DNA of 44,142 bases from Thermovibrio sp. Its GTDB lineage: Bacteria; Aquificota; Aquificia; Desulfurobacteriales; Desulfurobacteriaceae. The stretch's first letter is position 1; the number at the start of each line of letters is the position of its first letter. The position numbers and the translations under genes were made by a program. Positions 1 to 44,142 of this stretch are shown here, one piece after another. The DNA lies in contig WFNZ01000031.1 of the NCBI GenBank assembly GCA_015488335.1, forward strand, positions 1 to 44,142, written 5' to 3'. Under the pieces are notes generated by a model, which was not told where the DNA came from, made no database searches, and worked only from the letters and a program-made list of their open reading frames with translations.

Positions 1-119
1 GGCTCAATGAACCTGCGGAACACCTCAATTACAAGCCCTATCGGGCTTCTTACCACTTGCCCCGCAGGGCGCGTGTCCCTTATTCTCCTGTCAAAGACCG
101 CTTTTGACGGCGATGTTTG

Positions 120-148
120 AATTTATGCCTCTCTTCCCAGCCTGTCAA
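120..148 (-). promoter_or_regulatory. Promoter D of the tandem array
   Basis: On the minus strand TTGACA (143-148), a 17-base spacer, then TAAATT (120-125). It is the most downstream of the four promoters and is nearest to the presumed 16S gene. Two direct copies of TCAATCGG lie upstream, near 171-198. Confidence 0.7.
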
Positions 149-211
149 CCCCTCAGGCCAGATTTATTCTCAATCGGCCTTTTAGGTTTTCAATCGGCGA
201 GGCAAAATTCT

Positions 212-240
212 AATCTATACCTCACCTTTTAGATTGTCAA
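212..240 (-). promoter_or_regulatory. Promoter C of the tandem array
   Basis: On the minus strand TTGACA (235-240), a 17-base spacer, then TAGATT (212-217). An imperfect inverted repeat with 8-base arms (TCAGGCTC 245-252 and GAGCCTGA 268-275) lies immediately upstream of the -35 box. Confidence 0.6.
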
Positions 241-303
241 GCTCTCAGGCTCCAACACCTTGAGGGAGAGCCTGAAAGTCTGCGAGAGGCCTATTCAGTT
301 TTG

Positions 304-314
304 TTTCAAAGAGC
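304..314 (-). promoter_or_regulatory. boxA-like antitermination element
   Basis: The minus strand reads GCTCTTTGAAA followed by CAAAACTGAATA, which closely resembles rRNA boxA sequences (for example TGCTCTTTAACA and the Firmicute CTTTGAAAACTGAATA form). It lies directly downstream of promoter B. Transcripts from promoters C and D would lack it; a weaker CTTTGACA match lies near 88-100. Confidence 0.55.
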
Positions 315-324
315 GCAAGTTCAT

Positions 325-353
325 AATTTATGACTCGCTTGATGCCCTGTCAA
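325..353 (-). promoter_or_regulatory. Promoter B of the tandem array
   Basis: On the minus strand TTGACA (348-353), a 17-base spacer, then TAAATT (325-330). A 9-base-arm palindrome (368-387) lies 14 bases upstream of the -35 box, where an activator or operator could sit. The boxA-like element follows within about 12 bases of the -10 box. Confidence 0.75.
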
Positions 354-440
354 GGGCTGGTGGAGAGGAACCTCAAGTTTGAGGTTCGTTCCTTTGACCT
401 ATTCTACTGTCTCCAGACTTTTACCTTGTTGCTTGCTCTA

Positions 441-469
441 AATTTAAGTAAGCTATTAGAAAATGTCAA
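441..469 (-). promoter_or_regulatory. Promoter A of the tandem array
   Basis: On the minus strand TTGACA (464-469) is followed after 17 bases by TAAATT (441-446). It lies 17 bases beyond the CCA end of the tRNA-Gly and points left, towards the presumed rRNA operon. Confidence 0.7.
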
Positions 470-485
470 GTCCTATTTTAAATCA

Positions 486-561
486 TGGAGCGGGCGACGG
501 GACTTGAACCCGCGACCTCAACCTTGGCAAGGTTGCGCTCTACCAACTGAGCTACGCCCGC
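486..561 (-). tRNA. tRNA-Gly (anticodon GCC)
   Basis: A 76-base cloverleaf with a GCGGGCG/CGCCCGC acceptor stem, the D-arm sequence AGCTCAGTTGGTAGAGC, the anticodon loop TTGCCAA (GCC), the T-arm GGTTCAA and an encoded CCA (486-488). It differs from the tRNA-Gly at 7789-7864 at only two positions. It lies 25 bases beyond the stop of the upstream lipoprotein gene and may also have its own promoter at 577-604. Confidence 0.97.
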
Positions 562-576
562 TCAAGGCGGTTAGTA

Positions 577-604
577 AAGATAGGAACTATTGCTGGTTTG
601 TCAA
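577..604 (-). promoter_or_regulatory. Possible promoter of the tRNA-Gly gene
   Basis: On the minus strand TTGACA (599-604), a 16-base spacer, then TATCTT (577-582), placed so that transcription would begin a few bases before the tRNA 5' end at 561. The -35 box overlaps the last codons of the lipoprotein gene. The -10 box is a weak match. Confidence 0.4.
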
Positions 605-1021
605 CTCCCCTTTCGGACCAACCTGAATTGTCAGATAGGTTTCGCTAAATCCTCTGCTTACCTGTATCTGGAGAACCTGTTCGGGGTTCGTGAAGGTAAG
701 TTCGGCGCTCTTTCCGTATATGGTTATTGTTAGCGGTTCCCAGCCTTTGTCGGGAAGTGTTGCTTTGTAGTAGGAAACTATGTCTTTAACAGAAGCATTC
801 CCTTTAAAAATGAGTCTCCCAACCTTTATGTTTCCCGACTCGTAGATGAAGCTCTTTTCCGGGATAAGATGAAAGCCTGGATAGACAGGAATGTTCTCCT
901 CTAAAAGGTCTGCTTTGACCTGTTGCTCCTGAGGAACTGGCGCTGTTTCAACTTTTTGGTGGGAAACGGGAGCACAGGCCGAGACTATTAAAATAACCGG
1001 AATAAGAAAAACCTTTTTCAT
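587..1021 (-). CDS. Small lipoprotein of unknown function
   Basis: A 144-residue protein with a short signal peptide ending in a lipobox (VSAC, Cys16), so it is probably lipid-anchored in the envelope. The rest (about residues 45-140) is a compact alpha/beta-looking region with a segment like VSYYKATLPDKGW. Such SYYK...GW segments occur in several uncharacterised lipoproteins of Gram-negative bacteria, but I do not recognise a named family. It begins 14 bases after priA stops and is probably in the same operon; tRNA-Gly follows. Function unknown; an envelope role is inferred only from the anchor and from the envelope-sugar genes upstream. Confidence 0.85.
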   Translation of the reverse strand: MKKVFLIPVILIVSACAPVSHQKVETAPVPQEQQVKADLLEENIPVYPGFHLIPEKSFIYESGNIKVGRLIFKGNASVKDIVSYYKATLPDKGWEPLTITIYGKSAELTFTNPEQVLQIQVSRGFSETYLTIQVGPKGELTNQQ

Positions 1022-1035
1022 TTTCCCCTCCTGAA

Positions 1036-3387
1036 TTAAAAGATTCTAACCGGGTCTACGTCTATTTTATACCTGATTGAGAGGGGTCTGAAGAGGAGCT
1101 CCCCTTCCTCTTTCAGCCTTTTCAGTTTATCCAGAAGATTCTCTTCTGAAGTTGTAAGGAATGCAATGTATCTGTATTTCCCTTTAAGTCTTGGGATGGG
1201 AGCCGGATTGAGCTTCGGGAATTTAAAGTCGTTGGAAAGTTTAATGGAAAGGGTTTCGTAGGCTTCCCTGAGTTTCTGGAGTTTCTTCTGTTTCTCAAGC
1301 TGGAACTCAAGGAGAACCCCAACGGAGTATGGCGGGTAGCCAAAGAGCTTCCTTGAGAGGAGCTCCCCCTCGTAAAACTCGTCAAACCTGTAGTTAACGG
1401 CATACTTGATTGACGGCTTTTCAGTATCGTAGGCCTGGACGATTGCAGAGCCGGGCTGGAACCTTCCAGCTCTTCCAACTGCGTGGACGATTGACTGGAA
1501 GATCCTCTCCGAGGCTTTGAAGTCTGGGGCTCCCCCCAAAAGGTCTGCAACTAAAATGCCCACAAAGGTGAGGCGGGGGAAGTTGTGCCCTTTAACTGCT
1601 ATGTTTGTTCCAACTATCACGCTGAACTTCCCCTCTTTTATCTCCTTTATCAGCTGGGCTCCCCTGAAAGGGTCTCTTACCGTATCAAGGTCTAAACGGA
1701 CGATGTTCCAGCTGGGGTAGAGCTTTTTTAATTCCTCTTCCACCCTCTCTGTTCCGTATCCCTTAAACTCCAGGGGAGTTCCACACTTTGGACACCGGAA
1801 AATAGGCCTGTAGCGCCTTCCACAGATGTGGCAGATAAAGAGGTTTTTAGCCCTGTGGTAGGTAAGGGAAACCTTGCAGTATTTACACTCTGCCACGTAG
1901 CCGCACTTTGGACAGAACCCCTGAGAGTAGTAACCTCTGCGGCTTATGTAGAGGAGCCCCTGATTTCCACTCTCAACTACCCTCTCAAGGACTTTAAGGA
2001 GCTTCTCTGTGAATATTCCCTTTCGGGGTTCTGTTTTGAGGTCAAGGAGCTCCACTTTTGGAAGCGGAAGACCGGTAACCCTGTTTTTCAGCTGAACGGT
2101 TGTGTATGTTCCCTCTTTTGCCTTTTTGTAAGACTCTACAGAGGGAGTTGCAGAAACGAGAACAGCTGGAATTCCCAGAATCTTAGCTCTGCGAACGGCA
2201 ACGTCTCTGGCGTTGTAGTAGGGTCTCTGCTGCTCTTTGTAGGAAGAGTCCTGCTCCTCATCTACAACTATAAGACCCAAGTTCTTAACAGGAAGCAGGA
2301 CGGCAGGCCTTGTTCCAATGAATACTCTGTAGCGCCCCTGAAGGGCTGAAAGCCAGAGGGAAACTTTCTCTCTCCTTGTTAGTTTCCCGTGGAAGACTCC
2401 AACCTCGCCAAAGTAGGCCTCCACCCTTGCGCGGAGCTCCGGGGTTAAGAGGAGCTCTGGAACCAGAATTATCACCCTCTTACCGGAGTCAACAACCCTC
2501 TTTGCCGCCTGAAGGTAGACCTCCATCTTTCCTGAGCCTGTAACCCCGTAGAGGAGATGAACCCCAGTCTTGAGGATTTCTGAGAGAGCTCCCTCCTGCT
2601 CAGCCGTAAGTTTTACTCTTCTTTTATCTTTAAGCTCCTGACGGCGAACCTCTCCCAGTTCCCTTTCGTAAACGACCTCTGCAAGGCCCAACTCACACAG
2701 TCTTCTTACAGCAAAACGGGAGAAGTTCTTGTTAACTTCAGAGAGAGGAACTATCCGGTTTTCCTTTAAATAGGAAAGGAGCTCCCCGATAGCTTTCCCT
2801 CTACCTGTGTAGTTATCTGAAACAAACTTCAGGTAGGGAACCCTTTTAACGGCGTCCTTCTTTATCTCCTCAAGGAGCTCCACAGCTCCCTTCTTCACGA
2901 GCCTCTTTACGCAGTCGTTGAAGTTTGAGATGGAGAGTCTTTTTTTGAGGGTTGAGAGGGAGAGAGCTCCGGAAGATGAGGAGAGGAGCAGAGAAAAGAT
3001 CTTCTCCTCGTTTGGGGAGAGCTTTCCGGAAAACTTACGGTTAACCTTCAGTTTAATGTTCTCTTCAACGACAAACCCTTCAGGGAGAAACCGGAAGAGG
3101 GCTTTGCCGAAAGAGGAGCAGTAGTATTCAGAGATAAACCGGCAGAGGTTGAGGGTTTCTTCCGTAAAGAGGGGGTAGGGGTCTGGAATGTCAAAAACCT
3201 CTTTTATTTCGCAGGAAAGGGGAGTTTCTTCTCTTACAGAGGTTATGATTCCCGTCTTTAACCTATCTCCCCTCCCAAAGGGGACGATAACCCTCTTCCC
3301 AACTTCAGGGGGGAAACTCTCGTAGCCCGTTAGCCTGTAGGTAAAGGTCTGGTCTAAAGGGATGTCAAGGGCAACTTCAACAAACAC
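1036..3387 (-). CDS. priA: Primosomal protein N' (PriA helicase)
   Basis: A 783-residue superfamily 2 DNA helicase that reloads DnaB at stalled replication forks. Visible parts: the N-terminal 3'-DNA-end-binding region, Walker A at about 281-288, a DExx box at 376-379, and a cysteine-rich insertion with eight cysteines in CxxC pairs (CPKCGYVAECKYC and CHICG...CPKCG) that binds two zinc ions in the family. The helicase C-terminal part contains GTNIAVKGHNFP and HAVGRAGR. Length is normal. Two motif residues are unusual: Walker A reads GSGKM, not GSGKT, and the DEEH box reads DEEQ. The start is GTG, preceded by GGAAGAGG. It follows the 32-residue membrane protein with no real gap. Confidence 0.96.
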   Translation of the reverse strand: MFVEVALDIPLDQTFTYRLTGYESFPPEVGKRVIVPFGRGDRLKTGIITSVREETPLSCEIKEVFDIPDPYPLFTEETLNLCRFISEYYCSSFGKALFRFLPEGFVVEENIKLKVNRKFSGKLSPNEEKIFSLLLSSSSGALSLSTLKKRLSISNFNDCVKRLVKKGAVELLEEIKKDAVKRVPYLKFVSDNYTGRGKAIGELLSYLKENRIVPLSEVNKNFSRFAVRRLCELGLAEVVYERELGEVRRQELKDKRRVKLTAEQEGALSEILKTGVHLLYGVTGSGKMEVYLQAAKRVVDSGKRVIILVPELLLTPELRARVEAYFGEVGVFHGKLTRREKVSLWLSALQGRYRVFIGTRPAVLLPVKNLGLIVVDEEQDSSYKEQQRPYYNARDVAVRRAKILGIPAVLVSATPSVESYKKAKEGTYTTVQLKNRVTGLPLPKVELLDLKTEPRKGIFTEKLLKVLERVVESGNQGLLYISRRGYYSQGFCPKCGYVAECKYCKVSLTYHRAKNLFICHICGRRYRPIFRCPKCGTPLEFKGYGTERVEEELKKLYPSWNIVRLDLDTVRDPFRGAQLIKEIKEGKFSVIVGTNIAVKGHNFPRLTFVGILVADLLGGAPDFKASERIFQSIVHAVGRAGRFQPGSAIVQAYDTEKPSIKYAVNYRFDEFYEGELLSRKLFGYPPYSVGVLLEFQLEKQKKLQKLREAYETLSIKLSNDFKFPKLNPAPIPRLKGKYRYIAFLTTSEENLLDKLKRLKEEGELLFRPLSIRYKIDVDPVRIF

Positions 3388-3388
3388 C

Positions 3389-3487
3389 TTACCTCTTCCT
3401 TACGGTGGAACCGACGGCCATAAGGAGAAGAAGCAGAGCAGAAACTATCACTAAAGCAACAACAAAGAGCTCAAAGAGTTTCGGCAC
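3389..3487 (-). CDS. 32-residue single-pass membrane protein
   Basis: A short GTG-initiated frame between the OB-fold lipoprotein and priA, too short for most gene finders. The ribosome binding site AAAGGGAGGT lies 4 bases before the GTG, stronger than most sites nearby, and the start nearly abuts the upstream stop codon. The protein begins MPKLFELF, has one hydrophobic helix of about 18-20 residues (roughly 7-25, rich in V, L and A) and ends in basic TVRKR, so the C-terminus should face the cytoplasm. It stops 1 base before the priA start codon, so the two are probably translationally coupled. Function unknown. Confidence 0.6.
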   Translation of the reverse strand: MPKLFELFVVALVIVSALLLLLMAVGSTVRKR

Positions 3488-3489
3488 AG

Positions 3490-3879
3490 CTACCTCCCTT
3501 TGCCGGGGGAATTATAAATCGGCTCCACCTTGATAGCGTCTATGTAGGGGAAGTTGAACTTCGTTGCCTTGACGTAGCCAACAACCTTTACTCTCTTTCC
3601 TACCAGTTTTGAGAGGTCGCCGTAGTCGTAGTGGACGTAGATACAGCCGGAAGAGTCGCAGACTAAGGGGTCTCCCGGGTATGGCGGGAACAGGTCTTGG
3701 GGCCTTTTGTATGTGAGCTTCCCTATAACCCTGACGTAGCAGCCCCAGTAGCCTTTCGGGTGGTTGGCAAGCAACCCTGCCGGGTAGGTTATCGTGTAGT
3801 CCCTGTCGGTTGTTTTACACCCTGCCGCAAATAAACCTGCAAACAGCAGGAGAGAGAGCTTTAAAAGAGAACTTTTCAT
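3490..3879 (-). CDS. Lipoprotein with OB-fold-like domain
   Basis: The chosen ATG (3879) gives a 129-residue protein with a clean signal peptide and lipobox (FAAGC). A longer frame to 3915 would put twelve basic residues ahead of the signal peptide and is unlikely; GAGGTGG precedes the chosen ATG. The mature part contains two cysteines in VCDSSGCIYV and a strand pattern ending LVGKRVKVVGYVKA...IDAIKVEPI, which resembles OB-fold lipoprotein domains. Its first 65 bases overlap the end of the glycosyltransferase gene in another frame. Probably an envelope protein; exact role unknown. Confidence 0.8.
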   Translation of the reverse strand: MKSSLLKLSLLLFAGLFAAGCKTTDRDYTITYPAGLLANHPKGYWGCYVRVIGKLTYKRPQDLFPPYPGDPLVCDSSGCIYVHYDYGDLSKLVGKRVKVVGYVKATKFNFPYIDAIKVEPIYNSPGKGR

Positions 3880-4888
3880 ATGCCACCTCTTGTGCAATCT
3901 TACCCAATTTCTCAAGGTCTGATGAGAGAAATTTGTCTATAGCCTTTGATAGAGAGTGTTCATCCGGCGGAACTGTTGTTCCGTAAGGGGGGAGAATCAC
4001 CTCGGGGAGAGCTCCCACATTTGTAGAGACAACAGCCGTTCTGCAGGCCATAAACTCTAAGGGAGCTCTCACTATCACCTCTGAACCGACCGACGGAACG
4101 ACCGCCAGATCGCAGGCAGACATAAAGTCTGAGATGGGAGAGATCCTTTCCGGGATAAAGAGAACTTTTTCTGAAACTCCGAGTGTTTTAACAAGGTTTT
4201 TTAAATCTTCCAGCTTTTCATTCTTCTCCTCGCCAACGATAACGGCTAAAAAATCGTCTCTCTTAAGAAGAGAAAGGGCTTTTAAAAGGAGCCTGTGACC
4301 TTTAACAGGATCTAAACGGCCGACAACTCCAATCAGTTTTCTGTTTCCAGCGTTAAGTTTCTCTCTAAACTTTTTTCTTCCCTCTTCTGAGAATCTAAAA
4401 GTTTCCTTATCAACTATTCCCGGAATAAAAATTTTTGGAAGAGGAGCTATAACATCGTTTACCAGCCTTTTTGACGAAACGATAACGCCGTCTACGAACC
4501 GCCGGTGGAGCTCCCTGTTCAAGAACGTATTTCTAACACCTTTAGCCTGACCGTGGAGACGGAAGAGGCGGTAGCCGTAGCGGTTTTTTAGGAGAGCTCC
4601 GAAGAGCATCTCATCTCCCCTGATTGTGAAGACAACGTGAGGCTTAAAGGTCTCAACAGCCCTCTTAAAGGAGAAAAAGGCCTTAAAGGGAAGCCCTTTC
4701 CGTGGGTCTTCTATGGAAAGAACGTTAAAACCTATCTCCTTCGCAATTCTGTAGGCCGGAAATCCGGGGATTGCGGCAACCGATACTATGCACTTTTCAG
4801 AGAGGGCTCTCGCAACTTTTAAGCCTAAATCGGTCAGCGCGCTGTTCCACCGCTCGTCAAGGACGACAAGAGCTTTCACGTTTTTCAA
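3815..4888 (-). CDS. Glycosyltransferase, GT4-like (GT-B fold)
   Basis: A 357-residue retaining-type glycosyltransferase. The C-terminal half carries the family signature: GVVGRLDPVKGH (donor-binding start of the second Rossmann domain), then a stretch with PSVGSEVIVRAPLEFMA, corresponding to the E-x7-E region, and ALPEVI. It most likely adds a sugar to lipopolysaccharide or another surface glycan at the cytoplasmic membrane. It overlaps the GT2 gene by 32 bases and the following lipoprotein by 65 bases. The frame opens at a TTG that sits too close to GGGAG; the GTG three codons later (4879) has better spacing and may be the true start. Confidence 0.88.
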   Translation of the reverse strand: MKNVKALVVLDERWNSALTDLGLKVARALSEKCIVSVAAIPGFPAYRIAKEIGFNVLSIEDPRKGLPFKAFFSFKRAVETFKPHVVFTIRGDEMLFGALLKNRYGYRLFRLHGQAKGVRNTFLNRELHRRFVDGVIVSSKRLVNDVIAPLPKIFIPGIVDKETFRFSEEGRKKFREKLNAGNRKLIGVVGRLDPVKGHRLLLKALSLLKRDDFLAVIVGEEKNEKLEDLKNLVKTLGVSEKVLFIPERISPISDFMSACDLAVVPSVGSEVIVRAPLEFMACRTAVVSTNVGALPEVILPPYGTTVPPDEHSLSKAIDKFLSSDLEKLGKIAQEVAYEKFSFKALSPAVCRFICGRV

Positions 4889-5618
4889 TCTCCCAAAGCT
4901 TCAGGTATTTGAGGAAAGAGTAGTAAGAGGCCATAACGCTCAGGACAAAACCCTCAAAGCCGTCTAAGAAGCCCCTCTTTAAAACATACCGCCTAAAGAA
5001 GGAACCGGCCGGAGAGGTGAGAAGTTTAAAGAGTGAAAACCGCTTTCCTCTCTCATAAGCTCCTTCTGCGTAAAGCGTTGAGTAGAGGTCAATTTTTCTA
5101 AGGTGTTGAGAGATGGAGTCGTAGGAGTAGTGGAGGAGCTCCCCTTTAATCGTTCCCACCTCTCCATCAACTTCTAACCTCTCGTGGACCATATTACCTA
5201 CCCAGCGGCACATCTTTCTCTTTGCAAGCCTCAGCTGGTAGTCAGGGTTCCAGGCATGGCGTATCCACCTGCCAAGGTAATTAGTAATCCGGTTCATCCT
5301 GTAGCCTGAAAAGTGGGAGCTTTCAGAAACGGCCTTTTTTATGCTCTCAGAGAGCTCCGCTGATACAACCTCATCGTCGTCTAAAAAGAGAACCCAGTCT
5401 CCCCTGCACAGCTTGAGGAGGTAGTTCTTCTGGTTCACAAAGTTATCAAAAGGCCTGTAGTGAACTTCCGCTCCAAAACTCTTGACTATCTCAAGAGTTC
5501 TATCTTCTGAGCCTGAATCAAGAACAACAATCTGGTCTGCAATCTCTTTAACGCTTTCAAGAACTTCCTTTATATGTCTTTCCGAATTAAAGGTAAGAAT
5601 CCCAACGCTCAAGCTCAA
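4857..5618 (-). CDS. Glycosyltransferase family 2, WaaE/KdtX-like
   Basis: A 253-residue GT-A enzyme: SVGILTFNSE at the N-terminus, nucleotide-sugar-binding LDSGSEDRT (about 34-41), the metal-binding LFLDDDE (about 77-83), and the WNPDYQLRL and VHERLEV segments typical of the WaaE/KdtX branch, which acts on lipopolysaccharide inner core. The hydrophobic C-terminal region (about 205-240) may associate with the membrane. The TTG start overlaps the deacetylase stop by four bases, so the two are translationally coupled. The exact sugar and acceptor cannot be read from the sequence. Confidence 0.88.
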   Translation of the reverse strand: MSLSVGILTFNSERHIKEVLESVKEIADQIVVLDSGSEDRTLEIVKSFGAEVHYRPFDNFVNQKNYLLKLCRGDWVLFLDDDEVVSAELSESIKKAVSESSHFSGYRMNRITNYLGRWIRHAWNPDYQLRLAKRKMCRWVGNMVHERLEVDGEVGTIKGELLHYSYDSISQHLRKIDLYSTLYAEGAYERGKRFSLFKLLTSPAGSFFRRYVLKRGFLDGFEGFVLSVMASYYSFLKYLKLWEIEKRESSCRP

Positions 5619-6649
5619 ACCACTTTCTCCTTCTTAAACCATTTATAAAAACTGTATAGCGGCGTTGAAAAGATCAGAACTCGGCCGAAAGCCGTAAAAA
5701 TATCCTTTCCTACGGGAACCCTTGGCAGACGGTAAGGTTTTGAGCTTTCTGAAACAACTCCCCGCTTTGTTGTAAAGAGGTATTTAAAGTGTTCCTTAGC
5801 AATTCCTTCAGAGAACTCTGAAAAATGGCCAAAAGGCCAAGAGAAAGTATCTACTTTAACTCCTAAGTTTTTCTCAATCAGCCTTTTTGACTCTTTCAGC
5901 TCGTTCTCTATCCTTTTAGAGGCCTCATTTTCCGTTTCAAACTCTCCCAGAGATTTAAAACTTCTCTCCAGCTCCTTTTTTAAACTCTCTTTCCAGCTCC
6001 CTTTTTTGGAAAAAGACCTGCAGAACTCAACAACTTCAGGGTTCACCTTAAAGAGGGGCGACGAGAGAGAGCTCTTAGTCTTAAACCTCGGAGTGCCGAT
6101 TCCAGCACTTCCAAAGAGGAGATACTCCCAGTGGAAATTACTGCCGTCGTAGAAGTCAACGATTTCAGGGGAAACCGGCTCCCTCAGGTGCCTAAGGCCG
6201 TGGGAGCCGAAAGTGAAAAGGTCTTTCATCAGGGAGAGCTCCTCCCAGGTAAGGTAATCCGCCCTCTCCCCTCTCAGGTAGGCCGTATGGGACTCAAACA
6301 TTGAGAGGGGTTTTTGAAGTTCACTGAAAGAGACTTTGCCGCTCCAGTAGTCTGAAAGGTTCTTCCTTACACTACCGGAACCTATCCTGTCTGCAGTTAT
6401 AAAGAGGTGGGCTGGAATTCCCATTTTCTTCAGAACGGGATAAGCATAGACGAAGTTGTCGGCGTAGCCGTCGTCAAACGTAACTGCAGCCCTTGGGCTG
6501 TTTCCCCTTTCCTCAAAAAGGGCCTCAAAAGGAACAATCTTAAATCTCCTCTTTACAAGGGTCAGAAACCGAACGAAATCCTTTAGGGAGAGGTCATCTT
6601 TCCCCTTTTCAGGGTATACTTTGTGGAGGTAGAAAACCACATCTGCCAT
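5615..6649 (-). CDS. Polysaccharide deacetylase family protein (NodB-like)
   Basis: A 344-residue protein with the NodB homology domain. TFDDGYADN (57-65) supplies the catalytic and metal-binding aspartates, GSHGLRH supplies the metal-binding histidines (H150 and H154), and FSWPFGHFSE matches the third motif. The family removes N- or O-acetyl groups from sugars in cell-wall or surface glycans. There is no clear signal peptide, so it may act at the inner face of the membrane on a lipid-linked precursor. It is first in the minus-strand envelope operon, with GAGGAG before the ATG, and is divergent from ispE with only 27 bases between. Confidence 0.88.
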   Translation of the reverse strand: MADVVFYLHKVYPEKGKDDLSLKDFVRFLTLVKRRFKIVPFEALFEERGNSPRAAVTFDDGYADNFVYAYPVLKKMGIPAHLFITADRIGSGSVRKNLSDYWSGKVSFSELQKPLSMFESHTAYLRGERADYLTWEELSLMKDLFTFGSHGLRHLREPVSPEIVDFYDGSNFHWEYLLFGSAGIGTPRFKTKSSLSSPLFKVNPEVVEFCRSFSKKGSWKESLKKELERSFKSLGEFETENEASKRIENELKESKRLIEKNLGVKVDTFSWPFGHFSEFSEGIAKEHFKYLFTTKRGVVSESSKPYRLPRVPVGKDIFTAFGRVLIFSTPLYSFYKWFKKEKVV

Positions 6650-6676
6650 AAAAACTCCTCAAACAGGTGGCTTTAG

Positions 6677-7519
6677 ATGAAACTGATAGTTCCATCACCT
6701 GCAAAGGTTAATTTATCACTCTGGATAAAGGGAAAAAGGCCAGACGGCTACCACGAGCTTGTAACCGTTATGCACACAGTTAACCTGTTTGACACCTTAA
6801 CATTCCTACCGTCTGACCGTTTTGAGCTTGAGATAGAGGGAAACCAGCCCCTGCCCCTTGGGAAGAGCAATCTGATAGTTAAGGCAAAGGAGCTCTTTAA
6901 AGAAGCAACGGGAATAAAGCCCCACGTGAAAATAACACTAAGGAAAGTTATTCCCGTTGGTGCAGGGCTTGGGGGAGGAAGCTCCAACGCGGCGGCAACT
7001 TTAAAAGGACTTAATACCCTTTACGGCGAACCGCTGGGAGAGGGAGAGCTCCACCAATTGGCAGCACAGATTGGAAGCGATGTCCCTTTCTTCATAAAAG
7101 GGGGATTAGCAGTCTCTTTCGGCAGAGGGGAAAAGCTCAGACACTACAACCCGGCAAGCTTCAAACTTCTTTTAGTCTATCCAAACTTCTCCTGCTCAAC
7201 TGCAGAGGTTTACCAGAAGCTCCCAAAAATAGAGAGAGAAATTACACCTGAAGACGCTGAAAAACTGATAATCTCTCCCCTTGTAGCTCACAGGTTAAAA
7301 GAAGTTAAAGAGAACATGGAAAACGACCTTGAAAGAAGCGAAGCTGAATGCGTTAAAGAGGTCAAAAAAGTAAAAGCAGCTCTCGAAGAGATGGGTTTAA
7401 AACCTCTTATGAGCGGAAGCGGCTCATCTGTTTTTGTACTCCTTGAAGAAAACGATGAAGTAGATTTAACCCCCTTGAAAAAGAGCGGCTGGTGGTATAA
7501 ATTTCTCTCCGCAGTGTAG
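6677..7519 (+). CDS. ispE: 4-diphosphocytidyl-2-C-methyl-D-erythritol kinase
   Basis: A 280-residue GHMP-family kinase of the non-mevalonate isoprenoid pathway; it phosphorylates CDP-methylerythritol. Visible motifs are the N-terminal SPAKVNLSLWI, the ATP-binding glycine loop PVGAGLGGGSSNAAA (about 93-107) and the C-terminal MSGSGSSVF. Length fits the family. AGGTGG precedes the ATG. Its stop codon lies three bases before a cluster of five tRNA genes, with no visible terminator or promoter between, so mRNA and tRNAs are probably made as one transcript. Confidence 0.97.
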   Translation: MKLIVPSPAKVNLSLWIKGKRPDGYHELVTVMHTVNLFDTLTFLPSDRFELEIEGNQPLPLGKSNLIVKAKELFKEATGIKPHVKITLRKVIPVGAGLGGGSSNAAATLKGLNTLYGEPLGEGELHQLAAQIGSDVPFFIKGGLAVSFGRGEKLRHYNPASFKLLLVYPNFSCSTAEVYQKLPKIEREITPEDAEKLIISPLVAHRLKEVKENMENDLERSEAECVKEVKKVKAALEEMGLKPLMSGSGSSVFVLLEENDEVDLTPLKKSGWWYKFLSAV

Positions 7520-7522
7520 AGC

Positions 7523-7597
7523 TGGGGCGTAGCCAAGCGGTAAGGCAGCGGACTTTGGATCCGCCATTCGCAGGTTCGAATCCTGCCGCCCCAGCCA
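7523..7597 (+). tRNA. tRNA-Gln (anticodon TTG)
   Basis: A 75-base cloverleaf with TGGGGCG/CGCCCCA acceptor stem, anticodon loop CTTTGGA (TTG), T-arm GGTTCGAA and an encoded CCA. It begins three bases after the ispE stop codon. Confidence 0.97.
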
Positions 7598-7609
7598 TTT
7601 ATTTATTGT

Positions 7610-7686
7610 GGTGGGAGTAGCTCAGTTGGTGGAGCGCCGGGTTGTGGCCCCGGCGGTCGCGGGTTCAAGTCCCGTCTCCCACCCCA
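7610..7686 (+). tRNA. tRNA-His (anticodon GTG)
   Basis: A GTGGGAG/CTCCCAC acceptor stem, anticodon loop TTGTGGC (GTG) and an encoded CCA. A G at 7610 can pair with C73, giving the extra G-1:C73 pair that histidyl-tRNA synthetase needs, so the mature 5' end is placed at 7610. Confidence 0.96.
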
Positions 7687-7698
7687 CAATTCCGCCAT

Positions 7699-7784
7699 GC
7701 GGGAGTGGCGGAACTGGCAGACGCGCTGGACTTAGGATCCAGTGCCCTCGTGGCGTGTGGGTTCGACTCCCACCTCCCGCACCA
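7699..7784 (+). tRNA. tRNA-Leu (anticodon TAG)
   Basis: An 86-base tRNA with a GCGGGAG/CTCCCGC acceptor stem, anticodon TAG in ACTTAGGA, a long variable arm (TGCCCTCGTGGCGT) as expected for leucine, and an encoded CCA. Confidence 0.96.
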
Positions 7785-7788
7785 TAGG

Positions 7789-7864
7789 GCGGGCGTAGCT
7801 CAGTTGGTAGAGCACAACCTTGCCAAGGTTGGGGTCGCGGGTTCAAGTCCCGTCGCCCGCTCCA
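7789..7864 (+). tRNA. tRNA-Gly (anticodon GCC), second copy
   Basis: A 76-base cloverleaf with anticodon loop TTGCCAA and an encoded CCA. It is identical to the tRNA-Gly at 486-561 except at two positions (GAGCA instead of GAGCG, and GTTGGGG instead of GTTGAGG). Confidence 0.97.
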
Positions 7865-7868
7865 TTAA

Positions 7869-7943
7869 GGCGGCGTAGCCAAGTGGTAAGGCAGGGGACT
7901 GCAAATCCCTTATTCGGCGGTTCGATTCCGCCCGCCGCCTCCA
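7869..7943 (+). tRNA. tRNA-Cys (anticodon GCA)
   Basis: A 75-base cloverleaf with GGCGGCG/CGCCGCC acceptor stem, anticodon GCA in ACTGCAAA and an encoded CCA. Its last 34 bases overlap, on the opposite strand, the end of the HNH endonuclease frame. Confidence 0.96.
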
Positions 7944-8944
7944 CTTAATAAACAGTTCTCCTTAATAGTATGGTTACAGTAAATCAATGGTTTTTCTTTC
8001 AGCTTTTTGCTCTTCCTATCAACGTAAGAAATCCAATATTTGCCTTTTCTCTTTCTTACCTCTATAGGTTCTGTTGGAGCCATTTTCCTGTGACAGTTGG
8101 AACATAGAACGAGAAGATTATCTATAGAATCCGAGCCTCCTCTACTAAAAGGAACGATATGTGCAACTTCAAGAGGAGTTTCAGTTCCGCACAGCTGACA
8201 TCGGTTCTCCAGCTTGAGGATTTCTTTCTTTACTCTTTCCCAGTTTTTCCGCTCCTTAGCACTTCTAATCTTTCTTTTAGGCTGAACTTCTGTTAACGGC
8301 AGGTAAAAAGATAAAAAAATTGGTTTAGTTAACCGAATGAACTTTCTAATTTTGAATGAGAAAAACTCATGGAACTCCTTTTCATCAGTAAAAATCTTAA
8401 GAGCTACATCACCTCCTTTAAGAGGATACTCTTCAGACGGCGTTATAGACGACAGGATTTTTATAAATTCATCAACATTAAAGTTTGATACTTCATAACT
8501 CCGTTTTCCTGAGGAATCATGAATCCAGAGTAAGCATCCAGGAAATTCCTTCAAAAATCTATCAATCGTTCTTTTAACAAACTCTGAAGAAGCTGCTTTC
8601 TTGAAATTCTTAGAAAGAAACATCACTGCGGGTTTATTGTAAAAACTGTTAAGAGAACAAGAAACGGATCTGTTTTTGAAAATGCAAACCGAATACTTAG
8701 GCAGGTGAGAAATTGACGTTAAACGTCTTCCTTTTTCAAGACTTCTCCAGCCATAAGAAAACTCAATCCAATCTCTCCATAGTGTAATTTTTACTGCAAA
8801 CTCTTTACCAAATTCTTCAAAAAGTAAACAGTGTATGGAATCTGCAAATTTCCACAAATAATTAAACCTGAGTTTATCCTGAATATCACTGTTTGATGCT
8901 CCAGCATTAAAAATCTCTTCTTCTACTCTTTTCAAAAAATCCAA
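7910..8944 (-). CDS. HNH endonuclease-domain protein
   Basis: A 344-residue protein. The C-terminal part carries a clear HNH nuclease module: CQLCG (C249, C252), AHIVPFSRGGSDSIDNL (H262, N276) and CSNCHRK (C281, C284, H285), a beta-beta-alpha-metal site that cuts DNA in the family. The first 240 residues match no family I recognise. Base composition is clearly more AT-rich than the neighbours, which suggests transfer. The start is a TTG two bases after the DUF39 stop, with only a distant AGAGG as ribosome site. The last 11 codons are antisense to tRNA-Cys, so the original C-terminus may have been lost when the gene landed against the tRNA. Confidence 0.8.
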   Translation of the reverse strand: MDFLKRVEEEIFNAGASNSDIQDKLRFNYLWKFADSIHCLLFEEFGKEFAVKITLWRDWIEFSYGWRSLEKGRRLTSISHLPKYSVCIFKNRSVSCSLNSFYNKPAVMFLSKNFKKAASSEFVKRTIDRFLKEFPGCLLWIHDSSGKRSYEVSNFNVDEFIKILSSITPSEEYPLKGGDVALKIFTDEKEFHEFFSFKIRKFIRLTKPIFLSFYLPLTEVQPKRKIRSAKERKNWERVKKEILKLENRCQLCGTETPLEVAHIVPFSRGGSDSIDNLLVLCSNCHRKMAPTEPIEVRKRKGKYWISYVDRKSKKLKEKPLIYCNHTIKENCLLSGGGGRNRTAE

Positions 8945-8946
8945 AT

Positions 8947-10158
8947 TCAGCTTTTCCTCTCGTCGTATTCAATTTTTACATCTGGTTCCGGAGCAGGAAG
9001 AGTTTCGGCGGGTTTGCTGATTTCAAACTTTCCACTCTTTATCCACTCTTTCAGGATCTCAGCGATTTCACGGGCTTTATAGTAAGAAGAGACCGGAGAG
9101 GTTAGGACTTTTTTGCCGTTTATCTCAATGTAGCCCCGGCGGAGCTCCCCGTAGCTCACGTACTTAATCGGCTTTGCGTTTCCAGAAGGGTAGTCAACAG
9201 AGTAGTCTATTACAGGGGCAAATATCTCGTCGTCTCTAACAGAGGTGTAGTAGGCAATTCTCTCGTTGAGTATCGGTATTGGAATTCCAATTCCGACGAA
9301 CATTGAGACGCCGTAGCCCAATATTGATGCAGCCTTTATAAAGTCCGTTGACATCTGTTTCATATCGCCAACAACCATCAGGGTTCCAGCTCCCTCCATG
9401 GGCTGACCTTTCTTGCTCCTCTTCACTCCAAAGGGAGAGTGCTGGGTTCCGTGGAAAGCGACATAGCCTATTCCACCGCCAAGGAAGATTCTCGTTCCTA
9501 TTCCAATGGTCTCAAAGAACGGGTCGTTCATAAGTGGAGAGAGCTGGCCGGCTCCGGAGTAGGTCGCGTTTCCAAAGTTTGGCTTCAGCGTTCCCATGTA
9601 GGTGTAGATAGTCCTTGAGGACTTGTTGACGGCAACGTTGTAGTTCTGGTAGGCGTTCCTCGGGCTGCAGAGGATTGCGTCGTTTATCGTCTTTATGTTT
9701 ATGAGCTTCTTTATCTCTCTCCTTGGGTAACAGTCCGTTCCGTAAGCGTAGGCTTCAAGCTCTATGTCCTCTCCGGCTATGAGCTCCTCTATAACGTGGG
9801 CTCCGCCGTACTCAAACTTTCCCGGGTAGACCTCGTTCCGGGGGTCGTTTTCGGGAAGGGCTGTTGCTCCTATGTAGAGGTCAACGGCTGCAATTCCTCC
9901 GTAGGCTGGAACGCCGTTGAGGTAGATCTCCTCCATCTTCATTCTGGGCTTTGTGTGGCCAACGTTTAGAAATGCTCCTGAGGAGCACATTGCACCGAAG
10001 GTTCCGGTTGTAACTACGTCAACCTCTTCTGCCGCTTTAACAACTCCTAACTCCTCAACTATCTCTATCATCTCCTCGGCAGTAACGACAACCGCCTCGC
10101 CTCTCCTTATCTTCTCGTTTATCTCCTCGTAGGTCTTAACAACCTTGAACTGCTCCAT
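8947..10158 (-). CDS. DUF39 homocysteine-biosynthesis sulfurtransferase
   Basis: A 403-residue DUF39 protein. In methanogens the characterised homologue (MA1821) works with a ferredoxin-type partner to convert aspartate semialdehyde to homocysteine, bypassing O-acylhomoserine. Two conserved cysteines that fit the catalytic pair are visible: FGAMCSSG (C58) and YGTDCYPRR (C143). Glycine-rich segments such as FLGGGIGYVAFHGTQHSP are also typical. The protein ends soon after the DUF39 domain, with no CBS domains of the kind seen in longer homologues, and no NIL/ferredoxin partner is encoded in the window. The start ATG has AAGAGG upstream. Confidence 0.88.
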   Translation of the reverse strand: MEQFKVVKTYEEINEKIRRGEAVVVTAEEMIEIVEELGVVKAAEEVDVVTTGTFGAMCSSGAFLNVGHTKPRMKMEEIYLNGVPAYGGIAAVDLYIGATALPENDPRNEVYPGKFEYGGAHVIEELIAGEDIELEAYAYGTDCYPRREIKKLINIKTINDAILCSPRNAYQNYNVAVNKSSRTIYTYMGTLKPNFGNATYSGAGQLSPLMNDPFFETIGIGTRIFLGGGIGYVAFHGTQHSPFGVKRSKKGQPMEGAGTLMVVGDMKQMSTDFIKAASILGYGVSMFVGIGIPIPILNERIAYYTSVRDDEIFAPVIDYSVDYPSGNAKPIKYVSYGELRRGYIEINGKKVLTSPVSSYYKAREIAEILKEWIKSGKFEISKPAETLPAPEPDVKIEYDERKS

Positions 10159-10224
10159 TGGCTCTACCTCTTTTGAGTGGGTAATTAAGAATTATAGTGG
10201 TTTAGAGCTCCCTGCCGAGTTTAT

Positions 10225-10560
10225 CTATAAGCTCCTGAAACACTCAAGGAGTTTCTCAGCTCTTCCATCGTAGAGGATAACTCCCGTTTTCTTAACCGTT
10301 TCTCTGAAATCGTCTGAAACTAAAGAGAGGTCTACAAGGTCAAAGCTTTTGAGCGTGGGGAACTCCTCAATCTTCGCCATTACGCTAAAAGGGATTTTAG
10401 AGCCACAGTCAACGGCTATGTCAAAGTCTGAATTTTCCCTTGCAGTTCCCTTAGCCCTTGAGCCAAAGAGGTAAATGCGGCAGTTGGGAAGGTATTTAGA
10501 AACTATTTCAACAATTTTCTTCAGTATCTCTTCGTCCGTTAGAAGTCTAACCCTTATCAC
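10225..10560 (-). CDS. Solitary MNT-type nucleotidyltransferase
   Basis: A 111-residue minimal nucleotidyltransferase of the polymerase-beta superfamily with the exact G-S-x10-D-x-D motif (GSRAKG...NSDFDIAV, about residues 33-49). Such proteins are usually antitoxins (MntA) for HEPN toxins, which they nucleotidylate. No HEPN gene adjoins it; the flanking genes are rimO and DUF39. The GTG start overlaps the rimO stop by 14 bases, so it is probably in the queC-selD-rimO operon. It could be a remnant of a pair, could act on the HEPN partner at 13988-14386, or could have another substrate. Confidence 0.85.
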   Translation of the reverse strand: MIRVRLLTDEEILKKIVEIVSKYLPNCRIYLFGSRAKGTARENSDFDIAVDCGSKIPFSVMAKIEEFPTLKSFDLVDLSLVSDDFRETVKKTGVILYDGRAEKLLECFRSL

Positions 10561-11854
10561 CTACAGGCTCTGCCATAAGGTCAACGTTGCTTGCAAGGTC
10601 TGTTATTCTGGCCTTAACGAACTCTCCAGGTTTGAAGTTCCCTTTAAGGTAGATGATTCCGTCTATCTCGTAGGCGTTCCTGTAGCTTCTGGCCTCTACG
10701 AAGCCAGGCATTTCTGAAGAGGGGGAGTCAACAATGAGCTCAAGCTCTTTTCCGATTAACTCTCTATGCTTTTTCTCGTAAATCCAAAACTGGGTCTCCT
10801 CAAGGAGAGAAAGTCTTGATTCTTTTAGCTCTTCCGGAAGATCTCCAAGCTTGTAGGCGGCCGTTCCCTCTTCCCTGTAGTATTTGAAGAAGCCCACCCA
10901 GTCAAGCTCAGCCTCTTTTATAAAGGAGTGGAGCTCCTCAAACTCCGCCTCTCCCTCTGTAGGGAAGCCGACTATAAATGTTGTTCTGATGGCAACTCCG
11001 GGAATCCTCTTCCTGAGCTTCTCTATGAGATTCTCTGCAAACTTCCTTGAGTATTTCCTGCCCATAGAGGCAAGGACTTTGTCGCTTATGTGCTGAAGAG
11101 GAACGTCAAAGTATTTAAGGACTTTCTCAGAGGAAGCTACAAAATCTATGAGTGAATCTGTAATGTGGGACGGGTAGGTATACATGAGCCTTATCCATTC
11201 AATACCCTCAATCTTTTCAAGTTCTCTCAGGAGTTTGACAAGTCCCTCTTTCTCGCCTCTGTCGTAGAGGTAGGCGGTTGTGTCCTGAGCTATAACGTAG
11301 AGCTCTTTCACTCCAAGGTCTGCAAGCCTCTTGGCTTCGTCAACAAGCTCTTCAATTGGTCTGCTCCTTAAAGGCCCTCTGATTAGGGGAATGGCACAGT
11401 AGGTGCAGCCGTTTGAACACCCCTCAGAGATTTTCAGGTAGGCAAGGTGTTTTGGAGTGAGAATCTCCCTTAAAAGGTATGGCTTCTGGAAAGAGGCCTT
11501 TCTGTTTAAAATCTTCTCAACGCTTGAAAGGAGCTCGTTTACGCCGATGAATGCGTCAACTTCAGGGAGCTCCCTCTTTAACTCCTCCTTATACCTCTGG
11601 TAGAGACAACCTGCAACAACAACCCTCTTCTCAGGAGAGTTTTTCTTCTCCTCTATGGCGTTGAGAATCTCGTCTATTGACTCCTCCTTAGCAGGCTGGA
11701 TAAATCCGCAGGTGTTAACAAGGATTACGTCGGCATCCTCCAAACTGTTCACGAACTCAACGTCTCCTGTAGCCTTTAAGAGGCCAACCATGGTTTCAGT
11801 ATCAACAAGGTTTTTAGGGCAGCCAAGGCTTATAACCGCAACCTTTTTCTTCAA
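10547..11854 (-). CDS. rimO: Ribosomal protein S12 methylthiotransferase
   Basis: A 435-residue radical SAM methylthiotransferase that modifies an aspartate of ribosomal protein S12. The N-terminal MTTase domain supplies cysteines 12, 49 and 83 for one cluster. The radical SAM motif SEGCSNGCTYC (C146, C150, C153) binds the second. A C-terminal TRAM-like domain follows. The start ISLGCPKNLVDTE and the GPLRSRP segment distinguish it from MiaB, which is also in the window. It begins 11 bases after the selD stop and overlaps the MNT gene. Confidence 0.96.
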   Translation of the reverse strand: MKKKVAVISLGCPKNLVDTETMVGLLKATGDVEFVNSLEDADVILVNTCGFIQPAKEESIDEILNAIEEKKNSPEKRVVVAGCLYQRYKEELKRELPEVDAFIGVNELLSSVEKILNRKASFQKPYLLREILTPKHLAYLKISEGCSNGCTYCAIPLIRGPLRSRPIEELVDEAKRLADLGVKELYVIAQDTTAYLYDRGEKEGLVKLLRELEKIEGIEWIRLMYTYPSHITDSLIDFVASSEKVLKYFDVPLQHISDKVLASMGRKYSRKFAENLIEKLRKRIPGVAIRTTFIVGFPTEGEAEFEELHSFIKEAELDWVGFFKYYREEGTAAYKLGDLPEELKESRLSLLEETQFWIYEKKHRELIGKELELIVDSPSSEMPGFVEARSYRNAYEIDGIIYLKGNFKPGEFVKARITDLASNVDLMAEPVGDKG

Positions 11855-11865
11855 CTCACTCTCCC

Positions 11866-12903
11866 TCAGTAAACCTTTATTCCGGTTCCCTCCTTAATCT
11901 TACCAACAACCTGAACCCAGGGCTCTCCTTTTTCGCTGAGCCTTGAGAGGAGCTCCGGTAATTTCTCCTCAGGAACGGCAATTAAAAGTCCACCGGAAGT
12001 TTGCGGGTCAAAGAAGAGCATCTTCAAATCTTCATCAAAACCTTCTGGAAACTCCACCGCATCCCCAACGTAGTCAACGTTGTCGTATGTAGCAGCAGGC
12101 AGAAGCCCCATAGAGGCGTACTCTTTAGCTCCGGGAAGGAGCTTAAAGGCAGAGGAATCTATTTCTGCTGAAACTCCGCTGAACTTGACCATCTCGTAGA
12201 GGTGCCCTAAAAAGCCAAACCCTGTAACGTCTGTGCAGGCACTTACTCCAACTGAAACCATAGCCTCAGAGGCAGATTTATTAAGGTGGGTCATAACCTC
12301 AGAAACAGCCTTTACCTCCTCATCTGATGCCATATCTGCCTTTATAGCAGTTGTCAAAACGCCGATTCCCAAAGGCTTTGTGTAGACAAGAACGTCTCCC
12401 GGCTTAGCCGTTGAGTTCCTGACAATCCTTTTAGGGTGAGCGATGCCTGTAACAGAAAGGCCAAATTTTGTTTCAAGGTCGTCAACTGTGTGGCCTCCAA
12501 CAAGGGAAACTCCGGCCTCTTTTAACTTTTCAGCTCCTCCCTTTAAAATCTCTGCCAGGTAGTCCATGGGAACCTTGCAGGTGTCAAACATAACAAGGTT
12601 TATTGCCGTTATGGGCTTTCCTCCCATTGCGTAGACGTCTGAGAGGGCGTTTGCAACGGCAACCTGGCCGTAAACGAAGGGATCGTCAACAACGGGAGTA
12701 ATAAAGTCCGCAGTTTGAATCAGAGCTATCTCGTCTGTAAGTCTGTAGACTCCGGCATCTTCGGCCGTTTCAATTCCAACCAATACGTTTTCATCTACAG
12801 GAAAAGAGACCTTACTCAAAACCTCTGAGAGCCCGACCGGGCTGAGCTTTGCTCCTCAGCCGGAAGCCCTAACGGTTTGGGTCAGTTTAAACTTCCTACT
12901 CAA
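11866..12903 (-). CDS. selD: Selenide, water dikinase; a selenoprotein (Sec at residue 16)
   Basis: SelD makes selenophosphate for selenocysteine and selenouridine. The obvious open frame (to 12819, 317 residues) lacks the N-terminal catalytic loop. Reading through the in-frame TGA at 12856-12858 gives [17 protein letters not shown], exactly where SelD proteins have their Cys or Sec followed by a conserved Lys, and a normal total of 345 residues. A SECIS-like hairpin follows the TGA. The best start is TTG at 12901-12903, 8 bases after GGAGGG and overlapping the queC stop. Other family motifs are visible: GGHTVDD and [10 protein letters not shown]. SelD sits between queC and rimO in one operon. 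Confidence 0.9.
12824..12858 (-). promoter_or_regulatory. SECIS element in selD
   Basis: On the minus strand the UGA (12856-12858) is followed after 17 bases by a GGUC apical loop (12835-12838) closed by an AGCCC/GGGCU stem (12830-12834 with 12839-12843). In E. coli fdhF the loop GGUCU follows UGA at nearly the same distance. An alternative lower pairing, GGCTGAG with CTCAGCC, includes the UGA itself. This supports SelB-dependent selenocysteine insertion. Confidence 0.8.
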
Positions 12904-13603
12904 CTATCTTTCCCTCCTCTTTCAGCCTCTTTATGAGGTGGTCTTCCTCTCCTGCCTCTGCCCATCCTTTAGCCCTTAAGATACAGCTGTCGCACCTCAT
13001 ACAGGGGATTTCCTCCCCTCTGTAGCAGGAGATTGAGTAGGAGTAGTCTGCACCTAAAGAGAGACCAAGCTTTATGATTTCGCCCTTTGTGAGGTTTATA
13101 AGGGGAGCATGAATCTTCCACTGTTTCCCCTCTGCTCCAAGTTTTGTTCCTCTGTTTAAAGCCTCCTCCATAGCTGAGAGGAACTCTGGGCGGCAGTCTG
13201 GGTATCCACTGTAGTCAACGGCGTTCCAGCCTCCTACAAGGTGTGTAGTCCCTCTGCTTTCAGCGTAAGCCGCAGCAATGGAGATAAAGACCCCGTTTCT
13301 AAAGGGAACGTAGGTTATGGGAATCCCTCTCTCCTTTACCTCCTCAACGGAATGGGTTTCAGGAACTTCTAAGTTCCTGTCTGTAAGTGCAGAAGCTCCA
13401 AACTTTGATAAATCAACTTCAAAGAGAATGTGCTCCTTTACTCCGGCATTCTTCGCCGTTATCTTTGCCATTTCTATCTCTATTGAATGCCTCTGGCCGT
13501 AGTAGAAGGTGATGGCGTAAACTTCGTCAAACTGCTTCTTTGCCCAGTAGAGGGCCGTTGTTGAGTCAAGACCTCCCGAGAATATGACCACTGCCGATTT
13601 CAT
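12896..13603 (-). CDS. queC: 7-cyano-7-deazaguanine synthase
   Basis: QueC converts 7-carboxy-7-deazaguanine to preQ0 in queuosine synthesis, an ATP-driven step. The PP-loop SGGLDSTT near the N-terminus binds ATP. C-terminal cysteines in [16 protein letters not shown] form the zinc site. The chosen ATG (13603, 235 residues, starting [11 protein letters not shown]) has GGGAG five bases upstream; a TTG four codons earlier (13615) would put that site inside the gene and is less likely. Its end overlaps the selD start. It is divergent from the HEPN/MNT pair across about 70 bases. Confidence 0.95.
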
Positions 13604-13673
13604 ACTTTCTCCCAAAAGAGTTTTAAGGCTAAGGATATAATAATACCCGTAAACCGGATTTAAGGAGGGTCTT

Positions 13674-13997
13674 ATTCCTCTTGACCTTTCCGTTGATAGG
13701 AAGAGAGAGGAGCGGTTTTTAGAGGAGCTCCGCCAAATCGTCTTAAATCTCTTAAACGGTAAAAATTGCAGAGTCTACCTGTTTGGCTCAAGGGGGAAAG
13801 GGAATTACCGCCGCTCCTCCGATGCCGACATAGCCGTAGAGGGTTTGACTGAAGAAGAATTTAATAGGTTTAAGCTCCTCTTAGATGAGACGGTTGAGGG
13901 GAGCTCCATCCCTTTTACCGTTGACGTTGTTAACCTGAATAAAGTTTCGGAAGATTTTATAAGAGAAGTTCTCAAAGAGGGTATCAGGTGGAAATAA
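13674..13997 (+). CDS. MNT nucleotidyltransferase antitoxin with probable AUU start
   Basis: A 107-residue minimal nucleotidyltransferase with the exact G-S-x10-D-x-D motif (LFGSRGKG...[10 protein letters not shown], about residues 37-55). This is the MntA antitoxin type that nucleotidylates HEPN toxins. The frame is open from 13653 but has no ATG, GTG or TTG before the motif. The only sensible start is ATT at 13674, five bases after a perfect AAGGAGG. AUU starts are rare; E. coli infC and pcnB use one. The last ten bases overlap the GTG start of the HEPN gene, so the two are coupled. A sequencing error near the start is the alternative. Confidence 0.75.
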
Positions 13998-14386
13998 AAA
14001 AGCTGAAAGACCTTGAGAAAGCCCTCAAGAATTTTGAAGAATCCCTCAATATTGAACTCTCTGAATTTCCGCCGTCTGTAAGGGACGTTTTAGAGAGCGG
14101 GCAGGTTCAGAAGTTTGAAGTGAGTTACGAGCTTTTTTGGAAAGTTGGGAAGGAGCTTTTTTCAGAAGAAGGTATAGACGCAGGTTCTCCACGCAGAGTT
14201 TTCAAAGCCTTGTTTCAACTTGGCTACTTAACGTATGATGAGTTGGAACTCTGCCTCTCTATGGTCAGCGACAGAAATCTCCTTCCCCACGTCTACCGCC
14301 GTGAGGTTGTGGAGTCTGTTCTACCCAAACTCAAAAACTACCTAAATTTGATGAAGTCAGCTGTTTCCGATTTAAAGGAGCTTTAG
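13988..14386 (+). CDS. HEPN toxin, HI0074/HepT-like
   Basis: A 132-residue helical protein of the nucleotidyltransferase-substrate-binding (HI0074) group of HEPN proteins. Near its end it carries the full R-x4-H-x-Y motif (R96, H101, Y103 in DRNLLPHVYR). R and H form the RNase site in the family, and the tyrosine is the residue modified by the MNT antitoxin in type VII systems. It starts at GTG and overlaps the upstream MNT gene by ten bases. Together the two genes form a complete toxin-antitoxin pair between queC and glyQ. Confidence 0.88.
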   Translation: MEIKKLKDLEKALKNFEESLNIELSEFPPSVRDVLESGQVQKFEVSYELFWKVGKELFSEEGIDAGSPRRVFKALFQLGYLTYDELELCLSMVSDRNLLPHVYRREVVESVLPKLKNYLNLMKSAVSDLKEL

Positions 14387-14405
14387 AATAAAGGTTCCTC
14401 CGAAT

Positions 14406-14434
14406 TTGACGACCCATAAACAACAAAATAAAAT
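14406..14434 (+). promoter_or_regulatory. Promoter of glyQS
   Basis: TTGACG (14406-14411), a 17-base spacer, then TAAAAT (14429-14434), about 34 bases before the glyQ start codon and 20 bases after the HEPN stop. It allows glyQS to be expressed independently of the toxin-antitoxin pair. Confidence 0.7.
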
Positions 14435-14467
14435 TACGGCGACAATTACTACAGTGCGGGGAGAGCA

Positions 14468-15340
14468 TTGACATTTCAGGAACTCATCTTCACCCTTCAG
14501 GACTACTGGGCAAAGCAGGGCTGTATTATAGCTTCACCATACGACGTTGAGCAGGGTGCCGGAACGATGCACCCGTTTACTTTTCTGAAAGTTCTCGGGA
14601 AAGAACCCTGGAAGGTTGCCTACGTTCAGCCCTGCAGAAGGCCGGCAGACGGCAGATACGGAGAGAACCCAAACAGGCTCCAACACTACTTCCAGTTTCA
14701 GGTTATTCTAAAACCATCTCTAGAAAACTCTCAGGAACTCTACCTTGGAAGCCTTGAAGCCCTTGGTTTTAACATGAGGGAGCACGATGTAAGGTTCGTT
14801 GAGGACGACTGGGAGTCTCCAACACTTGGTGCCTGGGGACTCGGCTGGGAAGTGTGGTTAGACGGTATGGAGATTACCCAGTTTACCTACTTCCAGCAGG
14901 CAGGCGGGATAACCCTTGACCCAGTATCTGTTGAGATTACCTACGGCCTTGAACGTATAGCCATGTATATACAGGGAGTTGACAGCGTTTACGATATTGA
15001 GTGGACAAAGGGAGTTAAATACGGAGACCTTTATAAAGAGAACGAGTATCAGTGGTCTGTCTACAACTTTGAGAAGGCCGACACAGAAATGCTCTTTAAC
15101 CTGTTTATCATGTTTGAGAAGGAGTCTGAAAGGCTCGTTAAGGAAGATTTAGTTCTTCCCGCCTACGATTACTGTTTGAAGTGCTCCCACGTTTTTAATC
15201 TCCTTGACGCAAGGGGAGCAATCTCTGTTGCCGAAAGGGCTTCGTTTATAGGAAGGGTTAGGAGACTGGCTGCAAACTGCGCTAAAAAGTATTTAGAACT
15301 GAAAGAGGGTAAAGGTGAAGGCGCAAAATCTACTGCTTGA
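14468..15340 (+). CDS. glyQ: Glycyl-tRNA synthetase alpha subunit
   Basis: A 290-residue catalytic subunit of the bacterial alpha2-beta2 glycyl-tRNA synthetase, which activates glycine and charges tRNA-Gly (two such tRNAs are in this window). The sequence matches the family along its length: [35 protein letters not shown] and [14 protein letters not shown]. It starts at TTG with GGGGAG upstream, and its end overlaps glyS by 26 bases, so the subunits are coupled. Confidence 0.97.
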
Positions 15341-17327
15341 GATAGGGTGTGAGGAACTCCCGGCTTCCTTCGTTGAGCCGGCACTTTCCTACCTTAAGGA
15401 GAAAATCTCTCAGAAACTCTCAGAGAACCATCTCTCTTTTACATCTGTTGAAACTTTCGGAACTCCAAGAAGGCTCATAGTTATCGTCTACGACGTTCCA
15501 CAGGTTCAACCAGACAGGGAAGAGCTGATAGTTGGACCCTCTGAAAGGGCTGCATTTGACGAGAACGGAAACCCGACAAAGGCGGCACTTGGATTTGCGA
15601 AGTCTAAAGGGGTTGACGTTTCAGAATTAACAGTTGTTGAGAACCCTCCAGGCAGAAAGGGAAGATACGTTGCTGTCAGGAGAGTAGTTAAGGGGAGAAA
15701 AGCTGTTGAGGTCTTAAAAGAGATTCTCCCGGAAGTTATTACCTCTATTCCTTTTAAAAAGAGCATGCGCTGGGGGGAGAAGAGGATAAGGTTTGGAAGG
15801 CCGATAAGGTGGATAACCGCCGTTTACGGGAAAGAACCGGTTGAGTTTGAGATAGACGGAATAAAGAGTTCAAATGTCTCTTTCGGCCACAGATTTCTTT
15901 CTCCAGAGCCTTTTGTTGTTGAGGAGCCGTCTGAGTTTATCTCTCAGCTTGAGGAGAGGTTTGTAGTTGCAGACATAGATAAGAGAAAGGCAATAATCCT
16001 TGACAGGGCAAAGGACCTGGCAAAAGGGATTGGTGGGGAGTTCCTTGAAGACGAAGAGCTTTTAAACGAAGTTGCAAACCTTGTTGAGTTTCCATACCCG
16101 ATACTGGGCTCCTTTGAAGAGGAGTTTTTGGAGCTCCCTAAAGAGGTTCCCGTTGTAGTGATGAAAGACCACCAGAAGTTCTTCTCAGTTGTTGATAGAA
16201 ACGGGAACCTGAAAAACTACTTTGTAGGCGTTTCAAACATAAAACCGGTTGATGACTTAACAGTTCGCTTAGGCTACGAAAAGGTTTTAAGGGCAAGGCT
16301 CTCAGACGCCTACTTCTTCTTCAAGGAAGACAGGAAAAAGAAATTAGAAGAGAGGGTTAAAGACCTCTCAGGGATTGTCTTCCACGAGAAACTGGGAACA
16401 ATGCTTGACAAGACAGAAAGGCTTGAGACTTTAGCTCCTTTTGTTTCTATACAGTTGAGATTTGATAAAGAGGAAAAGACTAAGAGGGCTGCACACCTGT
16501 GTAAAGCAGACCTTTTAACAGAAATGGTTAACGAGTTCCCGGAGCTCCAGGGAACTATGGGCAAATACTACGCCCTCTTAGACGGGGAAGACGAGGAAGT
16601 TGCAGTAGCCATAGAGGAGCACTACCTACCGAGGTTCTCAGGAGACAGAGTTGCAGAGACAGAAACGGGTATTTCACTCTCAATAGCCGAAAAAATTGAC
16701 AACCTTACTGGTTTCATAGGAGCAGGGCTCAAACCTACCGGCTCGGCAGACCCGTTTGCTTTAAGGAGAAACGCTTTAGGTTTGATTCAGACATTAATTG
16801 AAAATAGAATCTCCACCGGAATAACCCCTCTAATAGAAGAAGCCAGCAAACTCTACAGGGATCAGGGCATAGAGCTCTCTGAAAATACCGTTGAAGAGAC
16901 CCTCTCTTTCATAAAGGAGAGGCTCAAGAACTACCTGAGGGATAGAGGCTTCAGCCCCGATTCGGTAGATGCAGTCCTTTCCGTTTCAGACGACCCGTAC
17001 GACTCTCTCCTAAGGGTGGAAGCAATAGAAAAGTTGAGGCAGAACCCTGAGTTTGAGGCCGTTCTTTACACGATGAGAAGAGTTGTTAATATAATTCCTG
17101 AAAACTTTTCTCCTTTACCTTTTGAGCCTGAAGGGGTGTTCGAAGTAAACCTCTGGGAAACGTTCCAGAGGGTAAAGGGGGAAATTGAGGAGCTCCTTAA
17201 AGAGAAAGACTACGAGGGGGCACTTCTGAAAATCGGCGAGCTGAAACCGGCCGTTGACAGCTTCTTTGACAACGTGATGGTTATGGACAGACGAAAAGGT
17301 CAGAAACAGGAGGCTCAGCCTCCTTAA
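15315..17327 (+). CDS. glyS: Glycyl-tRNA synthetase beta subunit
   Basis: A 670-residue beta subunit with the N-terminal [12 protein letters not shown] signature, the internal FGRPIRW and HQKFF segments and the C-terminal anticodon-binding part with FFDNVMVM. It binds tRNA-Gly for the alpha subunit. The GTG start lies inside glyQ. Its last codons form a GC-rich hairpin around the stop codon (17308-17324). Confidence 0.97.
17308..17324 (+). terminator. GC-rich hairpin at the glyS stop
   Basis: AGGAGGC-TCA-GCCTCCT forms a perfect 7-base-pair stem over the last codons of glyS. It is followed by TAAAGC, not a run of T, so it could slow or stabilise the transcript more than terminate it. Confidence 0.35.
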
Positions 17328-17393
17328 AGCAATAGCAGACCACCTCTTAAGATTAGCAGACTTTTCAAAACTCGTATTTTAGGGGGCGCGGAG

Positions 17394-20081
17394 ATGCCTA
17401 AAAAGATGGTCTACTACTTCGGCGGCGGAAAGGCCGAAGGAAGTGCCGAAATGAAGATGCTTTTAGGTGGTAAGGGTGCAAACCTTGCCGAGATGACCAA
17501 CTTAGGACTTCCCGTTCCGCCGGGAATCACAATAACAACAGAGGTGTGCAAGGAATACTTCAAGGAGGGACAGAAGTTCCCGGAAGGAATGTGGGAGCAG
17601 GTTTTAGAGGGGCTCCACAAGATTGAAAAGGAAATGGGCAAGAAGTTTGGGGACAGGAAGAACCCTCTCCTTGTTTCTGTCAGGTCGGGAGCTCCCGTCT
17701 CAATGCCCGGAATGATGGACACAATCCTCAACTTAGGCCTCAACGACGAAACCGTTGAGGGTCTTGCAGAGTCAACCGGAAACGAGAGGTTTGCCTGGGA
17801 CTCCTACCGCCGATTCATCCAGATGTTCGGAAACGTCGTTATGGGAATCCCTCACGAGAAGTTTGAGGAGATTTTAGAGGAGAAGAAGAGAGAGGTTGGA
17901 GCAAAGCAGGACGTTGACCTTACAGCAGAAGACCTGAAAGACGTTGTAAAGCGCTACAAAGAGCTTGTTAAAAAGGAGACCGGAAGGGACTTCCCTCAAG
18001 ACCCTTACGAACAGCTTAAAATGGCCATAAAGGCCGTTTTTGACTCCTGGAACAACCCAAGGGCCATAAAGTACCGTGAGATAAACAAGATACCGGAAGA
18101 CTACGGAACAGCCGTAAACATCGTTGCTATGGTCTTCGGGAACATGGGAGAGACCTCCGGAACGGGAGTTGCATTTACTAGGAATCCGTCAACAGGAGAA
18201 AACGTCTTCTATGGTGAATACCTGAAGAACGCCCAGGGTGAAGACGTTGTTGCAGGAATCAGGACGCCACAGCCCCTTACAAAGGCTCAAAAGACAAGCG
18301 AAGACCAGGTTTCCTTAGAAGAGGAGTTCCCCGAAGTTTACAAACAGCTCCTGAAAATCAGGGACATACTTGAGAAGCACTACAGGGATATGCAGGACAT
18401 TGAGTTCACAATAGAGAACGGCAGACTCTGGATGCTCCAGACAAGAGCTGGAAAGAGGACTGCAAGGGCTGCCGTAAAGATAGCCGTTGACATGGTTAAG
18501 GAGGGGCTTATCACAAAAGAGGAAGCTATCCTAAGGGTTGACCCATCCCTTATTAACCAGCTCCTCCATCCGATGCTTGATGAAAAAGACAGGAAGAAAG
18601 CAATAGCCGAAGGAAGGCTTATAGCAAAAGGTCTCCCTGCCGCTCCGGGAGCTGTAAGCGGTAAAGTTGTCTTCAACGCCGACGAGGCTGTTGAACTAGC
18701 CGAGAAGGGAGAGAAGGTAATCCTGGTCCGCCACGAAACATCCCCCGAAGATATCCACGGAATGCACGCAGCTGAGGGTATCTTAACTGCAAGGGGTGGA
18801 ATGACTTCCCACGCTGCTGTTGTTGCAAGGGGAATGGGCAAGACCTGTATAGTTGGTGCCGAGTCTATCCACGTTGACTACGATAAAGAGGAGTTCAGAG
18901 TAGGAGACGTTGTAGTTAAGAAAGGAGACGTTATAACCTTAGACGGTTCTACCGGTGAGATATTCCACGGAGAGTTAAAGACAATTCCTGCCCAGATTTC
19001 CGGCGAGTTTGAAGAACTTATGAGGTGGGCAGACGAGATAAGAGAACTCCAGGTAAGGGTAAACGCTGACACTCCTGAAGATGCAAAGCAGGGAAGGGAC
19101 TTTGGAGCTGAAGGTATAGGTCTGTGCAGAACTGAGCACATGTTCTTCAAGGAAGAGAGAATTCCCGTTGTTCGTGAAATGATACTTGCAAAAACCAAAG
19201 AGGAGAGGGAGAGAGCCCTTGAGAAGCTCCTTCCAATGCAGAGGGAAGACTTCATTGCCATCTTTGAGGTGATGGACGGGCTTCCTGTCAACATAAGGCT
19301 CCTTGACCCGCCACTCCACGAGTTCCTCCCAAGAACTGAAGAAGAGTTTGAGAGAACAGCAAAGGAGATGGGACTTCCCGTTGAGGAGCTAAAAAAGAGG
19401 GCTGAGGAGCTCCACGAAGTCAACCCGATGCTGGGCTTGAGGGGTTCAAGGCTTGGAATAGCCTACCCCGAAATCTACAGAATGCAGGCAAGGGCAATCC
19501 TTGAGGCCGCCTGCATCTGTAAGAAAAACGGAATTAACGTCCTTCCTGAAATAATGCTCCCTCTGATTGCAGACGACAGGGAGCTGATGAAACTGAAAGA
19601 GCTGATAGACGACGTTGCAGCAAAAGTCTTCCTTGAGCAGGGAACAGAGGTTGAGTATCAGGTTGGAACGATGGTTGAGGTTCCAAGGGCTGCCCTCATT
19701 GCCGATCAGCTTGCCCGCTATGCCCAGTATTTCTCCTTCGGAACAAACGACCTTACACAGATGACCTTCGGCCTCTCAAGGGACGATGCTGGAAAGTTCA
19801 TAGGAAAGTACATAGAAGAAGGAATCCTCAAAGGCGACCCGTTCATGCACATAGACGAGAACGGCGTTGGAAGGCTTATAGAGCTTGCAATAGAGAAGGG
19901 GAACTCCGTTCGCCCCAACATGAAGACCGGAATCTGCGGGGAGCACGGTGGAGACCCGAGGTCAATCAACTTCTTCCAGAAGGTTGGAGTTAAGTACGTA
20001 AGCCCATCTCCATTTAGGGTTCCAATCGCAAGGCTTGCGGCAGCTCAGGCTAAGATAAGACAGATGAGAGGAGAACTTTAA
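17394..20081 (+). CDS. ppdK: Pyruvate, phosphate dikinase
   Basis: An 895-residue enzyme that interconverts pyruvate, ATP and phosphate with phosphoenolpyruvate, AMP and diphosphate. Three domains can be followed: an N-terminal ATP-grasp (MLGGKGANLAEM, then SVRSGAPVSMPGMMDT), the central phosphohistidine domain (GGMTSHAAVVARG, H473) and the C-terminal PEP/pyruvate barrel (catalytic cysteine C848 in GICGEHGGDP). In an autotroph it would supply PEP from pyruvate for gluconeogenesis. It is monocistronic, with a good terminator downstream. Confidence 0.98.
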   Translation: MPKKMVYYFGGGKAEGSAEMKMLLGGKGANLAEMTNLGLPVPPGITITTEVCKEYFKEGQKFPEGMWEQVLEGLHKIEKEMGKKFGDRKNPLLVSVRSGAPVSMPGMMDTILNLGLNDETVEGLAESTGNERFAWDSYRRFIQMFGNVVMGIPHEKFEEILEEKKREVGAKQDVDLTAEDLKDVVKRYKELVKKETGRDFPQDPYEQLKMAIKAVFDSWNNPRAIKYREINKIPEDYGTAVNIVAMVFGNMGETSGTGVAFTRNPSTGENVFYGEYLKNAQGEDVVAGIRTPQPLTKAQKTSEDQVSLEEEFPEVYKQLLKIRDILEKHYRDMQDIEFTIENGRLWMLQTRAGKRTARAAVKIAVDMVKEGLITKEEAILRVDPSLINQLLHPMLDEKDRKKAIAEGRLIAKGLPAAPGAVSGKVVFNADEAVELAEKGEKVILVRHETSPEDIHGMHAAEGILTARGGMTSHAAVVARGMGKTCIVGAESIHVDYDKEEFRVGDVVVKKGDVITLDGSTGEIFHGELKTIPAQISGEFEELMRWADEIRELQVRVNADTPEDAKQGRDFGAEGIGLCRTEHMFFKEERIPVVREMILAKTKEERERALEKLLPMQREDFIAIFEVMDGLPVNIRLLDPPLHEFLPRTEEEFERTAKEMGLPVEELKKRAEELHEVNPMLGLRGSRLGIAYPEIYRMQARAILEAACICKKNGINVLPEIMLPLIADDRELMKLKELIDDVAAKVFLEQGTEVEYQVGTMVEVPRAALIADQLARYAQYFSFGTNDLTQMTFGLSRDDAGKFIGKYIEEGILKGDPFMHIDENGVGRLIELAIEKGNSVRPNMKTGICGEHGGDPRSINFFQKVGVKYVSPSPFRVPIARLAAAQAKIRQMRGEL

Positions 20082-20103
20082 TAGATTCTTTTAGACCGGA
20101 ATT

Positions 20104-20129
20104 GGGGCTCTGCGCCCCCTTTTTCTTTT
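20104..20129 (+). terminator. Intrinsic terminator after ppdK
   Basis: GGGGC-TCTGC-GCCCC stem followed by CTTTTTCTTTT, a standard rho-independent terminator 22 bases after the ppdK stop. Confidence 0.85.
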
Positions 20130-20174
20130 CAAAAGCCGTAAAATTAACAACAAATCTCACGAGGGAGGAAACCT

Positions 20175-21107
20175 ATGAGAACTCTTCTATCAGCGCTTTT
20201 AATTGCTCTTGTCATTTCTGGATGTTCTCAAGCAGAACAGAAAGAAAACACCTCACCAGATAAAATATTAAACAAAAATGGCCAAGTTTCAAATAAAAAC
20301 AGTTTAGAAGAAGCAGAAAAAGTAATAAAAGCCCTACTTAATCCTCTATCCACAAGAGGAATAAAGGTAAAATCGGTTAAAGCTACGCAGGAAGTTAAAG
20401 TTCCAGGATTTAAAACGTTTGAAGTTGACTTGATAGACAACAGAAACCACAGAGAACTCAAAAGGTATATCTTTATCAACACAGAAGACAAGTATATAGC
20501 TCTCCAGATATTTAAGTACTCAATTAAAGGAAAGAGCGTTATTCTTCAAACACTCAAACCGAAGAATGCTGAGAAACCCTTAAAAGTGAACATTTCATTC
20601 ATAAAGGAGATAGACAAAGAACTAACAAGGGCAAACATTCCCCATGTTGTAGGAAAGGGTGAAAAGAAAGTTTACATTGTGTGGGACGTATTCTGTCCAT
20701 TCTGTTATGGTCACTTCAATCAGGTTGAAGAAATAGCTAAAAAGAATAACGTTGAAATCCATATGATTCCTTTGGCAGTTCACGGAGAAAACTCTATTAA
20801 AGGTCTTGTTTACTATACAAAACTTGCCAGAGAAAAAGGAACAGCAGAAGCCCTTAAAGAGCTCTACAACATGGGAAATGGCGATTTTATGAAGTATGCA
20901 AAAACCCTTGAAAATAAAATCAAGCGTCAGAAGGAAATAACTCCTGACCAGGAAAAGATAATAAAAACTATTAAAGACATAGAGGTTAAGCTGGTTAAGA
21001 ATGGAGTAAGGGCGACACCTACACTAATTTATGCACCACCTGGAGAAAACAGAGGAACGATACACGTAGGATTTATGCCTATAGACAAACTCATAAAAGA
21101 AAAGTAA
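20175..21107 (+). CDS. DsbC/DsbG-like thiol-disulfide lipoprotein
   Basis: A 310-residue envelope protein. A signal peptide ends in a lipobox (ISGC, Cys17). A linker and an N-terminal domain follow (about 45-150), then a thioredoxin-fold domain with a CPFC active site (C174, C177) and a cis-proline segment RATPTLIY. This layout resembles DsbC/DsbG disulfide isomerases, so it probably handles disulfides outside the inner membrane. It is more AT-rich than its neighbours. Its stop overlaps the start of the ABC ATPase gene (TAATG). GAGGGAGG precedes the ATG. Confidence 0.85.
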   Translation: MRTLLSALLIALVISGCSQAEQKENTSPDKILNKNGQVSNKNSLEEAEKVIKALLNPLSTRGIKVKSVKATQEVKVPGFKTFEVDLIDNRNHRELKRYIFINTEDKYIALQIFKYSIKGKSVILQTLKPKNAEKPLKVNISFIKEIDKELTRANIPHVVGKGEKKVYIVWDVFCPFCYGHFNQVEEIAKKNNVEIHMIPLAVHGENSIKGLVYYTKLAREKGTAEALKELYNMGNGDFMKYAKTLENKIKRQKEITPDQEKIIKTIKDIEVKLVKNGVRATPTLIYAPPGENRGTIHVGFMPIDKLIKEK

Positions 21108-21883
21108 TGGAAGGAATTACTTTAGAAGACTTATCCATCGGCTATAAAAGACCCCTTATCTCCTCCCTCTCTGTTCACATGGCAGAGGGGGAGTTCTGGG
21201 TCGTTGTCGGCCCAAACGGTGCAGGAAAGAGCACACTCGTTAAAACCATTCTTGGAATTATCCCCCCCTTATCCGGCAGGATACTCATTCACGGAAAAGA
21301 TTGTACAAGAAGGTGCGACGAGAGGCGGTTTTTAAGCTACGTTCCGCAGATGGAGAGCTACTCCCACTCTTTTCCCGCAACGGCTTTAGATGTGGTTCTC
21401 TCTGGTCTGTTCCCAAGGTTGGGAAGGTTTGAAAGGGTAAGGGAGAAAGATGTTGAGAGAGCTCTCCGGTGGATGGAAGAGCTCCACCTGAAAGAGGTTG
21501 CCGATAAACCATTCAGCAGACTCTCTGGCGGCCAGCAGAGGAAAGTTCTCATAGCAAGGGCCCTCATCAGCGACCCCCACTACATTTTCTTAGACGAGCC
21601 GACAACGGGAGTAGACTTGAGGAGCTCCCGCAAAATCTTAGAACTCCTTGACAGGCTCCACAAAGAAAAAGGTTTCGGCATCTGCATGGTAACCCACGAC
21701 ATTAACTTCGTCTGGGATTACGTAGACAGGATAATACTTCTGGGATACGGCGGAAAGTACTTCATCGGAAACAAAGAAGAGATACTCAACGAGGAGCTCC
21801 TCTCCCGCATCTACCAGGTTCAGGTAAAAATTGTTGAAACGGAATACGGCCCAATTTTCCTGGTTGGAGACAAGCACTTTTAA
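21107..21883 (+). CDS. ABC transporter ATP-binding protein, metal/siderophore type
   Basis: A 258-residue ATPase subunit: Walker A GPNGAGKST (35-43), Q-loop in YVPQM, signature LSGGQ (139-143), Walker B FLDEP (161-165) and switch histidine in VTHD. The sequence is closest to the ZnuC/FecE group of metal and iron-siderophore importers. No permease or binding-protein gene lies beside it, so its transporter partner must be elsewhere. It overlaps the DsbC-like lipoprotein gene by one base and converges with the small membrane-protein gene. Confidence 0.9.
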   Translation: MEGITLEDLSIGYKRPLISSLSVHMAEGEFWVVVGPNGAGKSTLVKTILGIIPPLSGRILIHGKDCTRRCDERRFLSYVPQMESYSHSFPATALDVVLSGLFPRLGRFERVREKDVERALRWMEELHLKEVADKPFSRLSGGQQRKVLIARALISDPHYIFLDEPTTGVDLRSSRKILELLDRLHKEKGFGICMVTHDINFVWDYVDRIILLGYGGKYFIGNKEEILNEELLSRIYQVQVKIVETEYGPIFLVGDKHF

Positions 21884-22002
21884 TTTCTTCTTTTCTTGAG
21901 GAGCTCCTTCGCTTTAAATAGAATGGCAACAACTGTCCACGCAACAGTTACCACGAAGAAAAACCAGAAAAAGAGAGTTCCAGCTTCAGGCCTGTTTATC
22001 AA
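21880..22002 (-). CDS. 40-residue single-pass membrane protein
   Basis: A TTG-initiated frame that begins four bases after the proA stop, with AAGGGAG six bases upstream of the start. The protein opens INRPEAGT, has a strongly hydrophobic helix of about 20 residues (LFFWFFFVVTVAW onward) and ends in a basic tail KAKELLKKRRN. This is a small inner-membrane protein with a cytoplasmic C-terminus. It is probably translated from the proA message and ends by converging with the ABC ATPase gene (four-base overlap). Function unknown; it is too short for routine annotation. Confidence 0.6.
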   Translation of the reverse strand: MINRPEAGTLFFWFFFVVTVAWTVVAILFKAKELLKKRRN

Positions 22003-22005
22003 AAT

Positions 22006-23256
22006 CTACTCCCTTATCTGACCGTTTCCAAAGATTATGTATTTAGGAATTGTTAAGTCCTCAAGACCCATAGGGCCACGAACGTGGACTTTGTCGGTTG
22101 AGATTCCCATCTCAGCTCCAAGGCCGAAGACGTTTCCGTCTGTAAACCGGGTTGAGGCGTTTACGTAAACGGCAGCAGAGTCTACCCTGTTTAGAAACTT
22201 CATTGCGTTTGTGTAGTTCTCTGTAACTATTGCGTCGCTGTGGTGTGAGCCGTAGGTGTTTATGTGGTCTATTGCTTCGTCCAAAGAGTCAATAACTCTA
22301 ACGGCAAGGATTAAGTCTAAATACTCTGCATACCAGTCCTCTTCCGTTGCAGGCTTTATGTAATCCGGGTCGTAACTCCTTGTCCTCTCGTCTCCACGGA
22401 GCTCCACCTTAGCTTTCTTAAAGAGCTCTATCATTGTTGGTAGGAATGCGTCGGCAATCTTTGAGTGGACAAGCATTGTCTCCATTGCGTTGCAGACTCC
22501 CGGCCTCTGAACTTTTGCGTTAAAGCAGATGTTCCAGGCCTTTTCAAGGTCTGCAAACTCGTCAACGAAAACGTGACACACACCCTTGTAGTGCTTTATT
22601 ACAGGCATACGGGCATTCTCTGAAACGAACCTGATTAAGCCTTCCCCGCCCCTGGGGATGACAACGTCTATGTATTCGTCTAAAAGGAGGAGCTCCTTAA
22701 CGGCAGACCTGTCTGTCGTATCTATGAACTGAATGGCCTCTTCGGGGAAACCCTCAGAAGCAGCAGCCTCTTTAAGGATATTCACAAGAACCCTGTTTGA
22801 GTTTATAGCCTCTGAACCGCCCTTTAAAAGGACTGCATTGGAGCTCTTTATACAGAGTGAACCTGCTTCAACGGTAACGTTCGGACGGGATTCGTAGATA
22901 ATTGCAACAACTCCTAGGGGAACTCTCATCTTTCCCATTTTCAGGCCGTTTGGCCGTGTCCACATCTTCACAACTTCACCAACGGGATCGTTAAGGTTTG
23001 CAACGTCCTTTAGAACCTGAACCATTCCGGCAATTCTCTTTTCGTTGAGAAGGAGTCTGTCAAGCATAGCCTTAGAAAGGCCTTTCTCCTCTCCTGCAAT
23101 CAGGTCTTTCCTGTTCTCCTCCTGAATGAGCTCTCTCTTTTTCTCTATAAGCTCAGCAGCCTTAAGAAGGGTTCTGTTTTTTACCTCCGTTGAAATGTCT
23201 ATAAGGCTGTAGCTCACTTCTTTTGCACGTTTTGCAATTCCTTTAACGTCAAACAT
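22006..23256 (-). CDS. proA: Glutamate-5-semialdehyde dehydrogenase
   Basis: A 416-residue aldehyde-dehydrogenase-fold enzyme that reduces glutamyl-5-phosphate to the semialdehyde in proline synthesis, using NADPH. The catalytic cysteine lies in QRPGVCNAMETMLVH; VAIIYESRPNVTVEA, LLKGGSEAI and the C-terminal GLGAEMGISTDKVHVRGPMGL are typical. proB is not in the window. AGGAGGG precedes the ATG. Confidence 0.97.
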   Translation of the reverse strand: MFDVKGIAKRAKEVSYSLIDISTEVKNRTLLKAAELIEKKRELIQEENRKDLIAGEEKGLSKAMLDRLLLNEKRIAGMVQVLKDVANLNDPVGEVVKMWTRPNGLKMGKMRVPLGVVAIIYESRPNVTVEAGSLCIKSSNAVLLKGGSEAINSNRVLVNILKEAAASEGFPEEAIQFIDTTDRSAVKELLLLDEYIDVVIPRGGEGLIRFVSENARMPVIKHYKGVCHVFVDEFADLEKAWNICFNAKVQRPGVCNAMETMLVHSKIADAFLPTMIELFKKAKVELRGDERTRSYDPDYIKPATEEDWYAEYLDLILAVRVIDSLDEAIDHINTYGSHHSDAIVTENYTNAMKFLNRVDSAAVYVNASTRFTDGNVFGLGAEMGISTDKVHVRGPMGLEDLTIPKYIIFGNGQIRE

Positions 23257-23314
23257 TAGATTCCCTCCTGTTTAAGGTTTAAATTGAAAATCAAAAGTTT
23301 TAAAGGGGGATACG

Positions 23315-24052
23315 ATGAGGAAAATTTTAGCATTGACCTTAACGGGAACCCTCCTGTTAGGTGGATGCGCAACTACCCAGCAGGGAGCCCAGACTACACC
23401 AAGCAAAACGGCAACTGGAGCTGCAATAGGAGCCGTCGTTGGGGGAATTGTCGGAGCCGCTACAGGCCCTAAACACCATAAAGGGAAGAGAATTCTGATA
23501 GGTGCAGCGGCGGGAGCTCTCATAGGGGGAACAATCGGATACATCTTAGACCAGCAGGCAAAAGCCCTTGCAAACGACGTTGGAGTTAAGCCCATAGACA
23601 ACACAAACCCGGAAGTTAAACCTCAGCAGCCGCCAATTTCTGAGAAGAAGCCCGTTGCAGTTGTGAAAGAGCCGCAGAAGGTTAAGCTGATAATGAAAGA
23701 CTCCGTTCTCTTTGACTTTAACAGCTACCGGTTAAAGCCCGAGGCGAAAGAGATGCTGAGGAGAATTGCCAAAACCCTCAACCAGAACCCCGACACAGTA
23801 ATACTGGTTGTTGGATACACAGACAGCACAGGAAGCTTTGACTACAACGTAAAGCTCTCTGAGAAGAGGGCAGAGGCTGTTAAAAACGAGCTGGTTCTCA
23901 ACGGTGTTGACCCAACGAGAGTTCTCACTTTCGGATGTGGGCCAAAGAATCCAATAGCTCCCAACAATACACCCGAGGGAAGAGCTCTCAACAGGAGAGT
24001 TGAGATCCTCGTCTACCCAAAAGGGGTAGAGATACCGCATCCGTGCGATTAA
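23315..24052 (+). CDS. OmpA-family lipoprotein with glycine zipper
   Basis: A 245-residue outer-membrane lipoprotein. The lipobox LLGGC (Cys18) is followed by a glycine-zipper segment with GxxxG repeats (about 30-75) that can form a membrane hairpin, a proline-rich linker, and an OmpA C-terminal domain (about 125-240: VLFDFNSYRLKPEA, GYTDSTGS, LSEKRAEAV, ALNRRVEI) that binds peptidoglycan non-covalently in the family. It most likely anchors the outer membrane to the cell wall. miaB follows after 37 bases. Confidence 0.93.
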   Translation: MRKILALTLTGTLLLGGCATTQQGAQTTPSKTATGAAIGAVVGGIVGAATGPKHHKGKRILIGAAAGALIGGTIGYILDQQAKALANDVGVKPIDNTNPEVKPQQPPISEKKPVAVVKEPQKVKLIMKDSVLFDFNSYRLKPEAKEMLRRIAKTLNQNPDTVILVVGYTDSTGSFDYNVKLSEKRAEAVKNELVLNGVDPTRVLTFGCGPKNPIAPNNTPEGRALNRRVEILVYPKGVEIPHPCD

Positions 24053-24089
24053 AACTATATTTCTCCTTAAACCCCGTTAAAGGAGAGAG

Positions 24090-25418
24090 ATGGCAAAGAG
24101 GTATTTCATAAAGACATTCGGCTGTCAGATGAACGTTAACGACTCAGAGAAGATGGCCGGCCTCCTTGAGGGTATGGGCTATGAAAAGGCCGAAACCCCT
24201 GAGGAGGCCGACGTTATCATAGTCAACACCTGTTCCGTTCGTGCAAAGCCGGACAACAAGGCCTACTCGTTTATCGGAAATCTGAAAAAGATAAAGAAGA
24301 GAAGACCTGAAACCGTTGTCGCCGTTGCAGGGTGTGTTCCACAGAAAGAGAGAGACCAGATTCTAAGGTTCGGCCACGTTGACCTGGTTTTTGGAACGTT
24401 TAACTTCGTAAAGCTTCCCCAACTCCTTGAGAGAGTGAAGGAAGAGGGAAAAGTTGTTGAGATTCTCCATTCTAAGATTCCAGAAGAGGAGAGAATTCCG
24501 CTTATAGAGAGCTCCCTTGAGAACCCCTACGTTGCCTACGTAACCGTTCAGAGGGGGTGCAACAGGTTCTGCACCTACTGTATCGTTCCATTTACAAGGG
24601 GAAGGGAAAGGAGCGTAAAGCCGGAGCTGGTTCTGGAGGAGGTTAAAAGGCTTGCTGAAAGAGGCGTTAAAGAGGTTCACCTTTTAGGCCAGAACGTAGA
24701 CTTCTACTCCTACGGCGGAACAGATCTTGCAGACCTCCTCTACATGGTCTCGGAAGTTCCGGGAATAGAGAGAGTCAGATTTACAACTTCCCACCCTGCC
24801 GGGTTCAACGAAAAGATTGCAAGGGCAATAAAGGAGATTGATAAGGTCTGCCCATATGTTCACCTGCCTCCCCAGAGCGGCTCAAACAAAATTCTGGAAA
24901 GGATGAACAGGGGATACACAAGGGAAGAGTACATTGAGAAAGTGAAGATGCTGAAAGAGATAGTTCCAGAAGTTGCCCTTTCCGGAGACTTTATAGTCGG
25001 CTTCCCGGGAGAGACAGAGAAGGACTTTGAGGATACACTATCTTTAGTTGAGGAGTGCGTTTTTGACCAGGGGTTTGTCTTTGAATACTCTCCAAGGCCA
25101 TTTACAAAAGCAGCTACTTTCCCTGACGACATTCCCAAAGAGGTTAAGAACAGAAGACTTACAGAGCTCCAAAACCTCATAAAGCGTCAGGCAGAGGAGA
25201 GAAACAGAGAGAGGATTGGAAAGGTTGAGGAGGTTCTCATAGAGGGATTCAGCCCTAAGGGGACGGAGCTCTACGGAAGGACGAGGGCCAACAAGCCCAT
25301 TGCAGTTGAAGGCGGAGAGGAGCTTATCGGGAAAACAGTAAAGGTTGAGATAACGGAAAGCTCCCCCTTTTTCTTAAAGGGTAAACCGGTTCTTAAAGAG
25401 GTAAAGGTTGGAGGTTAA
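24090..25418 (+). CDS. miaB: tRNA-2-methylthio-N6-dimethylallyladenosine synthase
   Basis: A 442-residue radical SAM methylthiotransferase acting on i6A37 of tRNAs. MTTase-domain cysteines at 12, 48 and 82 (FGCQMN, VNTCSVR, AGCVPQ), radical SAM motif QRGCNRFCTYC (C157, C161, C164) and a C-terminal TRAM domain. FTRGRERSV and the DFIVGFPGETE segment separate it from RimO. GGAGAGAG precedes the ATG. Its stop overlaps the start of the next small gene. Confidence 0.97.
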   Translation: MAKRYFIKTFGCQMNVNDSEKMAGLLEGMGYEKAETPEEADVIIVNTCSVRAKPDNKAYSFIGNLKKIKKRRPETVVAVAGCVPQKERDQILRFGHVDLVFGTFNFVKLPQLLERVKEEGKVVEILHSKIPEEERIPLIESSLENPYVAYVTVQRGCNRFCTYCIVPFTRGRERSVKPELVLEEVKRLAERGVKEVHLLGQNVDFYSYGGTDLADLLYMVSEVPGIERVRFTTSHPAGFNEKIARAIKEIDKVCPYVHLPPQSGSNKILERMNRGYTREEYIEKVKMLKEIVPEVALSGDFIVGFPGETEKDFEDTLSLVEECVFDQGFVFEYSPRPFTKAATFPDDIPKEVKNRRLTELQNLIKRQAEERNRERIGKVEEVLIEGFSPKGTELYGRTRANKPIAVEGGEELIGKTVKVEITESSPFFLKGKPVLKEVKVGG

Positions 25419-25707
25419 AGAGTTTTTTAAAACATTTCCTGCCTATCTCGTTGTTGAAAGTCTTGAGAAAGAGCTGAGAACTCGGCTTGAGAGAGCACAG
25501 AAGACAATTGAAAAATTTGAAAAGAAATACGGAATGAGCTTAAAGGAATTTGAGGAAAGCAAACAACTTGAAAAATTAAACTATTCATGGGAAGTAGAAA
25601 AAGATTATATTGATTGGGATAAGGCAGAATCTGAAATGAAATTCTGTAATAGGAAGCTGAAGGAGCTTCAGAATTGGAAAAGTCTTTTATTACTCCAGAA
25701 CAGATAA
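25408..25707 (+). CDS. Small helical protein, probable antitoxin of a TumA/TumE-like pair
   Basis: A 99-residue, charged, largely helical protein with a predicted coiled coil (about 20-50, LEKELRTRLERAQKTIEKFEKKYG) and a central YSWEVEKDYIDWD motif. Proteins with this layout, an FEKKYG...EF segment followed by S-x-E-V-E-x-D-x-x-x-W, are commonly found beside DUF6516-type toxins; that is my recollection, not a search. The TTG start overlaps the miaB stop. It is more AT-rich than its neighbours, and the next gene overlaps it by 34 bases, as in a toxin-antitoxin operon. Confidence 0.6.
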   Translation: MEVKEFFKTFPAYLVVESLEKELRTRLERAQKTIEKFEKKYGMSLKEFEESKQLEKLNYSWEVEKDYIDWDKAESEMKFCNRKLKELQNWKSLLLLQNR

Positions 25708-26030
25708 AAAAAGAAGTAAATCTGGAAATAAGGAAAAGAATACTCACCCTCTTAGATGAAGAAATTAATCCTGACATATACTCGGCAAGAGTCAGAATTT
25801 CAGAAAACTGTTCTATCCAGCTCTACTTTAACGTGGCTAAAAAAAAGTTCTTAATGGCTGTGGTTAAAGATGGAACCAGGATATACGGATTTGACAAACT
25901 TGACGAAAATTGCCACGAACACCCGATTGAGAATCCCAAAAGACATATAGAAAAACCGTGCAGCGAGATGGATCTGGCTAGATTTTTAGATAGAGCCATA
26001 AATCTTTGCAGAGGAGAGGGCCATGGTTGA
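25674..26030 (+). CDS. Probable TumE/DUF6516-like toxin
   Basis: A 118-residue protein. The central part has two beta strands (IQLYFNVAKKKFLMAVVKDG) leading to a loop rich in D, H and P (GFDKLDENCHEHPIENPKRHIEKP) and a C-terminal helix (LARFLDRAINLC). The D...H-x-H-P...H pattern resembles DUF6516 (TumE) toxins, although the match is partial. The start is TTG with AAGGAG eight bases upstream, inside the preceding gene. Its end overlaps the DUF151 gene by eight bases. Its AT-rich composition and mobile-looking partner favour acquisition by transfer. Confidence 0.5.
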   Translation: MEKSFITPEQIKKEVNLEIRKRILTLLDEEINPDIYSARVRISENCSIQLYFNVAKKKFLMAVVKDGTRIYGFDKLDENCHEHPIENPKRHIEKPCSEMDLARFLDRAINLCRGEGHG

Positions 26031-26496
26031 GGTATCCGTAATCGGAATAGCCCAGGACAGGTATACAGGAATGCCGATAATTATTTTGGGTAATGAACAG
26101 GAAAGGTTTGCCGTTCCCATCTGGGTAGGTCACTGGGAAGCAGAACTCTTAGAAACGGAGCTCCTTGGAGCAGTCCCGCCGAGGCCTTTCCCCTACGACC
26201 TACTGAGGGAAATCCTCTCAATCTTCGGTGGAGAGGTTGAGAGGGTTGTAATTAACGACTTTGATAAAGGCATCTACTTCGCCGTTATTGAAGTTAGAAG
26301 GCCAGACGGCGAACTCCTAAAGGTTGACTCAAGGCCAAGCGACGCAATTAACCTTGCAGTAAGGGTCAACGCCCCTATTTACGTGAAAAAGGACGTAATA
26401 GAGAAGGCCTCTGTAATTCCGTTAGACGAGTGTGAAGGGGACGAGTGTCAGGAGCAGTGGGAGAGGCTGATAAGGGAGCTCTTTGGAGGTGAGTAG
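26023..26496 (+). CDS. Bifunctional nuclease family protein (DUF151)
   Basis: A 157-residue DUF151 protein. The signature is clear: VPIWVGHWEAELLE near residue 35, FPYDLLREIL, and the acidic SRPSDAINLAVR. Family members from plants and Thermotoga have been described as nucleases, but the bacterial role is poorly defined. The C-terminus has an acidic cysteine pair (DECEGDECQEQW) not typical of the core domain. The ATG overlaps the upstream gene, GAGGAGAGG precedes it, and the next gene starts at its stop. Confidence 0.9.
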   Translation: MVEVSVIGIAQDRYTGMPIIILGNEQERFAVPIWVGHWEAELLETELLGAVPPRPFPYDLLREILSIFGGEVERVVINDFDKGIYFAVIEVRRPDGELLKVDSRPSDAINLAVRVNAPIYVKKDVIEKASVIPLDECEGDECQEQWERLIRELFGGE

Positions 26497-26792
26497 TGGC
26501 CGTAATGGAGATTGTCGTCATCCCCATGGGAACGGGAAAGCCGGGAGTAAGTGAGTATGTTGCAGGCTGTATAAAAGTTTTAAAGGAGATGGGACTTAAA
26601 TACCAGCTAACGGCCATGGGAACAATTGTTGAGGGGAGTTTGGAGGAGCTCTGCGAGGCGGCAAAGAGGATGCACAGGGTTCCATTTGAGATGGGAGCTC
26701 CCCGGGTAGTAACCTCAATCAGGATAGATGAAAGGATTGATAGGGAGCTCCACATAGAGGAGAAAGTTAAAGCCGTAGAAGAAAAGCTCTGA
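26496..26792 (+). CDS. MTH1187/YkoF-type thiamine-binding protein
   Basis: A 98-residue ferredoxin-like-fold protein of the MTH1187 (DUF77) family: MEIVVIPMG, YQLTAMGTIVEG and PRVVTSIRIDER are the typical segments. Members bind thiamine or related compounds and form tetramers; the physiological role is uncertain. GTG start at the stop of the DUF151 gene, with the next ATG overlapping its own stop, so the genes are tightly coupled. Confidence 0.88.
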   Translation: MAVMEIVVIPMGTGKPGVSEYVAGCIKVLKEMGLKYQLTAMGTIVEGSLEELCEAAKRMHRVPFEMGAPRVVTSIRIDERIDRELHIEEKVKAVEEKL

Positions 26793-27646
26793 TGGTAAAA
26801 GAGGTAAAGACAGAAGACGGCTCTTTAACCCTGTTCTCTGAAAAGTTCAAAGAGCCCTACCACTCAGTAACGGCCGGTGCATTCACAGAGGCGGTAGAGA
26901 AGTTCTGCAAGCCCTGTCGGATAAGGGAAAAGGCAAGAAAAGGGAAAGTTCACCTCTTAGACGTCTGCTTCGGCCTCGGGTACAACACAGTCGCCTTTAT
27001 AGACGAAGCCCTCTCAGAAAACCCAAAAGCCAAACTGAAAATAGTTTCCTTCGAGTTTGACATCTCAGTAATTGAGAAGTCCCTTAATCTTGACTGGAAA
27101 AGGTTTAACAAATGGAAGTGGGTTTTGAGGGGAGCTCTCAGGAACAGACACTGTGAAAAAGGCGTTTTAGCCCTATCAACAGAAACTCCTCAGATTTCAC
27201 TGAAGGTTTACATAACAGAAGGTAGAGAATTCCTGAAGGAATTTTCCTGTAAATATGAGAACTTTGCTGACGCCGTTTTTCACGACCCCTTTTCGCCAAA
27301 AGTAAACCCGGAGCTCTGGACTTACGAGTTCTTCAAGGGAATAAGGAAAATGACAAAAGAGACAGGAATACTTGCCACCTACTCGGCTTCAACGGCCGTG
27401 AGGAGAGCTCTCCACATGGCAGGCTTTGGAGTAAAAGAGGGAGTAGCAGTAGGGAGAAAATCCCGGTCAACGGTCGCCTCTCCCTCCTTTAAAACACAAG
27501 AGAAGCTCCTTGAAAAGTTTAAACTTCCCACATCTATTCCCTTTAGAGATTCAACTCTCTCAGATCCTTCAGAACTAATCAGGCATAGAAGGGAAGGGTG
27601 CGTAAAACTCCTCTCTCGCCCCTTCCCTCTGGAAGTTCTCTACTGA
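26792..27646 (+). CDS. tRNA wobble-uridine methyltransferase, MnmC(MnmD)-like
   Basis: A 284-residue SAM-dependent methyltransferase corresponding to the methyltransferase half of MnmC (DUF752). It contains LLDVCFGLGYNT (SAM loop), FEFDISVIEKS, FHDPFSPKVNPELWT and TYSASTAVRRAL. A stand-alone enzyme of this kind in Aquifex aeolicus methylates the 5-aminomethyl group of U34 in tRNA without an MnmC oxidase half. The same is inferred here. It overlaps the upstream gene (TGATG). Confidence 0.9.
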   Translation: MVKEVKTEDGSLTLFSEKFKEPYHSVTAGAFTEAVEKFCKPCRIREKARKGKVHLLDVCFGLGYNTVAFIDEALSENPKAKLKIVSFEFDISVIEKSLNLDWKRFNKWKWVLRGALRNRHCEKGVLALSTETPQISLKVYITEGREFLKEFSCKYENFADAVFHDPFSPKVNPELWTYEFFKGIRKMTKETGILATYSASTAVRRALHMAGFGVKEGVAVGRKSRSTVASPSFKTQEKLLEKFKLPTSIPFRDSTLSDPSELIRHRREGCVKLLSRPFPLEVLY

Positions 27647-27692
27647 AAGGAACTAATTTAAGAGTAGAGAACAAAAACGTGAGGAGGGTAGA

Positions 27693-28199
27693 ATGGGAAA
27701 CAAGTATGTTCCTGCAGGAAGGAAGGAGTACACCTGGGAGAGTGACAATCCCTACTACGAAAAAAGAAAATACCCAGAACCGACTGTCTGCGAGGAGTGT
27801 GGAGCAGTATTTAAAGACGGCCGCTGGCAGTGGCCCGAGCAGCTCCCAGAGCCCGTTCCAGAGAACGCAAACAGATCCCTCTGCCCCGCCTGTAGAAGGA
27901 AGAGGGATAGGTATCCCGGCGGATTTGTTTACCTGAGCGGGAAGTTCTTTGAAAACCACAGGGAGGAAATTCTCAACAGGATAAAGAACGTTGTTGATGA
28001 GGTAATGTCCCAGAGGCCTCTCCAGAGGATTCTCTGGATTGAAGATAAGGAAGACGGAACAACCGAAATCGCAACCACAAGCGAACATCTTGCTCGCCAC
28101 ATCGGAGAGGCGGTAAACAGAGCATTTAAAGGAAACTTTGAGGTTAAGTATAACGAAGGTGAAAAGCTTGCAAGGGTTTTCTGGCACAGAGACCACTAA
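27693..28199 (+). CDS. BCAM0308-family protein with two zinc-knuckle CxxC pairs
   Basis: A 168-residue protein of the BCAM0308 family. CEECGAVFKDGRWQW (C33, C36) and CPACRRKRDRYPGG (C64, C67) form a probable zinc ribbon. The C-terminal half (TTEIATTSEHLARHIGEAV...NFEVKYNEGEKLARVFW) resembles the domain this family shares with archaeal and eukaryotic NMD3 ribosome-export factors. A ribosome-related role is suspected, but I know of no demonstrated function. GAGGAGGG precedes the ATG. It ends at a terminator shared with atpE. Confidence 0.85.
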   Translation: MGNKYVPAGRKEYTWESDNPYYEKRKYPEPTVCEECGAVFKDGRWQWPEQLPEPVPENANRSLCPACRRKRDRYPGGFVYLSGKFFENHREEILNRIKNVVDEVMSQRPLQRILWIEDKEDGTTEIATTSEHLARHIGEAVNRAFKGNFEVKYNEGEKLARVFWHRDH

Positions 28200-28203
28200 A
28201 AAT

Positions 28204-28228
28204 AAAAAGCCCCCGCATGTGCGGGGGC
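28204..28228 (-). terminator. Terminator of the atp operon
   Basis: A perfect 9-base-pair stem, GCCCCCGCA (28209-28217) with TGCGGGGGC (28220-28228). On the minus strand it is followed by TTTTTATTTTT, so it ends transcription from atpE. On the plus strand no T-run follows, but the stem also closes the BCAM0308 transcript. Confidence 0.88.
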
Positions 28229-28252
28229 AGCCTCACTTCCTACACCAGACAA

Positions 28253-28597
28253 TTAGCCAGCAAGTGGGTTAGCATAGAGGAGAATGAGGGCGATAACGAG
28301 ACCGTAGATGGCAAGTGCTTCAATGATAGCAAGGCCAATAAACATTGTAGTTGTAAGCTTACCAGCCATCTGAGGGTTCCTTGCCATTCCCTCACAGGCA
28401 CCCCTTACAGCCTGACCCTGTCCGGCACCAGCACCACCTGCAGCAGGACCGATAGCAAGGCCTGCACCGATTGCTGAAAGACCTAAGATGAGGGCCTTGC
28501 CAGACTCAGCTCCTCCCTCACCTGCAAGAGCCGGGAGAGCTCCTACAACCATGAGGAAGAGCGTAAAGAGGATGCTCTTGAGATAACTCTTTTTCAT
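28253..28597 (-). CDS. atpE: ATP synthase subunit c with N-terminal signal peptide
   Basis: A 114-residue proteolipid that forms the rotor ring. The first 25 residues (MKKSYLKSILFTLFLMVVGALPALA) look like a cleavable signal peptide, which is unusual for subunit c but described in Aquifex. Helix 1 contains GAGLAIGPAAGGAGAGQG, the polar loop reads ARNPQ and helix 2 carries the ion-binding carboxylate in GLAIIEALAIYG. I see no glutamine in helix 1 at the place needed for a sodium site, so proton coupling is likely. Confidence 0.95.
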   Translation of the reverse strand: MKKSYLKSILFTLFLMVVGALPALAGEGGAESGKALILGLSAIGAGLAIGPAAGGAGAGQGQAVRGACEGMARNPQMAGKLTTTMFIGLAIIEALAIYGLVIALILLYANPLAG

Positions 28598-28620
28598 CAG
28601 TACCTCCCTTCCTGTTTCTA

Positions 28621-29301
28621 TTAATAACCTACGTGTTCTTCCTCGTGCTCCTCAATTGCAGTTGCAATGTAGACAACAGTCAATATACAGAAGATAAAGG
28701 TCTGGAGGAAGCTGTTGGCAAAGACTATAAACTCACCTGCAACAGGAACTAAAAACGGAATTAACATAAGGAGAACCATTACAACCATCTCATCGCCGAA
28801 CATGTTTCCAAACAGACGGAAGGAGAGAGAGAGGATCCTTGAAAGGTGTGAAACAACCTCAATTGGAAACATCAGTGGAGCCATCCAGGGAATGGGTCCG
28901 GCGAAGTGCTTAAAGTAGTTGATAAAGCCGTGCTTCTTAATACCTTCATAGTTGTAAACGAGGAATGAAATGATGGCAAGGGCAAGGGTTGTATTGAGGT
29001 TTGCCGTCGGCTGGGCAAGGCCAGGAATTAGCCCCATTAGGTTTCCAACAAGAATAAATACTGCGAGGCCTGAAATAAGAGGGAAGAACTTCCTTCCGTA
29101 GCTTCCCATTGCATCTTCAAGTGTGTAAACGATGAAAGAAGTAAGGGATTCAAAAATATACTGGATTCTATCAGGAAACTTCTTCAGGTTCTTACCAAGG
29201 ATATAAGCAAACGTAAGGACAACAGCCATCTCAAGCCACGTCATTGTAACGTGGTCTGGGATTCCCACAATCTTTATCACGCTTCCTTCCATTTCCTCCA
29301 C
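28621..29301 (-). CDS. atpB: ATP synthase subunit a
   Basis: A 226-residue membrane subunit with five or six hydrophobic helices. The essential arginine lies in SLSFRLFGNMFGDEM, and LMGLIPGLAQPTANLNTTLAL is the typical preceding half-channel region. It makes the ion path next to the c-ring. Its N-terminus overlaps the atpI gene by 25 bases. Confidence 0.96.
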   Translation of the reverse strand: MEEMEGSVIKIVGIPDHVTMTWLEMAVVLTFAYILGKNLKKFPDRIQYIFESLTSFIVYTLEDAMGSYGRKFFPLISGLAVFILVGNLMGLIPGLAQPTANLNTTLALAIISFLVYNYEGIKKHGFINYFKHFAGPIPWMAPLMFPIEVVSHLSRILSLSFRLFGNMFGDEMVVMVLLMLIPFLVPVAGEFIVFANSFLQTFIFCILTVVYIATAIEEHEEEHVGY

Positions 29302-29660
29302 TCCTTACGGTGAACTAAAACGGAGACAAAGAGCCCTAACTGGCTCAGCGCAACCGCCGAAATTATAGCAAAGAAGTCTAAGCGAGTAAACAGACTTAAG
29401 CCAACAAGGATAAGAATGATGGAGAGGTAGCGCCAGAAGAATCCGGGTTTTGGAAAGTAGCCGGCAAGAACCTGCTGCGGAAGGCGCCTGGAGAATTTAA
29501 CGAGCAAGTAGTAGTCAAAGGCCATAACCAGATAGCCTGCAATAAAGGAGAGCGTAAAGTTTGAAAAACCTTTAAAAACAAAGGAGATGAGGAAACCGAA
29601 GAAAAAGGAAAGGAGCTCCACAACGGTAAACGTTTTAATAAAGCTCTCAAACTCCCTCAT
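29277..29660 (-). CDS. atpI: ATP synthase subunit I-like membrane protein
   Basis: A 127-residue protein with four hydrophobic segments, in the position of AtpI at the head of the Fo genes. AtpI-type proteins help c-ring assembly or magnesium supply in other bacteria. Sequence conservation in this family is low, so the name rests partly on position and topology. It overlaps atpZ by four bases. Confidence 0.75.
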   Translation of the reverse strand: MREFESFIKTFTVVELLSFFFGFLISFVFKGFSNFTLSFIAGYLVMAFDYYLLVKFSRRLPQQVLAGYFPKPGFFWRYLSIILILVGLSLFTRLDFFAIISAVALSQLGLFVSVLVHRKEWRKWKEA

Positions 29661-29866
29661 CTGGATATCTTCTTAAGCTCCCTGTAAACGTTCTTAAATC
29701 CGGCGGCTAAACCTATGAAGAACCAGAAGATTGTCAACCAAGGAAAAGTGTGGAGTTTTTTATCCAACCAGTAGCCTATGGCAAGGCCGATGAAGATGGC
29801 GAGGGCGAACTGAACCCCCACCATCATGTAGGACGTTCTCTCTATGTAGTCTTTAAGCTTTCCCAC
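29657..29866 (-). CDS. atpZ: AtpZ/AtpI-family small membrane protein
   Basis: A 69-residue protein with two membrane helices joined by a short loop: FALAIFIGLAIGYWLDKKL and WLTIFWFFIGLAAGFKNVYR. The GLAIGYWLD...F..GLAAGF.N pattern is characteristic of the AtpZ/AtpI family. It precedes atpI-atpB-atpE and follows hemL by 20 bases, so it is probably transcribed with hemL. Confidence 0.85.
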   Translation of the reverse strand: MGKLKDYIERTSYMMVGVQFALAIFIGLAIGYWLDKKLHTFPWLTIFWFFIGLAAGFKNVYRELKKISR

Positions 29867-29886
29867 TGCTCTCCCGAAAAACGCGG

Positions 29887-31191
29887 TTAACTTAACATAT
29901 CGGAAACTTCTTTAAAGGCAACCTCTGCAGCCTTTACTGTCTTCTCAATGTCCTCGTCTGTGTGGGCTGTTGACATAAAGGCAACCTCAAACTGAGACGG
30001 AGCTAAGTAAACTCCCTGCTCTAACATCTTCCTAAAGAACCTGGCATAGGCTTCTGTGTTTGAGGTAAGGGCATTTTTATAGTTCTTAACGTCAACGGGG
30101 GTGAAGTAAACTATGGAAATGCTCTCAATCTGCTTGAAGCAGAGCTTATCGTAGATTCCAGCAGACTTCGCAGCCTCTTTCAAGCCTTCAGAGAGTTTCT
30201 CAGTCTTCTTCCTGAGTTCATCGTAAACGCCGGGCTTCTGGAGCTCCTTCAGCGTCCTTATCCCTGCAACCATTGCAAGTGGGTTTCCAGAAAGGGTTCC
30301 GGCCTGATAAACAGGTCCCTCGGGGGCTAAGTAGTCCATAATTTCAGCCTTTCCGCCAAAGGCTCCAACAGGAAGGCCACCGCCGATAATCTTTCCAAAG
30401 CAGGAAAGGTCAGGGGTTATCCCAAAGTACTCCTGAGCTCCCCCTAAAGAGAGCCTGAAGCCTGTGATAACCTCATCAAATATAAGGACAATTCCCTTCT
30501 CAGCCGTCAGCTCCCTGACTTTCTCAAGGAATCCCGGTTCAGGAATGATGAGCCCTGCATTTGCCATAACGGGCTCCATAATAACGGCGGCAACGTCGTC
30601 TCCAACTTCGTCAATAACTTTCTTGAGGGCATCAATGTCGTTAAAGGGAACTGTGATTGTGTGCTTTGCAAAGTCCTCAGGAATTCCAGGGCTTGTTGGA
30701 ACTCCAAAGGTCGTCAAACCGGAGCCGGCCTTAACTAAGAGGGCGTCAACGTGGCCGTGGTATCCCCCCTCAAACTTTATGACCTTGTTTCTTCCAGTAT
30801 ATCCCCTTGCAAGCCTTATTGCAGACATTGTTGCTTCTGTTCCAGAGTTGACCATACGCACCTTTTCAACAGAGGGAACAAGGTCAACTATCATCTTTGC
30901 AAGTTCTACTTCTAATTCGGTGGGAGCTCCGTAGCTCGTCCCCTTCTCAGCCTGCTCCTTAATACCCTCAACAACTGACGGGTGGGCATGTCCCAAAATC
31001 ATAGGCCCCCAGGAGCAGACGTAGTCTATATACTCGTTTCCGTCAACATCCCAGATGTGGGAGCCTTTAGCCTTTGCAATAAAGCGGGGAACGTCTCCAA
31101 CAGACTTAAAAGCCCTAACAGGGCTGTTCACTCCACCCGGTATGTATTTTTTTGCTTCTTCAAAGAGAGCTCTTGAACGGTCAACCCTCAT
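29887..31191 (-). CDS. hemL: Glutamate-1-semialdehyde 2,1-aminomutase
   Basis: A 434-residue PLP enzyme that forms 5-aminolevulinate in the C5 tetrapyrrole pathway. IPGGVNSPVRAF at the N-terminus, FDEVITGFR and the PLP lysine in FGKIIGGGLPVGAFGG are clear. The ATG at 31191 is chosen because GGAGGT lies 6 bases upstream; the frame also has a TTG two codons earlier (31197), which would overlap that site. It heads the run leading into the atp genes. Confidence 0.96.
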   Translation of the reverse strand: MRVDRSRALFEEAKKYIPGGVNSPVRAFKSVGDVPRFIAKAKGSHIWDVDGNEYIDYVCSWGPMILGHAHPSVVEGIKEQAEKGTSYGAPTELEVELAKMIVDLVPSVEKVRMVNSGTEATMSAIRLARGYTGRNKVIKFEGGYHGHVDALLVKAGSGLTTFGVPTSPGIPEDFAKHTITVPFNDIDALKKVIDEVGDDVAAVIMEPVMANAGLIIPEPGFLEKVRELTAEKGIVLIFDEVITGFRLSLGGAQEYFGITPDLSCFGKIIGGGLPVGAFGGKAEIMDYLAPEGPVYQAGTLSGNPLAMVAGIRTLKELQKPGVYDELRKKTEKLSEGLKEAAKSAGIYDKLCFKQIESISIVYFTPVDVKNYKNALTSNTEAYARFFRKMLEQGVYLAPSQFEVAFMSTAHTDEDIEKTVKAAEVAFKEVSDMLS

Positions 31192-31232
31192 TCTCAACCT
31201 CCTTCCCGATTTCTGGAGCTAATGGTACCAAA

Positions 31233-31254
31233 ATAAAAAAGCCCCGCACGGGGC
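31233..31254 (-). terminator. Terminator of the rpoBC operon
   Basis: GCCCCG (31241-31246) pairs with CGGGGC (31249-31254). On the minus strand it is followed by TTTTTTATTTTGG. It lies 30 bases after the rpoC stop and separates rpoC from hemL. Confidence 0.85.
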
Positions 31255-31283
31255 GGGGCCGATACTGTTTTAGCAGTTAAGAC

Positions 31284-34200
31284 TTATTGCTCCTGAGATT
31301 CCCCAGCTTCTGCCTGCTCACAGTAGTCCCAGGTAACTCTCCTGTACTCCTTCCTTCCCGTTCCGGCAGGGATGAGCCTACCGATTATTACGTTCTCCTT
31401 GAGACCTCTCAGGTAGTCCCTCTTGCCGGCAATGGCAGCCTCAGAGAGAACCCTCGTAGTCTCCTGGAATGAAGCAGCAGAGATGAAGGAGTCTGTAGAG
31501 AGGGCAGCCTTTGTAATTCCTGTAAGAACGGGCTTGGCCTTAGGCGGCCTCTTACCCTCCTTAAAGAGCCGCTCCCTTACTCTTTCAAACTCATGCCTGT
31601 CAACAACTTCTTCAACTAAGTAGTTGGAGTCTCCAGAGTCCTCAATCCTTACCTTAGAGAGCATCTTCCTGATAATCACTTCAAAGTGTTTGTCGTTGAT
31701 GTCAACACCCTGAGCACGGTAAACGGACTGAATCTCGTCTAAGAGGAACCTGGCAACGGCCCTCTCTCCAAGGATGTTTAGGATGTCGTGGGGGTTGAGC
31801 TGACCGTCTGTCAGGGGCTCTCCAGCTTTAACAAAGTCTCCGGTTCTTACGTAGATGTACTTACCCTTCGGAACTTCATACTCTCTCTTAACTCCCGTCT
31901 CAGGGTCAAGGATCGTAATAATTATCTTGTTCTTCTCAGTCTCCACGTAGACTTTACCGCTTATCTCTGCAAGGATGGCGGTATCCTTAGGTCTCCTTGC
32001 CTCAAAGAGCTCAGCAACCCTTGGAAGACCACCTGTAATGTCCTTAGTTCCCCCAATTCTCCTTGGAAGCCTTGCAAGCTGGTCTCCAATCTTAACCTTT
32101 TGCCCCTCCTTAACCATTATCCGGGCACCAACAGGAAGAGGATAGAAGTCAACGACGTTGCCCTCTTCGTCAAGGAGCTCTATCGTCGGCTCGTAGGGAA
32201 GAGTCCTGTACTCAAGGATAACCGGTTCAGTCTCAGAAACCGTTACGCCGGGAATGATGTCTTTATACCTGACTGTTCCGCTCCTTAATGCAAGGATAGG
32301 AATGGCGTGGGGATCCCACTCAGCAAGTATCTGCCCTTTCTGAACCTTATCACCGTCTTTAACCCTGAGAACAGCAGCGTATGGGATGTCGTAGCGCTCA
32401 AGGTGTTTACCGCTCTCATCAACAACAGCAATCTTACCTGCCCTGTTGATTACGATAACTCTACCTTCCTCATCTGTAATCGTGTTGACGTCAAATATCT
32501 TCACAGTTCCATCGTGCTTAGCCCTGTACTCAGAGGCTTCGGCACCCCGCATAGCAATACCACCAATGTGGAACGTTCTCATCGTCAGCTGTGTTCCAGG
32601 CTCACCGATAGACTGGGCGGCAATGATACCGATGGCTTCTCCAAGCTGGACGGGTCTCTGCCTTGCAAGGTCTCTACCGTAACACTTAGCACAGACGCCA
32701 AAAGGTGCTTTACAGGTAAGAACGGAACGAATCTTCACTTTCTCAATGCCAAGGTCTTCAATTCTCTGGGCAACCTCGTCAGAGATCTCCTCGTTTCTCC
32801 TGACGAGAATCTCACCGGTTACAGGGTCAACAACATCTTCTGCTGCAACCCTTCCTGCGATTCTCTTGGAGAGTGGAATGACGACCTCACCTGCCTCTAT
32901 AAGGGCTGAAACCTCTATTCCGTCCTCGCAGCCGCAGTCCTCCATAGTGATGATGAGATCTTGAGCAACATCGGCCAGCCTACGGGTAAGGTATCCGGCA
33001 TCGGCGGTTTTAAGGGCCGTATCTGCAAGACCTTTCCTTGCACCGTGGGTTGAGATGAAATACTCAAGGACTGTAAGACCTTCACGGAAGTTGGAGATAA
33101 TCGGCGTCTCAATAATCTCACCGGAAGGCTTGGCCATAAGCCCCCTCATACCGGCAAGCTGACGGATCTGTGTGACGTTACCACGAGCTCCAGACTGGAG
33201 CATCATGAACACCGGGTTGAACTTACCGTTGTTTGGAAGCCTTCCACGGGCGTTGAGGTCGTGGTTTTCCATGTACTCCATCATGTCACGGGTAAGCTGT
33301 TCTGTAACCCTTGTCCAGATATCAACTATCTTGTTATAGCGCTCATCTTTGGAGAGGAGACCTTTCCTGTAACCCTCCTCAATCTCTGCAACTTCTTTTT
33401 TAGCCTTTTCAATGAGCTCTTTCTTGGTTGGTGGAATGTGAAGGTCATCAATTCCAATTGAAAGGCCGCCAAGTGTAGCTTGAACGAAACCGGCCTCTTT
33501 AAGGCGGTCAAGCATATCAACTGTAACTTCGTTACCCAGTTTCTTGTGAACGTCTGAGATAAGGGCTGCAACGGCCTTTTTGGTCATAACCTTGTTAACA
33601 AACGGGTAGTTCTCAGGAAGGAGTGTGTTGAATTTAACTCTTCCTACGGTTGTTTCTACAATCTCCTCTTTTCCGCTCTCTGTTTTGTTGGTAGGGAGCT
33701 TCACCTTTATACGGGCGTGGAGGTCAACCTCTCCAAGGTCAAGGGCTTTGAGGACTTCATCAACAGAAGAGAATACCTTACCCTCTCCCTTTGCCCCCTC
33801 TTTCTCAAGCGTCATGTAGAAAAGGCCTAAAACCATATCCTGAGAAGGAACGGCTAAAGGTTTACCGTGGGCTGGTGAGAGGATGTTCTGTGTTGAAAGC
33901 ATGAGTGTGTAGGCCTCAAGCTGGGCTTCTAAGGAGAGCGGAACGTGGACGGCCATCTGGTCGCCGTCAAAGTCTGCGTTGAACGCCGGGCAGACGAGCG
34001 GGTGGAGCTGGATAGCCTTACCCTCTACAAGAACAGGCTCAAAGGCCTGAATTGATACCCTGTGGAGGGTTGGAGCCCTGTTGAGGAGAACAGGGTGTTC
34101 TTTAATTACCTCTTCAAGACACTCCCAGACCTCAGGCTCCTGCCTCTCAACCATCTTCTTGGCCTGCTTCATCGTGTTTGCGTAACCTTTCTCCTCAAGC

Positions 34201-35729
34201 CTCCTGTAGATGAATGGCTTGAAGAGCTCAAGTGCCATGATTTTCGGCAGGCCACACTGGTGCATCTTTAGCTCTGGTCCTACGACGATGACAGCACGGC
34301 CAGAGTAGTCAACCCTCTTACCTAACAGGTTCTGCCTGAACCTTCCCTGCTTTCCTCTTAAAACATCGGAGAGGGACTTCAATGGATGGCCCTTTGAGGA
34401 CTTAACGGGCCTTCCGCGGCGGCCGTTGTCTATAAGGGTGTCAACGGCCTCCTGAAGCATCCTCATCTCGTTCCTGATGATGATGTCTGGGGCATCAAGC
34501 TCTTTGAGTCTCCTGAGCCTGTTGTTCCTGTTTATTACCCGCCTGTATAGGTCGTTAAGATCTGAGGTTGCAAACCTTCCACCTTCAAGGGGAACTAAGG
34601 GACGGAGCTCCGGTGGAAGAACCGGCAGAACCTCAAGAACCATCCACTCAGGCTTGTTGTTTGAGTTGAGGAATCCTTCAACTATCTTGAGCCTTCTAAC
34701 CAGTTTCTTGAGCTTGGCCTCTGTTGTGTCTTTCCTTGTGGCCCTTCTTATCTCTTCTTTAACAAGCTCTTTGCTCTGGATTTTGCCCTGTTCAACAAGG
34801 AAATCAACATACCACTCAAGGGCTTTTCCGCCCTTTTCAACTTCAATATTTACCTTATTCTTAAGCTCTTTGTACTGTGAGTATTCAATGATCTGCCCTT
34901 TTTCAAGGCCGGAATCTCCCGGGTCTGTAACAACAACTAAAACGTTCTTAACAATTCCAACTATTGTGTCTTCAGAAAGACCTGTGTAGTAGGAAAGGGT
35001 TTCCACTGCAGCTTTAAAGACGTTGGGGAGCTTTTTCTGGAGATCTGCATTGATTGAGGAGATCTCACCGGAATACATCCTGATCTCTTCACGGAGCTCC
35101 TCTGCAAGCTCCTCAAGGTTAACCTTCTGAAGAGCCTTCTTTATCCCTTCGGCACCAATTCCTACCTCAAAGGCCTCCTCTCCGTACTCTTCAACTAACT
35201 CTCTGTACTCCTCTTCTGTTAAGAGCTGGAACTGTTTAAGAACAGGCTTTCCTTCCTCTTCTACAGCCTCTCCCAGGTCGCCCGGGTCTAAAACGATGTA
35301 GCTCTCAAAGTAAACGACCCTTTCAACTTCGCGAACTGAGAGGCCAAGGAGAGCTCCAATCTTACTGGGAACAGACTTCACGTACCATATGTGGGTGCAG
35401 GGAGCCGCAAGCTCTATGTGGCCAAAGCGCCTTCTCCTCTCCTTAGAGAGGGTTACTTCAACTCCACACCTGTCGCAGATAACTCCTGCGTATTTAGAAC
35501 CTCTATACTTCCCGCAGAGGCACTCCCAGTCCCTTATGGGGCCAAAAATTCTGGCACAGAAAAGGCCGTCCTTTTCAGGCTTTAAGGTTCTATAGTTAAG
35601 GGTCTCGGGGAGCTTAACCTCTCCGTGAGACCACGCCCTTATTTGCTCAGGTGAAGCAAGTCCAATCTCAACGGCGTCAAAGTCAAAAGTTTTCGGCTCT
35701 TCAGAGAAGATTATCTCTCTCTTGCTCAC
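31284..35729 (-). CDS. rpoC: RNA polymerase beta' subunit
   Basis: A 1481-residue catalytic subunit. The N-terminal zinc ribbon reads [11 protein letters not shown]...[11 protein letters not shown] (C70, C72, C85, C88). NADFDGDQM holds the catalytic magnesium aspartates. A second zinc site is seen near CEDG...[11 protein letters not shown]. Length and order fit bacterial beta' without fusion to beta. The GTG start has AGGAGG upstream and follows rpoB by 51 bases that contain a strong hairpin. Confidence 0.99.
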
Positions 35730-35754
35730 TACAGGCTCCTCCTAAAGGGGTTTA

Positions 35755-35775
35755 AAAAGGGGGGCTCAGCCCCCT
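35755..35775 (-). terminator. Terminator-like hairpin between rpoB and rpoC
   Basis: On the minus strand GGGGGC-TGA-GCCCCC is followed by CTTTTTAAACC. It has the form of an intrinsic terminator but lies six bases after the rpoB stop, inside the operon and just ahead of rpoC. It may be a partial terminator, a processing site or a 3' stabilising stem. Confidence 0.6.
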
Positions 35776-35780
35776 CAAAT

Positions 35781-38700
35781 CTACTCTTGAGATTCTCCCT
35801 CTTCCTCTTCAAGCTCTTTGATGAACTTAACGTCAAGGGCTAGGGCTTTGAGCTCGCGAACGAGGACGTTGAAAGACTCAGGAAGCCCCGGTTCAAAGGA
35901 GTATTTGCCCTTAACGATTGCCTCGTAAACCCTTGAACGGCCCTCAACGTCGTCGGACTTAACTGTAAGCATCTCCTGAAGGGTGTAGGCAGCACCGTAG
36001 GCCTCAAGTGCCCACACCTCCATCTCTCCAAACCTCTGGCCACCAAACTGGGCCTTACCGCCAAGGGGCTGCTGTGTAATGAGAGAGTATGGACCTGTTG
36101 AACGGGCGTGGATCTTATCGTCGGCAAGGTGGATGAGCTTGAGCATGTACATGTATCCTACAGTTACATCCTGGTCAAAAGGCTCACCTGTGAGACCGTC
36201 GTAAACTGTGAGCTGTCCTGTTTCAGGAAGTCCTGCACGCCTGAGGAGCTCCTTGATCTCCTCCTCTTTTGCACCGTTGAAGATAGGAGACTCAAACCTG
36301 ATTCCGTTGGCAAGTTTCTTAGCAACCTCCCTCAGCTCGTCGTCGGAGAGGGAGTCTATGAGCTTGCTTATCCTCTCGTCGTTGTAGATGGCCTTCAGCT
36401 CCTCCCTTACCTTTTCAAGGCCAACTTTGAGGAGCTCCTCAATCTTCTTACCGAGTGCCTTTGCAGCAAGCCCAAGGTGAACCTCAAGAATCTGACCAAC
36501 GTTCATACGGGATGGAACACCAAGGGGGTTAAGAACGATATCAATAGGAGTTCCATCTTCAAGGAAAGGCATATCCTCAACAGGCCTTATCTGGGAGATA
36601 ACACCCTTGTTACCGTGGCGACCAGACATCTTGTCGCCAATCGTGAGCTTACGCTTCGTGGCAATGTAAACCTTAACCTTCTTGTTAACTCCTGCAGGAA
36701 GGTCGTGGCCCATCTCAAGGGCAGCTTTCTTCTCCTCGTAGATGTTCTCAACAAGGGTAATCTTGTCAACGGCCTGGAGTCTGATCCTCTTAAGCTCCTG
36801 AGCCACTTCCTCATCGTCAATTATTGAAGGCTTCCTGAGGGCAAAGAAGACAAGGGCGTCAACCTTATCCTCCGTAATCTCCTCACCGGCTGAGATGATG
36901 AGGTTTCCGGAAGCATCGTAAACATCCTCACGAACTCTCTTGCCGAGGATAAGCTCAGCAGCTTTTCTATCCCTATCCTTCTTAATGAGGTTAATTTCCT
37001 CCTGCTTTTCCCTCTCTAATTTCGCCTTCTCTTCAGCCTCAATGAGCTGAGTTCTCGGGTCTTTAGCCTCACCCTTCCTTGAGAGGATCTTTACATCAAT
37101 AACAACACCTTCAACGCCGTGGGGAACCCTGAGGGAAGTATCCTTAACTCCCTTAGCCTTCTCACCGAAGATTGCCTGAAGGAGCTTCTCCTCAGGAGTA
37201 AGAACCTGTTCTCCCTTAGGAGTAACCTTTCCAACAAGGATGTCTCCAGGCTTAACGTAGGTTCCAATTCTTACAATTCCAGACTCGTCAAGGTTCCTGA
37301 GTGCAGCCTCGGAAACGTTCGGAATATCCCTTGTTATCTCTTCCCTACCTAACTTCGTCTCAACAGCTTCACACTCAAACTCCTGAATGTGAATAGACGT
37401 GTAAACGTCATCCTTCAGGAGCCTTTCGCTGACGAGGATAGCGTCCTCAAAGTTATAACCTCTCCAGGGCATAAAGGCCACAAGGACGTTCTTACCGAGG
37501 GCAAGTTCTCCGTTCTCCATGGATGGGCCGTCGGCAATTATCTGCCCTCTTTTAACTCTCTGCCCCTTCTTAACTATCGGCTTCTGGTTGATGCAGGTCT
37601 TCTGGTTTGACTTCTGGAACTTCTTGAGGTTGTAAACGTCAAAACCGGTATCTACAGAAAGGCCACCCTCTTCCAGCTCTTCGGGGTCAACCTTAATAAT
37701 TATCTTATCGGCAGTAACGCTCTCTACAACGCCAGAACGCTTTGCCACAACAGCAGAACGGCTGTAGAGGGCAACCTCCTTCTCCATTCCCGTTCCAACG
37801 AGTGGCGCCTCCGTTTTGATGAGGGGAACGGCCTGACGCTGCATGTTTGAACCCATGAGGGCCCTGTTGGCGTCGTCGTGCTCCAAGAAGGGAATGAGAG
37901 AAGCAGAAACTGAGAAGACCTGCTTTGGTGAAACGTCCATAAACTGGACTTCTTCCCTCTTAACGAGCTTAAACTCCGCCTTGTGGCGGGCCATTACCGT
38001 ATCGGCGGTTATGTATCCGTTCTCATCTACAGGAGCGTTGGCCTGGGCAATTACGTAGTTCTCCTCTTCCTCTGCGGTCATGTAGACGATCTCATCTGTA
38101 ACTTTTCCGTTTACAACCCTTCTGTATGGAGTTTCAAGGAAGCCCAACCAGTTGATACGGCCGTAAGTAGTGAGAGAGTTGATAAGACCGATGTTCTGAC
38201 CTTCAGGTGTTTCAATTGGACAGATACGGCCGTAGTGGGATGGGTGAACGTCGCGGACTTCAAAGCCGGCCCTCTCCCTTGTTAAACCGCCAGGACCTAA
38301 CGCTGAGAGCCTCCTCTTGTGGGTTGTTTCAGCAAGTGGGTTTGTCTGGTCCATAAACTGGCAGAGTGAAGTAAGGGTAAAGAATTCCCTCAGCGGGTTA
38401 AGGGCAGTTCTCGGGTTGATTAAATCCTGAGGCATTACAGAGTCTATATCTGCAACTGCAAGCTTCTCCTTAACAGCCTTTTCAAGCTTGAAGAGGCCAG
38501 ACTTGAAGGCAATTTCAGCAAGCTCTCCAACTCCGCGAACTCTTCTGTTTCCAAGGTGGTCTATGTCGTCGTAGGGGCGGAGCTCCGCGTGAACCTCCAT
38601 AAGGGCCTTAACGGCACCAACAATGTCTGCCTTGTGGAGAAGTCTTCCAGCATCGTCGTAATCAGGCTCAACGGGAATCTCCTCAACTTTTGCCGCCGCA

Positions 38701-40112
38701 AGCTTAAGGGCAACTTCAGGAGTGATGAGAGTTCCTTTAGGAATGACAATATCTCCTTCCTCGTTAAGTATGTCTTCCCTGACTCTTAGAGGCGGAAGCC
38801 ACTCAATGTTTTTAAGGTCTTCTTTTGTAAGCTTTTCAAGTTTCTCCTTCGGGTAAATCTTCTCGTTAACTTTAGCCCTACCAACCCTTGAAAGGTCATA
38901 GTTCTTTGTGCTGAAGAACATAGACTCAAAGAGTTTCCTTGCTCCTTCAACGGTAGCAGTATCTCCGGGGCGAACCTTCCTGAATATCTCAACGTAAGCG
39001 GCAATGAGAGGATCTTCTATCTTCTCCCGAACCCTGTCTCTCTTTTCCTTCCTGAGGGTGTTTACAATTACCGCACCGTAAGGGGTTTTCTTCTTATTGA
39101 TAACCTTAAACTCAGCTCCCTCAGGAAGCTTCCTTGAGCTTGTGGAGAGCTCCTCGTAAGCCTCCTGAACAACCTCTCCAGTTTCAGGATCAACAATATC
39201 TGAAACAAGGTAGTAGTCCTTTAACTCCTCTTCGCCCTTAACCTCTCCGGTTTCAGCATCAACTATCTCGCCATTTTCAACTTTCAGTTTCTCAACAACA
39301 TCCCCGTAGAAAACGTTGATTATTTCCTCGTCTGTCCTAAGGCCGAAAGCCCTTAAGAGGTAAGTTCCTATGAACCTTCTCTTTCTATCAATTTTTGCGT
39401 AGAGAATATCGTTGTAAGGAATCTCAAACTCTAACCAGGAGCCCATTGCAGGAATTATGCTGGCTATGTCAATTATGCGGGCAACCTGTGTAGTTTTGGA
39501 AACCTCGTTTTTGAAGAAGAGACCGGGAGAACGGTGGAGCTGGCTTACAACAACCTTTTCCGTTCCATTTATGATAAACGTTGCCCTGTCGGTCATAAGG
39601 GGAATTTCCCCAAAGTACATCTTGTTTTCTTTGATAATCGGAGCAATCTTTTCGCCGGTTTTCGGGTCTTTCTGCCATACGTGGAGCTCAAAGAGAACCC
39701 TTAAAGGAGCGCTGTAGTCAATCCCTCTCTCTTTACACTCGTCTGGCGTATACTTTGGGCGGAAAACAACTTCCATTCCGCACTTAGGACAGACAACCCC
39801 TTTACCACCAAGGCCCTGGAACTTTCCGCATTTACAGTACCAATCCCCTATTTCATAGCCTTTGTAGTGGATCTCAACGCCTGTAGCCTCATCAACGATG
39901 GGAAAAGCTTGCCTGAAGGCAGATTCAAGACCTACATTTTCCCTTTCGTGGGGAGCTTTGTTGAGCTGAAGGAACCTTTCGTAAGACTCAAAGGGAAACT
40001 GAAGAAGATCTGGAACCGGGTATTTTTCTTCCCTTTTCGCAAAACTTTTCCTCGGAAGGATTGTTATTTTTTCTTTTCTTACAGAGGGAGTTGTTTTCTG
40101 GACTTTTCCCAT
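35781..40112 (-). CDS. rpoB: RNA polymerase beta subunit with an extra N-terminal zinc ribbon
   Basis: A 1443-residue subunit. Typical beta segments are present: [30 protein letters not shown], the rifampicin region [36 protein letters not shown] and [21 protein letters not shown]. Residues 89-115 contain an unusual zinc ribbon, C93-x-C95-x12-C108-xx-C111, absent from E. coli beta. It copies the spacing of the RpoC ribbon and much of its sequence. ATG start with GAGGAG upstream. It follows rplL after a 113-base gap that contains a hairpin. Confidence 0.99.
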
Positions 40113-40155
40113 AGTCTCCTCTACCTCAAAGAGTTTTTGGGTTTAAATGACAGAA

Positions 40156-40183
40156 GGGAGACTACCCCTGTAGGCAGTCTCCC
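40156..40183 (-). other. Hairpin between rplL and rpoB
   Basis: GGGAGACT (40156-40163) and AGTCTCCC (40176-40183) form a perfect 8-base-pair stem with a 12-base loop in the 113-base rplL-rpoB gap. No T-run follows. In E. coli this gap contains an attenuator and an RNase III site that adjust the ratio of L7/L12 to polymerase; a similar role is inferred. Confidence 0.5.
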
Positions 40184-40226
40184 AGCCGATAAATTATAGT
40201 CTTAACCGATGTTGGTTTCAACCTGT

Positions 40227-40613
40227 TTACTTGATCTCTACTTCAGCTCCAGCTTCCTCAAGCTTCTTCTTGATCTCCTCAGCCTCTTCCTTAGATACGC
40301 CCTCTTTTACAGGTTTGGGAGCGTTGTCAACGAGCTCCTTAGCCTCTTTAAGTCCAAGACCAGTAATTTCCCTTACAACCTTGATAACCTGAATTTTCTT
40401 GGCTCCTGGAGACTTGAGGATAACGTCAAACTCTGTTTTCTCCTCAGCAGCAGCTCCAGCAGCACCGCCTGCAGCAACAGGACCTGCAGCTGCAACAACA
40501 GGCATGTCGGATACGCCAAACTCTTCCTTAATAGCGTTGATGAGGTCTACAAGCTCAAGAACTGTCATGTTCTTGATAGCTTCAATGATCTGCTCCTTTG
40601 TGATTTCAGCCAT
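40227..40613 (-). CDS. rplL: Ribosomal protein L7/L12
   Basis: A 128-residue stalk protein: N-terminal dimerisation region ([27 protein letters not shown]), an alanine- and glycine-rich hinge, and the factor-binding C-terminal domain ([38 protein letters not shown]). It is present in several copies per ribosome, bound to L10. Confidence 0.99.
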
Positions 40614-40652
40614 TTCGCTCCTCCTTGTAAGTATTCAAAAATTTTCTCCGTT

Positions 40653-41183
40653 TTAAGCTGCTCCCTCTTTCTCAGCCTTGATGTTTTCAAGCACTGTAAC
40701 AAGCTTTGTAAAGAGGTTCTCAAGAGACCAGGCAACAGCGTTGACAGGATACTTGAGTGTAAATGCAAGCTGACCAAGGAGCTCTTCTCTGCTGGGGAGC
40801 TCTGCCAGCTGCTTAATCATGTTGTAGTCGGCAACTTTTCCTTCAACAACAGCAGCCTTAAACTTGAGCTTTGAATCTTCTCCTTCCATAAACTCTTTCA
40901 GAGCCTTAGCAGCAGCAACAATGTCATCAAAGGCAAAAACAATTCCTGTAGGGCCAACAAATGCGTCTTTTATCTGTTCAACAGGAGTTCCGGGGTAGGC
41001 GTAGCGCATAAGGGTATTTTTTACAACTTTATACTCTGCTCCTGCTTCCCTGAGCTTGCGCCTTAGGGCGTTTGATTCGGCAACAGTCATACCCTGAAAG
41101 TTTGTAAGGATAACCAACGGAGCTTTCTCAAACTTCTCTTTCAGCTCCTGTGCTATCTGTTCTTTATGTTTCCTCGTTTTCAA
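40653..41183 (-). CDS. rplJ: Ribosomal protein L10
   Basis: A 176-residue stalk base protein: TNFQGMTVAESNALRRKLREAGAEYKVVKNTL is the rRNA-binding region and the C-terminal helix carries L7/L12. The leader upstream has the features of an L10 autoregulatory site. ACCTCC in complement (GGAGGT) precedes the ATG. Confidence 0.98.
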   Translation of the reverse strand: MKTRKHKEQIAQELKEKFEKAPLVILTNFQGMTVAESNALRRKLREAGAEYKVVKNTLMRYAYPGTPVEQIKDAFVGPTGIVFAFDDIVAAAKALKEFMEGEDSKLKFKAAVVEGKVADYNMIKQLAELPSREELLGQLAFTLKYPVNAVAWSLENLFTKLVTVLENIKAEKEGAA

Positions 41184-41336
41184 CGGAGTTACCTCCCGAT
41201 GGGTTTGGCGGGGTGAAGAGGGTGGGCATAGTTTGGCGGGGTAAAGCTTCCTCGCCGGTCTCAGTAGGCTGCCCTTTTCAGGGCATTTAAGCTATGCACC
41301 TACCCTCTTCAACCGGTCTTTCCGCTGGCAGCGGTA
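41184..41336 (-). ncRNA. Ribosomal protein L10 leader (autoregulatory)
   Basis: A structured 5' untranslated region between the promoter at 41337-41364 and rplJ. GAAGAGGGT (41215-41223) pairs with ACCCTCTTC (41302-41310), extended by GCATAG (41226-41231) with CTATGC (41292-41297). The minus strand also shows GCCTACTGAGACCGGCGAGG and the hairpin TGCCCTGAAAAGGGCA, as in L10 leaders where the L10-L12 complex represses its own operon. An 11-base direct repeat, TTTGGCGGGGT, occurs at 41204-41214 and 41232-41242. Confidence 0.75.
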
Positions 41337-41364
41337 ATTCTATTCAGAAAATCTCAGTTGTCAA
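41337..41364 (-). promoter_or_regulatory. Promoter of rplJL-rpoBC
   Basis: On the minus strand TTGACA (41359-41364), a 16-base spacer, then TAGAAT (41337-41342). It starts just past the rplA stop and drives the L10 leader, giving the polymerase genes a promoter separate from rplKA. Confidence 0.75.
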
Positions 41365-41367
41365 CAC

Positions 41368-42090
41368 CTACTCTGCAGATTGTGCTGCGTTAACTGCGTC
41401 AAAAACGTCAACTTTCACGCCGGGATCCATAGTTGCAGCAACAGCAACACTTCTCACGTACTGTCCTTTAGCTCCAGAAGGCTTAGCGGCAAGAATAGCC
41501 TTAAGAAGAGCAACAGCGTTTTCGTAGAGCTTCTCCTCATCAAAGGAAACTTTCCCAATTGGAGCGTGAACAATACCTGCCTTCTCAACCTTAAAGTCAA
41601 CCTTACCGCTCTTTGCTTCCTTAACTGCTTTTGCAACGTCAAAAGTTACAGTTCCTGTCTTCGGGTTTGGCATAAGCCCCCTTGGACCTAAAATCCTACC
41701 GAGCCTACCTACCTTACCCATCATGTCGGGGGTCGCAATTAAAACGTCAAAGTCCAACCATCCCTGCTGGATCTTCTGGATGAGGTCATCTCCGCCTACG
41801 TAGTCGGCTCCAGCCTCTTTCGCCTCGTTGAGCTTTTCTCCCTGAGCAATTACGGCAACTACTCTTTCCTTTCCAAGGCCGTGTGGGAGAACTACGCTTC
41901 CCCTTACCATCTGATCCTGATACTTGGGGTCAACGCCGAGGCGAACGGCCATCTCAACCGTCTGGTCAAAGTTCCTCTTTGTAACGTCTGCCATCTTCTT
42001 AACGAGGGAGATGGCCTCTTTGAGGGGATACTGCTTACCCCTGTCAATGAGGGCAAGGGCGTTCATATACTTCTTTCCGTGTTTCGGCAT
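41368..42090 (-). CDS. rplA: Ribosomal protein L1
   Basis: A 240-residue protein with [12 protein letters not shown] at the start, the [17 protein letters not shown] segment, [18 protein letters not shown] and [17 protein letters not shown] at the end. It binds 23S rRNA at the L1 stalk and, in other bacteria, represses the rplKA message. It lies 53 bases after rplK. Confidence 0.99.
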
Positions 42091-42143
42091 CTCTACCTCC
42101 TTCGGCTTTTATGCCTCCCACCTAAACGGTGGTAGTGTTTCCG

Positions 42144-42569
42144 TTAGTCTACGATTTTTACTCCCATGTTCTCTGCCGTTCCTGCAATAATCCTCATTGC
42201 AGCTTCAATGTCGTAGCAGTTGAGATCCTGCATCTTCTGCTCTGCAATCTGCCTGAGCTGTTCCTTTGTAATCTGTCCTACCCACTCCTTCTTGGGCTGG
42301 TGAGCTCCCTTCTCAATTCCTGCAGCTTTCTTGATGAGAACAGAAGCAGGGGGAGTTTTGAGAACGAAGTCAAAAGACCTGTCTGCGTAAATTGTAATAA
42401 CTACAGGAATGATAAGACCCTTCTTGTCTGCAGTTGCAGCATTGAAGGCCTTAACGAACTCCATGATGTTTACACCGTGCTGACCTAAAGCAGGACCTAC
42501 AGGTGGTGCAGGGCTCGCCTCTCCGGCAGGCAGCTGAAGCTTAACCTCAGCCACTACTTTCTTAGCCAT
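42144..42569 (-). CDS. rplK: Ribosomal protein L11
   Basis: A 141-residue protein: [29 protein letters not shown] is the N-terminal signature and [17 protein letters not shown] the end. It forms the GTPase-associated centre with 23S rRNA. It begins 15 bases after nusG. Confidence 0.99.
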
Positions 42570-42584
42570 TGTATCCTCCGCCTA

Positions 42585-43325
42585 TCAGCTTATTTTCTCT
42601 ACCTGGTCAAACTCCAGCTCAACGGGAGTCTGCCTGTCAAAAATGTTCACCAAAACTATAAGCTTTTCGTGCTCAGGGTCAATCTCTGAGATGGTTCCTT
42701 CAAATCCGATAAAGGGTCCTTCGTTAATCTTCACCTTGTCGCCAATGTCAAACTTGAGCTTCCTAACTTTAGGAACTCCTCTCTTGAGCCTCTCTTTTAT
42801 TGCTGTAATTTCAGACTCACTAACAACAACAGGCTTCCCTCCTGCACTTACAAAGCCTAAAACTCTTGGAACTCTTCTTATTAGGCTCTGAAGGTCTTTA
42901 TCTAAATCGGCCTTTATGAAGATGTAGCCGGGGTAGAGTCTGTCGCGGAGCTCTATCTTGGCCTCAACCCTGTTTTCAGGGCACTTTATCTTCTGACCTA
43001 TTTTTTCTATAGGTTTATCCGGAATGCATTTTTTCTTCTCACACTCGCAGGACTCAACAAAAACCTTACCGTCTTCTACTCTAAAAACGACCTTTTTCCC
43101 TTCCTCTCCTTCAACTTCAAATATGCGGGGTTCCTCGCTGTGGAGGGGGAGCTCCCCCTTTTCCTTCCCCATAGCTTTAAAAACAACTTTTTCAACAGCA
43201 GGTATAAAAATTTCCTCTACTTTATCCTCTTTTCCAGCTTCCCTTAAGGCTTTCAGAATATTTGCCTTAACCCTGTGTTCAAATCCGGACTGAACATGGA
43301 GCGAATACCACTTTTTATCTGCCAT
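42585..43325 (-). CDS. nusG: Transcription factor NusG with insertion domain
   Basis: A 246-residue NusG, about 65 residues longer than the E. coli form. The NGN domain begins KKWYSLHVQSGFEHRVK and resumes at RDRLYPGYIFI; between them (about 46-125) lies an insertion like domain II of Aquifex NusG. This insertion holds four cysteines, C93-x-C95-x4-C100-x14-C115, a possible zinc site. The C-terminal KOW domain is GDKVKINEGPFIGFEGTISEI. It couples polymerase to ribosomes, Rho or antitermination factors. Confidence 0.98.
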   Translation of the reverse strand: MADKKWYSLHVQSGFEHRVKANILKALREAGKEDKVEEIFIPAVEKVVFKAMGKEKGELPLHSEEPRIFEVEGEEGKKVVFRVEDGKVFVESCECEKKKCIPDKPIEKIGQKIKCPENRVEAKIELRDRLYPGYIFIKADLDKDLQSLIRRVPRVLGFVSAGGKPVVVSESEITAIKERLKRGVPKVRKLKFDIGDKVKINEGPFIGFEGTISEIDPEHEKLIVLVNIFDRQTPVELEFDQVEKIS

Positions 43326-43336
43326 TATTAACTCCC

Positions 43337-43519
43337 CTATTTAGCAATTATCAGCTCAAGACCTTTGGAGAAAATCGTATCCAATATCCAGAAGTAAACA
43401 GCAATAAAAGCGCAGAAAACAATTATTCCCGTTGTAGCTTCTACAACTTCTTCCTTTGTAGGCCAAGTGACCCTTCCCAGTTCTTCCCTTACTTCTTTCA
43501 AAAATTGAACAGGAGACAT
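43337..43519 (-). CDS. secE: Preprotein translocase subunit SecE
   Basis: A 60-residue protein with one membrane helix (TTGIIVFCAFIAVYFWILDTIF), preceded by the conserved amphipathic segment FLKEVREELGRVTWPTKEEVVEAT. It stabilises SecY in the translocon. Standard position between tRNA-Trp and nusG. Confidence 0.98.
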   Translation of the reverse strand: MSPVQFLKEVREELGRVTWPTKEEVVEATTGIIVFCAFIAVYFWILDTIFSKGLELIIAK

Positions 43520-43580
43520 AAAAACCTCTTTTATTTAAGTTTACAGGGGGGATTTTAATAAAAAAGGAAAAATAAATAAA

Positions 43581-43656
43581 TGGCAGGCCAGGAGGGACTC
43601 GAACCCCCAACCGCCGGATTTGGAGTCCGGAGCCCTACCAATTGGGCTACTGGCCT
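43581..43656 (-). tRNA. tRNA-Trp (anticodon CCA)
   Basis: A 76-base cloverleaf with AGGCCAG/CTGGCCT acceptor stem, anticodon loop CTCCAAA (CCA), T-arm GGTTCGAG and an encoded CCA tail (43581-43583). The position between rpmG and secE is common to many bacteria. Confidence 0.97.
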
Positions 43657-43677
43657 ACCTGTAACAGGAAATATAAC

Positions 43678-43842
43678 CTACTTCACTTCTCTATGCAAGG
43701 TGTGTTTATTACACCAAGGGCAGTACTTCCTGAGCTCAAGTCTATCTGGAGTATTCCTCTTGTTCTTTGTTGTGGAATAGTTCCTGCGCTTACACTCTGT
43801 ACAGGCAAGCTGTATTACTTCACGGGGTCCCTTTTTAGCCAT
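43678..43842 (-). CDS. rpmG: Ribosomal protein L33
   Basis: A 54-residue protein of the cysteine-containing (zinc-binding) type: [43 protein letters not shown], with C14, C17, C41 and C44. ATG start with AAGGAG upstream. It lies between tuf and tRNA-Trp. Confidence 0.97.
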
Positions 43843-43865
43843 TTTGCAACTCCTTAAGCAGGATT

Positions 43866-43886
43866 GTTAAAGGGGGCAGGGCCCCC
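43866..43886 (-). terminator. Terminator-like hairpin after tuf
   Basis: GGGGGC-AGG-GCCCCC (43872-43886). On the minus strand it is followed by TTTAACAATCC, a short T-run, so it is probably a leaky terminator between tuf and rpmG. Confidence 0.5.
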
Positions 43887-43891
43887 GAAAA

Positions 43892-44142
43892 TTAGTCAAG
43901 AATTTCAGTAACAACGCCAGCTCCAACTGTCCTTCCACCTTCACGGATAGCAAACCTGAGTCCTTCCTCTATAGCTACAGGTTTGAGTAGTTCAACTTCA
44001 AACGTTACGTTGTCTCCAGGCATTACCATCTCTACGCCTTCTGGCAGCTTTACCTTCCCTGTTACGTCCGTCGTCCTGAAGTAGAACTGGGGCTGGTAGC
44101 CGTTGAAGAACGGTGTGTGCCTTCCACCTTCTTCTTTGGAGA
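43892..44142 (-). CDS. tuf: Elongation factor Tu, C-terminal part (cut by window edge)
   Basis: The last 82 codons of EF-Tu, domain 3: [20 protein letters not shown] and the end segment [24 protein letters not shown]-Tu delivers aminoacyl-tRNA to the ribosome. The 5' part lies beyond 44142. It heads the visible part of the rpmG-secE-nusG-rpl-rpo block. Confidence 0.97.

Follow-up and report, generated by a model that had tools for sequence, protein, structure and literature searches.

SelD is the second most widespread selenoprotein family of prokaryotes (PMC13188914; also PMC1794560). Its selenocysteine (Sec)-containing forms are known from Clostridia, Deltaproteobacteria and Campylobacterota, where the same UxxK motif is accompanied by an in-frame UGA and, downstream of it, a hairpin with a G in its loop (PMC1794560, PMC13188914, PMC4607533). 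The change from Sec to Cys in SelD has also been described, and so has a case, Helicobacter mustelae, in which SelD is the only selenoprotein (PMC1794560, PMC4607533). The selenide, water dikinase of Aquifex aeolicus was predicted in 2005 to be a product of UGA read-through (PMC1242214). As to the Desulfurobacteriaceae, one paper counts the Sec tRNA of T. ammonificans (PMC5441870), and beyond this tRNA count we found no description of selenoproteins of the family in the open-access literature, which is weak evidence of absence.

The window analysed here, a stretch of 44,142 nucleotides from Thermovibrio sp., is contig 31 in a draft genome of 1.65 Mb (a Desulfurobacteriaceae MAG). As judged from its sequence, the selD gene in this window almost certainly encodes a Sec-containing selenide, water dikinase (selenophosphate synthetase), the UGA being decoded with the aid of SelB and a hairpin. 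Such an arrangement is well supported here but familiar: it has been kept throughout the Desulfurobacteriaceae, and its occurrence in many other bacteria is known, the latter point having been made by the original prediction. The only differences between the Sec-containing SelD proteins of these other bacteria and the one described here lie in their sequences and in where the hairpin is placed and how it is shaped. A. aeolicus SelD (solved structures 2yye/2zod) belongs to the same family and has Sec or Cys at the same loop position, although about half of its residues differ from those of the SelD studied here. The 2yye chain has Cys where the L041 locus, which matches 2yye over the stretch seen, has TGA. 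The SECIS loops differ as well, being of the GGUCC-GGN-GGACC type in the A. aeolicus group and a GGUC tetraloop here. Among named relatives the closest is a 'Thermovibrio sp.' MAG, whose SelD is 99% identical, and Desulfurobacteriaceae MAGs come next.

The plain selD frame extends over 11866-12819(-), starts with TTG at 12819 and encodes 317 amino acids. When the TGA at 12858-12856 was translated as Sec, the frame was extended up to the TTG at 12903-12901 by exactly 28 codons, the number of N-terminal SelD residues that the original prediction had found to be missing. The regained stretch contained the catalytic loop ASG-U-GAKLSP, and the anticipated ribosome-binding motif GGAGGG was located 8 nt ahead of the TTG. 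In this glycine-rich N-terminal loop Sec is followed by the Lys of the UxxK motif, and the position of Sec aligns with Cys in solved SelD chains. The extended protein scored 383.3 bits against TIGR00476 (cut-off 125) and covered profile positions 1-310 of 311, which is a full-length match above the curated cut-off of this SelD equivalog. The features are compiled in Table 1. Elsewhere in the window, the product of 8947-10158(-) (403 aa) looks by eye like a member of the DUF39/homocysteine-biosynthesis family, which is known chiefly from methanogens.

Table 1. Features of the selD locus in the window and further selenoprotein-related genes of the same genome.
Feature	Position	Strand	Description	Basis
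selD, full frame with TGA read as Sec	11866..12903	-	345 residues, Sec16	translation, TIGR00476
In-frame TGA, predicted Sec codon	12856..12858	-	motif ASG-U-GAKLSP	TGA in 21/21 complete selD genes of the family
selD start codon TTG	12901..12903	-	8 bp overlap with the end of queC	
Shine-Dalgarno stretch GAGGAGGG	12912..12919	-	also in several other family genomes	read from sequence
queC (7-cyano-7-deazaguanine synthase)	12896..13615	-	upstream of selD, overlaps its start	TIGR00364, 209.5 bits (cut-off 150.3)
SECIS apical hairpin AGCCC-GGUC-GGGCU	12830..12843	-		synonymous-codon constraint, compensatory double changes
Sec-peroxiredoxin, PrxU-like	contig 24, 21516-22127 (L149:1300-1914)		FTYV-U-PTE, Sec53	
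Group-3-like [NiFe] hydrogenase large subunit	contig 23, 40322-41623 (L144:796-2100)		AYDP-U-IACAVH, Sec414	
FdhA homologue with Cys	contig 59, 4530-6542 (L123)		NCARICHAPS, no in-frame stop	

The original prediction depended on the presence of selA, selB and tRNA-Sec in the genome, and all three were found. The selA and selB products scored 619 and 444 bits, respectively, and tRNA-Sec scored 81.7 bits (cut-off 47) and was assigned the anticodon UCA by ARAGORN. The genome thus holds selA, selB and selC, the set expected of a bacterium with a selenoprotein gene. In addition, a tRNA 2-selenouridine synthase (mnmH) was detected with 326 bits.

To follow the UGA across relatives, we compared this genome with those of 21 relatives, which makes 22 members of the family. 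Complete selD genes were available from 21 of them; G002, which carries only a fragment at a contig edge, was left out of the count. Every full-length gene was interrupted by a single in-frame TGA, which always fell on the same codon and in an invariant context, and a short form of selD, which would have spoken against the prediction, was absent from all 21. The start codons of these genes, mostly TTG and in some cases ATG, lie 14-18 codons ahead of Sec and in most of the genes are preceded by a GGAG-like purine-rich stretch. The selD genes of the next family (f4) mostly have one TGA as well. The in-frame stop was absent from selD of G050, which reads RVSGCAAK, and G054, both from one f4 genus, and SelB did not reach the cut-off in either genome, while it was found in the Sec-SelD genomes tested alongside (G033, G048 and G010). 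N-termini were readable at 102 homologous loci from many phyla, a set in which some genomes are entered twice, and here the codon was TGA in 75 cases and TGT or TGC in 27. The UGA of selD therefore stands in frame where homologues have Cys.

The SECIS of E. coli fdhF presents a GGUC apical loop about 18-19 nt past the UGA, and the central GU of this loop contacts SelB. The selD hairpin has the same loop at UGA+18..21 (12838-12835), with the stem at UGA+13..17 and +22..26 (12843-12839 and 12834-12830). The gap between UGA and loop is 17 nt, as foreseen, and the spacing comes within about one base of that of fdhF. The GU at the centre of the selD loop may contact SelB as well, by analogy with E. 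coli. The two elements differ in their host genes, that of E. coli encoding formate dehydrogenase; moreover, no bulged U was seen here and the conserved part is the apical stem-loop.

Taken by itself, the fold of this one sequence was unremarkable (shuffle z -0.94). When the region was recoded synonymously with local codon usage, a stem of the same length arose in 15% of cases under loose rules, and an exact nGUn tetraloop in 6.7%. Single-sequence folding and random recoding were dropped as arguments for the hairpin, which they did not distinguish from chance, and comparative evidence was used instead. An Rfam search of the region returned only chance matches and no SECIS family up to E = 10, and we do not assign the hairpin to an Rfam family.

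Codon entropy was compared across 91 columns, each of which encodes one and the same amino acid in all 21 genomes and has a degeneracy of four or more. The lowest entropy, 0.28 bit, was common to exactly five columns, those for Ser, Pro, Val and Gly of the stem-loop and for the Gly before the UGA. At the same time, six different codons occurred in the Leu column adjoining the stem-loop. In 100,000 random draws matched for amino acid, the observed entropy sum was never reached. All 126 stem cells (six pairs in 21 genomes) were paired, which was equalled in 1 of 500 shuffles. Four of the six pairs were invariant, and covariation consisted of two double changes, each in a single genome: a stem C-G was replaced by U-A in L026, and the loop-closing G-C by A-U in L020, where the central GU was kept. 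These data go far beyond chance and, at the level of sequence, are decisive for an RNA-level constraint on a hairpin downstream of the UGA with G in its apical loop. The Gly codon immediately ahead of the UGA (window 12859-12861(-)) was GGC in 20 of the 21 genomes, a constraint equal to that of the SECIS stem, which suggests a preferred 5' context for read-through.

The reading of the UGA as Sec was weighed against three other explanations. If the UGA were a real stop, SelD would be the 317-aa form initiated at TTG 12819 and the stretch upstream would be untranslated. The plain ORF is indeed open, and a hairpin of this kind is not unusual in a single sequence. However, the 317-aa form would lack both the catalytic Sec/Cys and the Lys of the N-terminal loop. 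Moreover, the frame is open in every full-length family genome with the TGA as the only interruption, and the residues encoded ahead of the plain-ORF start do not vary in 21 genomes although their codons do, which implies that this region is translated. A true stop codon is, in our judgement, very improbable.

Even less credit can be given to the TGA having arisen from a Cys codon by a sequencing or assembly error. The window being a contig of a draft MAG speaks for an error, but the same TGA is present in 21 separate family genomes and in most selD-bearing relatives of the class. This conservation refutes the error, which would also leave the SECIS constraint unexplained. Just as slight is the chance that UGA specifies another amino acid (e.g., Trp or Gly) throughout the genome without a SECIS. 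Nothing favours this explanation, which is named for completeness: ordinary genes terminate at UGA, selD itself among them, a dedicated tRNA-Sec and SelB are encoded in the genome, and homologues have Cys at the Sec position.

Decoding of UGA as Sec, which the original prediction had expected of this organism, is further supported by two redox genes that contain a UGA. The TGA-containing peroxiredoxin occurred in 14 family genomes, and in all 14 its hairpin had a GGUC loop at +18, the same loop and spacing as in selD. One stem pair of this hairpin covaries (G-U, G-C, U-A, C-G), and the hairpin is absent from Cys paralogues, one of which, 82% identical to the Sec-peroxiredoxin, is encoded on contig 42. 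In the hydrogenase the TGA takes the place of the first Cys in the C-terminal motif. Of the family genomes searched, 12 have this TGA, and the hairpin that follows it has an AGUU(C) loop. The best profile for this protein was the sulfhydrogenase 2 alpha subunit, well under the cut-off, and the protein could possibly be a Sec form of the sulfhydrogenase 2 group. Little literature was found on Sec sulfhydrogenase and PrxU. The in-frame stop of FdhA was missing from nearly all relatives examined, and Sec-FdhA was found only in G007 (CARL-U-HAPT, GGUCU loop). The Cys-containing FdhA had raised the suspicion that SelD is the sole selenoprotein, which the TGA-containing peroxiredoxin and hydrogenase ruled out. 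Thus, at least three proteins encoded by this genome very probably contain Sec, a minimum count obtained from targeted families.

The sequences themselves show the frame, the decoding machinery, the conserved UGA, the constraint on the hairpin RNA and the other UGA-containing genes, and from these we infer the insertion of Sec in the living cell, the binding of SelB and the catalysis. Translation of SelD would begin at TTG 12903, and SelB carrying Sec-tRNA-Sec would decode the UGA at 12858-12856 while binding the GGUC hairpin. Sec16 and the conserved Lys three residues on would form part of a flexible N-terminal loop that handles selenide, and the predicted activity of SelD is to make selenophosphate with the use of ATP. 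The selenophosphate would feed SelA, providing Sec for SelD itself, the peroxiredoxin and the hydrogenase, as well as the tRNA selenouridine synthase. It is conceivable, though improbable, that Sec codon 16 serves as a putative built-in selenium switch for SelD. If so, ribosomes would stop after 15 codons when Sec-tRNA is scarce and SelD would fall, whereas in the presence of selenium SelD would rise, making a self-sustaining on/off loop for the whole selenium economy.

These results fix where selD, a core gene for selenium use, starts across the Desulfurobacteriaceae. They also offer a contrast between a family-wide Sec-SelD and the UGA-less SelD, without SelB, of one related genus. Moreover, they indicate that at least three genes of this lineage have a UGA decoded as Sec, despite the Cys in its FdhA homologue. 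The combination of Sec-SelD with Cys-FdhA fits the published idea that SelD can help to keep the Sec trait without Sec-FdhA.

Follow-up and report, generated by a model that had tools for sequence, protein, structure and literature searches.

The antitoxin gene of a HEPN/MNT toxin-antitoxin pair, located in the window analyzed here (the whole stretch of 44,142 nt), very probably starts at an AUU codon, and this start is strongly supported by its conservation in four genomes of one genus of Desulfurobacteriaceae and by a GTG codon at the homologous position in a sister genus. Our overall reading, which we consider probable, is that a Class I HEPN/MNT operon was inserted between queC and glyQ in a Thermovibrio-like, deep-branching hot-vent bacterium of this family, that its antitoxin is translated from AUU with initiation held low, and that translation of the HEPN toxin is coupled to that of the antitoxin. 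While the HEPN/MNT module itself is already known, we have found no description of an antitoxin whose AUU start is conserved across a lineage; a search of open-licence papers for antitoxins with AUU starts returned nothing relevant. To our knowledge, very few genes other than infC naturally start at AUU.

The MNT frame lacks a canonical start codon before its catalytic motif

The MNT frame extends from stop to stop across positions 13653-13997 of the plus strand, preceded by a TAA at 13650-13652 and closed by a TAA that ends at 13997. The initial annotation had claimed that no ATG, GTG or TTG precedes the active-site motif, and this is borne out, as the first such codon in the frame is a TTG at codon 65 (13845), 3´ of the GS-x10-DxD motif (Table 1). 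Internal initiation at this TTG was considered and rejected, since the catalytic motif would be removed. Initiation upstream in another frame followed by a frameshift was also rejected, as positions 13585-13680 of the plus strand contain no ATG, GTG or TTG in any frame. The ATT at 13674 had been proposed as the start on the basis of a well placed AAGGAGG, and we likewise find the Shine-Dalgarno sequence TAAGGAGG ending 5 nt before the ATT. The Shine-Dalgarno sequence is near perfect in two of the genomes with ATT, G000 (the genome of the window) and G001, and reads AAGGGGG in the other two, G003 and G005. The 3´ end of the 16S rRNA was absent from the assembly of this genome in a pattern search, and the anti-Shine-Dalgarno sequence complementary to TAAGGAGG is thus assumed.

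Table 1. Features of the HEPN/MNT locus and its flanks, in window coordinates.
Feature	Position	Strand	Evidence and remarks
TATAAT, candidate -10 element	13636..13641	+	Read from the sequence, by inference only; identical in four genomes
Shine-Dalgarno sequence TAAGGAGG, 5 nt spacer to ATT	13661..13668	+	Core AAGGAGG at 13662-13668
Probable ATT start codon of MNT	13674..13676	+	Shared by four genomes; the homologous position is GTG in the sister genus
MNT antitoxin gene, minimal nucleotidyltransferase, 107 aa	13674..13997	+	PF01909 (2.1e-9) and PF18765 (1.1e-12), both above cut-off
GS-x10-DxD catalytic motif, exact	13785..13829	+	Sequence motif
HEPN toxin gene, HI0074 family, 132 aa, GTG start, TAG stop	13988..14386	+	PF08780 (6.4e-19)
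Q41-x-x-E44	14108..14119	+	By alignment, counterparts of Q44/E47, the Mg2+ site in Legionella HEPN (PMC11586414)
R-x4-H-x-Y, exact (RNLLPHVY; R96, H101, Y103)	14273..14296	+	Sequence motif
Probable glyQ promoter TTGACG-17-TAAAAT, right flank of the pair	14406..14434	+	10/12 matches; counterpart read in the empty G004 site

The candidate TATAAT would put the start of the mRNA near 13648, giving a 5´ leader of ~26 nt without a canonical start codon. No good -35 element was found for this TATAAT, which was not listed by a promoter scan. In all four genomes with ATT, the Shine-Dalgarno sequence is predicted to pair with codons 1-4 in a hairpin (13661-13685). The stability of this hairpin did not exceed that of shuffled sequence (z 0.23 to 0.90), and it may be incidental, particularly if the growth temperature is high.

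ATT is found in one genus at the position of a canonical start in relatives

Eight of the 22 Desulfurobacteriaceae genomes searched have an MNT orthologue. All four orthologues from the genus of the window (G000, G001, G003 and G005) have ATT 37 codons 5´ of the GS, with ATG, GTG and TTG all absent ahead of the motif. The initial annotation had suggested a comparison of starts in homologues, and in both genomes of the sister genus (G010 and G015) a GTG is found at the homologous codon and not elsewhere, also 37 codons from the GS and, in G010, 5 nt downstream of a GGAGG. The N-terminus PLDLS(V/I)D is common to the ATT and GTG orthologues. Because the sister-genus GTG sits at the position of the ATT and is followed by the same residues, Ile/Met-Pro-Leu-Asp-Leu is the homologous N-terminus. 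The more distant orthologues, in G009 and G014, have a TTG 39 codons 5´ of the GS. By comparison, then, one lineage carries ATT where relatives carry a canonical codon at one homologous position.

The absence of a canonical start also sets this gene apart within its family. Of the 57 distinct MNT-type frames compared across all examined loci, a canonical start lies 20 or more codons 5´ of the GS in 51. The remaining six comprise the four ATT orthologues, a frame cut short by an internal TGA and a frame with a short N-terminus, so that the ATT orthologue is the only intact gene in this set without a canonical start. A coding survey of the window's genome (227 kb of 1.65 Mb, 240 coding-like frames) gave a similar picture, with MNT the only intact gene in the surveyed 227 kb whose coding signal clearly precedes the first canonical start. 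The other strong cases in the survey were two decayed MNT remnants, a coaD-like frame extended upstream, a frame close to a contig end that follows an in-frame stop, and a short unassigned frame.

We also considered that an error of sequencing or assembly masks an ATG, GTG or TTG start, as the genome assembly is fragmented. Four genomes, however, have the same ATT and start-less frame, and three of them correspond to distinct GenBank MAG entries (WFYG01, JALUGO01 and JALTBO01), making such an error extremely unlikely. With four genomes in agreement, a base-calling error at the ATT is excluded for practical purposes, and the canonical start that the initial annotation thought a sequencing correction might reveal did not emerge. 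G000 and G001 are nearly identical across the 5´ half of MNT, probably as a result of recombination, and because of this near-identity the four genomes correspond to approximately two to three independent observations. The retention of ATT over a dS of ~0.4 is modest evidence, rather than strong proof, of selection on the ATT itself.

Both genes show signs of purifying selection

For MNT, dN/dS is 0.12-0.27 within the genus (pairwise NG86, with dS up to 0.46) and 0.12-0.2 between the more distant genomes of the ATT set. For HEPN, dN/dS is 0.115 between G000 and G005; the HEPN comparison with the sister genus, where an indel is unaligned, was left out. These values indicate that MNT is under purifying selection and is not an unexpressed relic. 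Because such a dN/dS is not expected of a gene without its start, they also argue that the MNT start was not lost before the species split.

These data bear on the possibility that MNT is a pseudogene whose start has been lost, with HEPN alone expressed from its own GTG. The missing canonical start would be explained in this way, and the decay of the toxin in two relatives and of other MNT copies in the window's own genome (described below) points in the same direction. We nevertheless find a pseudogene quite improbable given purifying selection on MNT among genomes that all have ATT, a Shine-Dalgarno sequence at the right distance and a catalytic motif that is intact in three of the four; moreover, a toxin without its antitoxin would be expected to be lost.

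The pair was probably inserted between queC and glyQ, and the toxin has been lost in two relatives

The pair sits between queC (12896-13615, minus strand) and glyQ (plus strand, from 14468). In G004, of the same genus, and in G010, of the sister genus, queC and glyQ are divergent, with ~83-86 bp between the matches and no pair at this site. Given these two empty sites, the most economical interpretation places the insertion of the pair between queC and glyQ within the genus of the window, upstream of the glyQ promoter.

In G001 and G003, ~277 nt of HEPN have been deleted with an identical junction just 3´ of the MNT stop; what remains of the HEPN 3´ end is frameshifted, and MNT is retained (locus L002, 1840-2000, in G001; locus L004, 1840-1975, in G003). 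The retention of the antitoxin after toxin loss fits a real toxin-antitoxin relation. The G003 MNT has additionally lost the glycine of the catalytic motif (GS to SS). For G001, the end of contig C43 (L002) and the start of contig C34 (L071) overlap by exactly 151 bases (k151 appears in the record name), starting from the HEPN deletion junction. An assembly graph yields such an overlap when two versions are present, which suggests that two versions coexist in the G001 sample, probably toxin-intact and toxin-deleted strains.

Additional MNT-related sequences were observed outside the queC-glyQ site. On contig C52 of G000 (L083, 1807-2265), a decayed MNT with ATA in place of a canonical start and an internal TGA precedes a HEPN remnant limited to the C-terminal part with R-x4-H-x-Y. 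On contig C23 of G000 (L146, 16480-17020, minus strand), a HEPN follows what remains of an MNT, namely its C-terminal half; the GS/DxD half is gone, and a coaD-like gene lies directly upstream. A second MNT gene in the window (10230-10562, minus strand) is apparently solitary, with no HEPN directly after it and a GTG that overlaps the end of an upstream radical-SAM (RimO-like) gene. G003 and G005 have MNT frames that match this solitary gene in a comparable position.

The history of the queC-glyQ pair raises the alternative that AUU is used as the start without any regulatory role, as a weak start that is tolerated and arose by drift once the pair had reached its present site, given that few molecules of a catalytic antitoxin are needed and that the toxin itself is being lost. 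The deletion of HEPN in G001 and G003 and the change of GS to SS in G003 would then reflect weak or fading selection, and conservation of the ATT is compatible with shared descent. On the other hand, dN/dS is still low for MNT between the more distant genomes and for HEPN, the Shine-Dalgarno sequence remains near perfect in G000 and G001, and no genome has reverted to ATG even though ATT is only one base away. We regard drift to a non-regulatory AUU as possible, though we lean against it.

The pair is best called a Class I HEPN/MNT module

Class I HEPN/MNT pairs have been defined by a neighboring PF01934 or PF08780 and PF01909 together with both sequence motifs (Yao et al., PMC7641770). Here, MNT matches PF01909 with 38.1 bits (cut-off 21) and HEPN matches PF08780 with 68.6 bits (cut-off 31.8), the genes overlap by 10 nt, and the exact GS-x10-DxD and R-x4-H-x-Y motifs are present in MNT and HEPN, respectively, as the initial annotation had reported in calling these motifs the signature of type VII systems. 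HEPN is also above the curated cut-off of TIGR01987, the HI0074 family (68.6 vs 55.8 bits). The scores for the NCBIfam equivalogs are below their cut-offs, both for MntA (NF047752, 49.7 vs 60) and for HepT (NF047751, 21.3 vs 60). PADLOC gave weak PDC-S09 matches only for MNT and no match for HEPN. With every sequence feature of the definition in place, the pair is best called a Class I (type VII) HEPN/MNT module of the HI0073/HI0074 type. In the G005 orthologue of HEPN, a leucine replaces Q41.

An AUU start may hold expression of both proteins low

In Class I pairs, HEPN is a toxic RNase and the antitoxin is catalytic, AMPylating the tyrosine of the R-x4-H-x-Y motif of its own toxin. In the mechanism we propose, the strong Shine-Dalgarno sequence would recruit the ribosome to MNT, with AUU acting as a weak start and IF3 proofreading lowering MNT initiation further. 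Because the HEPN start overlaps the MNT stop, HEPN would be translated mainly by coupling to MNT, and this same overlap means that the weak MNT start probably lowers both proteins and not the antitoxin alone. Rather than a shortage of antitoxin, the expected outcome would be that both proteins are scarce, roughly in proportion, and a catalytic, toxin-AMPylating antitoxin could tolerate such low output.

Low or IF3-sensitive expression of MNT, as put forward in the initial annotation, is plausible by analogy with known AUU biology. A more specific proposal, that initiation of the antitoxin (and of the toxin by coupling) is sensitive to IF3 such that the IF3-to-ribosome ratio would shift type VII output, seems to us doubtful. 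If it is true, stress or ribosome damage would change toxin-antitoxin output via this ratio, and there would be feedback between initiation fidelity and an RNase toxin that attacks the translation machinery.

The start codons of infC in the same clade (loci L034 in G000; L032, L035-L037, L039, L040, L042, L043 and L045) bear on the use of such starts. In the genus of the window, infC starts at ATC (AGGAGG-TTAGCC-ATC); an in-frame TTG found upstream in G000 is not conserved. In several other genera of Desulfurobacteriaceae, infC starts at ATT, and the ATC and ATT starts alike have a strong Shine-Dalgarno sequence. This comparative evidence indicates that initiation at AUC and AUU occurs in the clade and, by analogy with E. 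coli, IF3 may regulate its own synthesis here as well.

Every conserved AUU start marks a gene for which low expression may be important. An antitoxin of this kind would be missed, or given the wrong start, by gene finders restricted to ATG, GTG and TTG, leaving what appears to be an orphan HEPN toxin. For a possible link between IF3 and a toxin-antitoxin system, the sister-genus GTG orthologues and the toxin-deleted version provide natural comparisons.

Comparison with known systems

The pair resembles HepT/MntA of Shewanella (PMC7641770) in having an adjacent MNT with GS-x10-DxD and HEPN with R-x4-H-x-Y, and differs from it in scoring under the MntA and HepT equivalog cut-offs and in the AUU start of its antitoxin. 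The closest functionally characterized HEPN by sequence (E 3.6e-8) is that of the Legionella pneumophila HEPN-MNT system (PDB 8xdj and 8xeh; PMC11586414), in which the Mg2+ site Q44/E47, and not R-x4-H-x-Y, was proposed as the RNase center. R-x4-H-x-Y is kept in the putative toxin described here, and the Mg2+ residues correspond to Q41/E44. The text of the L. pneumophila paper does not mention the start codon (PMC11586414). Haemophilus HI0073/HI0074 and Thermus TTHA0048/TTHA0636 belong to the same protein families by profile and PDB sequence match. The more distant homologues from the loci examined here, which are distinct from HI0073 and from those of Thermus, contained no intact gene with a non-canonical start.

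With respect to the start codon, the nearest parallels are found outside toxin-antitoxin systems. In E. coli, infC and pcnB have AUU starts (PMC9410913), in agreement with the initial annotation. In S. aureus, a 2026 study described conserved starts with extended Shine-Dalgarno sequences for cvfC1 (AUU) and ccpN (AUA), and reporters with an AUU or AUA start gave ~10% of AUG expression in poor medium (PMC13009471). MNT is like cvfC1 and ccpN in its AUU or AUA start, extended Shine-Dalgarno sequence and conservation among relatives; unlike MNT, these genes and infC and pcnB of E. coli do not encode antitoxins. Defined as genes with a true AUU, AUC or AUA start that is conserved in relatives, the type exemplified by infC and pcnB appears, by comparison of sequences, to extend to the MNT antitoxin.
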